From: an uncultured Desulfobacteraceae bacterium
GTDB lineage: Bacteria; Desulfobacterota; Desulfobacteria; Desulfobacterales; Desulfatirhabdiaceae
NCBI GenBank assembly: GCA_903953895.1
Contig: CAJBLH010000050.1
Coordinates: forward strand, 1 to 57,738
Length of the DNA: 57,738 nucleotides
Direction: 5' to 3'
In this document: positions 1 to 57,738 of the stretch, piece by piece
How positions within the stretch are numbered: the stretch's first letter is position 1
Layout: the number at the start of each line of letters is the position of its first letter
The notes under the pieces: model-generated
Told to the model about the DNA's origin: nothing
The model's input: only the letters and a program-made list of their open reading frames with translations
Database searches by the model: none
Program-made: the position numbers and the translations under genes

Positions 1-130
1 ATTTTGTCGAAAATTAAATGACTTGGCAGTAACTACACCGAGCGGTAAATTGCTTCAAATCGAAGTCGGCAGTTCGCCTTTCGGTTAATTTGAATGTCCA
101 AAAAAAATGTACTTTTTCGACTCAAATTAA
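1..130. mobile_element. Probable right end of a mobile element (IS-like)
   Basis: The first 130 bases do not continue the restriction gene that follows. They hold the end of another reading frame (stop at 86-88) and a short AT-rich tail. An 8-bp inverted match exists between 6-13 (GTCGAAAA) and 114-121 (TTTTCGAC). Restriction-gene homology begins immediately after the in-frame stop at 128-130. An insertion sequence interrupting res would give this picture. No transposase domain can be read from so short a piece, so the element type is unknown. Confidence 0.35.
2..88 (+). CDS. C-terminal fragment of an unknown protein, possibly a transposase
   Basis: An open frame enters from the left edge and ends at TAA 86-88. 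The 28 visible residues include LAVTTPSGKLLQIEVGSSPF, which reads like real protein. The stop lies about 40 bases before the point where res homology resumes, the usual distance between a transposase stop and the end of an insertion sequence. The family cannot be recognised from this fragment. Confidence 0.3.
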   Translation, partial: FCRKLNDLAVTTPSGKLLQIEVGSSPFG

Positions 131-208
131 CGAGGTCTGATCTATGAGGAGCTGGATGATTTTCAGTCGCGGAAACCGATTGATGTCATCAAGAGCAATC
201 ACCCGATC

Positions 209-2560
209 ATGATTCTCGATGAACCCCAGAAGCTGGAAGGTGCCAAAACATTCGATTCGCTCAAAGAATTTTCGCCGCTGGCAATCCTGCGCTATTCCGC
301 AACACATAAAACCGAACACAATAAAATCCACCGGCTGGATGCCCTGGATGCCTACAATCAGAAGTTGGTCAAGAAAATTGCGGTTCGCGGTATCACCGTC
401 AGAGGTCTGTCCGGCACCCATGCTTATCTTTATCTGGAGTCCATCCAGATATCTTCGGGTCCACCGGTTGCCCGTATCGAGTTTGAGGTGAAGCAACAGA
501 ACGGTATCAAACGGATGATGCGCAAATTCGGCAGGAATGACAACCTTTTTGACCTTTCAGGCGGGCTTTCCCAGTACAAGGGGTTTGTCATTGCCGATAT
601 CAATGCGGTTAACGATACGGTTACCTTCACCAATGGCGAGGTTCTGGAGGCAGGTGAGGCAACCGGTGATGTCAATGAAGCTTCCCTGCGACGCATTCAG
701 ATCCGTGAGGCGATAAAGGCGCATCTTGAAAAAGAGCAGAGCCTTTTTCCACTGGGGATCAAGGTGCTGTCACTCTTCTTTATTGACGAAGTCGCAAAAT
801 ACCGAAGATATGACGAGGGTGTTGAACAACCCGGTGAATATGCCCGAATGTTCGAAGAAGAGTATCAGGATGCAAAAAATGACATGCTGTTGTTACTGGA
901 ACCTCCCTATCGCAAATACCTTAACGGGATTAAGACAGAGAAGACCCACAACGGTTACTTCTCCATCGACAAGAAAAGCAATCGGCTTGTTGATCCAACC
1001 GTACGTTCAAGGAGTACGGAGGCGGATGATGTGGATGCTTACGACCTCATACTGAAGGATAAAGAGCGACTGCTCTCCCTGGATGAGCCGGTACGCTTCA
1101 TATTTTCCCATTCCGCTCTGAGTGAAGGATGGGATAATCCCAACGTCTTTGTCATCTGTACGTTGAAGCACAGCGACAGCAGTATCCGCAAACGTCAGGA
1201 AGTGGGACGAGGCCTGCGTCTCTGTGTCAATCAGGCGGGTGATCGAATCGACAGCGGGGCCAATGTCCATGACATCAATCTTCTGACCGTTGTCGCCAGT
1301 GAGAGCTATAAGGATTTTACGGCAGGCCTTCAGAAAGAAATATCCGATTCTCTTTCCGACCGACCGCGTAAGGCCGATGAAGCATACTTTACTGGAAAAA
1401 TCCTCATGACAACGGAAGGAGAGGTGAAGGTGACACCTCTGATCGCCAGGCAGATTTACCGATACCTTGTAAAAAATGATTACACGGACGATAACGATGG
1501 CATTACCGCTGCCTATCATGAAGCCAAAAAGAACGATTCCCTGGTGCCATTGCCTCCGGAGCTGGCGTCTTATGCTCCCCAGATAGCGCAGTTGATCGAT
1601 AGTGTATTCAGCGATGCCGCTTTACCCGGAATTGACGATGGCCGCAAAGCCAAGCCCAATCCGCTGAACAAAAATCTTGAAAAGGCCGAATTCAAGGCTC
1701 TTTGGGAAAAGATCAACCGTAAGGCCGCCTACACGGTTCATTTTGACACCCATGAATTGATCAACAAATGCGTGACTACCCTGGATAAAGAATTACGGGT
1801 TACCAAGCTTCAATATACCGTCCAACGTGGTGAACAGAGCGATTCCATCTCATACGACGAGATCAAAAATGGTCAGAGCTTTGATATCAAAGAAAACGCA
1901 ACGGGATTTATGAAAAGTTCCGTTCATTCCGCCGTCAAATACGACCTGATCGGCAAAATTGCTGAAGATACCCAATTGACCCGCAGCACTGCCGCCGAAA
2001 TACTAAAAGGCATTGACGAAACAGTTTTCTTACAGTATCGCCAGAATCCGGAAGACTTCATGATCAAGTCGTCCAGAATTATCAACGAGCAGAAAGCGAC
2101 AATGGTAGTTGAGCATCTGACCTATAGCCCTGTGGATGACAGGCATCAGCTTCATGACATATTTACTGTGGACAAGCAGCAGGATTTCAGCCGGGCAATA
2201 AAGACAGAGTACCATGTTTATGATTATGTCTTCACCGATTCCAAGACCGAAAAGGCATTTGTGAAGGAGCTTGACAAGAGTACTGAAGTGGTTGTTTATG
2301 CCAAGCTCCCAAAGGGTTTCTTCATCCCGACGCCGGTCGGCAACTATAATCCGGACTGGGCCATCGTTTTCAAGGAAGAAACGGTCAAACACATCTATTT
2401 TGTCGCCGAAACCAAAGGCACCCTGTCTTCCATGGAGCTAAGGAAAATTGAGGAATGCAAAATCAACTGCGCTCAAAAATTCTTCGCTGGTATCACCACC
2501 GATCAGGTCAAATATGATGTCGTCAGCGATTATGCACAGTTGATGGATATTGTGAAGTGA
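209..2560 (+). CDS. Type III restriction enzyme Res subunit, 5'-truncated
   Basis: This is the C-terminal two thirds of a type III restriction endonuclease, the ATP-dependent translocase/nuclease that works with a Mod methyltransferase. Counting from the ATG at 209, motif II is DEPQ (residues 4-7), motif III is SATH (30-33), and motif VI is [10 protein letters not shown] from R329. A PD-(D/E)xK nuclease closes the protein (NPDW with D716, then ETK with E734 and K736). In-frame homologous codons ([18 protein letters not shown]) extend upstream to about 131, where a stop at 128-130 cuts them off. The Walker A motif and roughly 200 residues are missing, so the product cannot hydrolyse ATP. No mod gene is visible. 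It is best regarded as a disrupted pseudogene. Confidence 0.85.
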
Positions 2561-2608
2561 GGAGAAACATACGAAGTCTTAATCGACTGATACCCATTTT
2601 CAATTTTT

Positions 2609-3031
2609 CTAAGAAACAGTTGCCGTGTCGAGCTTCAACGTAATCTTATTCCCTGAAAAAAATGTTTGATAATTGAGAATATAGTTCCTCATATGGGGGT
2701 AATCCTGATTCTTACGCTCAATCAATACATCAATATCTTCCGACAATGATGCTATGTCTCTGGCGCTAAGCTGTTCTGGAAGCGCATCAAGAAATATCCC
2801 TTGAACATCGACTTGTTCATCTTTCGGGGAAAGTGAGATATTCCATGCCATCGCCGCCAAAGTGATCATTCCCTGAGTAAGCTGAGACACTCTCCATCGA
2901 CTTATTAACGATTCACCCAACCTTAAAACTGCTTCAGAAGTCTGTATGTTAGACTTTGATAATTGATCAAGTATCTTCTTGATTGTTTTCGCTTTTTGTT
3001 TTCGAGGCTTTTTTGTTTTACTTTTCGTCAT
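2609..3031 (-). CDS. Hypothetical protein with lysine-rich N-terminus
   Basis: An unrecognised protein of 140 residues. The start at 3031 is chosen because AGGTGAGG (3038-3045 on the plus strand as CCTCACCT) sits six bases in front of it; a longer frame from 3067 lacks such a site. The N-terminus is very basic (MTKSKTKKPRKQKAKTIKK), followed by predicted helices (IKKILDQLSKSNIQTSEAVL). There is no signal peptide or membrane segment. It is read convergently toward the res remnant and may be cargo of the same accessory region. No function is assigned. Confidence 0.55.
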   Translation of the reverse strand: MTKSKTKKPRKQKAKTIKKILDQLSKSNIQTSEAVLRLGESLISRWRVSQLTQGMITLAAMAWNISLSPKDEQVDVQGIFLDALPEQLSARDIASLSEDIDVLIERKNQDYPHMRNYILNYQTFFSGNKITLKLDTATVS

Positions 3032-3076
3032 ACTTTTCCTCACCTGCATTGACACATAATATTCCAAATTGAATTC

Positions 3077-3541
3077 TTAATTCGATACACAATACCCGCT
3101 GGAACCGCCCAGGTGATAGCCTTGGGGACATGTATTTCCGATCTTTCGTTTGTCAGAGCGATATTCCACTTTCAATAGCTCTGCACTTGAAAAGATCGCC
3201 ATATCTGGAGAACCTGGAGATTTGGCGCCCTTCGAAAACCTTCTTTCATATGTTCTGAAATCAGAGGGTTCAGAGATCAATTGCCATTTCGTTTCCTGGA
3301 GTCTGGACTGAAGGCTCGTCCAAAAATTTTCTTTGTTCACAGATGTAGTATATTTAAATACAACTGCATCAATGTCCATATTTCTATAGACGCCAGTAAT
3401 TTTAATTGGTTCTATAATGACTGGTTTGTTGTCGCCCCATTTTCTAATGATATCTTCGGATGGAATATCTCCCATTGACAACAGGGTGCAGCCAAGCATT
3501 CCAGTCATAATACAAAATAGAGGTAGCACAATCCTTTTCAT
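3077..3541 (-). CDS. Putative lipoprotein
   Basis: A small exported protein of unknown function. From the ATG at 3541 it begins MKRIVLPLFCIMTGMLGC: two basic residues, a hydrophobic stretch and a lipobox-like GMLGC with Cys18 as likely lipidation site. The mature part (about 137 residues) has no recognised domain; it ends with a Cys-Pro-x-Gly-Tyr motif (TCPQGYHLGGSSGYC), suggesting a small disulfide. A longer frame begins at 3565, but the signal peptide fits 3541 better. The gene lies just upstream of the 2609-3031 gene on the same strand and may be cotranscribed with it. Confidence 0.55.
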   Translation of the reverse strand: MKRIVLPLFCIMTGMLGCTLLSMGDIPSEDIIRKWGDNKPVIIEPIKITGVYRNMDIDAVVFKYTTSVNKENFWTSLQSRLQETKWQLISEPSDFRTYERRFSKGAKSPGSPDMAIFSSAELLKVEYRSDKRKIGNTCPQGYHLGGSSGYCVSN

Positions 3542-3800
3542 TTTAACCACTGGTGCTGATGTCATTGCTCAGTCTGAAATTATTGACATAGGCACGCTGG
3601 CTGCTTATAGATGAAATATATGGGCCGGATATCAAGACGGCCTTTGAATCCCTGTAATTTTGACCATGCATTGACAAGCATCAGGAACAGAGATGATATA
3701 CTTTTCCGATATTCAAGAAAAAGAAGATGGAAGCTTTATGGTACTTGATATCCAGATAAACACGGAAAGCATTCACCCAACAAAAAAATATAATGCAACG

Positions 3801-4259
3801 CTATCCTGAATCGAGAATACTACAATTTGCTCCCATTTCCTTACACACCCGCATCACTCCGGACAGCACCAGAGATGTGGTGCTGTCTTGACCTGACACC
3901 ACTGAAACGATAAGAAGGTGGACGATATTGTCGTTCACCTGTGATATTTTTATCCCTGCCGAATGAGTACCATCGGTAAAGTCGATAATGCGTTCTGCGG
4001 AATCTTGCCGGGTGATATGATATTTGGATGTTGACTCGATCGCTTTCACTGCCGTGCTGTAAACCTTATCTATTTTTCCTTTGATTACAACTGTGGCAAG
4101 ATCATAACCAGGTGCATCACCGGTGCGAGGCTGGGTCATTCGCTCGATCTTTCCAATTGCTTTGCGCCCCACAAAAACCCACGGGGCACTGGCTCCAGAT
4201 GTTACTATCAGAACAAGGATTGCCATAACAATAATGACGAGTCGTTTATAACGGTTCAT
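3801..4259 (-). CDS. Hypothetical secreted or membrane-anchored protein
   Basis: An unrecognised protein of 152 residues. Residues 6-25 (RLVIIVMAILVLIVTSGASA) form a signal peptide or N-terminal anchor. The rest alternates beta-like and helical segments (VYSTAVKAIESTSKYHITRQDSAERIIDFTD and so on), resembling small periplasmic proteins of the DUF3568 kind, but this is only an impression of fold. An AAGAGG Shine-Dalgarno lies about 11 bases before the ATG. It lies upstream of the lipoprotein gene on the same strand, separated by about 260 bases with no recognisable feature. Confidence 0.5.
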   Translation of the reverse strand: MNRYKRLVIIVMAILVLIVTSGASAPWVFVGRKAIGKIERMTQPRTGDAPGYDLATVVIKGKIDKVYSTAVKAIESTSKYHITRQDSAERIIDFTDGTHSAGIKISQVNDNIVHLLIVSVVSGQDSTTSLVLSGVMRVCKEMGANCSILDSG

Positions 4260-4723
4260 TTTGAATACATCCTCTTGAATATAAATGAGTTTCTCTTCTT
4301 TATAAACATCGTCATGTCAAGTCAATAACAATGTTTTCAATGAGAAGATATTTTACCATTGATAACGACCTGATTTGGAGTCTGTGGGCAGATTCAAATT
4401 GACAACATCAATGGGAATGAAATAGAAATGGGGCGAATCGAATATGATCCATAGGAGCTAAGATGTTCAGGTATTGTAAAGGGCATGCTGATGCACTCGT
4501 TTACCGGCCACCATCATACGACAGTGCTTCTTCAAGTTCGGGATATGGAATAACAAGTCAAGTATATTTACCCAGAATCATTTGACTGCACGAAAACCTG
4601 AGCTGAATAGAAATAGGACAAGTTGTTTTCATAAATCAAATCGTTTGAAGCCATTGCATTTGAATAATCATAAGGCGGAAGTAAACATTTTGAAAGCATC
4701 TCATATACCAGACCCGAGAGATA
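4260..4723. other. Intergenic stretch without a clear gene
   Basis: AT-rich sequence between two divergently read genes. The only item worth noting is a 40-codon frame on the plus strand (ATG 4463 to TGA 4585) preceded by AGGAG at 4453-4457. It has no homology I recognise and a poor amino-acid composition, so it is not called as a gene. No terminator, RNA or repeat was seen. Confidence 0.4.
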
Positions 4724-5956
4724 ATGGAGGACTCCCGCTTGTTTAAGCGTGCGCTTCGTTCTCGTAATTACCGCCTTTTTGTTCTTGGTCAAGGTACTTC
4801 TCTTATCGGTACATGGATGCAGCAGGTTGCAATGAGCTGGTTGGTTTACCGGTTGACTGGTTCAGCCATGCTCCTTGGAATTATTGGGTTCACCAGCCAG
4901 GTTCCAAGTTTTTTTCTTGCACCGATAGCCGGTGTTTTTGCTGATCGCTGGGATAAACGTCGCCTTCTTTTTGCAACGCAGTCTTTGGCTCTTATACAGG
5001 CTGCTATTTTGGCGATTCTTGTTCTTTTCGGGCTGATTCAGATTTGGCATCTCATTATATTGAGCCTTCTTCATGGTACCATCAATGCATTTGATATTCC
5101 CATACGGCAATCTTTTGTTATCCAGATGGTTGATAATAAAGCAGACCTGAGCAATGCCATCGCAATAAATTCATCAATCGTACATGCTACAAGACTTATT
5201 GGGCCGACAATTGCCGGAATATTTGTGGCATCTTTTGGTGAAGGAGTTTGTTTTGCGGTCAACAGCGCCAGTTATCTGGCTGTTATTTTGGCTCTGGCAG
5301 CGATGAATCTGTCTCCTTATGAGATACCTAAGCAAAGTCATCAAGTATTGCATGAACTCTTTGAAGGGATTAGATACTCATTCGGGTCTAAACCGATTCG
5401 ATTTGTCATTCTTCTTCTTGCTTTATTCAGCCTGGTGGGAATGCCATACTCGATCTTGATACCCGTCTTTGCCAAAGAAATACTTCACGGAGATTCTCAT
5501 ACTTATGGTTTTTTAATGACCGCTACCGGTTGTGGTGCATTTTTCGGTGCAATTTATTTGGCGATCAGAAAAAGCGTTCTTGGACTTGGGTCGGTTGTTG
5601 TCCGTGCTCCAATTATTTTCGGAATCGGGATCATTGTATTTTCGATATCAGATATTTTCATACTGTCGATGATTTCACTCGTTCTGGCTGGATTTGGCGC
5701 TATGACTCTGGTGGCTTCTTGCAATACCATTCTTCAAACCATTGTTGAGGAAAATATGCGGGGGCGTGTGATGAGCTTTTTTACAATGGCTTTTATCGGC
5801 ATGTCACCATTTGGAAGTCTTATTGCTGGGGCATTGGCCGGAAGAATCGGTGTAAAGGAAACCGTCATTATTGGCGGTATTTGCTGCCTGATGACTAGCT
5901 TCATTTTCTTAAGGCAGCTTCCATTACTACGTGATGTAATCAATTTACATCAATAA
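4724..5956 (+). CDS. MFS transporter, DHA3/EntS-like exporter
   Basis: A 410-residue major facilitator superfamily exporter with 12 hydrophobic segments. The N-terminus (LFKRALRSRNYRLFVLGQGTSLIGTWMQQVA) is typical of the drug:proton antiporter-3 branch, which includes the enterobactin exporter EntS and macrolide exporters. The loop motif FADRWDKRRLL (between helices 2 and 3) is the MFS signature A. Substrate is unknown. The gene stands alone: no siderophore or antibiotic genes are nearby. GAGAG lies just ahead of the ATG. The AT-rich third codon positions differ from the neighbouring pta, which could mean a different origin. Confidence 0.85.
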   Translation: MEDSRLFKRALRSRNYRLFVLGQGTSLIGTWMQQVAMSWLVYRLTGSAMLLGIIGFTSQVPSFFLAPIAGVFADRWDKRRLLFATQSLALIQAAILAILVLFGLIQIWHLIILSLLHGTINAFDIPIRQSFVIQMVDNKADLSNAIAINSSIVHATRLIGPTIAGIFVASFGEGVCFAVNSASYLAVILALAAMNLSPYEIPKQSHQVLHELFEGIRYSFGSKPIRFVILLLALFSLVGMPYSILIPVFAKEILHGDSHTYGFLMTATGCGAFFGAIYLAIRKSVLGLGSVVVRAPIIFGIGIIVFSISDIFILSMISLVLAGFGAMTLVASCNTILQTIVEENMRGRVMSFFTMAFIGMSPFGSLIAGALAGRIGVKETVIIGGICCLMTSFIFLRQLPLLRDVINLHQ

Positions 5957-6173
5957 GGGTATCGTAAAAGAAGATGTAGGCTGATTTTTATCTATTTCTG
6001 TATGGAACTGAAAATCCGATAAGCGAGCTTTCAAACTTTACTGGGGGAACAAATTGAACAAACTGGAACTGTAATCTTAAACTCGACTCAAAATTGTCTT
6101 GGCAGAGCGGTACACTTCAGTATCAATTGTTCCAACAAGGTTTTGCCGAAATGTTGTTTATTAAGGAGGTCGT

Positions 6174-8369
6174 ATGCCAGTTGTTGATTCTGAAAGTTTC
6201 TCTCAAATGTCTGACAGATCCGAAGCAGACGGTGGTCCGGACATTGCCGAAGACGAAACTGGACAGGGCAACCCGTTTAAGTCAACCAGCATTTATATTA
6301 CGGGGATGGGGCCGGGGAGTGGGAAAACAGTGGTTGTCCTTGGGGTGATGGAGCTACTGGCGCGGAACGGTCGGAAACTGGGCTTCTTTCGTCCCATGGT
6401 CGAAGAAGGGGCAATCACCGATCACCTGATAGCTCTGGTCACGAGCCGGTACGCCATCACGGCTCCCTGCGAGACCATGTTCGGTGTCACCAGAGCCTCA
6501 GCGCGGGACTTGATTTCAAGAAACAAGGAGGACGAATTGCGCAGTCAGATCCTCGAAAAATATCGGAATCTTGCTCAGGAATGCGAATTTGTCGTATGTG
6601 CGGGTACCGATTATAATACCATGCCCACGCCGCTGGAATTCGACTTCAATGTCGAAATCGCACGGAATCTGGGTTCACCGCTCATGCCCATTGTCGCAGG
6701 GCAGGGAAGGACTGTCGGGGAGATCGTGGATACCGTGCATGCCTTGTCTGAATCTCTGGAATCGAAGAAATGTGATGTTCTTTCCGTGATTGTCAACAGG
6801 GTTTCACCGGAGGATGTGGCGGCTGCCCGATTGCAGGTAGATGTACCACCCGGTATATCTCCTGTGTTCATCCTGCCGGAGAACCCACTCCTTGATAAAC
6901 CCACGGTCAGCGAGATCATGAAAGCGCTTGAAGGCGAAATGCTCCATGGAGACCCTCAGCGGCTGGACCGGGAGGTAGCTTATTACAAAGTGGCGGCAAT
7001 GGAACTGCCTAACTTTCTGGAGCATTTGGAAGAAGGCAGTCTGGTTATCACACCCGGCGATCGTGCGGATATCATGATCGGAACACTGGCGGCCGATGCG
7101 GCGACATCATATCCGGGGGTCTCCGCCATCATCCTGACCGGCGGCCTGAAGCCGGCGCCCCAGGTGCAGCGACTTCTGGAAGGCCTGAAACGTTCCCCGG
7201 TTCCTATCCTCTATGTGGGGGCCGACACCTTTGCGACGGCAACAACGGTCACCCAGGTACAGGCGGCTATCACCCCGGAGAATCATCGCAAAATCGCCGG
7301 AGCCCTCGGCGTATTCGAATCCAATATCGACTTGAATCGACTGGAGAGTCGCATCGCCGTCATGCGCTCTTCGCGCGTAACACCGCTGATGTTCCAGCAC
7401 AATCTCATGGGCAGAGCGCGAACGAAACGCAGATGCATCGTTCTGCCCGAAGGTACGGAGGAACGGATTCTCCGGGCTGCGGAAATCATCCGTCTGAGGG
7501 ATGTTGTGGACATTACGCTGCTGGGGGACCCTGGTGAGGTGGCTGAAAAGATTGCGGCCCTCGGATTGCCCCTTGCCGATGTGAAAATCATCGATCCGGC
7601 TACTTCTGAGCTTCGTGAAGATTTTGGAAAGGCCTATTTCGAAATCCGCAAACACAAGGGAATATCGCTCCAGATGGCCCTTGACGCCATGACCGACGTC
7701 AGCTACTTCGGAACCATGATGGTCCACCGCGGGATTGCCGACGGCATGGTCTCCGGGGCGGTACATACGACGCAGCACACGATCCGCCCGGCCCTCGAGT
7801 TTGTCAGGACGAGACCGGGCTGTTCGATTGTTTCGAGTGTTCTTTTCATGTGTCTCCCGGACCGGGTTCTGGTGTATGGCGATTGTGCGATCAACCCGGA
7901 TCCAAATGCCGAACAACTGGCGCACATCGCTATCAGCTCTGCGGATACGGCCCAAAGTTTCGGGATCGAGCCACGTGTTGCGATGCTGTCGTATTCGACA
8001 GGAGAATCCGGCAAGGGAGCCGATGTCGACAAGGTTAAGGAAGCCACCCGGCTTGTAAAACAGCTTCGCCCGGATCTGAAACTCGAGGGACCCATTCAGT
8101 ACGATGCCGCCATTGATCCGGATGTCGCCAAAGTAAAACTGCCCGGCAGTGAAGTGGCCGGCCATGCGACTGTTTTCATCTTCCCTGATCTGAACGCCGG
8201 CAACAATGCCTACAAGGCGGTGCAGCGTGCGGCCAACGCTGTTGCCATAGGGCCGGTGCTGCAGGGTCTCAATAAACCGGTCAATGATCTGAGCCGTGGA
8301 TGCACGGTTCCCGACATTGTCAACACCATCGCGATTACTGCGATTCAGTCTCAGATGGATGGAGGTTGA
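6174..8369 (+). CDS. pta: Phosphate acetyltransferase, long form
   Basis: Interconverts acetyl-CoA and acetyl phosphate in the cytoplasm. The 731-residue length matches the long bacterial Pta. It has an N-terminal CobB/BioD-like P-loop domain (GMGPGSGKT, residues 44-52), a central DRTGG domain (about 250-370), and a C-terminal PTA_PTB catalytic domain starting near FQHNLMGRARTKRRCIVLPEG. A near-perfect ribosome site (AAGGAGGT) stands three bases before the ATG. The usual partner ackA is not adjacent on either side; only a decayed unrelated gene follows. In sulfate reducers Pta links acetate activation or ATP gain to acetyl-CoA metabolism. Confidence 0.95.
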   Translation: MPVVDSESFSQMSDRSEADGGPDIAEDETGQGNPFKSTSIYITGMGPGSGKTVVVLGVMELLARNGRKLGFFRPMVEEGAITDHLIALVTSRYAITAPCETMFGVTRASARDLISRNKEDELRSQILEKYRNLAQECEFVVCAGTDYNTMPTPLEFDFNVEIARNLGSPLMPIVAGQGRTVGEIVDTVHALSESLESKKCDVLSVIVNRVSPEDVAAARLQVDVPPGISPVFILPENPLLDKPTVSEIMKALEGEMLHGDPQRLDREVAYYKVAAMELPNFLEHLEEGSLVITPGDRADIMIGTLAADAATSYPGVSAIILTGGLKPAPQVQRLLEGLKRSPVPILYVGADTFATATTVTQVQAAITPENHRKIAGALGVFESNIDLNRLESRIAVMRSSRVTPLMFQHNLMGRARTKRRCIVLPEGTEERILRAAEIIRLRDVVDITLLGDPGEVAEKIAALGLPLADVKIIDPATSELREDFGKAYFEIRKHKGISLQMALDAMTDVSYFGTMMVHRGIADGMVSGAVHTTQHTIRPALEFVRTRPGCSIVSSVLFMCLPDRVLVYGDCAINPDPNAEQLAHIAISSADTAQSFGIEPRVAMLSYSTGESGKGADVDKVKEATRLVKQLRPDLKLEGPIQYDAAIDPDVAKVKLPGSEVAGHATVFIFPDLNAGNNAYKAVQRAANAVAIGPVLQGLNKPVNDLSRGCTVPDIVNTIAITAIQSQMDGG

Positions 8370-8420
8370 ATCGATATACACCTGTTTTTTCCGATTTAAG
8401 CTCGGGCTGACCGATTATGA

Positions 8421-8963
8421 GCTAAAAACGGCGCCGCTGACACTCACCCGAAGCAGTCGTTGCAGAATGGTACGGTTCATGTGACCCTTACCCTGACACC
8501 CATGCCATCAGGTCAAATACTCAACAAAGATCAGGTTGAAATTCCGCTTCACCTTCTTAACCGGGATGGCTGACCAAGATACAATCATGTCACCAAGCCT
8601 GGTGCGAACCTTACATCAATGATACTCAGGCGCTCAAAGAGCAGTTGATGGACGAACTTGATGCGGCCAAAGCCGATGTCATTGCATTTGTACGTCGGCC
8701 TCAGGACTTGGATGCATGGTACATGGACTATTTTCGTCATGTACTCAAGAATTTGAATTTCAGTTGAGGGTTGGCACAACAAGCCTTTGCAGGAAGCCCT
8801 GGATTCCTTGATTGGGGATACGGATAAAGAAACACGGGCAGCCATAAAGGCCAGGGCTGAAAAAGTATGTTATGGATCATTCCTGGTTATCGGCTTGCCC
8901 ATGACCACATCGGAGTATAATGCCGACAACCCATCGGGCACCCCTGCTCTATGCATTGCTTGA
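8421..8963 (+). pseudogene. Decayed gene of unknown identity, three coding-like fragments
   Basis: The 700 bases after pta contain no intact gene, but three stretches read like protein in successive frames: 8421-8573 (ends LTLTPMPSGQILNKDQVEI then HLLNRDG), about 8573-8767 (includes HQAWCEPYINDTQALKEQL, then a helical region), and 8763-8963 (includes HNKPLQEALDSLIGDTDKET). Fragments 1 to 2 and 2 to 3 are joined by frame changes, as expected if one gene acquired two or more frameshifts. No start codon or ribosome site survives. The family is not recognised and it does not resemble acetate kinase. Confidence 0.4.
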
Positions 8964-9007
8964 CCTGTTTCTCCAGCGGCGGGGTGCGACAATGCGGGAA
9001 GATTGTA

Positions 9008-9037
9008 AGGGGCTGTATACAGGCGCAGACAGCCCCT
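9008..9037. terminator. Hairpin downstream of the BACON/VWA gene
   Basis: AGGGGCTGT (9008-9016) and ACAGCCCCT (9029-9037) form a 9-bp perfect stem with a 12-base loop, about 30 bases beyond the stop codon of the minus-strand repeat protein. There is no clear T tract, so it is a weak terminator candidate or an mRNA 3' stabiliser. Confidence 0.35.
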
Positions 9038-9069
9038 CTTGAGCCAGGTTAACGGTTTAATGCATACCC

Positions 9070-11784
9070 TTATATTCCGCCATATGGGCCGAGGGTGAAT
9101 ACGGCAGGGATATTGATTGTTCCATCCGTACTTTTCGTAAGATTCGTAACAACAGCACTTGTTGAACCAATCGAAAATTCGTATGTAACAGGAAAACCAC
9201 CGAAAAAACGATTCATAAGCTCATCCCCTTCGATAGTGGTTGTGCCATGATTGTAAAGTTTCAAGGCAGTGGTGCTTCCAGATTCAGGAATCAAATTTCC
9301 ATCGGCATCCCTTGCTTTTATGGTAATGCTTGCCCCACCTGAAGGGATGCTGCCGGACATATCCGTGATTTGAAGGGTATTCAGGTTGCTGACAAAATTG
9401 GTTGTGTAATCGGTTATTCCGCTGGTGTAAACCGTTGGAATATTGATGCTGCCATCCGAGCTGCTCTTGACATTGGTGATCACGATATTTGATGACCCGA
9501 CGGTAAACTCATATGTCATGGGCGTGCCGGAAGAAAACCGACTGGCCAACTCTGAACCATTGATTTTCACCGTTTCATAATTGAATATTTTATAAGAACT
9601 GGCGGATTCTGCCTCGGGAATTTCCTTTCCGGAAACATCCCATGCCCTCACACTGATAGCAGCGCCGCCTATATCCAATGTACCTGAAAAATCAGAAATA
9701 TAGATGGTATTTCGAGGACCGATCGTGTTTGCTACAAAATCGCTGACCCCAATCGTGTAAACGGTTGGAATGTTCAGGGTTCCATCACTGCTGTTTTTCA
9801 CATTGGATATCACCAGCTTTGGCGAGGCTATGCTAAACTCATAAGTCAGGGGTACACCCGATGGAAAACGTTCAGCAATGGATGAACCGGACAGGCTGGT
9901 TGTACCGTGACTGTAAAGTTTCAAAGGTATTGCAGATGTGGATTCCGGAATGGCCTTGCCGGATGCATCCCATGCTGTAATGTTAATCGCAATACCACTG
10001 CTATCAATGGTTCCCGACATATCTGTGATTTTAAGGGTATTTCGGGGACCGATAGAATTTGAAACAAAGTTGCTTAGCCCGTTTGAATAGATAATAGGTA
10101 CCCTGACAGCGCCATCGATGCTGTTATTGACATTGGTGATAAACATTTTCGGAGAATTGACCGAAAATGCATAAACCGCCGGAATACCACCCGGAAATCT
10201 GTCCTCAATATCCGCCCCTAAGATGCTTATCGTTTCAAAGCTGTAAAGGGATAAAGCAGGGGCATATCCGGCTGTTGCTATCTCATTTCCGCTATTATCC
10301 CAAGATCTTACAGTGACTGCTCCGCCAGCACCCGACATATCGGTAATCTTTACCACATCCAACGCATCAATTGAATTGGAGCCGATTATGGGGATTGCAA
10401 GTGGGGTGACAGTGTAGTTCTCATCGGTTTTGTCGGCGGTCACGCTGGAGTATGATTTGGAAGCAGGACTGAAGCTATATCCGGCTTTGGAAGGTGTTGC
10501 CGTACCGCTGTAGTTGTAGGGAACACTTATGCTGTAATTGCCACTGGCATCCGTTGTTGCCGTTCCCCCGCCGTTATTGAAGGTGATCGTTACCCCGGAA
10601 ACACCCGTGCTGGAAGATGTTTTCACACTGCCTGATACGGATAGAGCAGATTGTGTGCCAGATGCCTGGGTAACAGTCACATCAACCGGACTGCCTGTTG
10701 CACCGGCTGCGGTTATCCGGATGGTAGCCGTTCGGGCTGAGGTACTGGTGTTTGCAGTGAAACTGCAATTGATGGTTCCGGAATTTGTTCCGCTGGAACC
10801 TGATGTGATTGTAAGCCAGGTGCCTGATGTTACGGTTGCGATCCAGGGCATGGTTCCTGTTCCGGTGTTGGATACGCTAAACATTGTTGCACTAACATCT
10901 TTTGAAACACTCTGATTGGATGGAGCTATAGACAGGATTGGAACGCTTGCCTGTGCCTGGGTGACAGTCACGTCAACGGGACTACCTGTTGCACTGGCTG
11001 CTGTTACCCGGATAGTAGCTGTTCGGGTAGAGGCACTGGTGTTCGCTGTGAAACTGCAATTGATGGTTCCGGAATTTGTTCCACTTGCACCCGAAGTGAT
11101 CGACAGCCAACTGCCGCTATTTATCACTGCGGCTGTCCAAGACATCGTTCCAGACCCGCTGTTGGATACGTTGAATGTGGTTGATCCTGCATCTTTAACC
11201 ACATTTTGGCTGAGTGGACTTACCGTCAGATTGGCAGCAGCAGGCAAGCAAGATGTATATGTTTTGCTTCCCGTTCCGGTTAATCCGTTCTGCGTAGCTG
11301 TTATAGCCACTATATGATTGAGAGCATCGGTTTTTTTCGTGGAATAAGTGACGATATACTGGTTGTTAATAATCTGTGATAGTTGATGATAAATTGTATA
11401 TAAATCCGCTGATGTAGGTGCATAGTAGTAAGCGCCGCCGGTCTCGCCGGCGATCTGCTTCAGCACAGTCTTGTTTACAGAACCCAGCCCAACTGTAAAT
11501 ACAGGCACTCCGGAAGTCTTCGCAGAATTAATGATATCGTTTAACGTATGAGTAGAAGCATTTTCGTACCCGTCCGTCATAGCTATAACAGCCATTCTGC
11601 CTCCCTGACGTGATGTATCCGTTACCGCTTGGTATATGGAGTCATAAAGAGCGGTATTCCCGCCGGCTCCAGACCAAGTAGATCGTGCAACACTGGATAA
11701 AAGGGATTTATCTGTTGTAAACGGTTGCACAACAGCAACACTATTGCTGAATTTAATTATCTCCCCCTTATCATTCGCTCCCAT
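9070..11784 (-). CDS. C-terminal part of a frameshifted VWA/BACON surface protein
   Basis: This frame continues the protein begun at 13276. It opens inside a von Willebrand A domain (frame actually open from about 11818; MTDGYENAS supplies the second metal-site loop). Two BACON-like Ig domains follow (LSVSP/LSIAP ... WLSITSG ... TVTQA), then a carboxypeptidase-regulatory-like beta sandwich (SGSVKTSSSTGVSGVTITF), then about five 95-100-residue beta repeats carrying TLKITDMSG, YEFSI and NIPTVYT motifs down to the C-terminus (YGGI). There is no LPxTG, autotransporter or sorting signal, so export is unclear. It probably serves adhesion or carbohydrate binding. The DNA around 11820 shows that one extra base separates it from the upstream part. 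Confidence 0.75.
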   Translation of the reverse strand: MGANDKGEIIKFSNSVAVVQPFTTDKSLLSSVARSTWSGAGGNTALYDSIYQAVTDTSRQGGRMAVIAMTDGYENASTHTLNDIINSAKTSGVPVFTVGLGSVNKTVLKQIAGETGGAYYYAPTSADLYTIYHQLSQIINNQYIVTYSTKKTDALNHIVAITATQNGLTGTGSKTYTSCLPAAANLTVSPLSQNVVKDAGSTTFNVSNSGSGTMSWTAAVINSGSWLSITSGASGTNSGTINCSFTANTSASTRTATIRVTAASATGSPVDVTVTQAQASVPILSIAPSNQSVSKDVSATMFSVSNTGTGTMPWIATVTSGTWLTITSGSSGTNSGTINCSFTANTSTSARTATIRITAAGATGSPVDVTVTQASGTQSALSVSGSVKTSSSTGVSGVTITFNNGGGTATTDASGNYSISVPYNYSGTATPSKAGYSFSPASKSYSSVTADKTDENYTVTPLAIPIIGSNSIDALDVVKITDMSGAGGAVTVRSWDNSGNEIATAGYAPALSLYSFETISILGADIEDRFPGGIPAVYAFSVNSPKMFITNVNNSIDGAVRVPIIYSNGLSNFVSNSIGPRNTLKITDMSGTIDSSGIAINITAWDASGKAIPESTSAIPLKLYSHGTTSLSGSSIAERFPSGVPLTYEFSIASPKLVISNVKNSSDGTLNIPTVYTIGVSDFVANTIGPRNTIYISDFSGTLDIGGAAISVRAWDVSGKEIPEAESASSYKIFNYETVKINGSELASRFSSGTPMTYEFTVGSSNIVITNVKSSSDGSINIPTVYTSGITDYTTNFVSNLNTLQITDMSGSIPSGGASITIKARDADGNLIPESGSTTALKLYNHGTTTIEGDELMNRFFGGFPVTYEFSIGSTSAVVTNLTKSTDGTINIPAVFTLGPYGGI

Positions 11785-11818
11785 TTGAGTAACAAAAGAA
11801 GCGGTTGCATTTTGTACA

Positions 11819-13276
11819 TCAATTCAAAGGCTGCCCGCCCATACTACCGCTATAGTCCATTGTTAGGGCAACTACGATCGTGTTTGAAACATATGACACG
11901 GTAATGGGGTATTGACCGATGGTGTCTTCGGTAACGGTAAAATTTGATGCGGTCAAACCGTCGACAGGATTGCCGGACGGATCTGTAACTGTAACTATTG
12001 ACTTGATTTCCGAACAACTGGATGAATCAATCTGATTGATTATAACGTTCAGGCCCGATATTGGTGTTGGGGCTTGCGTCACCGTCACATCAACCGGACT
12101 GCCCGTCGCACTATTGGCGGTTACACGGATAGTAGCTGTACGGCTTGTCGTTGAGGTGTTGGCGGTAAAGCTGCACGTGATGGTTCCGGAATTGCTTCCG
12201 CTGGCTCCAGATGTTATCGAAAGCCAACTGCCGCCGGATGTCACTGCAGCTGTCCAGGGCATGGTTCCTGCACCAGTATTGGATACATTGAAGCTTGTGG
12301 AACCAGTGTCTTTGGATACATTCTGGTTGGATGGGCTGACAGAAAGGGCTGGACTGCCAGCCTGCGCCACTGTCACATCAACCGGACTACCGGTTGCTCC
12401 GCTTGCTGTTACACGAATGGTTGCCGTCCGAGATGTTGATGATGTGTTTGCGGTAAAACTACACGTGATGGTTCCGGAATTGCTTCCGCTGACTCCAGAT
12501 GTTATCGAAAGCCAACTGCCGCCTGATGTCACGGCGGCTGACCATGGCATGGTTCCAGTTCCAGTGTTGGAAACGCTGAACGTGATTGTGCCGGAATCTT
12601 TGGACACACTTTGGTTGGAAGGGCTGACAGAAAGTGCCGGACTGCCCGCTTGTGTCACCGTCACATCAACCGGACTACCGGACGCACCGCTTGCAGTTAC
12701 ACGAATGGTTGCCGTCCGAGATGTTGATGATGTGTTTGCGGTAAAACTACACATGATGGTTCCGGAATTGCTTCCGCTGACTCCAGATGTTATCGAAAGC
12801 CAACTGCCGCCGGCTGTTACTGCGGCTGTCCAGGGCATGGTTTCTGCACCAGTATTGGATACATTGAAGCTTGTGGAACCAGTGTCTTTGGATACATTCT
12901 GGTTGGATGGGCTGACTGAAAGTGTCGGTGTTGGCTTTGTCTGCGTTGTTATCACTAACTGCGGAATCTTGGATTGATCAGCATATTCCGAACTTGCCAT
13001 CATGACCATATTCCATGAAGCGGGTTCTAAGTTAACCAATACTAACGTTATATATCCCTTGCTTATGTCATTTGCAAAGTCGTGACCCGATATATCCCAT
13101 TCCATCCAATTGAGCCAGTTTGCTGGATAGTATTGCCTATCAATAAGAGTACTTGTAATCGCTGGTATTTGGATAGATGAGGCAGTCCACGTCGTTCCTT
13201 CAGGGCCTTCATTCCAATTATCATTTGAAGAGTAATAGACACCAATATCATTTGTATGAGTGCCATCATCTGTCAA
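11819..13276 (-). CDS. N-terminal part of a frameshifted DNRLRE/BACON/VWA surface protein
   Basis: The frame begins at TTG 13276, which is not a convincing start because homologous coding extends upstream in another frame. Residues 1-110 are the C-terminal half of a DNRLRE/CBM96-like carbohydrate-binding module (VYYSSNDNWNEG, WNWMEWDISGHDFA, QLVITTQT). Three BACON-like domains of about 95 residues follow (WLSITSG, TRTATIRVTA-type and DVTVTQA motifs). The frame ends inside a VWA domain just after its metal-site loop D474-x-S476-x-S478 (DYSGSMGG). The stop results from an extra T: dropping one T from AATTGATG restores PLNDVQNATASFVTQMGANDKG, joining it to the 9070-11784 frame. Signal peptide and true N-terminus are missing. 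Likely a pseudogene or a sequencing indel. Confidence 0.7.
   Translation of the reverse strand: MTDDGTHTNDIGVYYSSNDNWNEGPEGTTWTASSIQIPAITSTLIDRQYYPANWLNWMEWDISGHDFANDISKGYITLVLVNLEPASWNMVMMASSEYADQSKIPQLVITTQTKPTPTLSVSPSNQNVSKDTGSTSFNVSNTGAETMPWTAAVTAGGSWLSITSGVSGSNSGTIMCSFTANTSSTSRTATIRVTASGASGSPVDVTVTQAGSPALSVSPSNQSVSKDSGTITFSVSNTGTGTMPWSAAVTSGGSWLSITSGVSGSNSGTITCSFTANTSSTSRTATIRVTASGATGSPVDVTVAQAGSPALSVSPSNQNVSKDTGSTSFNVSNTGAGTMPWTAAVTSGGSWLSITSGASGSNSGTITCSFTANTSTTSRTATIRVTANSATGSPVDVTVTQAPTPISGLNVIINQIDSSSCSEIKSIVTVTDPSGNPVDGLTASNFTVTEDTIGQYPITVSYVSNTIVVALTMDYSGSMGGQPLN
12070..12940. repeat. Tandem BACON-domain DNA repeats (about 290 bp period)
   Basis: Three consecutive domain-coding repeats are nearly identical at DNA level. 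For example the block at about 12278-12342 recurs base for base at about 12851-12915, and the segment at about 12426-12500 recurs at about 12720-12790. Such identity suggests recent duplication or gene conversion, and offers sites for repeat-number change. Confidence 0.7.
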
Positions 13277-13395
13277 GACAAAAATAAGTCGAGTTCAAGC
13301 GGGGGGTAACCAACCAAGCTGCTGCGGAATGTCGCTGCCACAATAATTTTATCGTCAGAGATGATGATCCCGGCCTGTCGATGACACCCGAGGGC
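13277..13395 (-). pseudogene. Remnant of the missing N-terminal region of the surface protein
   Basis: On the minus strand, bases about 13395-13266 encode IIISDDKIIVAATFRSSL followed by VGYPPLELDLFLS and a stop. This joins naturally to DDGTHTNDIGVYYSS of the 13276 frame if one base is inserted near 13280. It looks like more of the DNRLRE-type module. Beyond 13395 the MNT-HEPN gene begins, so the gene's original start has been lost. Confidence 0.4.
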
Positions 13396-14088
13396 TCAAT
13401 TGTTGCTCCTTTTGGATTTGACAATTCTCCCGGCGATATGAATCGCCTTTTCCGCATCCGAGGCAGAAGGCTCTCTGAACGGCAGCAAACCCTCTTCTGC
13501 CGGGTAGCGGCCTCTGTAAATGCTGTCCATAAAAACAATTTCTTCATCACTCAAGCCGAGCCGAACCTTGAATTCCCGGCTTATCGCAACCAGGCGTGCG
13601 ACACTGTGCGTTTTTTCCAACTCCCATCCCTTTCCCAACAACCTGGACTTGATGCCTTTCTCCAAAGCCCGCTGTGCATGATAACAGCATCCTTTATAGA
13701 ATTTTCCCTGAAAAAGATAGTCTGCCATATCCATTTCTTCCCGTGCCTGACGCATCCATTCACGATCTGCATCTTTCATATAAAGTACCCTTCCTTCTTT
13801 GACAATCATCCGCAAAAACGGGCTTTTTCGTGAAGATACCTCACGCAGTGCATCCAGGGCCACCACAAATGGATCGACGGCAAATCGACTGTAACAGCCA
13901 GACAGGCATCGATGAACAAGCATCTGTGTTTCAGGAACGGAGGCTTGCTTTTCGTCAATCACGATCAGCAAGTCCAGGTCATTACCTTTGCCTTTCGTGG
14001 CAACAGAGCCAAACAACACGATAGATATCGGATGAATCGTGCTGACAATCGCTTCAACAGCTTCCTGGATTTGATTTTGATAAACCAT
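13396..14088 (-). CDS. Fused MNT nucleotidyltransferase-HEPN domain protein
   Basis: A 230-residue two-domain protein. The N-terminal half is a minimal nucleotidyltransferase with the Pol-beta signature GSVATKGKGNDLDLLIVID (GS followed by DxD), starting a few residues after MVYQNQIQEAVEAI. The C-terminal half is a HEPN domain (YLFQGKFYKGCCYHAQRALEKGIKS). The two folds normally occur as separate toxin (HEPN RNase) and antitoxin (MNT, an AMP or NMP transferase) subunits; here they are one chain. No canonical R-x4-6-H RNase motif is obvious. The start at 14088 is preferred because longer readings run into GC palindromes. Its ribosome site is weak. Confidence 0.75.
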   Translation of the reverse strand: MVYQNQIQEAVEAIVSTIHPISIVLFGSVATKGKGNDLDLLIVIDEKQASVPETQMLVHRCLSGCYSRFAVDPFVVALDALREVSSRKSPFLRMIVKEGRVLYMKDADREWMRQAREEMDMADYLFQGKFYKGCCYHAQRALEKGIKSRLLGKGWELEKTHSVARLVAISREFKVRLGLSDEEIVFMDSIYRGRYPAEEGLLPFREPSASDAEKAIHIAGRIVKSKRSNN

Positions 14089-14193
14089 GGCGCATCGTTC
14101 CAGTAATTGACAAACAACCCAAAAGTTGCCGCACTGCCGTCGCTGATCCGCATCCTGAAAAGATACATTTGCCTTGATCATCATTACGGACGG

Positions 14194-14284
14194 CCCCCCC
14201 TCCCGGCCTCCCCCCGCTGGGGGGAGGAGAAGCAAGGGAGACAAAACTTATCTTCTTCCCCCAGCGGGGGGAGGGCAGGGGGCC
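14194..14284. repeat. Inverted pair of GC-rich interspersed palindromes
   Basis: Two copies of a CCCCCAGCGGGGG-centred element lie in opposite orientation (about 14194-14232 and 14255-14283). Each can form a hairpin and together they form a larger one, between htpG and the MNT-HEPN gene. Related copies lie at 24061, 30773 and 41089. This matches the REP-like, non-coding interspersed repeats of many proteobacterial genomes. Confidence 0.7.
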
Positions 14285-14322
14285 TGGCAGGCGCAGGCGC
14301 CGACGGCCCATCCGGGGCTGGG

Positions 14323-16254
14323 TTAAACGTTTAAAGCGCTCGACATCAAATCGCCGACCATTTTGGTGAAACGCGACGGGTTATCGAGCTTGCCGCCTTC
14401 ACCGATAACCGCCATGTCATAGAGAAGGTCGCTGTAATCCTTGAGTACCGGATCATTTCGTTCCTTGTCGTAAATGGCCTTGATCTTTACCACCAGGGGA
14501 TGATCCATGTTCAGCTCCAGAATCCGTTTGACTTCCGGAGCCTTCTGACCCGTGGCTTTCATGATCTTCTCCATGTATGCGCTCATGTCATAGTCTTTTC
14601 CGGATAGACACGATGCCGAGTCTTTCAGCCGGGTAGAGGGTGTAACCTCTTTGACCTTGTTTTCCAGATGCGATTTGATGAAGCTGAAAAGGGCATTGAA
14701 CTCCTCTTTTTTGCCGTCATCCACTTTCTGAATATCCAGATCGCCTTTTTCCGCACTCTTGAACGGCTTTCCTTCGAACTCGGTCAAAGACTGGACCACC
14801 CATTCATCGATGGGGTCAGCCATCAAAATGACTTCAAAATCCTTTTCCTTCAACTGTTCGAGATGGGGGTTGTTGAGCAGGGACGCCAGATTTTCGCCGG
14901 TGATAAAGTAAATATCATTCTGCTCGGCTTTCATGTTGGCGATATACTCGGCCAGAGAGATACGCTTGCCTTCGGTTTTGGTGGTCTGATACCGGGCAAG
15001 TCTGGCGATTTTATCCCGGTTTTCAGAATCCATATGAATGCCGATTTTAAGAATGGACCCGAATTCATTGTAGAATTTGTCGTAAACTTCCTTATCCATG
15101 TTGCCAAGAAGATCGATGATTTTTTTAACCAGATTTTTGCGGATATTTCTGACCAGTTTGTCCTGCTGCAGAATTTCGCGACTGACGTTGAGATTAAGGT
15201 CCGGGGCATCCACGACCCCTTTGATGAACCGGAAGTATTCGGGCATCAGGTCTTCGCAGTCATCCATGATGAACACGCGTTTGCAGTACAGGTTGATGCC
15301 GTGTTTGTGCTCCGGATTGAACAGATCGAAAGGCACCTGAGACGGAATATAGAGCAGGGCGTGGTATTCGGTTGTTCCTTCGAGTTTTAAGTGGAGCTGT
15401 GTGAGGGGCGGATTCCAGTCGTGGCTGATGTGTTTGTAAAATTCATCATATTCTTCCTGGGTCACATCTTTTTTATCCTGGATCCATATGGCCTTCATGG
15501 AATTGAGGGCTTCTTCCTGAATCACTTTCCGGGTGGTTTTGCCGACCGGCTTGCCTTCCTTGTCGAGGAGTTGTTCAGCTTCGGGAATGGGCTCATCCTT
15601 TTCGACATCCATCACAATGGGGTAGCTGACAAAATCGGAGTGCTGCTTGACGATTCGCCGGATGGTCCATTCTTCCGTGAAATCTTTTTCATCTTTTTCT
15701 TTTTTCTTTAAATGGAGGGTGATCTGGGTTCCACGTGTCCGTTTGGTGGCCTCTTCGATGGTATAGCTTCCATCACCGATCGATTCCCAGAGTGTTGCCT
15801 TTTCTTCACCTGCGGCGCGGGTAAGCAGGCTGACCTTGTCGGCAACGATAAAGGAGCTGTAGAAACCGACTCCGAACTGACCGATCAACTCCGGGGTCAG
15901 CGTGTCCTGCTGCTGGGCTTCGGAAATGGCTTCCAGAAACGCTGCCGTACCACTTTTGGCAATGGTGCCGATATTTTCCATGACCTCGTTATAGGTCATG
16001 CCGATACCGTTGTCGGAAATTTCGATGGTCTGTTTGATGCCGTCCGGCGTTATTTTTATTTTGTATTCCGTGTCATTTCCCAGAATATCCGGCTCTGTCT
16101 GGGCTTTGAAACGCAATTTGTCGATAGCGTCGGAGGCATTGGATATCAGTTCTCTGAGAAAGATGTCTTTGTTGGAATACAACGAATTGATGATCAGATT
16201 GAGAAGCTGCTGAACTTCGGTTTTAAACTGCAATGTTTCTTTTTTTGAGGACAT
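14323..16254 (-). CDS. htpG: Molecular chaperone HtpG (Hsp90)
   Basis: Cytosolic ATP-dependent chaperone of the Hsp90 family. The 643-residue length is normal. The N-terminal GHKL ATPase motifs are intact: [11 protein letters not shown] (the E-x-x-x-N/D helix region), DNGIGM, and [15 protein letters not shown] (the lid/glycine-rich loop). Middle and dimerisation domains follow and the protein ends SSALNV. A good AGGAG ribosome site precedes ATG 16254, and a strong sigma-70-type promoter lies at 16320-16347. The gene is divergent from the SYLF protein gene. Confidence 0.97.
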
Positions 16255-16319
16255 GGTATCTCCTGTTTGAAAAAGGGGTTGAACTGTGATAGAAAATCTA
16301 AATTGAATAATTTTTCAAT

Positions 16320-16347
16320 ATTATGGGTTGATTTTTCCAATTGTCAA
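16320..16347 (-). promoter_or_regulatory. Sigma-70-type promoter of htpG
   Basis: On the minus strand, TTGACA (16347-16342) and CATAAT (16325-16320) are separated by 16 bases. They lie about 65 bases upstream of the htpG start. A perfect -35 and a 5/6 -10 make this a convincing housekeeping promoter. No classical heat-shock consensus or CIRCE palindrome was seen. Confidence 0.6.
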
Positions 16348-16367
16348 CCCTGACACCGGCAGGTTAA

Positions 16368-16395
16368 TTGTCGAACTGACGTCATCTTTTATAGT
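16368..16395 (+). promoter_or_regulatory. Possible promoter of the SYLF gene
   Basis: TTGTCG (16368-16373) and TATAGT (16390-16395) with a 16-base spacer, about 43 bases before the ATG of the SYLF gene. The -10 matches 5/6, the -35 only 4/6. Confidence 0.4.
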
Positions 16396-16437
16396 GATTA
16401 TTATTTCAACTCTCTGTCTGAACAGGAGAAATAAGGG

Positions 16438-17127
16438 ATGAAAATTCGCCTATGGGGTTGGTTGCTGCCGGTTCTGCTGCTGTTTTCCGGCATTGGAAAG
16501 GCGGAAGGCGGTACAAAGCAGATCCGGGAAGTGGAAGATGCCATCGCGATCATTCAGGAATTTTCGAAAATTCCGGAGAATCAAATTCCGCCATCCCTGC
16601 TGAGAAATTCGCAGGCAATCGCCGTTATTCCGGGTGTGATCAGGATCGGTTTGATTATCGGCGGAGACTATGGCGCCGGGGTGGTTTCCGTCAGAGACAA
16701 ATCCGGGTACTGGACCAACCCGGCCTTCATCACCCTGGCCGGAGGCAGCATTGGCTTCCAGATCGGGGCTCAGTCCACGGATATCATTCTGGTCTTCAAG
16801 TCCATCAGAAATGTGGATGAGATTACAGCCGGAAAATTCACGCTGGGGGCGGATGCCTCGGTTGCAGTCGGTCCGGTGGGCAGATACGCCGTGGCAGGCA
16901 CCGATTTTGAATTGAACGCCGAAGTATACTCGTATTCCAGAACTCGCGGTCTTTTTGCCGGTGTATCCATACAAGGCGCAGCGCTCGAGATCGATTACGA
17001 CAGTATTGCAGAATTTTACGGCAACACGCAGATCGGCGCCAGAGATATTTTTGAAACCCCCGATCTCAGCGCGCCGCAGGTTGCCGCCGATTTCAGGCAG
17101 GTTCTAACGGAGCAAACCCGGCGTTAA
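16438..17127 (+). CDS. SYLF (Ysc84-like) lipid-binding domain protein
   Basis: An exported 229-residue protein of the SYLF/Ysc84 family, which binds phosphoinositides in eukaryotes and is exported but poorly understood in bacteria. A signal peptide spans about residues 1-24 (MKIRLWGWLLPVLLLFSGIGKAEG). The family core follows: IPPSLLRNSQAIAVIPGV, GGDYGAGVVSVRD, WTNPAFITLAGGSIGFQIG, GPVGRYAVAGTD and a terminal YSRTRGLFAGVSIQGAAL. The ATG at 16438 has AGGAG 14 bases and AAGGG immediately ahead. A small membrane protein gene follows 80 bases later on the same strand. Confidence 0.88.
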   Translation: MKIRLWGWLLPVLLLFSGIGKAEGGTKQIREVEDAIAIIQEFSKIPENQIPPSLLRNSQAIAVIPGVIRIGLIIGGDYGAGVVSVRDKSGYWTNPAFITLAGGSIGFQIGAQSTDIILVFKSIRNVDEITAGKFTLGADASVAVGPVGRYAVAGTDFELNAEVYSYSRTRGLFAGVSIQGAALEIDYDSIAEFYGNTQIGARDIFETPDLSAPQVAADFRQVLTEQTRR

Positions 17128-17210
17128 CCCGGACGAAGGCAACTCGCATGAAATAATCTTCAATTTTATTTTTAATGAATCAATGACTGATTTCTCTAAT
17201 TTGTAGGAGG

Positions 17211-17414
17211 ATGGGATTGTCCGCGGTATATTCTTTATTGAAAGTGATGGCAGTACTTCTTGCAGCTTCATTTCTGGGCAACTGGTTTTTGACCGAACTG
17301 AAAAAGGCGCGTGTCCTTCAAAAACCCTGGTACACGCCGTACCTGACGCTGCCGGGTCTGATGATCCTTATTGCCTTGTTCATTCCGGTTGTGGTATGGA
17401 TATACAATCGTTAG
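17211..17414 (+). CDS. Small two-helix membrane protein
   Basis: A 67-residue hypothetical with two membrane segments (about residues 5-25, LSAVYSLLKVMAVLLAASFL region, and 45-64, LTLPGLMILIALFIPVVVWI) joined by a basic loop (ELKKARVLQKPWY). The ribosome site TAGGAGG abuts ATG 17211 with no spacer, whereas the in-frame TTG at 17217 lies six bases from AGGAGG; TTG is therefore the more likely initiation codon, giving 65 residues. It sits between the SYLF gene and a soluble hypothetical gene on the same strand. Confidence 0.6.
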   Translation: MGLSAVYSLLKVMAVLLAASFLGNWFLTELKKARVLQKPWYTPYLTLPGLMILIALFIPVVVWIYNR

Positions 17415-17448
17415 TGGCGCCGCTATTCGAAAATATTCGGAGATAATC

Positions 17449-18030
17449 ATGACAGTTTCAAATCAGCATCCCATATCCGTAGAAGACATGGGGGAATCCC
17501 TGGCAAACTTTTCACTGGATCGCGAAAGTGTTCTCTTTGCCCTGAGCCGACTGCCGGATGAGCATTCCATCAACAAGGTTACCGTCGAATATGAGATCCA
17601 GTTGCTCAGGATACTCAGCGTGGGATGGGCCATATCGTATTTCATGGAGGACCATTCGGAAAAAGCACCGCTGATCAAAAAATTCTGGGATGTTTTATTC
17701 GAATTTTCGAAGAATCTTTCTTCCGTCACGTCGCTTACGATCGGAAAGGAAGTGGATTATTTCAAGACATTGAAAGAACGCATCGATACCTATCTGAAAG
17801 CCATGGCCGAAGTTCCGCACGTCAAAGACCCGGCATCGGTGATCGGGCCCACGTTCGCCAGGCTTTGCGGCAACACGGACAATGTTCATGTGATCATGGC
17901 CGGCAACCGGATATTTCATCTGTCGCTTGAAGGGGTGAAACATTTTCTGGAATCCATATTCTCGAGCGCCACGGATCAGGCAAACCAGCCTGCATATTCC
18001 GACAGACGATACGGGTCGGCGGAGTGCTGA
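17449..18030 (+). CDS. Hypothetical soluble helical protein
   Basis: An unrecognised 193-residue protein. A CGGAG site precedes ATG 17449. The sequence is mostly helical (VEYEIQLLRILSVGWAISYF, LIKKFWDVLFEFSKNL, EVDYFKTLKERIDTYLKAM), without signal peptide or conserved catalytic motif. It starts 35 bases after the small membrane protein and ends 36 bases before the histidine phosphatase, so these genes probably form one transcript. Confidence 0.65.
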   Translation: MTVSNQHPISVEDMGESLANFSLDRESVLFALSRLPDEHSINKVTVEYEIQLLRILSVGWAISYFMEDHSEKAPLIKKFWDVLFEFSKNLSSVTSLTIGKEVDYFKTLKERIDTYLKAMAEVPHVKDPASVIGPTFARLCGNTDNVHVIMAGNRIFHLSLEGVKHFLESIFSSATDQANQPAYSDRRYGSAEC

Positions 18031-18066
18031 AAATGGTTGATTGTTGATATTTCTTTTTGTCCCTTT

Positions 18067-18687
18067 ATGACCGAACCTTCCAGAACCTGTTTTGGTATGC
18101 TGCGTCACGCCGTAACGGAATGGAACCAGAGCCGACGAATTCAGGGTCAGGCCGACAGCCCGCTGACATTTACGGGTGAAGCCATGGCGCTGAGATGGGG
18201 CCAGATTCTGGCACAAAACGCCTGGCAACGGATTCTTTCCAGCGATCTCGGCAGAGCCCGAAAAACAGCCGAACTGATCAACCAGACGCTGAACCTTCCG
18301 CTGACGCTGGATTCCAGGCTCCGCGAAATGGACTGGGGAAGATGGACAGGGAAAACCACATCGCAGTTGAAAATCGAATTTTCGGAAGTTTGGACGAAGC
18401 AGACGGCGGCTGAATGGGATTTCTGTCCGCCCGAAGGTGAATCTTTCCGGGGGGTGTGGAAAAGAGGCCTGGAAGCGCTGACTGCGGCATCCTGCAACTG
18501 GCCGGGAGAGAACATCCTGGTTGTCACCCATGAAGGCATGATCAAAAGCATGATTTATCATGAAAGTACGCGCTCCGATTTCCTCAAGAACGGGCAATGT
18601 CTCATGCCGTATCACCTGCACTGCCTGATGCTTTCCAGCGGAAGGCTTACGGTTGAATACCTCAATTTTGTGAATCTTTCCTCTTGA
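18067..18687 (+). CDS. Histidine phosphatase (phosphoglycerate mutase-like)
   Basis: A phosphohydrolase of the branch-2H superfamily, 206 residues. The first catalytic motif is GMLRHAVTEWNQ, an RHA variant of the usual RHG, followed by QADSPLT, SSDLGRARKTAELI (second Arg region), LREMDWGRWTG (catalytic Glu region) and VVTHEGMI (second His). Members include alpha-ribazole and sugar-phosphate phosphatases; the substrate here is unknown. The ATG at 18067 is preferred; a longer TTG start at 18037 is possible, with GGAG about 12 bases before it. It precedes the glycan operon by 112 bases. Confidence 0.8.
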   Translation: MTEPSRTCFGMLRHAVTEWNQSRRIQGQADSPLTFTGEAMALRWGQILAQNAWQRILSSDLGRARKTAELINQTLNLPLTLDSRLREMDWGRWTGKTTSQLKIEFSEVWTKQTAAEWDFCPPEGESFRGVWKRGLEALTAASCNWPGENILVVTHEGMIKSMIYHESTRSDFLKNGQCLMPYHLHCLMLSSGRLTVEYLNFVNLSS

Positions 18688-18708
18688 TCATCCCCGTTAA
18701 AGAATTTT

Positions 18709-18765
18709 AACCACAAAAGAAAAAAATCTTTGCGTTCCTTAGCGCCTTTGCGGTGAAATAATAAT
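18709..18765. repeat. Interspersed repeat of the CTTAGCGCCTTTGCGG type
   Basis: The stretch contains AATCTTTGCGTTCC followed by TTAGCGCCTTTGCGGTGAA. This wording recurs as an intergenic repeat in many unrelated bacterial genomes. Only one copy is in this window, so the call rests on general knowledge. Confidence 0.3.
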
Positions 18766-18799
18766 GGATAAAAACATGATCCAGCCGAAATGACGAACA

Positions 18800-19969
18800 A
18801 TGCCTATGAAAATCGTTTATTATTGTCAGCACGTCCTGGGCATGGGGCATTATTTTCGAAGTCTCGAAATCTGCAAAGCATTCCGAAACCACGACGTCAT
18901 TCTGGTATCCGGCGGCGCACCCCTGAATATGCCGGTTCCGCGGCATATCCGGGAAGTGAGTCTTCTGCCGATTGGAATGGACGCGGATTTCAGCAGACTG
19001 GAGTCGAATGCTGGAACCATTGAAGAGATCAAAGCCGTCCGGCAACAGGCGCTTTATGAATTGTTTGTCTGTGAGTGCCCGGATCTGTTTATGGTCGAGC
19101 TGTATCCTTTCGGGCGAAAGGCGTTCGGTTTTGAACTGATCCCCATATTTCAGGCAATCCGGCGCGGAACGCTCTGCCCGAGTCGGGTGGTATGCAGCCT
19201 TCGGGATGTTCTGGTTGAAAAAAAAGACGTTGAGGCATACGAATCCCGGGTGATATCGGCCTTGAACCAGTGGTTCGATGCATTGTTGATCCATTCGGAT
19301 GCGGCAATCGTCACACTCGATGAAACTTTTTCCCGGATGACGGATATCCGCATTCCTGTTGTCTATACCGGATTTGTTACGCCCAGGCCTCTTGAAGGGG
19401 ATCGGAGCGCCGTTCGCCGAAAGCTTGGCATCGACGATGAAACCCGGCTGGTCGTTGCCAGCGCCGGCGGCGGAAAGGTGGGCTTTGAACTGCTGAATGC
19501 CGTGATTCGATCAGTTGCGAAAATACCGCCTGCAGGAAATGTCTATCTTCAGGTATTTACCGGTCCGTTCATGGAAGAGGAGGCGGTGCGGCATCTCCAG
19601 GACATGGGAGCGGATCGGATTTCGGTGTTGCGGTTTACTCCCGATTTTCCGGCCTATCTGGCGGCAGCGGATCTTTCTGTCAGCATGGCCGGATACAATA
19701 CCTGCATGAATATTATGGCAGCTCGAGTTCCCTCACTGGTCTGGCCCTTTTCACAAAACCGGGAACAGCGCCTTCGCGCCGAGCGTATTTCAAAAATGGG
19801 AAAAATGCGGATTCTTGAAAATGCTGATCTGGAGCCAAAAAAACTGGCGGAACTCATCACCCGGAATCTGGCTGAACGGTGCCGCTGTGATTATCCGATC
19901 GATCTGGACGGGGCCGACCATACCGCCGACTGGATACAGTCCTGGATAAAAACACAAAGGAAAGGCTGA
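18800..19969 (+). CDS. GT-B glycosyltransferase (MurG-like), first gene of a glycan operon
   Basis: A 389-residue glycosyltransferase of the GT-B fold. The N-terminal Rossmann half begins KIVYYCQHVLGMGHYFRS, with the G-x-GH loop typical of this group. The C-terminal half has VVASAGGGKVGFELL, FTPDFPAYLAAADLSVSMAG, then YNTCMNIMAARVPSLVWPF and QNREQRLRAE, which form the nucleotide-sugar site. The acceptor is unknown. The stop overlaps the next ATG by one base (TGATG at 19967-19971), so it is translationally coupled to the deacetylase-like gene. There is no signal peptide; the enzyme is cytoplasmic. Confidence 0.85.
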   Translation: MPMKIVYYCQHVLGMGHYFRSLEICKAFRNHDVILVSGGAPLNMPVPRHIREVSLLPIGMDADFSRLESNAGTIEEIKAVRQQALYELFVCECPDLFMVELYPFGRKAFGFELIPIFQAIRRGTLCPSRVVCSLRDVLVEKKDVEAYESRVISALNQWFDALLIHSDAAIVTLDETFSRMTDIRIPVVYTGFVTPRPLEGDRSAVRRKLGIDDETRLVVASAGGGKVGFELLNAVIRSVAKIPPAGNVYLQVFTGPFMEEEAVRHLQDMGADRISVLRFTPDFPAYLAAADLSVSMAGYNTCMNIMAARVPSLVWPFSQNREQRLRAERISKMGKMRILENADLEPKKLAELITRNLAERCRCDYPIDLDGADHTADWIQSWIKTQRKG

Positions 19970-20757
19970 TGTCCCATCTACCTTCACTTTTATGGAACGC
20001 ACCCTTACAGGATCTAAAACCGCGGCTTCAGGATTGTGTGGATCAGGCCGTGGATATGGCGCGTCTTTCCCCGGTACGCATTTTTTTTCGTGCCGACGAC
20101 ATCGGGGTTCCCGGAAAATGGCTTTTTCGATTGATGGATTTGTTTTTTGATCACCAAATGCCGCTGTGTCTGGCGATCGTGCCCGCCTGGTTCAACCGGC
20201 AGCGGTGGGAGGTGTTTCAGAAAATAGACGCGAAATCCCCGCAGTTATGGTGCTGGCATCAGCACGGATGGCGGCACGTTTCCCATGAAATTCAGGGGAA
20301 AAAGCAGGAATTCGGTCCGCATCGATCCATCGATGAAATTCGGCTCGATATTGTCCGGGGCCGGAAGAAACTGGAGGATCTGATGCAGGATCGGTTCACG
20401 CCCGTGTTTACCCCGCCCTGGAATCGCTGTGACGGCAGAACCTTGTCGGTATTGAGAGACAACGGGTTTAAAGCGGTTTCGCGGCACCACCACAGCATGC
20501 CCAAAACCGGAAAAGGGTTTCCGGACTTACCCGTCAACGTCGATCTGCATACCCGCCGGGAGACCACGCCGGAAGAAGGCTGGCAGTCTCTATGGAACGA
20601 GCTTAAAGCCGCCCTGTCCAGCCGAACCTGTGGTGTCATGATCCATCACCAGCGCATGAATCCGCTTGCCTTCGAGTTCCTTGAACTGTTACTGGGCATC
20701 ATGAAGCACAATCCCCGGATTCTGCCGGTTCATTTTACAGGCATGCTCCATGAATAA
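19969..20757 (+). CDS. NodB-like polysaccharide deacetylase family protein
   Basis: A 262-residue protein with the metal-dependent carbohydrate deacetylase layout: RADDIG (D43, D44), CWHQHGWRH (H97, H99, H103) and FTPPWNRCDG (motif 3). It lacks a signal peptide, so it would act in the cytoplasm on a glycoside or lipid-linked sugar rather than on cell-wall polymer. It sits between two glycosyltransferase genes, overlapping the preceding stop by one base and the following start by 8 bases, so all are almost certainly made together. Confidence 0.8.
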   Translation: MSHLPSLLWNAPLQDLKPRLQDCVDQAVDMARLSPVRIFFRADDIGVPGKWLFRLMDLFFDHQMPLCLAIVPAWFNRQRWEVFQKIDAKSPQLWCWHQHGWRHVSHEIQGKKQEFGPHRSIDEIRLDIVRGRKKLEDLMQDRFTPVFTPPWNRCDGRTLSVLRDNGFKAVSRHHHSMPKTGKGFPDLPVNVDLHTRRETTPEEGWQSLWNELKAALSSRTCGVMIHHQRMNPLAFEFLELLLGIMKHNPRILPVHFTGMLHE

Positions 20758-21754
20758 GATCATTGTCATCACCTCCATTTATCCCGCAACCCCGTCGGTG
20801 CGGAAATGGGCGGACATGCCCGGTTGGAAGGTGATTGTTGTCGGAGACAGAAAAACACCGGCGGACTGGCGCTGTCCACCGGCGACGTATCTTTCGGCGG
20901 CAGACCAGGAAAATGCGCCATTTCAGATCGTCCGAACGCTTCCCTGGAATCATTACGCCCGAAAGCTCATGGGCTATCTGGCCGCTATCGGGCAGGGCGC
21001 TGATATCATCCTGGATACCGATGATGACAATATGCCCAAACCCGACTGGGCCCTTCCCGAATTTGACGGCGCCTATCCACTGACATCGCAGAACAGGGGA
21101 TTCGTGAATGTTTACCGTTATTTTACAGATCAGCATATCTGGCCCAGAGGCTTTCCGCTGAACCGGGTCTGCGATCCGGATGCGCATCTTTGCGCTGGAG
21201 GCATCCAGCAGGAGGCGGTCAGGGTCGGGATATGGCAGGGGCTGGCCGATGGAGATCCGGATGTGGATGCCGTTTATCGAATGACCGTCAATACCCCTTG
21301 TTTTTTTGATATCAAGCCCCCGGTCGTTCTGGGGGCCGGTACCGTATCGCCTTTCAATTCCCAGAATACGGCATTCACCAAACCGGTATTTCCGCTGCTG
21401 TATCTGCCGGCTTTTGTCAGTTTCCGGTCTACCGATATTATCCGGAGCCTGGTGGCTCAGCCGATTCTCTGGAGTGCCGGCTATTTACTAGGGTTTACCG
21501 AGGCTACCGTCATCCAGAATCGCAATGATCACCATTATCTGTCAGATTTTGAATCGGAAATTCCCTGTTATCTGCATGCTGAGAAAATTCTGGATGTGGT
21601 TGCCGGAGCGGTGTTTTCGCATTTTTCTATCGAAACCAATCTGGTCAATGCTTATGAAAGCCTGATTCGTCATCACCTGATCCCGGAATCCGAGATGCGT
21701 CTGGTGTTGGCATGGGTGGAGGATATTCAGAACATGATGGTCAACCGATCTTGA
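20750..21754 (+). CDS. STELLO (DUF288)-like glycosyltransferase
   Basis: A 334-residue protein that I recognise as STELLO/DUF288-like from the N-terminus KIIVITSIYPATPSVRKWADMPGW..VVGDRKTP and the acidic motif ILDTDDDN (residues 87-94), followed by a region with WPRGFPLNRV. Plant STELLO proteins are Golgi-located and affect cellulose synthase assembly; some animal and bacterial members exist but their reaction is not established. The DxD-like cluster fits a GT-A nucleotide-sugar enzyme. It overlaps the deacetylase gene by 8 bases and the HAD gene at its stop. Confidence 0.75.
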   Translation: MNKIIVITSIYPATPSVRKWADMPGWKVIVVGDRKTPADWRCPPATYLSAADQENAPFQIVRTLPWNHYARKLMGYLAAIGQGADIILDTDDDNMPKPDWALPEFDGAYPLTSQNRGFVNVYRYFTDQHIWPRGFPLNRVCDPDAHLCAGGIQQEAVRVGIWQGLADGDPDVDAVYRMTVNTPCFFDIKPPVVLGAGTVSPFNSQNTAFTKPVFPLLYLPAFVSFRSTDIIRSLVAQPILWSAGYLLGFTEATVIQNRNDHHYLSDFESEIPCYLHAEKILDVVAGAVFSHFSIETNLVNAYESLIRHHLIPESEMRLVLAWVEDIQNMMVNRS

Positions 21755-22614
21755 AACCGTTTCATTCTCAGGCGATGCTGATTACGGATCTGGACGGAAC
21801 CCTGCTGGGTTCGGATGGAAACATGACACAGCAGGATCACGATGCATTGGTCTGTCTGGGGAATCACGGTATTGTTCGGGTGATTGCAACGGGTCGGTCC
21901 CTGTATTCCTTCAAAAAAGCCATTGGAGAAGACATGCCGGTAGATTATATCATTTTTTCAACCGGCGCCGGAGTCATTACCTTCCCGGGCGGCCGACTGA
22001 TCCGAAATATTCACATGGATTCCTGGGCCGTGTCGTCGGCTGTGCGGATATTGATGGGATGCGATCTCGATTTCATGGTGCATCGGCCCATTCCGGACAA
22101 TCACTGGTTTTTCTATTACGACACCGGCAAAGACAACCCGGATTTTCACCGGCGTATCGATCGTTACAGCAGCTTCTGTCAACCGATAGACAGTGCATTT
22201 TCCGATTTCGGAGCGGCTTCTCAGTTGCTTGCCGTGGTCAATCATGATATCGGTGCATCCGTGTTCTCCGATCTTGCGTTGAAACTGTCCGGCTACAGCG
22301 TTATCCGATCCACTTCGCCCCTGGATGGAAAATCTGCCTGGATCGAGGTGTTTGCCGCCGGTGTCAGCAAAAGTCAGTGCGCTGCATGGCTGGCAGATCG
22401 ATTGCGTATCGATAAAGAGCTTGTTCTGGCCGTGGGCAATGATTATAATGACTCAGATTTACTGGAGTGGTCAGGAACGGCCTTTATGGTTGGCAATGCA
22501 CCCGATGCCTTGAAAAAGAGATTTCCTTCTGTAGCTCCTCAGAAACAGGCCGGGGTGGCAGAAGCGGTTCACCGGTGGTTGACGGATCGCAATTCTGTAA
22601 GAAAAAATAGGTAA
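21751..22614 (+). CDS. HAD-IIB family hydrolase (sugar phosphatase-like)
   Basis: A Cof/SPP-type HAD phosphatase of about 287 residues. Motif I is ITDLDGTLL, motif II is VIATGRS, and the C-terminal motif is AVGNDYNDSDLL; a C2-type cap lies between. The start is uncertain: TTG 21751 overlaps the preceding TGA, ATG 21775 directly precedes the first strand (MLITDLDG), and ATG 21712 lies inside the upstream gene. All starts lack a strong ribosome site, which fits translational coupling. Mannosylglycerate and sucrose phosphatases belong to this branch, so a sugar-phosphate product of the operon's transferases is a plausible substrate (inference). Confidence 0.82.
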   Translation: MKPFHSQAMLITDLDGTLLGSDGNMTQQDHDALVCLGNHGIVRVIATGRSLYSFKKAIGEDMPVDYIIFSTGAGVITFPGGRLIRNIHMDSWAVSSAVRILMGCDLDFMVHRPIPDNHWFFYYDTGKDNPDFHRRIDRYSSFCQPIDSAFSDFGAASQLLAVVNHDIGASVFSDLALKLSGYSVIRSTSPLDGKSAWIEVFAAGVSKSQCAAWLADRLRIDKELVLAVGNDYNDSDLLEWSGTAFMVGNAPDALKKRFPSVAPQKQAGVAEAVHRWLTDRNSVRKNR

Positions 22615-22744
22615 CTCAAAACATATCATCTACCAAATGGGCGTTTATTTCATATGAGTTGCCTTAAATACCCCTATGGGTGGGTTTCAATCCTGCCCTC
22701 GACCGCAGTGTTATTATGAACGTAATCTGTTAAGGAGGTTTATC

Positions 22745-24031
22745 ATGGCTGAACATCCCGATAAGATGTCAAAAAATTTCCAGGTCGCCTTGAATGTGGG
22801 CAGGCCCCCCAATATTGTGCGGCTTTTTCCCAATTCAAAGGCGCTGATCGTCAGTGGTAAATATATCGATCAGGCCATGCTGGCCAGGGGAAAAGCAATT
22901 TCCATGGCGGCGAACGGCAGAAATATTTTTGTCATTCGCGGAGCACTCGCCGCTGCCCAACGGGCCAATTCCGTGATTATCATCGAAATCGCCAAGTCGG
23001 AAGGAACCTATTGCGCGGTCAATTTCTGGAACATCGCCCGGCAGGTGGACGCTCTGTGCAACGAGATGGGTATCACGGTTCCGGTCGCCATCCATGCGGA
23101 TCACTACGGAATCAAATCAAAGGAAGATACGGCTCAGGCGATGATCGAGATTCCGACCATTTTTGAAGCTGGTATCACATCGATTGCCATCGATGCCTCG
23201 CACATGCCAGATGATCAGAATCTGTTGGCCAATCTCGCCCTGTATCCTTATATTCCTGAATGGGCCGGACTTGAAACCGAGGTTGGCGAAATCAAAGGAA
23301 AGACCGGTCTGTCTACGGTGGATGAAGCGCTTTTTCTCATTCAGGGGCTGAATGCGCATGATATCTTCCCGAACTGGATCGCTTTAAACAACGGCACCAC
23401 CCATGGCATCGAGGCCAGTGATCAGGGAATTCAGGTCGGGTTGACACAGCGCATTCATGAAGCGCTGACGCCATACAGCGTTTCTGGCGCCCAGCATGGA
23501 ACATCCGGCAACAGCTCGGATCGTCTCAGGGAAATCGCCACACGAACCCGGACCACGAAGGCCAATGTGGCCACAGCCCTTCAGATGATTTCGTGGGGAC
23601 TTGAAGTCAATGATTATGGAAACGCCATCATGGCGTCGGATGGAAAATTCATCAAGGTTCCGGGTGAAGGCGTTACCGAAGAAATGTGGCGGGAAATGGT
23701 GGCATATGCTGATGCCAAGGGCCTTAAAAAAGGTGATTACAAGAAACTCAATCTTCCATTTGAAAGCAAGCTCCTTGCCCAGCCCACTGCGGTTCGTGAT
23801 CGCATGTCCAAACGGGTGGAAGATTTTGTGTATCAGATGCTGATGACGGTGTTCAACGCCGGGGACACGGCGCCGCTGGCCATCGAGGCCATTCTCGGCG
23901 CCAATTCTTGTGATCCTGGCCCAAAGGCAAAGCGGATAGAAGATCCGTCTGAGTGGACGCCGGAAAAGATTGCTGTTCGGGCGTTATCGGTTGAAGCCGA
24001 TAAGGGCGCAACCGGCAATTTTGATGATTGA
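22745..24031 (+). CDS. fba: Class II fructose-bisphosphate aldolase family enzyme
   Basis: A 428-residue zinc-type aldolase. Visible motifs are AIHADHYG (catalytic Asp and Zn His), IDASHMPD, ETEVGEI (Zn-site region), and GAQHGTSGNSSD (phosphate-binding loop with the third Zn His). The length exceeds that of E. coli FbaA (359), resembling the longer class II group. The start at 22745 has an excellent AAGGAGGT site seven bases upstream; the frame is open further but without support. The gene stands 130 bases after the glycan operon and could be read from it or from its own promoter. Confidence 0.88.
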   Translation: MAEHPDKMSKNFQVALNVGRPPNIVRLFPNSKALIVSGKYIDQAMLARGKAISMAANGRNIFVIRGALAAAQRANSVIIIEIAKSEGTYCAVNFWNIARQVDALCNEMGITVPVAIHADHYGIKSKEDTAQAMIEIPTIFEAGITSIAIDASHMPDDQNLLANLALYPYIPEWAGLETEVGEIKGKTGLSTVDEALFLIQGLNAHDIFPNWIALNNGTTHGIEASDQGIQVGLTQRIHEALTPYSVSGAQHGTSGNSSDRLREIATRTRTTKANVATALQMISWGLEVNDYGNAIMASDGKFIKVPGEGVTEEMWREMVAYADAKGLKKGDYKKLNLPFESKLLAQPTAVRDRMSKRVEDFVYQMLMTVFNAGDTAPLAIEAILGANSCDPGPKAKRIEDPSEWTPEKIAVRALSVEADKGATGNFDD

Positions 24032-24060
24032 TGAATGCGATTGCCGATGTTTGAAGCATG

Positions 24061-24106
24061 CCCCTCCCCCCCCCCAACGGAGGCTGGGAGGGAGGCTGGC
24101 TGGCTG
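24061..24106. repeat. GC-rich interspersed palindrome, degenerate copy
   Basis: A run of C residues, AACGGAGGCTGGGAGGGAGGC and short direct GGCT repeats lie in the fba-24159 intergenic gap. It resembles the CCCCCAGCGGGGG family but with a degenerate centre. Confidence 0.4.
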
Positions 24107-24158
24107 AAACAATGATCAAAATTAAAAAAGATATTCACTATCAAATCAGGAGAATCCC

Positions 24159-24485
24159 ATGTCAGAGAAATTGATCATCCCCGATGAGTTTCAAGGATCG
24201 ATCCGGCGGCTGTTGAGTCGGATTCCATCCGAGCAGCGGGATGATGAAACCCTTCAAGCATCCCTGCTGATATATTTGAAGCTGGGCGGAGAAAAACTGG
24301 CCCGTCATTACATTGAAATATCTAAAAAAGTATTTCCAGACCAGATGGTTCTGATCAAAAGACAGCTTCGAGAAGGCATCGACGAAGATGAAGCCGATGA
24401 GGAAAATCTGGATGGCGCCGAAAGAGATGAGGCATATCTTCCGGATTTTGGCAAACCGGACTCGAGTTCACCGGATTTTGTCTGA
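24159..24485 (+). CDS. Hypothetical acidic protein
   Basis: An unrecognised 108-residue protein. AGGAG lies eight bases before the ATG. The N-terminal half is helical (FQGSIRRLLSRIPSEQRDDETLQASLLIYLKLG), and the C-terminal third is strongly acidic and probably disordered (EGIDEDEADEENLDGAERDE). Its last 18 bases overlap the 3' end of hisD on the opposite strand. Confidence 0.65.
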   Translation: MSEKLIIPDEFQGSIRRLLSRIPSEQRDDETLQASLLIYLKLGGEKLARHYIEISKKVFPDQMVLIKRQLREGIDEDEADEENLDGAERDEAYLPDFGKPDSSSPDFV

Positions 24486-25823
24486 TAGGATATGCGCTGT
24501 ATCCCCCCTGCTGTTATCAAGCCCGCCGTTCAGCCGTATTGTGACCGATCGGGCGTGGGCGCCAAGCCCTTCGATTTCCGCCAGCCGGATGATATCCGGC
24601 GCTTCCTGCCTGAAAGCTGTTTCCGAATAGTGAATCAAGCTGGTTTTTTTAATGAAATGATCTACGGAGAGTGCTGAAGAGAACCGGGCCGTTCCGGATG
24701 TGGGCAGTACATGATTGGGGCCGGCGATATAATCGCCTACAGGTTCCGGGGTGTAATGTCCCATAAAAACGGCGCCGGCGTTTCGAATGCGCTCGATGTA
24801 TTCCAGCGGAGAATTCAGGTGCAGCTCAAGATGCTCCGGACTGATCGCATTGGATAGATCAAAGGCTGCATCAATGTCTTTCACCACAAAAACAGCGCCG
24901 AAGTTTTTCAACGATGCCTCGGCGATATCTTGCCGCACCAAGTCCTTCAACTGTCTGTAGACCGCTTCCGCCACCTGTTCCGCGGTTTTTTGGGCCGGGG
25001 TGACCAGAATGGCGGACGCCATGGGATCATGTTCGGCCTGAGACAGCAGATCGGCAGCCGTGTATTCGGGATTTGCCGATTCATCGGCAATGATCAGAAT
25101 TTCACTGGGGCCGGCGATCATATCGATACCAACAGATCCGGCGACCATTTTTTTGGCAAGGGTCACATAAATATTGCCGGGACCTACGATCACATCGCAT
25201 TTGGGGATTATGCCGGTGCCATACGCCATGGCGGCGATGGCCCAGGCACTGCCGACTTTATAAACCGCATCGATCCCCACGCGCCGGGCAGCCGCCAGAA
25301 GATGGGGATTGACGGTACCGTCCGGCGTGGACGGCGTTGCCATGACGAGGGTGGACACGCCGGCGATCCGGGCAGGAATGGCGCACATCAAAACTGTCGA
25401 TACCAGAGGGGTCATGCCGGCTTTTCCGCCTGGCACATAAATCCCCGCAGTTCCCACAGGATTGACGATTTGTCCCAGTAGCGTTCCGGGCCTGGGGGTG
25501 TCGATCCAGGATTTTACGGATTGTTTCCGGTGAAATGATTCGATCTGAGATGCGGCCCGATCCAGGGATGCCAGAAATTCAGGGCTGACCTGACCTGCCG
25601 CCGTTTCATATTCTTGGAAACCTGCTTGAATGTTTTCGATGGTCAGACAGGGGGAATCGAACCGGTTAGCATAATTGATCACTGCCAAATCCCCGTGTTT
25701 GCGCACGTCTTCCAGGATGCGTGCAACAGCCTGATGATCTTTTGGGTTGAATGATTGCACACGGCCTTGAATCACCGACAGCCGTTTTTCAGCGGACGAA
25801 GATGGGTAAGCATAGATTTTCAT
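24468..25823 (-). CDS. hisD: Histidinol dehydrogenase
   Basis: Catalyses the last two steps of histidine synthesis, oxidising L-histidinol to L-histidine with NAD. The 451-residue protein carries [38 protein letters not shown], the Zn/catalytic [13 protein letters not shown] (catalytic Glu-His) and [16 protein letters not shown]. It is slightly longer than the usual 430 because of a C-terminal tail. No other his gene is nearby, so the pathway is scattered. The stop overlaps the convergent 24159 gene by 18 bases. Confidence 0.96.
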
Positions 25824-25856
25824 AGAAACAATGAACCCTTATGTGTGGTATCGCTT

Positions 25857-26708
25857 TCAATATATACGGTTGGTCTCGAAAACCATGTCTTTGGCGACCG
25901 CAAAACAGGTGATCGAACTGCCTTGTTCATGCAGACGACAGTTGCAGTCGGCAACAATGGCATCCATCTGCATGTCGGTCCGTTCCTGATTGATGTGAAA
26001 GAGCCCCAGCCGCTTCACGCCAGCTTGAACCCCCAGATTCAGAACATCGGTGTAAACCGAATGCCCCCATTCGATGGTCGTTTGATATTCTTCCGGCGTG
26101 TATTCCGCATCATGAATGAGAAGATCGGCGCCTTCACAGAATTGCCGGTATGCGTCAAACGTCAACCCACCGGGGTGGATATATCCGAGTTCGTTATCGG
26201 TCAAGAAAACGAATTTACTGTCATTTTCGATAAACATGTAACCGCTGCCGCTGTTCGGGTGGCATATCGGGATGGGAATCACCGAGACCGATCCGATCTG
26301 AAACCGGGAAGGGCAGGCTTTTTCATATTCGATTTTTGCCCGGATATCCGCATATCGGACCGGAAAATTAGGAGGCGTCATAACTTTTGACAACATGGTT
26401 TCAAGAAAGGATTTCTGAAACGGACAGCGGTGCATGTGCAGTTCGGCGTCTTTGGAATAGAGGGGCTTGAAAAAAGGAAAACCGATCAGATGATCCCAGT
26501 GCGCATGGGTAAAAATGAAATGGTATTTTAAAATATTTTTTTTCATCAAGTGGTTGCCCAGTCGGCGAATGCCTGTGCCGGCGTCCACGATGATGATTTC
26601 ACCGCTCTCTGCCTGAATTTCCATGCAGGTTGTATCGCCGCCGTATTTCAGATACTCGGCCCCGGAAACCGGAATCGATCCTCGTGAGCCCCAGCATTTG
26701 ATCCGCAT
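25857..26708 (-). CDS. Metallo-beta-lactamase-fold hydrolase
   Basis: A 283-residue MBL-fold protein beginning MRIKCWGSRGSIPVSG, the signature of a widespread subgroup related to cyclic-nucleotide phosphodiesterases and response-regulator partners. The metal ligands are FTHAHWDHLIG (HxHxDH), PICHPNSG (third His), FLTDNELG (bridging Asp) and GHSVYTD (last His). The substrate is unknown; a cyclic-nucleotide or other phosphodiester is the family guess. AAGG precedes the ATG. It is separated from hisD by 33 bases and from prmA by 49, so it may share a transcript with both. Confidence 0.85.
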   Translation of the reverse strand: MRIKCWGSRGSIPVSGAEYLKYGGDTTCMEIQAESGEIIIVDAGTGIRRLGNHLMKKNILKYHFIFTHAHWDHLIGFPFFKPLYSKDAELHMHRCPFQKSFLETMLSKVMTPPNFPVRYADIRAKIEYEKACPSRFQIGSVSVIPIPICHPNSGSGYMFIENDSKFVFLTDNELGYIHPGGLTFDAYRQFCEGADLLIHDAEYTPEEYQTTIEWGHSVYTDVLNLGVQAGVKRLGLFHINQERTDMQMDAIVADCNCRLHEQGSSITCFAVAKDMVFETNRIY

Positions 26709-26757
26709 AATACCAGCCTTCTTTCAGAGAGATACGGAGATGGGTCGGAGAGAAAGT

Positions 26758-27612
26758 TTATTGACCGCTCAGAGTATGTTTCCTGATACCCTGGTAGGTA
26801 TACCAGATTCCATCTCGGACCCATTTGTTTAATATGGTTACAGGCAGTTGCAGCAGCCTGTTTTCGATATCCGCAGCCTCGCTGCGAAGCAGTCCGGATA
26901 AGATGAATCTTTTTTTGTTCAGAAAACCCTCCGAGCAGACCAGCCGTTTCATGACATCATAATGGATGTTGGCGATCAACAGATCCGCTTGAATATGGAT
27001 AAAGTTATCGGCGCTTGCCTGAACGGCCAGAATTGACGACTGCAACCGGTTGAGCTGGATATTTCTTGCAGCAGTCTTGGCGGCAAGCCGATTCATATCG
27101 ACAGCCAGGGTGAGCGGACATCCCAGACGGGCGGCTGCAATGGCAAGAATTCCCGTTCCGGTTCCCAGATCGATGGTGGAGCCAATGGACTCTGCCTCAA
27201 AGGTGTTTTCCAGGGCTTCCAGGCAATCCCGGGTTGTGGGATGGGCGCCGGTTCCGAAAACAACCCCGGGATCGAGCGTGATCGGCATTTTGGATGATGG
27301 CGGCAGGGATGAATCCCAGGGGGGATAAATGAAAAACCGATCGGTGGAAAATGGCGCAATCTTATCCCCCACCCAGTCATCGTAAGACATCTGATATTGA
27401 TCGATCAGCCGCAAGAGAGGAGATATACGGATCAGTTCTTGCACCTGATTCAGAGATGGTTGTGAAAAAAACAGAAACGAAAACCCGTCTTCCTGCCAGT
27501 TGCCGATGAAATGTTTCAGCTCTGATGGGTCATGCTGCAGCGAGCCTTCGAGATAGTAGATGAAAAGATCGCTGCAGGGAGGAGAATATTGAACTTCAGC
27601 GGCAACGGACAT
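26758..27612 (-). CDS. prmA: Ribosomal protein L11 methyltransferase
   Basis: Class I SAM-dependent methyltransferase that trimethylates ribosomal protein L11. From ATG 27612 the protein has 284 residues. The N-terminal substrate-binding half is divergent; the catalytic half has DPGVVFGTGAHPTTRDCLE, the SAM site DLGTGTGILAIAAARLG and the NIHYD motif (the NPPY-equivalent of PrmA, usually NILA). It begins four bases after the stop of the CBS-domain gene, indicating coupling. Confidence 0.85.
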   Translation of the reverse strand: MSVAAEVQYSPPCSDLFIYYLEGSLQHDPSELKHFIGNWQEDGFSFLFFSQPSLNQVQELIRISPLLRLIDQYQMSYDDWVGDKIAPFSTDRFFIYPPWDSSLPPSSKMPITLDPGVVFGTGAHPTTRDCLEALENTFEAESIGSTIDLGTGTGILAIAAARLGCPLTLAVDMNRLAAKTAARNIQLNRLQSSILAVQASADNFIHIQADLLIANIHYDVMKRLVCSEGFLNKKRFILSGLLRSEAADIENRLLQLPVTILNKWVRDGIWYTYQGIRKHTLSGQ

Positions 27613-27616
27613 GGAT

Positions 27617-28309
27617 CTATTTCGAATCCTTGAATTCCGTTTTGGGAAGCTGATCCATATACCATTCCATGGGATCCAGCAGGGTGTATCCCGCATCCTT
27701 CAGTTTCTTTTTGATATTGACGACATTATTGGTCAGCAGATACGGAAATACGGCGCGCTTGCCTTCCTCCCAGTATCGGGCGACCAGTACGCTGCCAAAG
27801 GAAATTTTCTCTTCGGTGATAATATCCACGATCTTTTTCAACTGCCCGATTTTTTCTTCCGCCAGAATACACAACAAGGTTCCGGGCTGGCCGAATCCCA
27901 GCACATTGATAAACGCCCGCAGTAAATCCCGTACTGAAATAATGCCAAGCAGTTTATCTTTTTTATCCACCACCGGCAACGCACCCACCATCGTTTTCTG
28001 AATCAGCAGCAGCGCATCCTGAATCGTATCCATCGGCGAAAGCGTCGTCAGATTCTGAGACATGATCTCCTTGACTTGAATGGACGGGGCGGCGGCTTTC
28101 TTTGTCGCTTCTGCGTCTTTTTTATAAAAAGATGACGGCAGCGCACTGCGGATGTCACGATCGGTGATCATGCCGATCAGCAGTCCGTCGGCTTCAACAA
28201 CCGGCACATGGCGAATTTGGTACTGCTCCATTAACTCTTTTGCCTCAAGGATATCAGCATCCTTATTGACGGTAACAACCTTCTGGGTCATCGATCTACT
28301 GACAAACAT
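27617..28309 (-). CDS. CBS-domain protein with C-terminal ACT-like region
   Basis: A cytoplasmic sensor protein of about 230 residues. Two CBS motifs (SRSMTQKVVTVNKDADILEA..HVPVVEADG..GMITDRDIR and KEIMSQNLTTLSPMDTIQDA..ALPVVDKKD..GIISVRDLL) form a Bateman module that commonly binds adenine nucleotides. The C-terminal 85 residues resemble an ACT domain, as in AcuB-like proteins. The start at 28309 is set by TGGAGG just ahead; a longer reading from 28321 would place that ribosome site inside the gene. It is paralogous to the protein at 44465-45142. Confidence 0.82.
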   Translation of the reverse strand: MFVSRSMTQKVVTVNKDADILEAKELMEQYQIRHVPVVEADGLLIGMITDRDIRSALPSSFYKKDAEATKKAAAPSIQVKEIMSQNLTTLSPMDTIQDALLLIQKTMVGALPVVDKKDKLLGIISVRDLLRAFINVLGFGQPGTLLCILAEEKIGQLKKIVDIITEEKISFGSVLVARYWEEGKRAVFPYLLTNNVVNIKKKLKDAGYTLLDPMEWYMDQLPKTEFKDSK

Positions 28310-28426
28310 AATGGCCTCCACTATGTAAAAAACGAAATGATTGACTTCTATATATCATCGCTGATGAATGAAACAACATAACCCTTTTATTAAATAATAG
28401 ACGCGGACAATTGGGTGAGCCTAAAA

Positions 28427-29377
28427 TTAGCCTTTCAATAATAACTCGATATGATTGTTCACCAGTTCCGGCAGCCGTTTGAGCGAGTACCCGCCTTCCA
28501 GAATGGAAACAATTCTGCCGCCGGCATGTTTGTTGGCTGTTTCAACCAGTTTTTCCATGATATAGCTAAATCCTTCCGTGGAAAGATTGACACCGGACAT
28601 GTCATCATCTGAATGGGCGTCGAAACCGGCGGATATCAGCAGAACTTCCGGTTGGAACTGATCAAACAAGGGAATAAAATCATCGTTCATGACGGATTGA
28701 TATTCATTGTCTCCCTGGCCCGGCAATATCGGATAATTCCGGGTATAGCCTGTTCCTTCGGCGGACCCTTTTTCAAAAGCCCGTCCGGTTCCCGGAAAAG
28801 CAAAAGAAGGATGCTCATGGACGGAATAATAGAAAACGGAGGGATCTGTTTCAAAAATATTCTGGGTGCCGTTGCCGTGGTGGACGTCGAAATCCATGAT
28901 TCCGATACGCTGGATTCCCCATTGGCTTTGGATATAGCGGGCGGCAACCGCAATATTGTTGAAATAGCAGAACCCCATGGCGCGGTTGAATTCTGCATGA
29001 TGGCCGGGAGGCCTGACCGCACAGAAAGCATTGTCCAGAGCGCCTTCCATTACCTGTCTGGAGGCTTCCAGAATTCCGCCGACCGCCAGTCTGGCGATGT
29101 CGTATGTCTGGTAACATAACTGGTTGTCCTCGCATTCAAAAGAACTGTGTCCGGACTGACAGACGGATTTGAATCGTTCGATGTAAGCCTTATCGTGTAC
29201 CGATTCAATCCATTTCATTTCCGCCATGCTGCCTTCAAGGCGAACCAGTTTGGAAAGCAGTCCGGATCGTTCTAACCCGGAGTATATGACAGAGAGGCGA
29301 TCCGGGGCTTCTGGATGATAAGGACCTGTGTCATGCAAAAGGTACCTGTCGTCATATAAAAAGCCTGTCTTTTTCAT
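28427..29377 (-). CDS. Histone deacetylase family protein (AcuC/acetylpolyamine type)
   Basis: A 316-residue Zn-dependent deacylase. The class II-like active site is complete: YHPEAPDRL, RPPGHHAEFNRAMGFCYFNN (two catalytic His), DFDVHHGNGTQ (Zn Asp and His), SAGFDAHSDD (Zn Asp) and LEGGYSL (Tyr). Bacterial members deacetylate acetylpolyamines or protein lysines such as acetyl-CoA synthetase. It follows cooC by 38 bases on the same strand. The ribosome site is weak (TAGG). Confidence 0.92.
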   Translation of the reverse strand: MKKTGFLYDDRYLLHDTGPYHPEAPDRLSVIYSGLERSGLLSKLVRLEGSMAEMKWIESVHDKAYIERFKSVCQSGHSSFECEDNQLCYQTYDIARLAVGGILEASRQVMEGALDNAFCAVRPPGHHAEFNRAMGFCYFNNIAVAARYIQSQWGIQRIGIMDFDVHHGNGTQNIFETDPSVFYYSVHEHPSFAFPGTGRAFEKGSAEGTGYTRNYPILPGQGDNEYQSVMNDDFIPLFDQFQPEVLLISAGFDAHSDDDMSGVNLSTEGFSYIMEKLVETANKHAGGRIVSILEGGYSLKRLPELVNNHIELLLKG

Positions 29378-29415
29378 ATTATACCTATAATGACCGAGCT
29401 GGATGATGGCGTTGA

Positions 29416-30165
29416 TCAGTTGATAATGGTGTCAAATATCCCATAGGCTGCCTGAATGGCGGCATTGCCTGCAGGAATGGCTACTGTCGGCTGTCCGTTC
29501 AAGTCGTACGCATAGATATCGGTGTCATCCGGGATGGTTCCGGCCAGGGCGATACCGGCATCCTGAACGATTTGCAAGATGTCCGGCGAAAGCTGGTCTT
29601 TGACCTGATTGATGATCAGATAACTTTTCGTTACACCAATCCGCAGATCTCTGGCCAGTTTGTCGATCCGAAGTGCGGAGAGGATGCTGCGTCGGGATGT
29701 ATCCGATATCATCAGCAGTACATCCACATTGCGGGTCGTCAGTCTGCTGATGTGCTCCATTCCGGCCTCGTTATCCATGACGATATAAGGATAATTGTAA
29801 ATGAGTTTGTCGAGAAATGCGATCAGCAGCGAATTGGCCGCACAATAACATCCGGAACCTTCCGGCTGCCCCATGACGATCAAATCGAAACCGGGGGCTT
29901 CGACAATGGCCTGTTGAAGCTTCATGGACATGAAGACATCTTTGGTCATGCCGCCGGGTACAACTCCTTTTTTCATTTCTTCGCGGGCATTGCTCAGGGT
30001 ATCGGATAATTGAAGCCCCAGCACTTCGTTCAAATTGGCGTTACTGTCGGCATCCACAGCTAGAACGGGTGATTTGCCCTTGTCGACCAGATATTTGATC
30101 AGCATTCCTGCGATGGTTGTTTTTCCGGTTCCTCCTTTTCCGGCCAGTGCGATTGAATAAGGCAT
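29416..30165 (-). CDS. cooC: CooC-type nickel-insertion ATPase
   Basis: A 249-residue MinD/ParA-fold ATPase of the CooC/AcsF group, which loads nickel into carbon monoxide dehydrogenase or acetyl-CoA synthase. The deviant Walker A is GKGGTGKTT (residues 9-17), and the CxC metal motif GCYCA has C106 and C108 at the CooC dimer interface. DADSNANL and MDNEAGMEH match the switch regions. AAGGAA precedes ATG 30165. No cooS, acs or hydrogenase gene lies in this window, so its client must be elsewhere. Confidence 0.9.
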   Translation of the reverse strand: MPYSIALAGKGGTGKTTIAGMLIKYLVDKGKSPVLAVDADSNANLNEVLGLQLSDTLSNAREEMKKGVVPGGMTKDVFMSMKLQQAIVEAPGFDLIVMGQPEGSGCYCAANSLLIAFLDKLIYNYPYIVMDNEAGMEHISRLTTRNVDVLLMISDTSRRSILSALRIDKLARDLRIGVTKSYLIINQVKDQLSPDILQIVQDAGIALAGTIPDDTDIYAYDLNGQPTVAIPAGNAAIQAAYGIFDTIIN

Positions 30166-30411
30166 GCGATAAGAATTCCTTTCCGAAAATATGTTGGATT
30201 GTGAAACAAATGACCATATCCCTTAAGGTACTTATCGCAAACAGTCAAGTAACTTTTTCCGGGATGTGGCTGCGGCGGCAGGCGTTCAGACAGACGAATG
30301 AGGCAATAAGTCTCATATCTCAAAGCAAATCCCTTGCATTGGCATGGGCTCTATGCTAATTCTTGGTCGCTCATTTTGCGTTTTGAACCCATTTTAAAAA
30401 GGAGAACTGAT

Positions 30412-30708
30412 ATGCTGGACTTCATCAAAAAATCAATGTTGACAGGTATTGGTATTGCCATGAAAACCAAGGATGAACTCGAAGAATGGGTGAAGGAAAT
30501 TGTAAAAAAAGGGGAGATGTCTGAAAATGAAGGCCAAAGTTTTTTAGATGATATCAAGAGAAAGTCCAAAGAGGCGCAGAAAGACCTTGAGGAGAAGATT
30601 GAATCGAAGTTCAAGGAACTGCTTAAAAAAGCGGATATCGCCACGCGCGACGAAGTCAGCGAGCTGAAAAATGAAATTGAAGAATTGAAGAAAACAGTTA
30701 CTAAATGA
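30412..30708 (+). CDS. Phasin-like coiled-coil protein
   Basis: A 98-residue protein resembling the PhaF/PhaI-type granule-associated family. An amphipathic start (MLDFIKKSMLTGIGIAMKTKDELEEWVKEIVKKGEM) is followed by a long charged coiled coil (EELKKADIATRDEVSELKNEIEELKKTVTK-like). AAGGAG stands eight bases before ATG 30412. No polyhydroxyalkanoate synthase is nearby, so the role may be a general lipid or granule surface protein. Confidence 0.65.
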   Translation: MLDFIKKSMLTGIGIAMKTKDELEEWVKEIVKKGEMSENEGQSFLDDIKRKSKEAQKDLEEKIESKFKELLKKADIATRDEVSELKNEIEELKKTVTK

Positions 30709-30772
30709 TTCGGCGGCGTCAGTGAGCCAGAAATTATACTGCGAACGGGCATATTCCGAACTTTCCATAAAT

Positions 30773-30805
30773 ACCCTCTCCCAGCGGGGGAGGGTTGGGT
30801 GGGGG
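30773..30805. repeat. GC-rich interspersed palindrome
   Basis: CCCTCTCCCAGCGGGGGAGG followed by GTTGGGTGGGGG, a copy of the same family found at 14194 and 41089, placed between the phasin-like and isomerase genes. Confidence 0.65.
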
Positions 30806-30841
30806 TTCTTATGAGCGTTGGCAATATCAAGGAAATGAACG

Positions 30842-31624
30842 ATGAAAATCGGTATGATGAACAACCCGTCAAAATCAGTCTTGGATCAGGCGGCCTCCTG
30901 CGGCAGAGCCGGTTTCGACTTTCTGGACCTGACCATCGAAGGGCCAAACGCCGCCACAATCGATGTTGCCGGATTGCAATTGATTCTTGATGCCGATGGT
31001 CTATCCATCGTAGGCCATACCGACCCCTGCCTGCCGTATGCCTATCCCGTCCAGCAGGTTCGGGATGCCTGTTTTCAGGAATTGGAGCGATGTGCGCGGA
31101 TATTTTCCGCTTTGGGAGCAAGTGTGATGAATATCCATCCCTGCTATTCTTGTCCGCCTGCCATGAAAAACGATCTGCTTGCGTTCAATATCGAGGCCTT
31201 GAATCCCATTGTAGACATGGCCGCATCGTATAATCTTACCGTGGTATTGGAAAACTATACCGCTCCGTTCGATCGGGTTTCCACCTTTAAGAAAATCCTG
31301 GAGGCAGTACCGGGGCTGAAGCTGCATCTCGATTTTGGACATACGAACTTCGGTATCGACCGTCATGATATTTTTTGCAGAGAATTGGGGGAATCCATCC
31401 GGCATGTCCATTTTTCCGACAACCGATCCAGAGCCGATGATCATATGCCCCTGGGGGTAGGAACCGTTGACTGGAAAAATGCGGTCGATTCATTGAAGGA
31501 AATCGGTTACGACGGCGCCATCACATTGGAAGTATTCTGCAATGACCCGGATACGCAGTACCTATACCTGGATGTCAGCAAAAAAAGGGTACTGGATCTC
31601 TGGAATCAGCCGATGCGAAAATAA
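30842..31624 (+). CDS. Sugar phosphate isomerase/epimerase-like TIM-barrel protein
   Basis: A 260-residue protein of the xylose-isomerase-like / AP endonuclease family 2 fold. Metal ligands appear in order: VVLENYT (Glu), HLDFGHTNF (Asp, His), HVHFSDNRSRADDHMPLGVGTVDW (His, Asp, then GxG-x-x-DW) and ALTLEVF-type GAITLEVF (Glu). Members epimerise or isomerise sugars and inositols, or act as endonuclease IV; the substrate is not predictable. AAGGAAATGAACG precedes the ATG. A ThDP enzyme gene converges on it from the other strand. Confidence 0.82.
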   Translation: MKIGMMNNPSKSVLDQAASCGRAGFDFLDLTIEGPNAATIDVAGLQLILDADGLSIVGHTDPCLPYAYPVQQVRDACFQELERCARIFSALGASVMNIHPCYSCPPAMKNDLLAFNIEALNPIVDMAASYNLTVVLENYTAPFDRVSTFKKILEAVPGLKLHLDFGHTNFGIDRHDIFCRELGESIRHVHFSDNRSRADDHMPLGVGTVDWKNAVDSLKEIGYDGAITLEVFCNDPDTQYLYLDVSKKRVLDLWNQPMRK

Positions 31625-31731
31625 CACCTGAACCCACGGCCCGCTGCCCAGCCCTATGTACGCGCATCCGGAGCCGAAAGACAGCGAGCTTCCTCACCTT
31701 TCTTAAACCATTTTTCGACCATCGCCACCAT

Positions 31732-33288
31732 TTATGAAGCCATCAACAAGGCTTCGATCAGAGAGGGCCCCTTTGTTTTCATGGCGTCGGCAAACTGCAG
31801 ATGAAATTCATCGGCCGTGCGGCAGCGGGTGGCCCGAACACCCATGCCGAGTGCGATATGAACCCAATCGATATCGGGTGGGGAAAGCTTCAGCATAGAC
31901 AGGGTTTGATCATTGGGCTGGCCGGCGCCGACACGGGCCAGTTCGTGATTCAGAATGGCATAGCTGCGGTTGTTGAACAAAATGACGGTTACATCCGCTT
32001 TTACCCTGGCCAGGGTCCAAAGCGCCTGTACCGTGTACATGGCGCTGCCGTCTGCCTGCAACGCCACAACTTTGCGGTCCGGACAGGCCACTGCAGCACC
32101 GAGACTGACCGGCAGACCCTGCCCGATTGCGCCTCCGGTAATCGCAAGCCAATCATGAGGCGCCGCATTTTCAGTGCTGACATAGATGCCGAATCCGCTG
32201 GTGACGCCTTCGTCCGACACAATGGCCTGATCCGGCAGCAGAATATTGATGCTGGCTGCAATGGACTGCGGCGTCAGCGCGCCGGTGGGTAGCGGCAGGG
32301 CGGCGCCACTTGCCTGAATTTGGATGGGTTCAGAGGATGCTTTCAACCTGTCGGCCAGCCGCTTCAGGGCTGATGCCGCACAGGTGTCTATACGTGCAAG
32401 TGTCTGGACGTTGCAGCCTTCGGGTATCAACAGGCTGGGTTTTCCGGGATATGCAAAGAATGCCACCGGAACCTGGGCGCCCGCCAGAATGAACTGTTCA
32501 TAGTGCTGAAGTAATTCCAAGGCATTTTCAACAGGGTAGGGGATGCGGACCGCTTTGACCCGACCAGCCCCGCGCTGCATGCGCGCCGGAAACGTCTCGC
32601 AGAGAAGCGCAACACCGGTGGTATCAGCAATGCGGCCGGCCGCTTTCAACGCATCCTCGCGCAGGGCCCGCCCCCCGAGAATCAGCGCGGTTCGTTTGCC
32701 ATTGGATAGCATTGCAGCCATATCATCGATGGTTGCCGGCAAAATGGTTTCCATCGGAGGCGGCGGAAGCGGCGATGGAACGATGCAGGCTTCTTCCCAT
32801 GCGTGATTGGATGGTACGATTATGGTTGCAATCTTCCCCCAACCCTTCATGGATGCCTGCATCGCCGAAAATCCGGATGCGGCCAGGTCATCTGCGGATT
32901 CCGAGACATGAACCCAGTCGGAACAGATGCGTGCATGTGCGGGAACATCGGAATTCAGGGGTGAATCATATTGCAGGTGATGGACGGCATGGTTGCCGAC
33001 GATGTTGATGAGGGGAACATGGGCTTTATGGGCGTTGTGCAGGTTGGCCATGCCGTTCGCAAATCCTGGGCCCATATGCAGCAGGGTGATTGCCGGCTTA
33101 TCGGCCATCCGGCCATAACCGTCGGCAGCACCGGTGGCCACACCCTCGAACAGGCATAAAATGGGCCGGATTGCATCGCTTTTTCCGATTGCCAGCAACA
33201 GATGCATTTCTGACGTGCCGGGATTGGCAAAGCAGATTTCAATGCCGGATTTAACCAGGGCTTGTAGAAGTGCTTGTGCACCGTTCAT
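31732..33288 (-). CDS. Thiamine diphosphate enzyme, acetolactate synthase/benzoylformate decarboxylase-like
   Basis: A 518-residue ThDP-dependent decarboxylase or carboligase. The N-terminal domain has FANPGTSEMHLL and the catalytic Glu in CLFEGVATGAADGYGRM; the C-terminal domain has LQADGSAMYTVQALWT ending in NNRSYAILN (the GDG-NN ThDP-Mg motif, here ADG). It belongs to the group annotated as acetolactate synthase large subunit in anaerobes, but no small subunit gene is present and it is shorter than IlvB, so true IlvB activity is doubtful. ATG 33288 is preferred over the adjacent GTG; GGAA lies upstream. Confidence 0.85.
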   Translation of the reverse strand: MNGAQALLQALVKSGIEICFANPGTSEMHLLLAIGKSDAIRPILCLFEGVATGAADGYGRMADKPAITLLHMGPGFANGMANLHNAHKAHVPLINIVGNHAVHHLQYDSPLNSDVPAHARICSDWVHVSESADDLAASGFSAMQASMKGWGKIATIIVPSNHAWEEACIVPSPLPPPPMETILPATIDDMAAMLSNGKRTALILGGRALREDALKAAGRIADTTGVALLCETFPARMQRGAGRVKAVRIPYPVENALELLQHYEQFILAGAQVPVAFFAYPGKPSLLIPEGCNVQTLARIDTCAASALKRLADRLKASSEPIQIQASGAALPLPTGALTPQSIAASINILLPDQAIVSDEGVTSGFGIYVSTENAAPHDWLAITGGAIGQGLPVSLGAAVACPDRKVVALQADGSAMYTVQALWTLARVKADVTVILFNNRSYAILNHELARVGAGQPNDQTLSMLKLSPPDIDWVHIALGMGVRATRCRTADEFHLQFADAMKTKGPSLIEALLMAS

Positions 33289-33424
33289 CACATTTTCCTT
33301 TCATATGTAACGCCGCAGTCCTTTCAGAACATGCTTGCATCATTAAGCAACCGATGGATTTTATGGAAAGTTCAAATTATATCCGTTCGCAGTATATCAC
33401 AGTGGAAATAAACAGGAAAGAAAG

Positions 33425-35458
33425 ATGAACGAATCATCTCTATCAATATCCCCCCCCGCATCCAATGGTTCTTTTGAACTCGTTTCACCGTTTGCGCCCA
33501 GCGGCGATCAACCCCAGGCAATCGATCAGCTCTGTAAACATCTTCTTTCCGGCAGCAAACACAATGTCCTGCTGGGCGTTACCGGTTCGGGGAAGACGTT
33601 CACGATGGCTCAGGTCATTGCCAGACTGAACAGACCGAGTCTGGTCATTGCTCCCAACAAGACCCTGGCGGCTCAGCTTTACAGTGAATTTCGATCGTTG
33701 TTTCCGAACAACGCCGTGGAATATTTTGTCAGTTATTATGATTACTATCAGCCTGAAGCCTATCTTCCCACCAGCGATACCTATATTCAGAAAGATTCTT
33801 CGATCAACGAAACGATCGACAAGATGCGCCACTCCGCCACCATGTCGGTTCTGACGCGCCGGGATGTCCTGGTCGTGGCCAGCGTGTCCTGCATTTATGG
33901 GCTCGGAGCCCCGGAGGACTATCTGGCCATGCGGGTTCCCATTGCAATCGGCGCTGAAATGCCGCGGGACACGCTTTTGAAAAGTCTGGTAGGCATCCAG
34001 TACGAGCGAAACGATATGGATTTTCACCGGGGAGTATTCCGCGTCCGCGGAGACCGGGTCGAAATCTTTCCCGCCTATGAAGAGGATAAGGCCATTCGGG
34101 TGGAGTTTTTCGGGGATGAAATCGACGCTATTTCTGAAATCGACCCGCTGAGAGGAACGGTTCTCCGAAAACTGAACCAAACGGCCATTTTCCCGGCCAG
34201 CCATTATGTTACCCAGAAAACGACACTTCAGCGGGCGGTTTATACCATTCTGGATGAACTGAAAGAACAGGTTGCGTTTTTCCGTCGGGAAAACAAACTC
34301 ATCGAGGCCCAGCGGATCGAAGAGAGAACCAATTACGATATCGAAATGATTATGGAGATCGGATACTGCAACGGTATCGAAAATTATTCCCGGCACCTGA
34401 CCGGAAGGCTTGCAGGGGAGCCTCCTCCCACCCTGCTGGATTATTTTCCGGAAGATTATCTGGTTTTTTTTGACGAAAGCCATATCGCCGTTCCGCAACA
34501 GAGGGGTATGTATCACGGCGACCGGTCCCGAAAAAACACGCTGGTACAGTATGGATTCCGGCTGCCGTCAGCCCTGGACAACCGGCCCCTGAAGTTTGAA
34601 GAATCCGAAGCACGTATCCATCAGGTGGTCTATGTTTCGGCAACCCCTGCTGAATATGAAATGGAAAAAGGTAAGGATGCCCTGGTCGAGCAGATCGTCC
34701 GGCCTACCGGGCTCATCGATCCGGAAATCGAGGTGCGCAGCGCCCAGCACCAGGTGGATGATCTTTTAGAAGAAATCGGAAAACGCGTCCGGCAGAAAGA
34801 GCGTGTGCTTGTTACCACCCTGACCAAACGAATGGCCGAAGACCTGTCTGAATACTATACGGATATGGGAGTCCGCGTACGATACCTGCATTCGGATATC
34901 ACCACCCTGGATCGGATGGAAATCATCCGGGATCTCCGGCTGGGGGAATTTGATGTTCTGGTGGGCATCAACCTGCTGCGGGAAGGGCTGGATATCCCTG
35001 AAGTGTCGCTGGTGGCGATCCTGGATGCCGATAAAGAAGGATTTTTGCGCTCCACACGTTCCCTGATTCAAACCTGCGGCAGGGCTGCCCGAAATCTTCA
35101 GGGCAAGGTCATCCTCTATGCCGACAAAATTACCGATTCCATGCGCCGGACCATGGATGAAACCCTGCGCCGCCGCGAAATTCAGACAAATTACAACCGG
35201 ATTCATCACATCACTCCGGAGACCATCACCAAAGAAATCACCGCTATGTTCGAAACCGTGGCAGACACGACCAAAAGAAATGAAACCAAAGCGGCTGAAA
35301 CCGTCAAACCCTTTCATACATTGGATGAACTGGACAGCATCATCGCATCGATGGAAAACGAAATGGAGGCAGCCGCCAAAGCCCTCGATTTCGAGCGGGC
35401 GGCCATGTTCAGGGATCATATCAAGGAACTTCGAAAATCAGCAGTTCTTATGGCATAA
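33425..35458 (+). CDS. uvrB: Excinuclease ABC subunit UvrB
   Basis: DNA-damage-recognition helicase-like subunit of nucleotide excision repair; it receives damaged DNA from UvrA and recruits UvrC. The 677 residues show Walker A GVTGSGKT (51-58), the beta-hairpin region [12 protein letters not shown], motif II DESH, helicase motifs [10 protein letters not shown] and [22 protein letters not shown], and a C-terminal UVR domain ([30 protein letters not shown]) for UvrC contact. AGGAAAG precedes the ATG. Its stop is only 11 bases from the stop of the convergent Uma2 gene. Confidence 0.97.
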
Positions 35459-35469
35459 TTGCGGCTTTT

Positions 35470-36399
35470 TCAGATATCAATCCCCAATTCCCGTAACCTG
35501 GCTGATAGCCGTTCTTTTTCCATGCGTTCAAATGCCTCCCTTTGAATCGCAGCCTCAGCTCTTTGTCGCTCCGATTCCTCTCTTTGAATCGCAGCCTCGG
35601 CTCTTTGTCGCTCCGATTCCTCCCTTTGAATCGCAGCTTCGGCTCTTTGTCGCTCCGATTCCTCTCTTTGAATCGCAGCTTCGGCTCTTTGTCGCTCCGA
35701 TTCCTCTCTTTCAATTGCAGCTTCCGCTCTCAATCGCTCCGATTCCGCTTTTCGTTGATTGGATTTAGAAATCTCATCCAGTTCCAATGTCGAGAGAAAA
35801 CGGGTTCCATCCGGACAATAGATGACAAGATCGTCTGCCGCAAGTTCAAAGCGAATTTTCAGCAAAGGGCTTGTCCATCCAGTCATATCGGGGATGGGGA
35901 GCAGCGTATCGTCTGTTCGAATCCATCCGTCCAGCCGTATTCGATCCGGATCGAGAATGTAATATTCTTTCACTCCGTATTCCTGATAAAACTGAAACTT
36001 CCGGTTCATTTCACTTCGCCTGTTTCCAGGAGACAGAATCTCGAACACCACCTGCGGTGGAATATGCGCCTCTTCCCAGGACCGATATGATCCCCTGTGT
36101 TCCTTCGGTCTGCCGAAAACAACCATGGCATCCGGTGCGGTGCGAATTTTGTTGTTTCCCTCCACCGGATACCAAAATAAATCCCCCGCAATGAATACAT
36201 GCGGATTATCACGATATATCCGTTCCAGATTTTCTTTTATTTTAACGATCCAGTCGAATTGTTTGGTGTTGTCTGCCATCGGTTTTCCGTCACTGTCAGG
36301 ATAGATAATCCTTTTTCCGGTATCCGGGGTCACCGTCCTTTGGAAACCGAGGTCTGGGATGCGATTTCGAGATGGTTCCTTCGCTTTCAATATCTTCAT
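35470..36399 (-). CDS. Uma2 family (PD-(D/E)xK) protein with repetitive coiled-coil tail
   Basis: A 309-residue protein. The N-terminal part is a Uma2/DUF820 restriction-nuclease-like domain: APDAMVVFGRPK, PPQVVFEILSPGNRR, then YGVKEYYILDPD. After ELDEISKSNQRKAESERL the tail consists of about five 14-residue units (EESERQRAEAAIQR) encoded by a 42-bp repeat, predicted as a long charged coiled coil, ending RLRELGIDI. ATG 36399 is chosen because GGGAGG lies eight bases upstream. Uma2 proteins are abundant in some genomes and their function is unknown; whether the nuclease is active is not shown. Confidence 0.82.
   Translation of the reverse strand: MKILKAKEPSRNRIPDLGFQRTVTPDTGKRIIYPDSDGKPMADNTKQFDWIVKIKENLERIYRDNPHVFIAGDLFWYPVEGNNKIRTAPDAMVVFGRPKEHRGSYRSWEEAHIPPQVVFEILSPGNRRSEMNRKFQFYQEYGVKEYYILDPDRIRLDGWIRTDDTLLPIPDMTGWTSPLLKIRFELAADDLVIYCPDGTRFLSTLELDEISKSNQRKAESERLRAEAAIEREESERQRAEAAIQREESERQRAEAAIQREESERQRAEAAIQREESERQRAEAAIQREAFERMEKERLSARLRELGIDI
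35547..35714. repeat. 42-bp tandem repeat inside the Uma2 gene
   Basis: Units begin at 35547, 35589, 35631 and 35673, nearly identical, with a degenerate fifth unit from 35715. Each encodes EESERQRAEAAIQR. The period is a multiple of three and of seven residues, so gain or loss of units keeps both frame and heptad register. Confidence 0.85.
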
Positions 36400-36564
36400 C
36401 CACGCAACCTCCCATGATAGTTTCAAAAATCATATAGCTTTTAAGGCTTCTCGCTGTCTCAGCGCTTGTCCTGCACAAAATGGATATTGGAAAATTTATC
36501 AAAGAGCATAGAACAAATTAACTGGTACGTGGGCCACCGTGCTATGAAAATGTACAAAGTCGAG

Positions 36565-37590
36565 TTAAAGCCCATCTGCCAATTGCCCGATGCGGGCCAA
36601 AGACAGGGGACGCACAACTGCCTTGCCGATGCCTTCTGGAAGCACGAAAAAGATGTCCTCTCCTTCACGCTTTTTGTCCTTTCTCATGGCAGATAGAATC
36701 TCATCCGGTTGACAGCTCATTCTTGTGGGAAGCTGAAAGCGGGTTAGCAGATTCTCGATACGTTTTGCTTCGATTTCGGTCAGCAGCCCGCACCGCTGGG
36801 CAATGCCGGCTGCTACGACCATTCCGATGCTAATGGCTTCGCCATGGGGGAAACCGGCAGTTTTTTCAATGGCATGGCCAATGGTGTGTCCGAAATTCAG
36901 TATCCGGCGCTCTCCTTTTTCCGTTTCATCCCGGTTGACCACCCCAGCCTTGATGACGACCGAATCATATACGAGTTTTTCGATGACGTCGCTGTCCAGC
37001 TCCAGCGCCTGGGACCAGTGTTTTTCTAAATAACTGAACATATCTGCATCGGCAATGACGGCATGTTTGACAATCTCGGCAAAGCCGCATAAACGGTCCT
37101 GGATAGAAAGAGTATGCAGCAAATTCATATCGCATATCACGAATTCCGGCTGGTTGAATACCCCTACCATGTTTTTGAAGCCGCTGAAATTGACGCCATT
37201 TTTTCCACCGACACTGGCATCAACCTGTGCCAGCAGGGTGGTTGCCACAAACCCAAAGCTGATGCCGCGCATATAGGTGGATGCTACAAAACCAGAAATA
37301 TCACAAACGATACCGCCGCCGATCCCCACGATAACGAAGGATCGGTCCGCTTCCAGCTCCACGAGTCGATGATAGATACTGCTTACTGTATCCAGGGTTT
37401 TGATGGTTTCTCCGCAGCCGATGGTAATCACAGGATAGTTGGGAAAATCTTTCCCATAAAGCGCCAAAAGGTTGGTATCCGTGATGATCACGGCAGGTCG
37501 ACCCGCAATGGCATGATGCAAATGGTGGAGACGCTCTCCGATCAAAAGGGTGGATTTTCCTGTTTTTCCATGGATGTACAGTAGCTTCAT
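36565..37590 (-). CDS. aroB: 3-dehydroquinate synthase
   Basis: Second enzyme of the shikimate pathway, converting DAHP to 3-dehydroquinate with NAD and a divalent metal. The 341 residues include GIGGGIVCDISGFVASTYMRGI (NAD loop), VDASVGGKNGVNF, the metal ligands in GFAEIVKHAVI (Glu) and FGHTIGHAIE (His), and PHGEAISIGM (second His). The gene is divergent from the DAHP synthase-prephenate dehydratase fusion that makes its substrate, across 400 bases that hold the Phe attenuator. Confidence 0.95.
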   Translation of the reverse strand: MKLLYIHGKTGKSTLLIGERLHHLHHAIAGRPAVIITDTNLLALYGKDFPNYPVITIGCGETIKTLDTVSSIYHRLVELEADRSFVIVGIGGGIVCDISGFVASTYMRGISFGFVATTLLAQVDASVGGKNGVNFSGFKNMVGVFNQPEFVICDMNLLHTLSIQDRLCGFAEIVKHAVIADADMFSYLEKHWSQALELDSDVIEKLVYDSVVIKAGVVNRDETEKGERRILNFGHTIGHAIEKTAGFPHGEAISIGMVVAAGIAQRCGLLTEIEAKRIENLLTRFQLPTRMSCQPDEILSAMRKDKKREGEDIFFVLPEGIGKAVVRPLSLARIGQLADGL

Positions 37591-37683
37591 GGCTTATTCC
37601 CCAGTTTTACGTGAATTTGATTTATATGTAGCTTTATTTCCGGTACCAATCAAGCTAATATTGCCCAACAACGAAAATAATGC

Positions 37684-37713
37684 TTGACAACCATGGCTGA
37701 CCTGACGTACCTT
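37684..37713 (+). promoter_or_regulatory. Candidate promoter of the Phe leader
   Basis: A perfect TTGACA -35 at 37684-37689 is followed after 18 bases by TACCTT (37708-37713), a poor -10. It lies about 30 bases before the leader-peptide start, where a promoter is required. The -10 assignment is uncertain. Confidence 0.4.
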
Positions 37714-37741
37714 TCACGCGATATTTAAGGAATGCTTTGTT

Positions 37742-37822
37742 ATGCGCAAAATTCAAATTCATACAGACTTTTTTTTCGGGCGCTTCTTTTTTAGCTTTAG
37801 AAGCGTTCATTCTGCGCATTAG
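37742..37822 (+). CDS. Phenylalanine leader peptide (pheL-like)
   Basis: A 26-codon frame, ATG 37742 to TAG 37820-37822, preceded by TAAGGA. It encodes MRKIQIHTD, then FFF-GR-FFF-S-F, then RSVHSAH: seven Phe codons in ten positions. This is the hallmark of a Phe attenuator leader such as E. coli pheL. It ends 20 bases before the terminator stem of the attenuator. Its role is cis-acting: ribosome stalling at the Phe codons when charged tRNA-Phe is scarce should decide whether transcription reaches the fused aroF-pheA gene. Confidence 0.88.
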   Translation: MRKIQIHTDFFFGRFFFSFRSVHSAH

Positions 37823-37886
37823 CTTATACTGACTACATCGCGCCCCGAATGGACTTTATAACCTGTCCATTCGGGGCTTATTTTTT
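37781..37886 (+). promoter_or_regulatory. Phe transcription attenuator (1:2, 2:3 and 3:4 pairings)
   Basis: Three mutually exclusive pairings can be read directly. Pairing 1:2 is CGCTTCT (37781-37787) with AGAAGCG (37799-37805), inside the leader peptide frame. Pairing 2:3 (antiterminator) is GTTCATTC plus GCGC (37805-37812, 37814-37817) with GCGC plus GAATGGAC (37840-37843, 37847-37854), 12 pairs including one G-U. Pairing 3:4 is the terminator, GCCCCGAATGGAC (37842-37854) with GTCCATTCGGGGC (37865-37877). A ribosome stalled on the Phe codons covers segment 1 and frees segment 2 to block the terminator. Confidence 0.82.
37842..37886 (+). terminator. Attenuator terminator (3:4 hairpin)
   Basis: A 13-bp perfect stem (37842-37854 with 37865-37877) with a 10-base loop and a T-rich tract TTATTTTTT (37878-37886). 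It lies 20 bases after the leader peptide stop. Confidence 0.9.
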
Positions 37887-37926
37887 AAGCCCCGAAGGCA
37901 CCCTGCCTTAGGGGCTTTTTTATTTT
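37887..37926 (+). terminator. Second tandem terminator
   Basis: AAGCCCC-G-AAGGCA (37887-37900) pairs with TGCCTT-A-GGGGCTT (37904-37917), a stem of 13 pairs with one mismatch and a CCC loop, followed by TTTTTTATTTT. Its 5' arm AAGCCCC is also complementary to GGGGCTT (37873-37879) of the first terminator, so the two hairpins can interact. Confidence 0.8.
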
Positions 37927-37993
37927 CTGCTGAGAGATGTGTATAGTCCTCTCTTCGCATCACCAAAACGATGGGCAACAAAGGAGACATGAC

Positions 37994-39871
37994 ATGATTC
38001 TTGTACTCGATAAAAACATTACCAAAGATCAGAAAAGTCATATTCGCAATATGCTTGTGGACAGGGGCTGTTTTGTCCATGAAACCGACGATAGTGGCCG
38101 GAATCTTATCAGCGCCCTGGGAAAAAGTAATATAGACGTAGCATTTTTAAAAAGCCTTCCTGGTGTTGAGGACGTCACTCCGGTCAGTACACCTTTCAAA
38201 CTTGCCAGCAGACAATGGCATTCCGCCGATACGCTGGTACCGCTCGGGAATGTGATGGTGGGTGGAGAGCGCATCGTGATCATCGCCGGTCCCTGCGCGA
38301 TTGAAAGCCGCGATCAGGCACTGACGATCGCCCGAGAAGTAAAGCGTTACGGGGCGGTGGTTTTCCGCGGCGGCGCTTACAAACCCCGAACATCTCCTTA
38401 TTCTTTTCAGGGGTTGGAAGAAGAGGGACTTAAAATACTGGCCGAGGTCAGGGATCAGACCGGTCTTCCGGTCGTCACTGAAATTACATCAATGGTCCAG
38501 GCCGATGTCATGATGAAATATGTGGATGCCGTACAGATTGGCGCCCGGAACATGCAGAATTTCGAACTCCTGAAGTGTGTGGGCCGGATGGGCAAAACCG
38601 TGGTACTCAAACGGGGACTGGCCTCAACTATCGAGGAGTGGCTGATGTCTGCTGAATACATCATGTCCGAAGGAAACGACCGGATCATTCTGTGCGAACG
38701 CGGCATTCGTACCTTTGAACCCTATACCCGCAACACGCTTGATCTGTCAGCCATTCCCGTTCTTAAAAAACTGACGCACCTGCCGGTACTGATCGATCCC
38801 AGTCACGCCACGGGTATTCGAGAAAAAGTCAGCCCCATGGCGAGAGCCGCCATTGCCGCAGGTGCCGACGCACTGATGATCGAAGTTCACCACGACCCGG
38901 ACCATGCTCTTTCCGATGGCCCGCAAAGTCTATATCCAAAGCAGTTCGGCCAGTTGACCCGTGACATCTATGTGATCGCCCCGGTTGTCGGCAAGCAACT
39001 TGATTTTGATTATCTGCACAAGGCCGCCGGCGATTCCAACCGTCAGGACGTCGGTACACGCAGCCCGAAAGCCATTGCCTTTTTGGGTGAACTGGGAACA
39101 TTCAGCCACAAGGCTTGTCTGCAGTATTTTGGCGAAAACATGGATGCCGATCCTAAACAGAATTTCCGCGCCATCTTCGAAGCGGTCAAGTCAGGAGAGG
39201 CGGCGTACGCTGTCATCCCCCTTGAAAACTCTCTGTCCGGCAGTATCCACGAAAACTATGACCTGCTGTTGGAATATGACTTGCAAATCGTGGGAGAACT
39301 CACACTTCGTATCGTACATTATCTGATCGGCCGCCCTGGCGCCCATCTGGAGGACATCCGTCGTGTCATATCCGCCGGCCCGGCGGTTCAGCAGTGTCGG
39401 CAGTTTCTGGACCGCTTCCCCGGCTGGGAAGTCATTACGGTGAACGCAACAGCCAGCGCTGTTCAAGAGATCACCCACAATGAAGGATATGGGTATGCGG
39501 CCATCGGCAGTAAGGAGGCCGCCGATCTTTACGGCATGGAAGTCATTGAAGAGGGAATAGAAACCAACCCAATGAATTTCACCCGGTTTGCCGTAATCGC
39601 CGCCGCTCCCGGCACGGGCCGAGCTGCTGGAAAATCTTCCCTGGTCTACTCGGTCGGCAATCAACCCGGATCACTTTACGAAACCCTGAAGATTTTCCAG
39701 GAAAACCATATCAACCTTGTAAAGCTGGAATCCCGTCCGATCCACGGCAGACCCTGGCAGTACATGTTTTATGCGGATCTGGAAGCCGATGTTCGTTCTG
39801 CTGAATTCGCACCGATTCTCGATCATCTAATATCCAAAACCGACTATTTAAAAATTCTCGGCAGTTATTAA
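37994..39871 (+). CDS. aroF-pheA: Fused DAHP synthase-prephenate dehydratase with ACT domain
   Basis: A 625-residue bifunctional protein. Residues 1-75 are the ferredoxin-like N-domain of type I-beta DAHP synthases; 85-335 are the barrel with AGPCAIES (98-105), KPRTSPYSFQG (130-140), QIGARNMQNF (181-190) and DPSHATG (268-274). After a short linker a prephenate dehydratase begins at KAIAFLGELGTFS (359-371), with IPLENSLSGSIHEN (408-421) and the catalytic TRF in NFTRFAVIA (528-536). An ACT domain with GSLYE and ESRP (579-582) should sense Phe. It thus joins the first shikimate step to the committed Phe step. No chorismate mutase domain is present. AAAGGAGA precedes ATG 37994, and a Phe attenuator lies upstream. 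Confidence 0.93.
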   Translation: MILVLDKNITKDQKSHIRNMLVDRGCFVHETDDSGRNLISALGKSNIDVAFLKSLPGVEDVTPVSTPFKLASRQWHSADTLVPLGNVMVGGERIVIIAGPCAIESRDQALTIAREVKRYGAVVFRGGAYKPRTSPYSFQGLEEEGLKILAEVRDQTGLPVVTEITSMVQADVMMKYVDAVQIGARNMQNFELLKCVGRMGKTVVLKRGLASTIEEWLMSAEYIMSEGNDRIILCERGIRTFEPYTRNTLDLSAIPVLKKLTHLPVLIDPSHATGIREKVSPMARAAIAAGADALMIEVHHDPDHALSDGPQSLYPKQFGQLTRDIYVIAPVVGKQLDFDYLHKAAGDSNRQDVGTRSPKAIAFLGELGTFSHKACLQYFGENMDADPKQNFRAIFEAVKSGEAAYAVIPLENSLSGSIHENYDLLLEYDLQIVGELTLRIVHYLIGRPGAHLEDIRRVISAGPAVQQCRQFLDRFPGWEVITVNATASAVQEITHNEGYGYAAIGSKEAADLYGMEVIEEGIETNPMNFTRFAVIAAAPGTGRAAGKSSLVYSVGNQPGSLYETLKIFQENHINLVKLESRPIHGRPWQYMFYADLEADVRSAEFAPILDHLISKTDYLKILGSY

Positions 39872-39902
39872 CTTCGTTATATTTCGGATCCGGCATGTAA
39901 AA

Positions 39903-39951
39903 CTGAAAACCAATTGGATGATTTGGACCTTTTAAATTTTCAGATTTTTTT
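39903..39951 (+). terminator. Probable terminator of the fused gene
   Basis: CTGAAAA (39903-39909) pairs with TTTTCAG (39937-39943), with inner CCAA/TTGG pairing, followed by ATTTTTTT. It starts 31 bases after the stop. Confidence 0.55.
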
Positions 39952-40062
39952 GTAATTCATGTTGACATTCGGTACGTAGAATTCTACAGCCCGTATTGGC
40001 GGTCGGCCAGCTTGTATTATTGTGAAGTTTCTAACGAGACACAGCCAGTGCCGGCAAAAAGG

Positions 40063-41067
40063 TTAGAATCTTATGAAATCCACAAGAACCACCGCTTTCC
40101 GCAGCCCCGTACTGGTTTTTAATTCCGTAAAACGGATATCATCGGCATCTACCGGATGTTCACCCTTGACGATGATATTCATATCGTTCACAAGCATGCG
40201 GATAGGTTCAGATTTAAGAAACTGCTCTGGATGAAACAGCAAATCTGTCACCCGGTTTAGATAATCTTCCGGTTCATCGAGTTGAACCCGGACCTCGGTA
40301 ATTTCCTTGTCAATCCGCCCTATCACGTCTTTTGTATCATGGGTGTCATCCGGAGTGTCATCCGGAGTGTCGGCCGGAGTGTCGGATTGATCCGGCAACT
40401 GGGATTTTCTACTCTGAACCAGGGAATCCGTGAGATTCATTTTGATTTCAAGGATGCGTTTCTCGGTTTCCATATCTTTTTTCAAGGATATCAATGACAG
40501 GATATCTTCCAGAGAATGAGATGCCAGCAATTCCAGTACCCGCAATGATAATTCTTTTCGGGTTTCTTCTTCAGAAGCCATCGGCGCGACAATCTGGTGA
40601 TCGGAAAAATCCACACTTGTCTGAAGCACATCTCGTCTGACGATCTCGCCGTCGATTTCCACACCCAGCGTTTTTCTTTCCTTACGAGTCATCACCAGCA
40701 GCGCACAGCAGCGATTCACATTTGTTTTCTGAAAAAAATTATTCAATGCTTTGTTTTTGGAGAAAAAATCTTTAAATGCACTGTTATCCAGAAACGTCTT
40801 TCGGACAAACGGATTGCTCTTCCAAGAGTCTGCTTCGATTGAAATCGGCGTTGGCAACTGAACGATCAACTCATCCGCATATTTCAGTGTATGCTCTACG
40901 GCCGGCATCAGCTTTTTCCGGTAATGCGACACATAGTAAATATTGGGATGACTCAGTTTGGCAACAAAATCGACAGCTTCCAATAATTCTTCGCGGGGAC
41001 GGATTTTGTCAGAGATTGCCGGATCGGATGTGTTCCGAAATTTCGATAAAAAATTGAATAGTCCCAT
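40063..41067 (-). CDS. Hypothetical protein with Asp-Thr-Pro repeat linker
   Basis: An unrecognised 334-residue soluble protein. The N-terminal part (about 1-190) reads as a mixed alpha/beta domain (VDFVAKLSHPNIYYVSHYRKKL, ALLVMTRKERKTLGVEIDGEIV). Then follow helices (LEDILSLISLKKDMETEKRILEIKMNLT), a low-complexity linker of DTPADTPDDT units, and a C-terminal region (VIGRIDKEITEVRVQLDEPEDYLNRV). The linker comes from 12-bp direct repeats. No neighbour on the same strand gives context; the hybrid kinase gene is divergent from it. Confidence 0.65.
   Translation of the reverse strand: MGLFNFLSKFRNTSDPAISDKIRPREELLEAVDFVAKLSHPNIYYVSHYRKKLMPAVEHTLKYADELIVQLPTPISIEADSWKSNPFVRKTFLDNSAFKDFFSKNKALNNFFQKTNVNRCCALLVMTRKERKTLGVEIDGEIVRRDVLQTSVDFSDHQIVAPMASEEETRKELSLRVLELLASHSLEDILSLISLKKDMETEKRILEIKMNLTDSLVQSRKSQLPDQSDTPADTPDDTPDDTHDTKDVIGRIDKEITEVRVQLDEPEDYLNRVTDLLFHPEQFLKSEPIRMLVNDMNIIVKGEHPVDADDIRFTELKTSTGLRKAVVLVDFIRF
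40343..40390. repeat. 12-bp direct repeats in the 40063 gene
   Basis: GTGTCATCCGGA occurs at 40343 and 40355, followed by the variants GTGTCGGCCGGA (40367) and GTGTCGGATTGA (40379). They encode the DTPDDTPADT linker and are a slippage-prone tract that keeps frame. Confidence 0.75.
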
Positions 41068-41508
41068 ATTTTCATCCTGTTAGCAAAACCCCCTGGCGCT
41101 GGGGGATGGAGATATTCTGTTCCTCCCCCAGCGGGGGGAAGCTGGGAAGGGGGGATAATTTCAATCGGCCATCAAAAGTCTGAATGGAAGCATCATTTTC
41201 TTTACAAATGTGATGATCCGGGATACGGTTTGCCTTGGTCTGCACGTGCTGATAGGTGGTATTGTTATTTGCAACCACAGATGATTTATCCTTTATCCGG
41301 ATGGAGCGCAACATTTTTATGATTGTCCGCCACTCCGCCACCTGCAAGCAAAAAGGCTGTGAAGCCGGCTGACCGATGGAGAGCGGTTGCTTTCTATCAA
41401 GAAGTTATAAAATTCCGCGCGTATGGTCGATGTAAAGCGCTCAAAGGCCATGGAGGCGGAGGAAATACCCAATCTGATATCTGCCAATCAGACCAAGGAC
41501 GGCAAGAA
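41068..41508. other. Divergent intergenic region with palindromes
   Basis: The 440 bases between the hypothetical gene and the hybrid kinase carry two GC-rich palindromes (41089-41106 and 41121-41154, the second a CCCCCAGCGGGGG copy). A frame open from 41323 joins the kinase gene but its first 62 codons look non-coding. No other gene or RNA was seen. Confidence 0.5.
41089..41154. repeat. Inverted pair of GC-rich interspersed palindromes
   Basis: CCCCCTGGCGCTGGGGG (41090-41105) and CTCCCCCAGCGGGGGGAAGC (about 41123-41142) followed by TGGGAAGGGGGG. Same arrangement of two nearby copies as at 14194-14284. Confidence 0.65.
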
Positions 41509-44388
41509 ATGAATAACCCGCGCCCGACAACCGGGAAAGACCCATGCAAGCGTCTGACTCCCATACTTGAGTCCACTGACGATTCTGTTTCGCCGATGCT
41601 GCATAGGGATGCTGTAAGGCTGACCTGCCTATATTTTTTCCCGGTACTCTTATTGGGATTTCTGGTTGGCTTATTTATCTTGCATCTTGCGAGAAAATCG
41701 GACCTTGAAGTTATCAAAGCAAAACAATATGCGGCAGTCGCAATTGTTCAGGATGCAATATCGGAAGATATTCAACTGGCAATTTCGGATCTGCTGATAT
41801 TGTCCGGAGACGTCAATCTGAGATATCTATTTTCCACCACGGGAGAGGCTGATCCGATAATCAAGGAAAAACTGAACGATTTTTACCAGACAGTAGCAGG
41901 AGCCAAGCGGTGTTACGACCAACTGCGCATTCTGGATCGAATGGGAATGGAGATTATCAGGGTGAACTATAACGGCGGCTCACCAATCGTCGTTCCGGGT
42001 ACGCAGCTTCAGAATAAAAGCGGCAGATATTTTTTTGACGATACATTCAAACTGAAACCAGGAGAAATTTTTATTTCACCGCTGGATCTCAATATCGAAC
42101 ATGGACAGATTGAACAGCCCCTGAAGCCCATGGTAAGAATCGGTACCCCGTTCAATGGCGCCGATGGGGATAAAGCCGGCATCATGCTTTTGAACTATTA
42201 CGGAGAGATTCTGTTGCAGGAGCTGAGAAAACTTGACGACCGCTTTCCCGGCCAGCAATTGATGTTGCTCAATTCCCAGGGTTACTGGCTGAAAGGGCCG
42301 CAAGCCGATATCGAGTGGGGCTTCATGTATCCAGATCGCAAAACGTTGACATTTGCAGAGCGGTACCCATCGATCTGGAAGAAAGTTCTTGCGGGCGACG
42401 ACGGGTTTCGGACAGTCCCCGATGGTGCGTACTACTTTGGAACGGTGTATCCCCTGGCTGACAGCCAGATTTCCAGCTCTGGAACGGACAAGCCATCCGG
42501 GAAAAGTGAGTACGACATCACTGGAGGTGAATACTTTTGGAAAATCGTCTCCATGGTTCCCGCAAAACAGTTGGCGGAACAAGACGCGATACAATTGACG
42601 CGCGTAGTCCTGATCGAGGGGGTGGTGCTTCTGGCGGTCCTGTTGTGGCTTGCAGGCCTTGCCAAAGGCAGGCTGAAGAAGACAGCTTTCGAACAAATGT
42701 TGATGCAGGCCAAGATTCAGGCCGAGATGGCCAACGCGGCCAAAAGCGAGTTTCTGGCCAACATGAGCCATGAGATCAGAACCCCGATGAATGGGGTTAT
42801 CGGTATGACCGGGCTGCTGCTGGATACGGACTTAAATGATGAACAGCGGCGCTATACAGAAATCGTACGCAGCAGCGGTGAATCCCTGCTTGGCTTGATC
42901 AACAACATCCTCGATTTCTCAAAGATCGAATCAAAAAAGCTCGAGCTGGAAACACTGGATTTCAATCTGTCGAGCCTGCTGGAAGACTTTGCTGCCACAC
43001 TGGCCGTACAGGCTCACGAGAAGGGGCTGGAATTACTCTGTGCTGCCGATATGGATGTACCCACACTGCTTCGGGGCGACCCGGGGCGTTTGCGTCAGAT
43101 CCTCACCAACCTGGCTGGCAATGCCGTCAAGTTCACCCCTGCTGGTGAGGTGCTGATCCGTGTTTCACTGATGGAAAAGAGTGAAAACGATGTAATGCTG
43201 CGTTTTTCGGTGCGCGACACAGGCATCGGTATTCCCGGAGACAAGATCAGTCTGCTCTTCGCCAAGTTCAGCCAGGTGGACGCATCGACCACACGCCGGT
43301 ACGGCGGTACCGGACTGGGCCTTGCCATCTCCAAACAACTGGCCGAGCTGATGGGCGGGCAGGCAGGTGTGTGCAGTGAAGAAGGTAATGGTTCGGAATT
43401 CTGGTTTACAGCGCGTTTTGGTAAACAGGACGTGGGAGCGGATGTGGAAAATATCCAGCCTGCGGATCTGTGTAATGTGCGCGTACTGATTGTCGACGAT
43501 AATGCCACCAATCGCGAACTCCTGACCACCCGTCTGACTTCCTGGGGCATGCTCACATCGGAGGCAAAGGACGGCCCTACGGCGCTCCAGGCACTCTACC
43601 GAGCGATGGACGAGAAAGACCCCTTCCGCATCGCCGTGATCGACATGCAGATGCCGGGTATGGATGGAGAATCCCTGGGCCGGACTATCCGTGCAGACAA
43701 GCGACTGGACGATACCCGGATGGTGATGCTGACCTCCCTGGGAACACGGGGTGACGCCCGGCGTTTCCAAGATATCGGTTTTACGGCGTTTGCGACCAAA
43801 CCGATACGGCATCTGGAATTAAAGGCGGTTCTGTCCTTGGTGCTTACAAATCGAGACAAGGCGGAGCCTAGCCCACAGTCCATCATTACGCGCCACACGG
43901 TTCGTGAGATGTTAAACTTGTTCGTCGGCCGCAAAGCACGCATTCTGCTTGCTGAAGACAATATCACCAATCAGCAGGTAGCCCTGGGCATCCTGAAGAA
44001 ACTGGGTTTGCGTGCAGATGCCGTCGCCAATGGAGTGGAAGTACTCAAGGCACTGGAAAATCTGCCCTACGACCTGGTGCTGATGGATGTGCAGATGCCT
44101 GAAATGGATGGGATTGAAGCCACCAAGAGAATTCGGAATACGGAATTACGAATCCCGAATCATGCCGAAACGGGCGATTCTCCTTCACCCTTCGTAATTC
44201 CCATTATCGCCATGACCGCTCATGCCATGCAGGGCGACCGGGAGCGCTGTCTGATGGCGGGCATGAATGACTACATCACCAAACCAGTCTCTCCCCAGGC
44301 GCTGGCCGAAGCACTGGACAGATGGCTGCCTCAGAATGAAAAAACGGCAAACAGCGCACTGCAAACAGAGATACATCCAGGGTGCTGA
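41509..44388 (+). CDS. Membrane hybrid histidine kinase with two receiver domains
   Basis: A 959-residue sensor kinase. From ATG 41509: transmembrane helix about 38-61 ([24 protein letters not shown]), an extracytoplasmic Cache-like sensor of about 300 residues (ARNLRYLF-, [21 protein letters not shown]-type), a second helix ([20 protein letters not shown]), HisKA with phospho-His H421 ([11 protein letters not shown]), HATPase (N-box [30 protein letters not shown]), receiver 1 with D712 ([11 protein letters not shown]) and receiver 2 with D860 ([11 protein letters not shown]). There is no HPt domain, so a separate phosphotransfer protein is needed. An AAGGA site lies upstream; the start is not certain. 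The C-terminal half is closely similar to the kinase at 54799. Confidence 0.88.
44142..44201. repeat. In-frame palindromic insertion in receiver 2 of the kinase
   Basis: GGAATTACGAA (44142-44152) and TTCGTAATTCC (44191-44201) are an 11-bp perfect inverted repeat bracketing about 38 bases. They encode an extra loop ([17 protein letters not shown]) between RIRN and IPIIAMTAH, where receiver domains normally have only a few residues. The same inverted repeat occurs at the matching place in the second kinase (54935-55001). Confidence 0.8.
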
Positions 44389-44464
44389 GGGCTTTCATCG
44401 GAACTTGGTGCTGACCACGGATCAGCTTCTCACGAACATCCAATCCGTGCAGCTATCAGAAAAG

Positions 44465-45142
44465 CTAATAGATTTCCCGGAGATTGTTCCGGTGATCCAC
44501 CATGTACAGCAGCTTTGCTTTTTCCTTGAGCGCTGTTTTCAATGCTTCCAGCTTGTCGCGATCGATGCTGTACATGCGGATGTAGACATTGCGGTATCCT
44601 TCGGGCGCCTTCTCATAAGAGGTGAGGATACTGGCGACTCTTCCCCCGGCCCCCCGGATGATATCGGCCACTTCCAGAATGGAGCCCTGCCGGTCTTCCA
44701 GGCAAAACGCAAACTGGATGCCTTTTTTCCCGATACCTGTCAGGGAAATGATCACCTTGAACAGATCCGTATGGGTAATAACGCCAACAACGGTTCCGTC
44801 TGCATCCACAACCGGAACACCGGATATTTTGTTAGCAAGCAGGACTTCGGCGGTTTCTTCGACCGTGAAATCCGGCGGAACCGAAATCGGCTTTGGCGAC
44901 ATGATGTCTTTGATCTGAATTTTCGAGAGCAGATAGAGAAGCTCATGAATTTCCAGGGTGGTGGCGCCGGATGGAGAGGCTTTTTTCAAATCCCTGTCTG
45001 TTACAATCCCCACCAGACGTTTAGCGTCCATGACCGGCAGCAGGGAAATGCCATGCGTTTTCATGGTATTCATGGCTTCGTGCATGGAACTGTGTTTATC
45101 GATGGTAATGGCGGGCTTGCTCATCCAGTTAGTTACAAGCAT
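44465..45142 (-). CDS. CBS-domain protein with ACT domain (AcuB-like)
   Basis: A 225-residue protein: CBS 1 (TNWMSKPAITIDKHSSMHEAMNTM..LLPVMDAKRLVGIVTDRDLK), CBS 2 (IKDIMSPKPISVPPDFTVEETAEVL..GVPVVDADGTVVGVITHTDLF), and a C-terminal ACT domain (AFCLEDRQGSILEVADIIRGAGGRVASILTSYE). The architecture suggests adenine-nucleotide and amino-acid sensing. It lies 57 bases downstream of livF on the same strand, so it may be the last gene of the transporter operon and monitor branched-chain amino acids (inference). GGAGG lies nine bases before the ATG. Confidence 0.85.
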   Translation of the reverse strand: MLVTNWMSKPAITIDKHSSMHEAMNTMKTHGISLLPVMDAKRLVGIVTDRDLKKASPSGATTLEIHELLYLLSKIQIKDIMSPKPISVPPDFTVEETAEVLLANKISGVPVVDADGTVVGVITHTDLFKVIISLTGIGKKGIQFAFCLEDRQGSILEVADIIRGAGGRVASILTSYEKAPEGYRNVYIRMYSIDRDKLEALKTALKEKAKLLYMVDHRNNLREIY

Positions 45143-45199
45143 GGAAACGACCTCCAGTAGTGTTTTTTATGTTTCGTGTATTTCGGGGTAGTATTTGTC

Positions 45200-45904
45200 C
45201 TAAATCCCCAGATACGCCTTCTTGATGTGTTCGTTGTTCAGCAGAGCCTCGCCTTTGTCTTTAAGCACCACCCTGCCGGTTTCGAGTACATATCCCCGGG
45301 TAGCGATCCGGAGAGACTGAAACACATTCTGCTCGACCAGCATGATCGTTACCCCCTGCCGGCTGATCTCGGTGATGATATTGAAGATGGACTTTACCAG
45401 CAGCGGCGAAAGACCAAGCGATGGCTCATCAAGCAGCAGGAGTTTCGGATCGGCCATAAGACCCCGCGCGATGGCCAGCATCTGCTGTTCCCCGCCCGAC
45501 ATGGTGCCGCCGAATTGTTTTTCCCGTTCTTTGAGTCGCGGGAGCAAGGCAAATACCCGGTCCATATTCGCTTCACGTTTCAATCGCGCCTTTCTGGTAA
45601 AAGAACCCATCCTCAGATTCTCTGTAACCGTCATTTGCGGAAATATCTTTCTGCCCTCGGGGACCTGGACGAGACCGAGTTCAACCACTTCATGTGCTTC
45701 GAGTTTGGATAGGTTTACGCCGTTAAAGGTGATGCTGCCGGTTCCGGGCTTTTCCAGGCGGGAGATGTTGTTGAGAATCGTCGATTTTCCGGCGCCGTTG
45801 GCGCCGACGACCGTAACGATCTCGCCTTCCTGCACCTCGATGTTCACGTCCCACAACACCTTGAGGTCGTCATAACTGAAGTTCAGATTCTCGATCTTTA
45901 GCAT
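45200..45904 (-). CDS. livF: Branched-chain amino acid ABC transporter ATPase LivF
   Basis: A 234-residue ABC ATPase on the cytoplasmic face of the importer. Walker A GANGAGKST, signature MSGGEQQMLAIARGLM, Walker B LLLLDEPSLGL and the H-loop replacement VEQN, which is typical of LivF. Its ATG follows directly on the stop of livG (TAGATG), with GGAGAA as the ribosome site inside the upstream gene. Confidence 0.94.
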   Translation of the reverse strand: MLKIENLNFSYDDLKVLWDVNIEVQEGEIVTVVGANGAGKSTILNNISRLEKPGTGSITFNGVNLSKLEAHEVVELGLVQVPEGRKIFPQMTVTENLRMGSFTRKARLKREANMDRVFALLPRLKEREKQFGGTMSGGEQQMLAIARGLMADPKLLLLDEPSLGLSPLLVKSIFNIITEISRQGVTIMLVEQNVFQSLRIATRGYVLETGRVVLKDKGEALLNNEHIKKAYLGI

Positions 45905-46618
45905 CTATTCTCCTCCGAGATAGGCGTCGACAACGGCCTTGTTGGAAACGATTTCCTGGGGATTGCCCTCTGCCAGTTTTTCACCGGAATTCAGCACCAC
46001 AATCCTGTCGGAAATCCGCATGATGGCTTTCATGTCGTGTTCGATGACCATCTGGGTGATTCCGATATTCTTGATGTCCAGGATTAGTTGGATAATCTCC
46101 TCACTCTCGGCTGGATTGAGCCCCCCCATGACTTCGTCGAGCAACAGCAGCTTGGGCTGCGTGGCCAGCACGCGCGCCACTTCCAGTTTCTTGCGCTCGC
46201 CGATGGGAAGACTTCCGGCAAGAAATTTAACGCGGTTTCCAAGGCCCACGACGTGGATTTTTTCCATGGCCATTTCGCGGGCCTTTTTCAGAGAATTCGT
46301 ACGGCACAGGGCCCCGACCATCACATTGTCCACAACACTCATCTTGGCAAGAGGGCGCACCTTCTGCCAGGTTCGGGCCATGCCGAGTTTGCACACGGCA
46401 TCCGGATGCAATCCGTTCATGCGGTGACCGTCAAAAATAATCTCGCCACGGGAAGGCGGATAGTAGCCGGTGATACAGTTAAACAGCGTGGTCTTTCCCG
46501 CACCGTTTGGACCGATCAGCCCCATGATCATGCCCGAAACCATCTCGAAAGAGACATCAGAATTGGCCGCCAGTCCGCCGAAAAACTTGCTGACGTGTTT
46601 GATCTCGAGAATTGCCAT
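45905..46618 (-). CDS. livG: Branched-chain amino acid ABC transporter ATPase LivG
   Basis: A 237-residue ABC ATPase. Walker A GPNGAGKTT, signature LPIGERKKLEVARVLAT (the LivG variant lacking LSGGQ), Walker B LLLLDEVMGGLNP and H-loop VIEHDM. The ATG overlaps the stop of livM (TGATG at 46616-46620). Confidence 0.94.
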   Translation of the reverse strand: MAILEIKHVSKFFGGLAANSDVSFEMVSGMIMGLIGPNGAGKTTLFNCITGYYPPSRGEIIFDGHRMNGLHPDAVCKLGMARTWQKVRPLAKMSVVDNVMVGALCRTNSLKKAREMAMEKIHVVGLGNRVKFLAGSLPIGERKKLEVARVLATQPKLLLLDEVMGGLNPAESEEIIQLILDIKNIGITQMVIEHDMKAIMRISDRIVVLNSGEKLAEGNPQEIVSNKAVVDAYLGGE

Positions 46619-47691
46619 CAGATCGCCTCCTTTCGTCGTTTTGACGTGAGCTTTCGGACAAAGCCCAGAATACCGTCTGGCATGTACAGAATGACAACCA
46701 CCAGTAGAATGCCATAGATCAGCACATGAGCATGGGACAGTTGCTCTTTCAGGAAGAAGCCGAACCCCGAATTCTCACTGACCAGTCCGGAGTCGATGAT
46801 TGCCTGGGCGATCATATTGCTGCGCAGGGCTTCAGAAAACGGCACCAGCACAACGGCGCCGATCACCGGTCCGAAAATGGTGCCGATGCCGCCGATGATG
46901 CAGGTCATGACGATCTGGACGGATAGATCCAGCGCCAGAACCGTACTCGGGTCGATGAATCCGACATAGAGACCGTACAGGCTGCCGGCCAGAGAGGTAA
47001 ACACCACAGAGCAGGCCAGTGCCACGTTTTTATAGATGGTCAGGTTGATCCCAAGCGAGTGCGCCGCGTCCTGATCCTCGCGGATCGCCTGGAAATAATA
47101 ACCCAGCTTGGAATTCTGCAGCATCCAGGTTGCAAAGATAGCGATAATCAGGGTGACAAGCCCGATATAGTAAAACGGTACCTTGGACATGAAATCGGTG
47201 ATGACGACATCGCCGATCTTGAACGGTGGGATATCGGTGATCAGAATCCCTTCAGCGCCGTTGGTCAGCTTCTTCAGGTTCAGGGCCGTCACCCGGAAGA
47301 TCTCGGCTACGGCAATGGATGCCAGAACAAAATAGGGTCCGCGCAGCCGGAAACAAATGGTGCCGATAATCAGGGCGATCGCGACAGCGACCAGAATGCC
47401 GGCCCAGACGCCATACCACGGCGCGATATGACGATACTGCATCAGGATGATCGTGGTGTAGCCGCCCACACCGAAGTAGGCGGCATGGCCCACAGAGTAT
47501 TGTCCGGTGTAACCGCCCAGGATGTTCCAGCCCGATCCCATTATGATGCTGATGAAGATCAGTATCATAATGTGAAGTGCATAGGTACTCTCCACGAAAT
47601 TCGGAAGCAGAAAGAGTGCTGCCACCGCCACCACGGCCAGCAGGACCGGAAGCGTGCTCGTTCCCCGCATGTTGTGCATGAATGGTCTCAT
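46618..47691 (-). CDS. livM: Branched-chain amino acid ABC transporter permease LivM
   Basis: A 357-residue integral membrane protein with about nine or ten hydrophobic segments. Family signatures are WNILGGYTGQYSVGHAAYFGVGGYTT and the coupling-helix region QAIREDQDAAHSLGINLTIYKNVALACS, then GGIGTIFGPVIGAVVLV. It pairs with LivH to form the channel. It lies 16 bases after livH. Confidence 0.93.
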   Translation of the reverse strand: MRPFMHNMRGTSTLPVLLAVVAVAALFLLPNFVESTYALHIMILIFISIIMGSGWNILGGYTGQYSVGHAAYFGVGGYTTIILMQYRHIAPWYGVWAGILVAVAIALIIGTICFRLRGPYFVLASIAVAEIFRVTALNLKKLTNGAEGILITDIPPFKIGDVVITDFMSKVPFYYIGLVTLIIAIFATWMLQNSKLGYYFQAIREDQDAAHSLGINLTIYKNVALACSVVFTSLAGSLYGLYVGFIDPSTVLALDLSVQIVMTCIIGGIGTIFGPVIGAVVLVPFSEALRSNMIAQAIIDSGLVSENSGFGFFLKEQLSHAHVLIYGILLVVVILYMPDGILGFVRKLTSKRRKEAI

Positions 47692-47707
47692 ACTGTATCA
47701 GCCCTCA

Positions 47708-48574
47708 TCAGTCTTTTGAAGTGCCCAACAAGCCGGATGGCTTGAACAAAAGCACCAGCAGGAATACCATGAATACGATGACATCTTTCCAGCCAGAGCC
47801 AAAATAGACGCCGCCAACAGACTCCGCAATGCCGATGAGCACCCCCCCCAGGGTAGCGCCAACGATGCTGCCCATGCCGCCAAGCACGGTGATCACGAAA
47901 GCCTTGAGCGTAAAAACGCTGCCGACCTGCGGGAAGATATAGTAGGTGGGTGATATGAGCGCGCCGGCGGTGCCGGCGAGTGCAGCTCCCAACCCAAAAG
48001 CGATGATCGACATGCGCTTGACGTTGATCCCCATGAGCTGGGCGGCTCCGCGGTCCTGCGCCGTTGCCCGAATCGCCTGGCCCGTATCGGTCCGGTAAAG
48101 AAACCAGTACAATGCCACGGTAATGATGATCGTGATGGCAAACGAGATGAGCAGCGGACTCGATATCGATATCCCGAGGATGTTGAAGCTGCTGGAAGAA
48201 TACTTCGTTGAGAGTATCTTGTAGTCTGATGTGAAAGCCAGCATGACGGCATTGCTCATGACCAGGCCCATGCCGATGGTCAAGAGGATCTGGTTCTGCG
48301 GCAGTGCGCCCAGCACACGGTTGATGAAAACTTTTTGCAGAAACGCGCCGAACAGGAACATCAGCGGGATCGTCACGACGATCGAGACAAAAGGGTCGAT
48401 GTGGAGCAGCGTAAACAGAAAATATGTCATGTACATGCCGATCATCAGCACATCGCCATGGGCAAAATTGATGACACGCATGACCCCGAAAATGATGGTC
48501 AAGCCAATACCGATCAGGGCGTAAACACCGCCGATCAAGATGCCGCTTAACATTGATTGCAGAAATACAGCCAT
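47708..48574 (-). CDS. livH: Branched-chain amino acid ABC transporter permease LivH
   Basis: A 288-residue permease with eight or so membrane helices. Signatures are GVYALIGIGLTIIFGVMRVINFAHGDVLMIGMY and RATAQDRGAAQLMGINVKRMSIIAFGLGAALAGTAG, the EAA-like coupling loop, then VLGGMGSIVGATLGGVLIG. GAGG is the ribosome site. A 135-base gap separates it from the binding-protein gene. Confidence 0.94.
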   Translation of the reverse strand: MAVFLQSMLSGILIGGVYALIGIGLTIIFGVMRVINFAHGDVLMIGMYMTYFLFTLLHIDPFVSIVVTIPLMFLFGAFLQKVFINRVLGALPQNQILLTIGMGLVMSNAVMLAFTSDYKILSTKYSSSSFNILGISISSPLLISFAITIIITVALYWFLYRTDTGQAIRATAQDRGAAQLMGINVKRMSIIAFGLGAALAGTAGALISPTYYIFPQVGSVFTLKAFVITVLGGMGSIVGATLGGVLIGIAESVGGVYFGSGWKDVIVFMVFLLVLLFKPSGLLGTSKD

Positions 48575-48709
48575 ATCGCCTCGGTATCTGATAAGTAAAA
48601 GGTCATGAATCGGTCATTCCCAAACTTTAAACCGCTACCCTGAGCGCGTGAGGGCGAATCCATTTCACGCTCTCATGCGCTCATGATTTCACGTTAAGAC
48701 TGAAGACCA

Positions 48710-49870
48710 CTACTTTGTCCATCCCGGAAAAGGCCAGATCGGTTTCTTGGCGGAGAGCTCAGACGGCCACACGGTCTCGTGCTTGCCGTTCTGAACCTGC
48801 TCGACAAGCATCTGAGCCTTGCGCTGGTTCTGATACCCGTCATAGTCGGTGAAAGATACTTCGCCAAGGATGCCGTTCCACTTTCCGGTTCGGAGCTGCT
48901 GGCGCAGCTTCTCCCGGTCTCCGCCAACAGTAGAGGCCGCCTGACCCATGATCATCATCGATTCGTAAGCGCAGGCCGCATGATATGTCGGCGACTTGCC
49001 GAACTTCTTTTCGTAGCGCTGATACCATGCCTTCGAATTTCCCCACGGCACATCCTCGGTCCACTGCGTCGAGGAGAAGATGCCATGACTGATTTCTTTT
49101 TCACTGGCGAACTGAGATACCGAGAAGCCGGCGCCCGCACCTATGAACGCCATGGGAGACAGACCGATTTCACGAGACTGGCGCATCAGCAAGATGGCGT
49201 CGGCCACATAGGATACCATGAAGACCAGATCGGGCTTGGCGGCTTTGGCCTGGGCCAACGTGGAACGGTAGTCTGGTGAACCCTTGGAATAGGCTTCTTC
49301 AAAGACCAGTTTGATACCTAACTTCTCGGCCACAGCCTTGGCGCTGTTGGCGGCCGATACGCCAAAATCAGTGTTTTCGTTCAGAATGGCGAGGGTCTTG
49401 GGCTGACCGAGTTTGGATGCCATTTCAAGCAGGATTGTGGCGTAATCGCCGGTGGTTCCCGATGTCCGGAACGTCCACTGAAGGTTCTGGCGGGTGATCT
49501 CCTCCTTCGAAGCAGCCGGTATGAGTAAGGGGACCTTATATCGCTCGGCCATCTTGGCATCGGCGTTTGACGTGGCGGACGTGTAAGGGCCAACGATTCC
49601 CACAACTTTATCGCGGGTGGCCAGTTTCTCGAGGGCTGCCATGGATTTTTCAGGTTTGCCTGTATCGTCTTCCTTGATCAGATCCACATTGATGCCTTTT
49701 TCCTTGAGATCTTCGATAGCCAGAATAACGCCGTTGGTCAAATTCTCACCAATCGGAGCTTCCGGTCCGGTGATGGAATTGATAAAACCGAGCTTCACAG
49801 CTTCCGCAGTTACAACGGCCGGGAAAATACACATCAACGCCAACATCAACGCCACTATCGCTTTATTCAT
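48710..49870 (-). CDS. livK: Branched-chain amino acid-type periplasmic binding protein
   Basis: A 386-residue periplasmic binding protein of the Leu/Ile/Val family (type I fold). The signal peptide is MNKAIVALMLALMCIFPAVVTAEA. The mature part has KLGFINSITGPEAPIGENLTNGVILA, VVGIVGPYTSATSNADAKMAERYKVPLLIPAASKEEIT and a C-terminal domain ending WPFPGWTK. The ligand could also be another amino acid or a small aromatic acid. It is the first gene of the transporter set, with a strong AGGAGG, and is divergent from the carboxyltransferase gene across 291 bases holding no clear promoter. Confidence 0.9.
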   Translation of the reverse strand: MNKAIVALMLALMCIFPAVVTAEAVKLGFINSITGPEAPIGENLTNGVILAIEDLKEKGINVDLIKEDDTGKPEKSMAALEKLATRDKVVGIVGPYTSATSNADAKMAERYKVPLLIPAASKEEITRQNLQWTFRTSGTTGDYATILLEMASKLGQPKTLAILNENTDFGVSAANSAKAVAEKLGIKLVFEEAYSKGSPDYRSTLAQAKAAKPDLVFMVSYVADAILLMRQSREIGLSPMAFIGAGAGFSVSQFASEKEISHGIFSSTQWTEDVPWGNSKAWYQRYEKKFGKSPTYHAACAYESMMIMGQAASTVGGDREKLRQQLRTGKWNGILGEVSFTDYDGYQNQRKAQMLVEQVQNGKHETVWPSELSAKKPIWPFPGWTK

Positions 49871-50161
49871 TTTCGTTCCTCCTGTGTCTCAGTTGAATGG
49901 TAATAAGTTATTGAATTTTTTTTGAATTGTTTCCGTACCCCTCGGAGAGTCTCTGACAAAAGCTGTTCCCGTATATCACAGAACGGCGGATTTTTCCAGA
50001 AAATCATTATTTATTATAGCTGATTCATAAAATTTTATAGCCTTGATCGATTCAGCAAGAATGAAACGGATCATCATAAAATAGAAAATGTGACTCTTTA
50101 TTTGACGCTTTCACCCGTTTCATGTTAGGTTTCCCCCCAAAACACCAGCCAAGGAGACGCC

Positions 50162-51712
50162 ATGGAATCATCAGAATTGCTTGAAAAACTCCGACAGAAA
50201 CAGCTTCACGCCCTTTCAGGAGGGGGAGAGGAGAAAATCCGAAAACAACATGAAGCCGGCAAATTGACCGCCCGGGAACGAATTTTTCAATTACTCGACC
50301 CGGATACATTCGTTGAAATCGATCGTTTCAAGACCCACCGATGCACCGACTTCGACATGGCCGATCAGAAAATCCCCGGAGACGGAGTCGTCACCGGTTA
50401 CGGCATGATCCACGGCAGGCAGGCTTTTGTTTTTGCCCAGGACTTTACGGTGCTGGGCGGGTCCCTGTCGCTGGCCCATGCAGAAAAAATCGCCAAGATA
50501 ATGAAAACAGCCATGAAAACCGGATCACCGGTCATCGGTCTCTGCGATTCGGGAGGGGCCCGGATTCAGGAAGGGGTCACGAGTCTGGCCGGTTACGGGG
50601 ATATTTTTCTGCTCAATGTCATGGCATCGGGCGTGGTTCCGCAGATTACGGCAATCATGGGGCCTTCGGCGGGAGGCGCGGTTTACAGCCCGGCCCTGAC
50701 CGACTGGATTTTCATGGTTGAAAAAACCGGTCATATGTTCATTACCGGTCCGGAAGTCATCAAGGCCGTTACCCGTGAAGTCGTCAGCAAGGAAGACCTC
50801 GGCGGGGCCATGGCCCACAACGCCAAAAGCGGCGTGGCTCATTTTTCTGCACCTGACGACAGCGCCTGCCTCGAGATGATCCGCGGGCTGATGTCGTTTC
50901 TTCCTCAGAACAACATGGAAGATCCGCCCCGGTCCGCCACCCAGGATGATCCCATGCGCCGGGATGAATCCCTTCGGGACATAGTGCCGCCCGATCCCAA
51001 CAAACCCTACGACATTCGCGGAATTGTTCGATCCAACATGGACGATGGGTATTTTTTCGAGGTGCATCAGCACTGGGCGCAAAATATCGTCATTGGATTT
51101 GCCCGGTTGGACGGCATGCCCGTCGGTGTGGTGGCCAATCAGCCCTGCGTCATGGCCGGATGCCTGGATATCGATGCATCCATCAAGGGCGCCCGGTTTG
51201 TCCGTTTCTGCGATGCCTTCAACATTCCGCTCATCGTTTATGAAGACGTGCCGGGTTTTCTTCCGGGAACCCACCAGGAACACGGCGGTATCATCAAACA
51301 CGGCGCCAAACTCATTTACGCTTTCTGCGAGGCAACGGTTCCACGTATCACCATCATTACCCGGAAAGCCTATGGCGGGGCCTATATCGTCATGAATTCC
51401 AAGCACATCCGGGGAGATATCAATCTGGCTTATCCCGGTGCGGAAATTGCCGTCATGGGCGCAGAGGGTGCGGTCAATATCATTTCCAGAAAAGAGATCG
51501 AATCGTCGGCAACGCCTGAGGAAGAACGCCACCAACGGATCACGGATTACCGGGAAAAATTTTCGAATCCTTACCGGGCGGCGGAACTGGGCTATATCGA
51601 TGATGTCATCGATCCGGCCGACACCCGGCCGCAGTTAATTCAATCTCTGAAAATGCTTCGAACCAAGCGGGACATGAATCCGCCAAAAAAACACGGAAAT
51701 ATCCCGCTTTAG
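50162..51712 (+). CDS. Acyl-CoA carboxyltransferase subunit (MmdA/PccB-like)
   Basis: A 516-residue biotin-dependent carboxyltransferase. It transfers CO2 between biotin and an acyl-CoA, here most likely as the alpha subunit of methylmalonyl-CoA decarboxylase. Motifs are [61 protein letters not shown] (acyl-CoA oxyanion loop) and [16 protein letters not shown]. Glutaconyl-CoA and propionyl-CoA carboxylase subunits look similar, so the acyl group is not certain. The sodium-pump beta subunit gene follows 19 bases later, which argues for a decarboxylase. AAGGAG precedes the ATG. Confidence 0.9.
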
Positions 51713-51731
51713 ACAAGGAGAATCGATAACA

Positions 51732-52880
51732 ATGTCCTGGGAACAACTGGCAGAACTCATTCGAAGCATTTTATTCACCCAGACCGGTGTCCCCAATCTG
51801 ACGGGCGGCAATGTGCTGATGATCGGCGTCGGTCTTCTCTTTCTTTACCTGGCCATTGCAAAGGATTATGAGCCGCTGTTGCTGCTGCCGATCGGGTTCG
51901 GCATATTCATCGTCAATTTTCCGCTCACCCCGCTGATGGGCTATACAGAACACGGCAATCCGGATCTGATCCGAGCATTTTACAAATACGGGGTCGAATG
52001 GGAAATCATTCCCTGTGTTATTTTTCTGGGCCTCGGCGCCATGACGGACTTCGGCCCCTTGATTGCCAATCCCAAGACTCTGATCATCGGAGCCGGCGCC
52101 CAGCTAGGTGTTTTTGTAACCTACATTGGCACGCTTTTCTTCGGGTTCACGCTGAAGGAAGCCGCATCCGTCGGGATTATTGGCGGCGCAGACGGGCCCA
52201 CGACAATTTACCTGACCACCAAGCTAGCACCCCACCTGCTGGGCGCAAATGCCTTGGCGGCCTATTCCTACATGGCCATGGTTCCCCTGATTCAACCTCC
52301 CATCATGCGATGGATGACGACACCTGCCCAGCGTCGGATTAAAATGCGCCAGCTCAGAGTCGTATCCGCCAAGGAAAAACTGCTCTTTCCGCTGATCGCT
52401 TCCGTATTGATCGTTTTGCTGATTCCGGCGGTCGCTCCCCTGATGGGCATGTTCATGTTCGGCAATCTGATGCGGGAAAGCGGCGTGGTCAAACGCCTTT
52501 CAGATACCGCTCAGAATGCCCTGATGAACATCGTCACCATTTTTCTGGGGCTATCGGTCGGGGCCACGATGCAGGCCGAAATCTTTCTGAACTGGAAACC
52601 CATGCTGATCTTCGCGTTCGGCCTTCTGGATTTTGTGGTCTGCACCTTTGGGGGGATTTTAACGGTCCATGTCATGAACATCTTCCTGAAGGAAAAAATG
52701 AATCCGCTGATCGGCTCTGCAGGGGTTTCGGCCGTGCCCATGTCGGCCCGGGTATCGCACGTTGAAGGCCTGAAGGCCGATCCGGACAACTGGCTGATCA
52801 TGCATGCCATGGGGCCCAATCTGGCAGGTGTTATCGGGTCTGCAGCCGCAGCCGGCATGTTTATCGCCATGTTTCAATAG
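51732..52880 (+). CDS. Sodium-translocating decarboxylase beta subunit (OadB/MmdB/GcdB)
   Basis: A 382-residue integral membrane protein that decarboxylates carboxybiotin and exports sodium ions. Eight or more hydrophobic segments; conserved sodium and substrate sites are [18 protein letters not shown] (with the essential Asp), [16 protein letters not shown] and [21 protein letters not shown] lies 11 bases before the ATG. It is the second gene of the operon. The gradient formed could drive ATP synthesis or transport. Confidence 0.94.
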
Positions 52881-52889
52881 GAGGCTATC

Positions 52890-53843
52890 ATGATATCCCG
52901 TCTTTTCAGATATGACCGCATCTTGTGGTATATTGTCGCGGCGGTATTGCCGCTTTTTATCCAGAGTCAATCTCTGGCTGCGATTGGAGAGGATACGGAA
53001 AAACCTGTCCCCGAATTTGCCCGAACGGAAAAAACCATCACAGCCAAACTCATCCCCAGGGCAAAAAGCAGCAGCGTTCTGATCGATTTCGATACAGCTC
53101 AAGGCAATCTGACGGAAGTCAAAGGCATTGAATTTGAAACCCTCCAGACACCGGAACTGGATATCAAAGAATTCAAATCTTCATTTTTTGAAGTGATGGT
53201 CGATCTCCCCCCTGGCACTGCGGCAGACATCACCATGACTTCTTCATTTTTTACGGTTTCAACCGAATACTGGGTTTACAATGCCAAAAAACCGGTAAAA
53301 TGGGCGAATTCCGGAATTCAAGCGAAAAAAGGAACCGGTGCATCCAATCAATTCGTTATCCGGGTCACAGACGGCGGGGATTTGGACAGCGACGGCACGG
53401 CAAACGGCCGGATACAACTCATTGGCGGACCCAAGGATTATTTCTGGAGTTATGCCATCGGCACCCTGATCGTCCGTTTTTTCGGTGTCTTTCTGGTGTT
53501 GTCGGTGCTGATGATCGGCATGCTGTCCATAGGTCAACTATTTATTATCATCGAAAAAAAACGGATCAGGTCGGCGCCTGCGCCGTATCGGCCTCCCCAA
53601 TCGCCGCCTGTTCCCCGGACAGAGCCGAGCAAAAGCCCCGATGCGTCGTCCACGCCGGACCCGGACACGATCGCCGCCATCGCAACGGCGCTTCATCTGC
53701 ACCTGACGCCCAAAACATCCCCGGATGCATCCGAGGTGAAAAAAGTCGGCCAGAATTCCTGGGTTCAGTATGGCCGCGTTGAAATTCAAAATGCACGGTT
53801 TCAAACATTTTTACGGCCAATCAAACCGAAAAACAGGCCATAA
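52890..53843 (+). CDS. OadG-type gamma/delta subunit with large extracytoplasmic domain
   Basis: A 317-residue protein. A signal peptide or anchor is at about residues 10-30 (ILWYIVAAVLPLFIQSQSLAA). An unrecognised extracytoplasmic domain of about 155 residues follows (including TITAKLIPRAKSSSVLIDF and VTDGGDLDSDGTANGRIQL). Then comes a membrane helix (LIVRFFGVFLVLSVLMIGMLSIGQLFIII) and a short cytoplasmic tail, Pro-rich, ending in DTIAAIATALHLHL, the OadG/MmdD-like motif that contacts the carboxyltransferase. Normal gamma subunits are about 80-120 residues; the extracytoplasmic part is extra. AGGAGG lies before the ATG. Confidence 0.72.
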   Translation: MISRLFRYDRILWYIVAAVLPLFIQSQSLAAIGEDTEKPVPEFARTEKTITAKLIPRAKSSSVLIDFDTAQGNLTEVKGIEFETLQTPELDIKEFKSSFFEVMVDLPPGTAADITMTSSFFTVSTEYWVYNAKKPVKWANSGIQAKKGTGASNQFVIRVTDGGDLDSDGTANGRIQLIGGPKDYFWSYAIGTLIVRFFGVFLVLSVLMIGMLSIGQLFIIIEKKRIRSAPAPYRPPQSPPVPRTEPSKSPDASSTPDPDTIAAIATALHLHLTPKTSPDASEVKKVGQNSWVQYGRVEIQNARFQTFLRPIKPKNRP

Positions 53844-53928
53844 CCATCGTTTCGCATACATGATACGGCCGAAACAATGATCATGGCCCGAATTTCGGTT
53901 CATCCAAAATCGACTGAGAGGCAGCCCA

Positions 53929-54372
53929 ATGAAATACCATTTAGAAATCAACAAGAAAAGCTTTGATGTCACCATCAGCAGCATTGCTGCAAATACGGCC
54001 CGTGTTCTGGTAAACGGGCAACCTTATGAAGTTTTTATCGGAAGCCCGGAAGCGCCGGGCGCAGTCCGCCGGCCGACAGCCTTGACGCAGACAACCGCCA
54101 CGCAGGCCCCTGCCCCGGCGCAGAGACCTGAAGCATCGATGGAACCTATTCTGCCGGGTCATGAATCCATTGTAGCACCCATCCCCGGCCTGATCCTGGA
54201 AATCAAGGTCAAAGTCGGCGACTCGGTGGTTGCGGGCCAGACGGTCGCCATTCTCGAAGCCATGAAAATGGAAAACAGCCTGACAACCCATGTTTCGGGA
54301 ACAATCAAGGAAATCCGTTTTGACAAAGGCTCCGAGGTATCCACCGGAGATGTGGTGATGATTGTCGGATAG
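53929..54372 (+). CDS. Biotin carboxyl carrier protein of the decarboxylase
   Basis: A 147-residue biotinyl carrier. The N-terminal 45 residues form a small beta domain; a Pro/Ala-rich flexible linker (TQAPAPAQRPEAS region) leads to the biotinyl domain with EAMKMEN, biotinylated at K113. It shuttles CO2 from the carboxyltransferase to the membrane beta subunit. GAGAGG lies about 10 bases before the ATG. It is the fourth gene in the decarboxylase operon. Confidence 0.93.
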   Translation: MKYHLEINKKSFDVTISSIAANTARVLVNGQPYEVFIGSPEAPGAVRRPTALTQTTATQAPAPAQRPEASMEPILPGHESIVAPIPGLILEIKVKVGDSVVAGQTVAILEAMKMENSLTTHVSGTIKEIRFDKGSEVSTGDVVMIVG

Positions 54373-54406
54373 TTGTTATAAACGCAAGACGGCGTAAGGA
54401 GGAAAA

Positions 54407-54718
54407 ATGACGGTACGTGTACTCATGACACGCAAGATGCCGAGTATGTCGAGCGGCCTGCTGGATGCCGCCCTGATGGCCAAACTCAATGAACTGCTGC
54501 TTGAACTGCGGGACATGGCAAACCGCCAGTACGGGTATATTTCCGGCGAAACCATGCGCAATGTCGAGGACCGCAGTGAATATCTCGTTATCAGCACCTG
54601 GAAATCGCTCGATGCATGGGAGCGATGGTTTGCCAGCAAGAAACGGGAGCAAAAAGAAGGAACGGTCGATGCTCTGCTGGGATCATCAACCATCTATAAA
54701 GTTTACAGTTATGATTGA
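54407..54718 (+). CDS. Antibiotic biosynthesis monooxygenase (ABM) domain protein
   Basis: A 103-residue dimeric alpha/beta-barrel protein of the ABM family (LLELRDMANRQYGYISGETM, YLVISTWKSLDAWERWFASKKR). Such proteins include quinol and heme monooxygenases, but in anaerobes their role is unknown. AAGGAGG precedes the ATG, and it lies 34 bases after the biotin carrier gene, so it is the likely fifth gene of the decarboxylase operon. Confidence 0.78.
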   Translation: MTVRVLMTRKMPSMSSGLLDAALMAKLNELLLELRDMANRQYGYISGETMRNVEDRSEYLVISTWKSLDAWERWFASKKREQKEGTVDALLGSSTIYKVYSYD

Positions 54719-54798
54719 TATTACGCCCCTTGATTCCTCATCAGGAGGGGATCGATGGGCGACAGGGGGAGGTTGAAAGGGGAGAAAGGCTGCCCCAC

Positions 54799-57570
54799 CT
54801 ATGCCGGTAGCCATTTTTTCAGCCGGTCCGCTAACTCATGCGGAGACACCGGCTTGGAAACATAGTCATTCATCCCCGCCTCCAGACACTTCTCACGGTC
54901 GCCCACTATGGCATGAGCGGTCATGGCGATAATTGGAATTACGAAGGATGAAGGAGAATCGCCTGTTTGCGCTTTATTCCTCATTTCTAATTCGTAATTC
55001 CGAATTCGCCTCGTGGCTTCCAGCCCATCCATCACCGGCATCTGCACGTCCATCAGGATCAGGTCGTAGGGAAGTGTTTCCACCGCTTTAAGCGCCTCGG
55101 CGCCATTGGCCACGGCATCCGCCCGCAGTCCCAGCTTATTCAGAATGCCCAGGGCCACCTGCTGGTTGGTGATGTTATCCTCTGCCAACAGGATACGCGC
55201 CTTGCTGCCGGCAAACAAGCCCAGTATGTCTCGGGCTGAATGACGTGTTACAATGGACTGTGGGTGCGCCGCCGCATCCGGGTCCGTCAGAGACAGAGAC
55301 AGCACGCTCTTCAGTTCCTGTTGGTGTATCGGCTTGTTCAGATAGCCGACAAAGCCTATCTTTTCAAAGCGCAGGGCGTCGCCCCTTACCCCCATTGAAG
55401 TCAACATCACCAATCGGATACCGGCCAGACGATCATCGGCCTTGATAGCCAAACCAAGCGATTCGCCGTCCATCCCCGGCATCTGCATGTCGATTACAGC
55501 GATCCGGTACGAGTCGCCCTCATCCACCGCCTGCCTCAGCGTTTCGAGTGCTGCAAAACCATCCGGAGCTTCGGAGGGCCGCATTCCCCACGAATTCAAT
55601 CGCAAGGTCAGGATTTCGCGGTTTGTGGCGTTGTCATCCACGATCAGAACCCGCACATTGTACAAGTCCGCGGGCGGTGGCATTTCCAAATGACCACTAT
55701 CAGGTTGTTTACTCAGCCGTGAGGTAAACCAGAATTCCGAACCCTTGCCGACTTCGCTCTCAACACCCACTTCCCCGCCCATCAGTTCGGCCAGTTGTTT
55801 CGTTATGGCCAGGCCCAAACCAGTGCCGCCGTATTGCCGCGTGGTTGAAGCGTCCGCCTGGGTAAAATTGGCAAATATAAGACTTTTCTTGTCCTCAGGA
55901 ATACCGATACCGGTATCGTGTACCTCAAAGCGCAGAAGGACATTGTCTTCATTATTTTCAATCAGTTTGGCGCGAACCGATATTTCGCCGTGATGGGTAA
56001 ACTTGACGGCATTGCCCGCTAGATTGGTGAGAATCTGACGCAACCGGCCCGGATCACCCTGAAGCAGCGTCGGTACGTCAGGATCGGCGGCACAGAGAAT
56101 ATCCAGATTCTTCTGATGAGCATGTACGGCCAGACTGGCGGTGAAATCATCCAACAGGACGGATAAATCAAAATCCAGCATTTCCAGATCGAGCTTCTTA
56201 GCCTCGATTTTAGAGAAATCGAGAATGTCGTTGATCAAGCCAAGCAGTGATTCGGCGCTGCTGCGCACGATTTCAGCGTAGCGTCGCTGTTCGCCATTCA
56301 GCTCCATATCCAGCAACAACCCGGTCATGCCGATGATACCGTTCATGGGGGTTCTGATCTCATGGCTCATATTGGCCAGAAACTCGCTTTTTGCGGCGCT
56401 GGCCATTTCGGCTTGCGCCGCCATGTTGTTGGCCCGTACATTCGCCTCCTTGAGTTCTTCCTCTGCGCGCTTGCGATCTGTGATATCCACAAAAGTTTCA
56501 AGCAAGACCGGTTCGCCGTTCATTTCGATTTCGATGACACTCTTTAGAATCGGAATTTCTCGGCCGTCCTGGTGCCGAAGAATTTGTTCAGAGCTGTCAA
56601 CTTCCTGATGCAAGTCCAGAATTGGACATTCGTTCTGCGATGATATACCAAAATACGTTTCGCATTTCTTGCCGTAAAGAACGGTCGCGTCATCCACACC
56701 GGTGATCATGACAACGTATTGGTTCGCCCAACGGATCATCCGGTCCCTTCCGATCAGCACAACCCCGAAGGGGCTTCTGTCGAGAATTGTTTTCAAATTT
56801 TCATTCGCGCGGATCAACTCCTGTTCAGCCAGCCTGCGCGCTGTAAGATCGGTATCAACACCGCGATAACCGACCAGATCGCCGTTCTCATCAAGAATCG
56901 GCGCCCCGTTGGTTGAGAACAGAACCTCGCGGCCGTCTTTGGTGATACACCAGTTTTCAAAATTTATGATCTGTAATTTTTGCTTGGCTAACTCTCCGAA
57001 TGCAATCCGCGCAAGCTGCGCTTTTTTATCGATCATAAAATCATAGAAGGCTTTACCGATCATCTCATCGGGCCTGTAACCCAGATGCTTCTCGACTTTC
57101 GGGCTGCAATAGGTATAGCGCCCTTCGACATCGATATCCCAGACCCAATCTGACATACAGTCAATGATTGTCTGAAGAACTCGGTTGGCATTCTCGGCTG
57201 ATTTTGTGCGTTCCAGCACCCTTTTCTCCAGTTCCTCATTCAAGATATGCAATGCCCTTTCCGCCCGCTTGCGATAGGTAATATCGCGGCCGATTCCCAG
57301 AAAGGCAGTGGCTCCGGCGGTGGAATCCAACACAAGAGAGGTATTCGATATGAACCAGAGCCAGTTCCCATTTTTATGCCGGATACGATGTTCAAGTCCG
57401 CTCTGATTGGCTCCGGATACCATCGTTTGCTGGAGAATCACCTTGCATGGCGGGAGTTCCTTGGGATGGGCAAAATGATCAAAGGGCATGCCGATCAGTT
57501 CGCTGGGAAGATACCCTAGCAGAAATTCCACGTTGGGCGCTACATAGGTGATGATTCCCTCCGGAGACAA
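54799..57570 (-). CDS. PAS-containing hybrid histidine kinase, N-terminally truncated
   Basis: A 923-residue kinase read from TTG 57570, but coding homology continues upstream in frame (YENVNDLIYT) to a stop at 57601-57603. So the start is not native and the first PAS domain is cut. Domains: PAS1 ([21 protein letters not shown]), PAS2 ([24 protein letters not shown]), PAS3 ([18 protein letters not shown]), HisKA with H403 ([11 protein letters not shown]), HATPase, receiver 1 with D694 and receiver 2 with D841. The kinase-receiver part is a paralogue of the 41509 kinase. Whatever lay upstream was probably displaced by an insertion. No HPt domain. Confidence 0.85.
54935..55001. repeat. In-frame palindromic insertion in receiver 2 of the second kinase
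   Basis: GGAATTACGAA (54935-54945) and TTCGTAATTCC (54991-55001) form the same 11-bp perfect inverted repeat as at 44142-44201, and lie at the same position of the receiver domain, encoding [17 protein letters not shown] between RIRN and IPIIAMTAH. Confidence 0.8.
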
Positions 57571-57600
57571 TGTGTAGATAAGATCATTGACATTTTCGTA

Positions 57601-57738
57601 TCATTTTTAAATTTTATGGCTGAGCTAAAAATATTGATTGCAAAAACGCCTTCAATGATTGTATAGACCGATTCTAATGACACCAGAAAATACTACCAAA
57701 ATTTTAGACAGCATTCAACCAGAGATTCAAAAGATCGA
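57601..57738. mobile_element. Probable left end of a mobile element (IS-like)
   Basis: Kinase homology stops at 57600 and AT-rich non-coding sequence follows, with a new plus-strand gene starting at 57677. Its inward-reading start region (TGAGCTAAAAATA at 57622-57634) resembles the inward-reading end at the left side of the window (TGAGTCGAAAAAGTA), as imperfect terminal inverted repeats would. The identity is not proven. Confidence 0.3.
57677..57738 (+). CDS. Start of an unknown gene running off the window, possibly a transposase
   Basis: ATG 57677 opens a frame to the right edge: MTPENTTKILDSIQPEIQKI. No ribosome site is evident and the family is not recognised. Its place just inside the presumed element end suggests a transposase. 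Confidence 0.35.
   Translation, partial: MTPENTTKILDSIQPEIQKI

Follow-up and report, generated by a model that had tools for sequence, protein, structure and literature searches.

The locus raises the question whether a short run of plus-strand genes for a GT-B transferase, a NodB-like deacetylase, a STELLO-like enzyme and a HAD phosphatase suffices for a glycan route of its own, as proposed in a preliminary description of the window (the whole 57,738-nt stretch of DNA analysed). All four open reading frames were confirmed (Table 1), and the short overlaps described were found between GTB1 and NODB (1 nt) and between NODB and MUT (8 nt), whereas the HAD frame as listed overlaps MUT by 43 nt. 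Because matches outside this genus begin at residue 17–22, partial ones aside, ATG 21775 is the likely HAD start, which leaves a 20-nt gap after MUT and no overlap. The start of hisP is uncertain (TTG 18037, ATG 18067 or ATG 18097), and the flanking aldolase-like gene, listed as 22676–24031, was placed at a start preceded by AAGGAGG. A signal peptide was not visible in NODB or in the other three frames on inspection by eye. Operon limits were not definable from a scan for promoter-like (10 against 7.7 expected) and terminator-like sites (10 against 8.1 expected). The operon boundary moves, as the module is hisP-GTB1-NODB-MUT (18037–21754), with hisP added. All genome counts below are over the G handles only, L026 and L027 being probably the same records as contigs of G001 and G006.

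Table 1. Features of the locus, with positions in the window and profile matches
Feature	Position	Strand	Match
hisP, histidine-phosphatase-superfamily enzyme	18037..18687	+	His_Phos_1 157 bits (Pfam)
GTB1, GT-B glycosyltransferase, GT28/MurG-type C-terminal domain	18800..19969	+	Glyco_tran_28_C 65.3 bits, 9e-18
NODB, NodB-fold (CE4/ArnD-like) deacetylase	19969..20757	+	DUF2334 29.6 bits, 6.6e-7
MUT, MtdL-like (GT75-fold) putative NDP-sugar pyranose/furanose mutase	20750..21754	+	STELLO (PF03385) 43.9 bits
HAD, HAD-IIB (Cof-type) phosphatase	21712..22614 as listed	+	Hydrolase_3 108.3 bits, 7.2e-31
Class II aldolase-like gene, flanking	22745..24031	+	F_bP_aldolase 8.5e-24 (Pfam)

The hisP gene, overlooked in the preliminary description, lies upstream of GTB1 on the same strand in all 17 examined loci outside the genus that have GTB1, usually adjacent and at most about 3.9 kb away (G035). 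Its nearest solved chains are a phosphatase (1ebb/1h2e, 9e-24) and glucosyl-3-phosphoglycerate phosphatase (4pz9, 5e-14). GTB1, described as a MurG-like GT-B transferase, is a GT-B enzyme with a Glyco_tran_28_C domain, of a family that we take to be COG4671, and residues 214–351 match MurG (1f0k, 6.4e-6); an identity as MurG itself failed widely, with 42.9 bits against the 250.25 needed for the equivalog. Strong GTB1 homologues (E < 1e-50) were found in 78 of 291 genomes of the order (87 at 1e-10). NODB remained below the cut-off of the polysaccharide-deacetylase Pfam model (18.6 against 23.1), and as a sequence search of the PDB gave nothing useful, its structure was predicted. The model, a moderate prediction from 6 sequences (pLDDT 84.0), was led by CE4/NodB proteins upon comparison with solved structures (VIA; 3rxz, Z 18.7; ArnD 8t0j, Z 16.7), and Foldseek listed a viral turret protein first and ArnD second. 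D43, D44, H99, H103, the PPWNR motif and H226 are invariant in 9 aligned rows, the individual metal and catalytic roles of the Asp and His residues being presumably those of the NodB motifs. The DUF2334 match, the predicted NodB fold and the conserved Asp/His residues support the NodB-like deacetylase originally described as cytoplasmic. A strong NODB match occurs in 55/291 genomes, 54 of which also have strong GTB1, with both within 300 nt in 49; relatives were also found at two loci in viral contigs.

The DTDDD motif reported for MUT is present at residues 89–93, and its STELLO/DUF288 assignment exceeded the Pfam cut-off of 27.8 bits, but the match spans only profile positions 1–106 of 387, and the sole strong PDB relative by sequence is MtdL (E 5e-21), the GT75 GDP-L-galactose/GDP-L-fucose pyranose-furanose mutase of A201A biosynthesis. 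The predicted structure of MUT, a strong prediction (pLDDT 94.4), aligned over 327 of 334 residues with MtdL (Z 37.0, rmsd 2.4), indicating the GT75 fold at full length, and over 293 residues with rice UAM2 (Z 26.1), the next structure reaching Z 13.7. Similarly, the top Foldseek hits were six MtdL chains (1e-22 to 2.8e-21); rice UAM2 (3.7e-12) came next, ahead of GT-A transferases (5e-5 and weaker). MUT therefore most resembles MtdL by sequence and model and is a putative NDP-pyranose/furanose mutase. The claim of two transferases was not upheld, since the modelled MUT has the complete fold of such a mutase and keeps most of its active-site residues.

At the active site, 12 of 16 mapped MtdL positions are identical in MUT, and 9 of these 12 are invariant across 39 aligned rows. 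Mutation of eight MtdL sugar-site residues reduced or abolished activity, according to the accessible part of PMC9937993, and seven of the eight are identical in MUT, including Arg159 (R133). This conserved, auto-glycosylated arginine is invariant in 39/39 rows, as are the DDD motif (D91-D92-D93) and the equivalents of MtdL D195, Q229, R257 and D260; those of S228, R289 and H292 are also kept in MUT. The Mn ligand His287 of MtdL is replaced by Gln256 (Gln in 38/39 rows); we therefore call MUT MtdL-like and do not class it as a GT75 mutase. The sugar-binding Asp87 is replaced by Tyr69, the position being Tyr in 11 and Ile in 24 of 39 rows; D87N and D87S each abolished MtdL activity, and S91Y in AtRGP2, introducing the Tyr of inactive AtRGP5, abolished UDP-Galf formation (PMC9937993, accessible part). 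MtdL Arg90 corresponds to Lys, and a GDP preference of MUT finds no residue support because the base-contacting Ser86 is His68. These changes to the metal ligand and the sugar-binding residue, together with the Pfam STELLO score, would suit a genuine glycosyltransferase of GT-A type, in which the GT75 fold was retained but mutase activity was lost or never present, giving an operon with two transferases after all. In plant STELLO the equivalent arginine is dispensable and the DXD essential, so mutase activity need not be general in the wider family (PMC4906169, as far as accessible). We nevertheless regard this alternative as unlikely, although the most serious of those weighed: the very arginine that plants can dispense with is invariant here alongside four further MtdL residues, the matches over the full length are to MtdL and UAM, ordinary transferases scoring much lower, and the STELLO match is partial.

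For the MtdL-like reading of MUT, the donor sugar may be approached from gene context, which perhaps points to a GDP-6-deoxy-hexose such as GDP-fucose. GDP-mannose dehydratases lie about 8 kb from a MUT homologue on an Azospirillum plasmid, an SDR weakly like GDP-fucose synthase (91 of 500 bits) adjoins the one in G045, and heptose and fucosyltransferase genes adjoin that of phage S-T4. Elsewhere in the window's own genome, gmd (603 bits) stands next to a GDP-fucose-synthase-like gene (457 of 500 bits). The genome also encodes a FAD-type UDP-galactopyranose mutase, so MUT is not the sole possible furanose source, and an argument from the lack of another such source was dropped.

Comparison of 19 loci outside the genus revealed a common order GTB2-GT4a-(GT4b)-hisP-GTB1-NODB-[MUT-GTA21]-FtsX-LolD-large FtsX/M28 permease. 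Most loci examined combine the module with two or three further transferases, and in eight FtsX-LolD-type genes lie on the same stretch and strand. Rather than sufficing as a route, the genes described belong to a set of about ten that also comprises hisP, two or three additional transferases and an ABC transporter. In this genus the cluster is broken into separate loci: the own genome holds all its pieces on three contigs, GTB2-GT4a-GT4b on C199 and GTA21-FtsX-LolD-large permease on C209, and in the sister genus (G007) MUT, GTB1, NODB and GTA21 are on four contigs. GTA21 is a probable two-part transferase, as judged from DxD-like motifs and context; a solved relative was not found by sequence search. 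It occurs in 12/291 genomes, all among the 15 with a module-type MUT; in G044, and in each of the five f69 genomes with a GTA21 gene, it immediately follows MUT. A GTA21 match was not found in G003, G005 and G200, which carry a module MUT (completeness 89, 67 and 80%); in G200 MUT stops at the contig end.

Co-conservation, which had been suggested as a check of the four genes, was confirmed in part: GTB1, NODB and MUT occur together in three families, with NODB and MUT adjacent in 14/291 genomes, but HAD is absent from the module outside this genus. MUT was matched in 24/291 genomes, adjoining NODB in those 14, and a phylum search found it in 6/297, three already known. As 39 of the 55 strong-NODB genomes gave no MUT match, the module works without MUT. 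Nine genomes of the order with other MUT homologues (G031, G045, G076, G102, G116, G146, G147, G194, G227; those of G031 and G227 are contig-end fragments) had neither a GTA21 match nor NODB beside MUT, and homologues also stand in other glycan clusters. Among the best 80 of 226 viral MUT loci, one has the N-half of GTA21 overlapping MUT (119 bits) and in two a DUF7796-like half lies upstream, at 0.8 kb (60 bits) and 2 kb (58 bits); one other match was weak (24 bits), and in 76 neither half was found nearby. GTB1-NODB and MUT-GTA21 could be functionally separate units, merely adjacent in some lineages, as the many MUT-less genomes, the homologues in other clusters and the scatter of MUT carriers on the GTB1 tree (4 label changes) and the NODB tree (6) would suggest. 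Against this, in G044 and three f69 genomes MUT-GTA21 occupies one and the same position, with NODB before it and FtsX after it, and the NODB and MUT frames there overlap or stand at most about 50 nt apart, and in G000 and G001 GTA21, although on another contig, still precedes FtsX-LolD-permease; we consider such independence improbable, somewhat more so than a transferase role of MUT.

The proposed dephosphorylation by HAD was not supported, as HAD is linked to the module only in this genus. A match was found in 57/291 genomes and adjoins the module in six, all of this genus, which led us to reject HAD as a pathway member. Elsewhere it lies on another contig, far off on the same contig, or in a genome without NODB. 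In five stretches examined outside the family (G022, G155, G019, G228, G035) the scanned neighbours are genes for a thiolase, an MgsA-type ATPase, a GTPase, an aminotransferase, an M24 peptidase, PPDK, an aldehyde dehydrogenase and a hydrolase; in G228 an aldolase homologue lies at a distance of about 6 kb. HAD and the aldolase gene are neighbours both in this genus and in its sister genus G007 (L221), and the pair probably stands outside the glycan route. An assignment as mannosyl-3-phosphoglycerate phosphatase was also rejected (equivalog models at most 19.8 bits against 244–373; wider family model 28.6 against 164.75). A self-contained small-molecule route, in which a phosphorylated acceptor would receive a sugar, HAD would remove the phosphate and deacetylation would be a further step, much as in mycothiol or glucosylglycerate synthesis, is invited by the gene set itself, by the linkage of HAD in each of the six genomes of this genus that gave a match and by the likeness of hisP to glucosyl-3-phosphoglycerate phosphatase, but is very unlikely given the missing linkage outside the genus, the additional transferases in most loci and the FtsX-LolD-type genes in eight.

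Our preferred reading, which we rate as moderately probable, is that hisP-GTB1-NODB-MUT makes up the central third of a system by which bacteria related to Desulfobacteraceae synthesise and export a glycoconjugate. In the cytoplasm the transferases would build up an oligosaccharide or glycolipid, with hisP taking phosphate from an intermediate and NODB removing an acyl, probably N-acetyl, group. MUT, using a metal and the conserved arginine, may convert an NDP-pyranose, perhaps a GDP-6-deoxy-hexose, to the NDP-furanose, which GTA21 would transfer. The Lol/MacB-type FtsX/LolD transporter would then export the product, a deacetylated, furanose-bearing glycan, from the cytoplasm or release it from the inner membrane. 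More tentatively, and plausible rather than probable, MUT-GTA21 may be a mobile cassette of bacteria and viral contigs, pairing a metal-dependent mutase from a novel GT75-like clade, in which Gln replaces the metal-binding His, with an unrecognised two-domain furanose transferase and plugging into an undescribed order-wide glycoconjugate exporter. The analysis supports a glycan route that employs a GT-B transferase together with a cytoplasmic NodB-fold deacetylase, and a description of it was not found in our literature search, which covered papers available without subscription. Within the same search, mentions of COG4671, DUF7796, bacterial STELLO or STELLO glycosyltransferase were not found, DUF2334 was mentioned in one paper, STELLO together with a mutase was found in PMC4906169 only, and the relevant accessible text of PMC4520260 and PMC11237479 concerns DUF numbers other than DUF288. 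If the reading is true, the annotation 'STELLO glycosyltransferase' hides a family of mutases or mutase relatives, in viral contigs too, at a time when only two bacterial GT75 members were characterised (2023 count; PMC9937993, accessible part). The analysis also delimits a gene set that includes an exporter and GTA21 as candidate transferase partner, and the reading of MUT bears on the function of plant STELLO.

Compared with known systems, MUT shares with MtdL the full-length fold, the DDD motif and the catalytic arginine at 26% identity in the structural alignment, although it stands in a glycan/export cluster and MtdL in an antibiotic cluster. With the plant RGP/UAM UDP-arabinopyranose mutases (GT75) it shares the fold of rice UAM2 at 13% identity. 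Plant STELLO itself contains a GT75-like region (PMC4906169, as far as accessible); MUT shares the Pfam match but is bacterial, with the match ending early and a membrane anchor not seen. NODB has the fold and Asp/His metal-site pattern of the ArnD/NodB/CE4 deacetylases and differs in its DUF2334-type subfamily. The end of the cluster resembles LolCDE/MacB-type ABC export in its FtsX-type permeases and LolD-like ATPase, which scored 227.5 bits with the LolD model, below the cut-off of 307.75, and unlike these systems it includes a permease of about 1600 aa with an M28-peptidase-like domain.

All four ORFs of the glycan operon put forward in the preliminary description, coding for a GT-B transferase (GTB1), a NodB-type enzyme (NODB), a STELLO-like transferase (MUT) and a HAD protein, are present on the window, contig C50 of a 315-contig assembly, and Pfam and profile scans bore out their families in outline. 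The described overlaps of 1-8 bases apply to GTB1/NODB (1 nt) and NODB/MUT (8 nt), but MUT and the HAD ORF in its listed extent share 43 nt; HAD translation more likely begins at ATG 21775, which would leave 20 nt between the two genes. The named relatives come from Desulfobacteraceae or deltaproteobacterial metagenome assemblies.

Features of the window and of related DNA stretches
Stretch	Positions	Feature	Remark
Window	17371-18030	small gene near module	conserved across genus; no Pfam match at E 1
Window	18037-18687	hisP	
Window	18800-19969	GTB1	
Window	19969-20757	NODB	
Window	20750-21754	MUT	
Window	21712-22614	HAD ORF	
Window	24159-24485	small gene near module	conserved across genus
L234 (C199)	1946-3577	single ORF with matches to UbiA prenyltransferase and to the permease domain of ABC importers	downstream of GT4b; odd fusion
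L234 (C199)	10445-12172	nucleotidyltransferase fused to APH-type kinase	lies two genes upstream of GTB2; MurU- and AmgK-like at scores under the cut-offs; arrangement by GTB2 also in G004, L223
L131	11186-16001	permease of ~1600 aa, M28-peptidase-like domain plus FtsX	adjoins LolD; unusual transporter
L242	1-4771	same	same
L028	8917-9888	plasmid family beside MUT homologue	
L029	8950-9924	same	

Among 291 genomes of the order, strong homologues (E < 1e-50) of GTB1 and NODB occur in 78 and 55, respectively, and STELLO-like matches (E <= 1e-10) in 24. GTB1 accompanies 54 of the 55 strong NODB homologues, at a distance of at most 300 nt in 49; the remainder are G002, without GTB1 and with a contig beginning within NODB, G007 and G082, with the genes on separate contigs, and G061, G090 and G126 (639, 2970 and 6815 nt apart). 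The STELLO-like gene adjoins NODB in 14 genomes (seven of the window's genus, G044 and six of family f69). Gene order was compared in 18 further stretches from 16 genomes, hand-picked from homologue matches, giving with G044 19 loci outside the genus. The histidine-phosphatase-superfamily gene hisP lies upstream of GTB1 on the same strand in all 17 loci holding GTB1, mostly adjacent (other DNA intervenes in G044, G032 and G035), and NODB follows GTB1 in 15 of the 17 (exceptions G035 and G007). The common order, including the further transferases GTB2, GT4a and GT4b, is GTB2-GT4a-GT4b-hisP-GTB1-NODB, with GT4b missing from the three f69 loci examined. NODB is followed by the ABC export genes FtsX-LolD-large permease in L126, L129, L130 and L131, and MUT and the two-part probable transferase GTA21 lie between NODB and FtsX in L019, L115, L116 and L117; the export genes are on the opposite strand in L120 and absent from the stretch in several examined loci. 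Rhizobial plasmids carry ABC transporters beside GTB2-GT4-GTB1, and in S. meliloti NodB and a GT4 are located ~13 kb from the plasmid GTB2-GT4-GTB1.

The window's own genome holds hisP-GTB1-NODB-MUT on the window, GTB2-GT4a-GT4b on contig C199 and GTA21-FtsX-LolD-large permease on contig C209. As each piece keeps the gene order of intact clusters, an older cluster appears to have broken up, with the operon on the window as one of its fragments. The glycan cluster is real, conserved and apparently undescribed, but its boundaries had been drawn wrongly and one enzyme was probably misnamed. NODB has the predicted fold of a NodB/CE4 enzyme with invariant Asp/His residues. HAD matches occur in 57 of the 291 genomes and adjoin the module only in the window's genus (six genomes; no match in G005 of this genus), and HAD was set aside as a member of the route. 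In the sister genus (G007) HAD is found with an aldolase gene and a glycogen-debranching-type gene; the aldolase was likewise left outside.

The STELLO-like protein is MtdL-like. MtdL chains, whose structures come from a paper on GT75 NDP-pyranose mutases (PMC9937993, partial text), were its only strong solved relatives in sequence searches (5e-21). A model predicted from 39 sequences (pLDDT 94.4) led in Foldseek to MtdL (1e-22), followed by rice UAM2 (3.7e-12) and ordinary GT-A enzymes (5e-5 and weaker). In VIA, MtdL reached Z 37.0 (327 residues aligned) and UAM2 26.1, against 13.7 for the structure ranked after these. Twelve of 16 mapped MtdL positions are identical (D109, D110, D111, N112, R159, D195, S228, Q229, R257, D260, R289 and H292), nine of them invariant over the 39 aligned rows; changed are S86 (base contact; His here), D87 (sugar-binding; Tyr), R90 (Lys) and H287 (Mn ligand; Gln). 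Because the metal ligand and one sugar-binding residue differ, the predicted mutase role is graded only as probable.

GTA21 consists of two halves, which are separate ORFs in G044: the N-terminal one contains a DxD that is invariant in seven sequences (D77 and D79, L115 numbering), and the C-terminal one is DUF7796-like. Sequence search with GTA21 gave no solved relative. It occurs in 12 of the 291 genomes, all among the 15 with module-type MUT. The other three (G003, G005 and G200, all of them incomplete) gave no GTA21 match, and neither did nine genomes that carry different MUT homologues. As the carriers are related (three families in all), this 12-of-12 match does not represent 12 independent events. 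On trees of 39 rows each, MUT carriers (11 for GTB1, 14 for NODB) require four and six label changes, respectively, despite which MUT carriage may still have a single origin. MUT relatives are also encoded on 226 IMG/VR viral stretches. Among the best 80 (L135-L214), a GTA21 N-terminal half overlaps MUT at one locus (119 bits), a second locus shows a weak N-terminal match (24 bits), and at two more a gene like the C-terminal half lies upstream (60 and 58 bits); neither half turned up at the remaining 76. The family beside MUT homologues in Sphingomonas and Azospirillum plasmids (L028 and L029; 27% identical) gave no Pfam match and contains an SDD/QDD stretch; it is perhaps another partner transferase.

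The case for a GDP-sugar as donor is contextual. GDP-mannose dehydratases lie ~8 kb from the MUT homologue in Azospirillum, an SDR weakly like GDP-fucose synthase (91 of 500 bits) adjoins it in G045, and cyanophage S-T4, which a search with the G045 protein brought up, has heptose and fucosyltransferase genes beside its homologue, itself annotated as 'putative membrane protein'. Elsewhere in the window's genome gmd (603 bits) stands beside a GDP-fucose-synthase-like gene (457 of 500 bits). The base-contact residues of MUT lend no support to GDP over UDP. As to the STELLO label, the Pfam profile scores above its cut-off, but only 106 of its 387 positions are covered, and a GT75-like region in plant STELLO had already been pointed out in the STELLO paper (PMC4906169, partial text).
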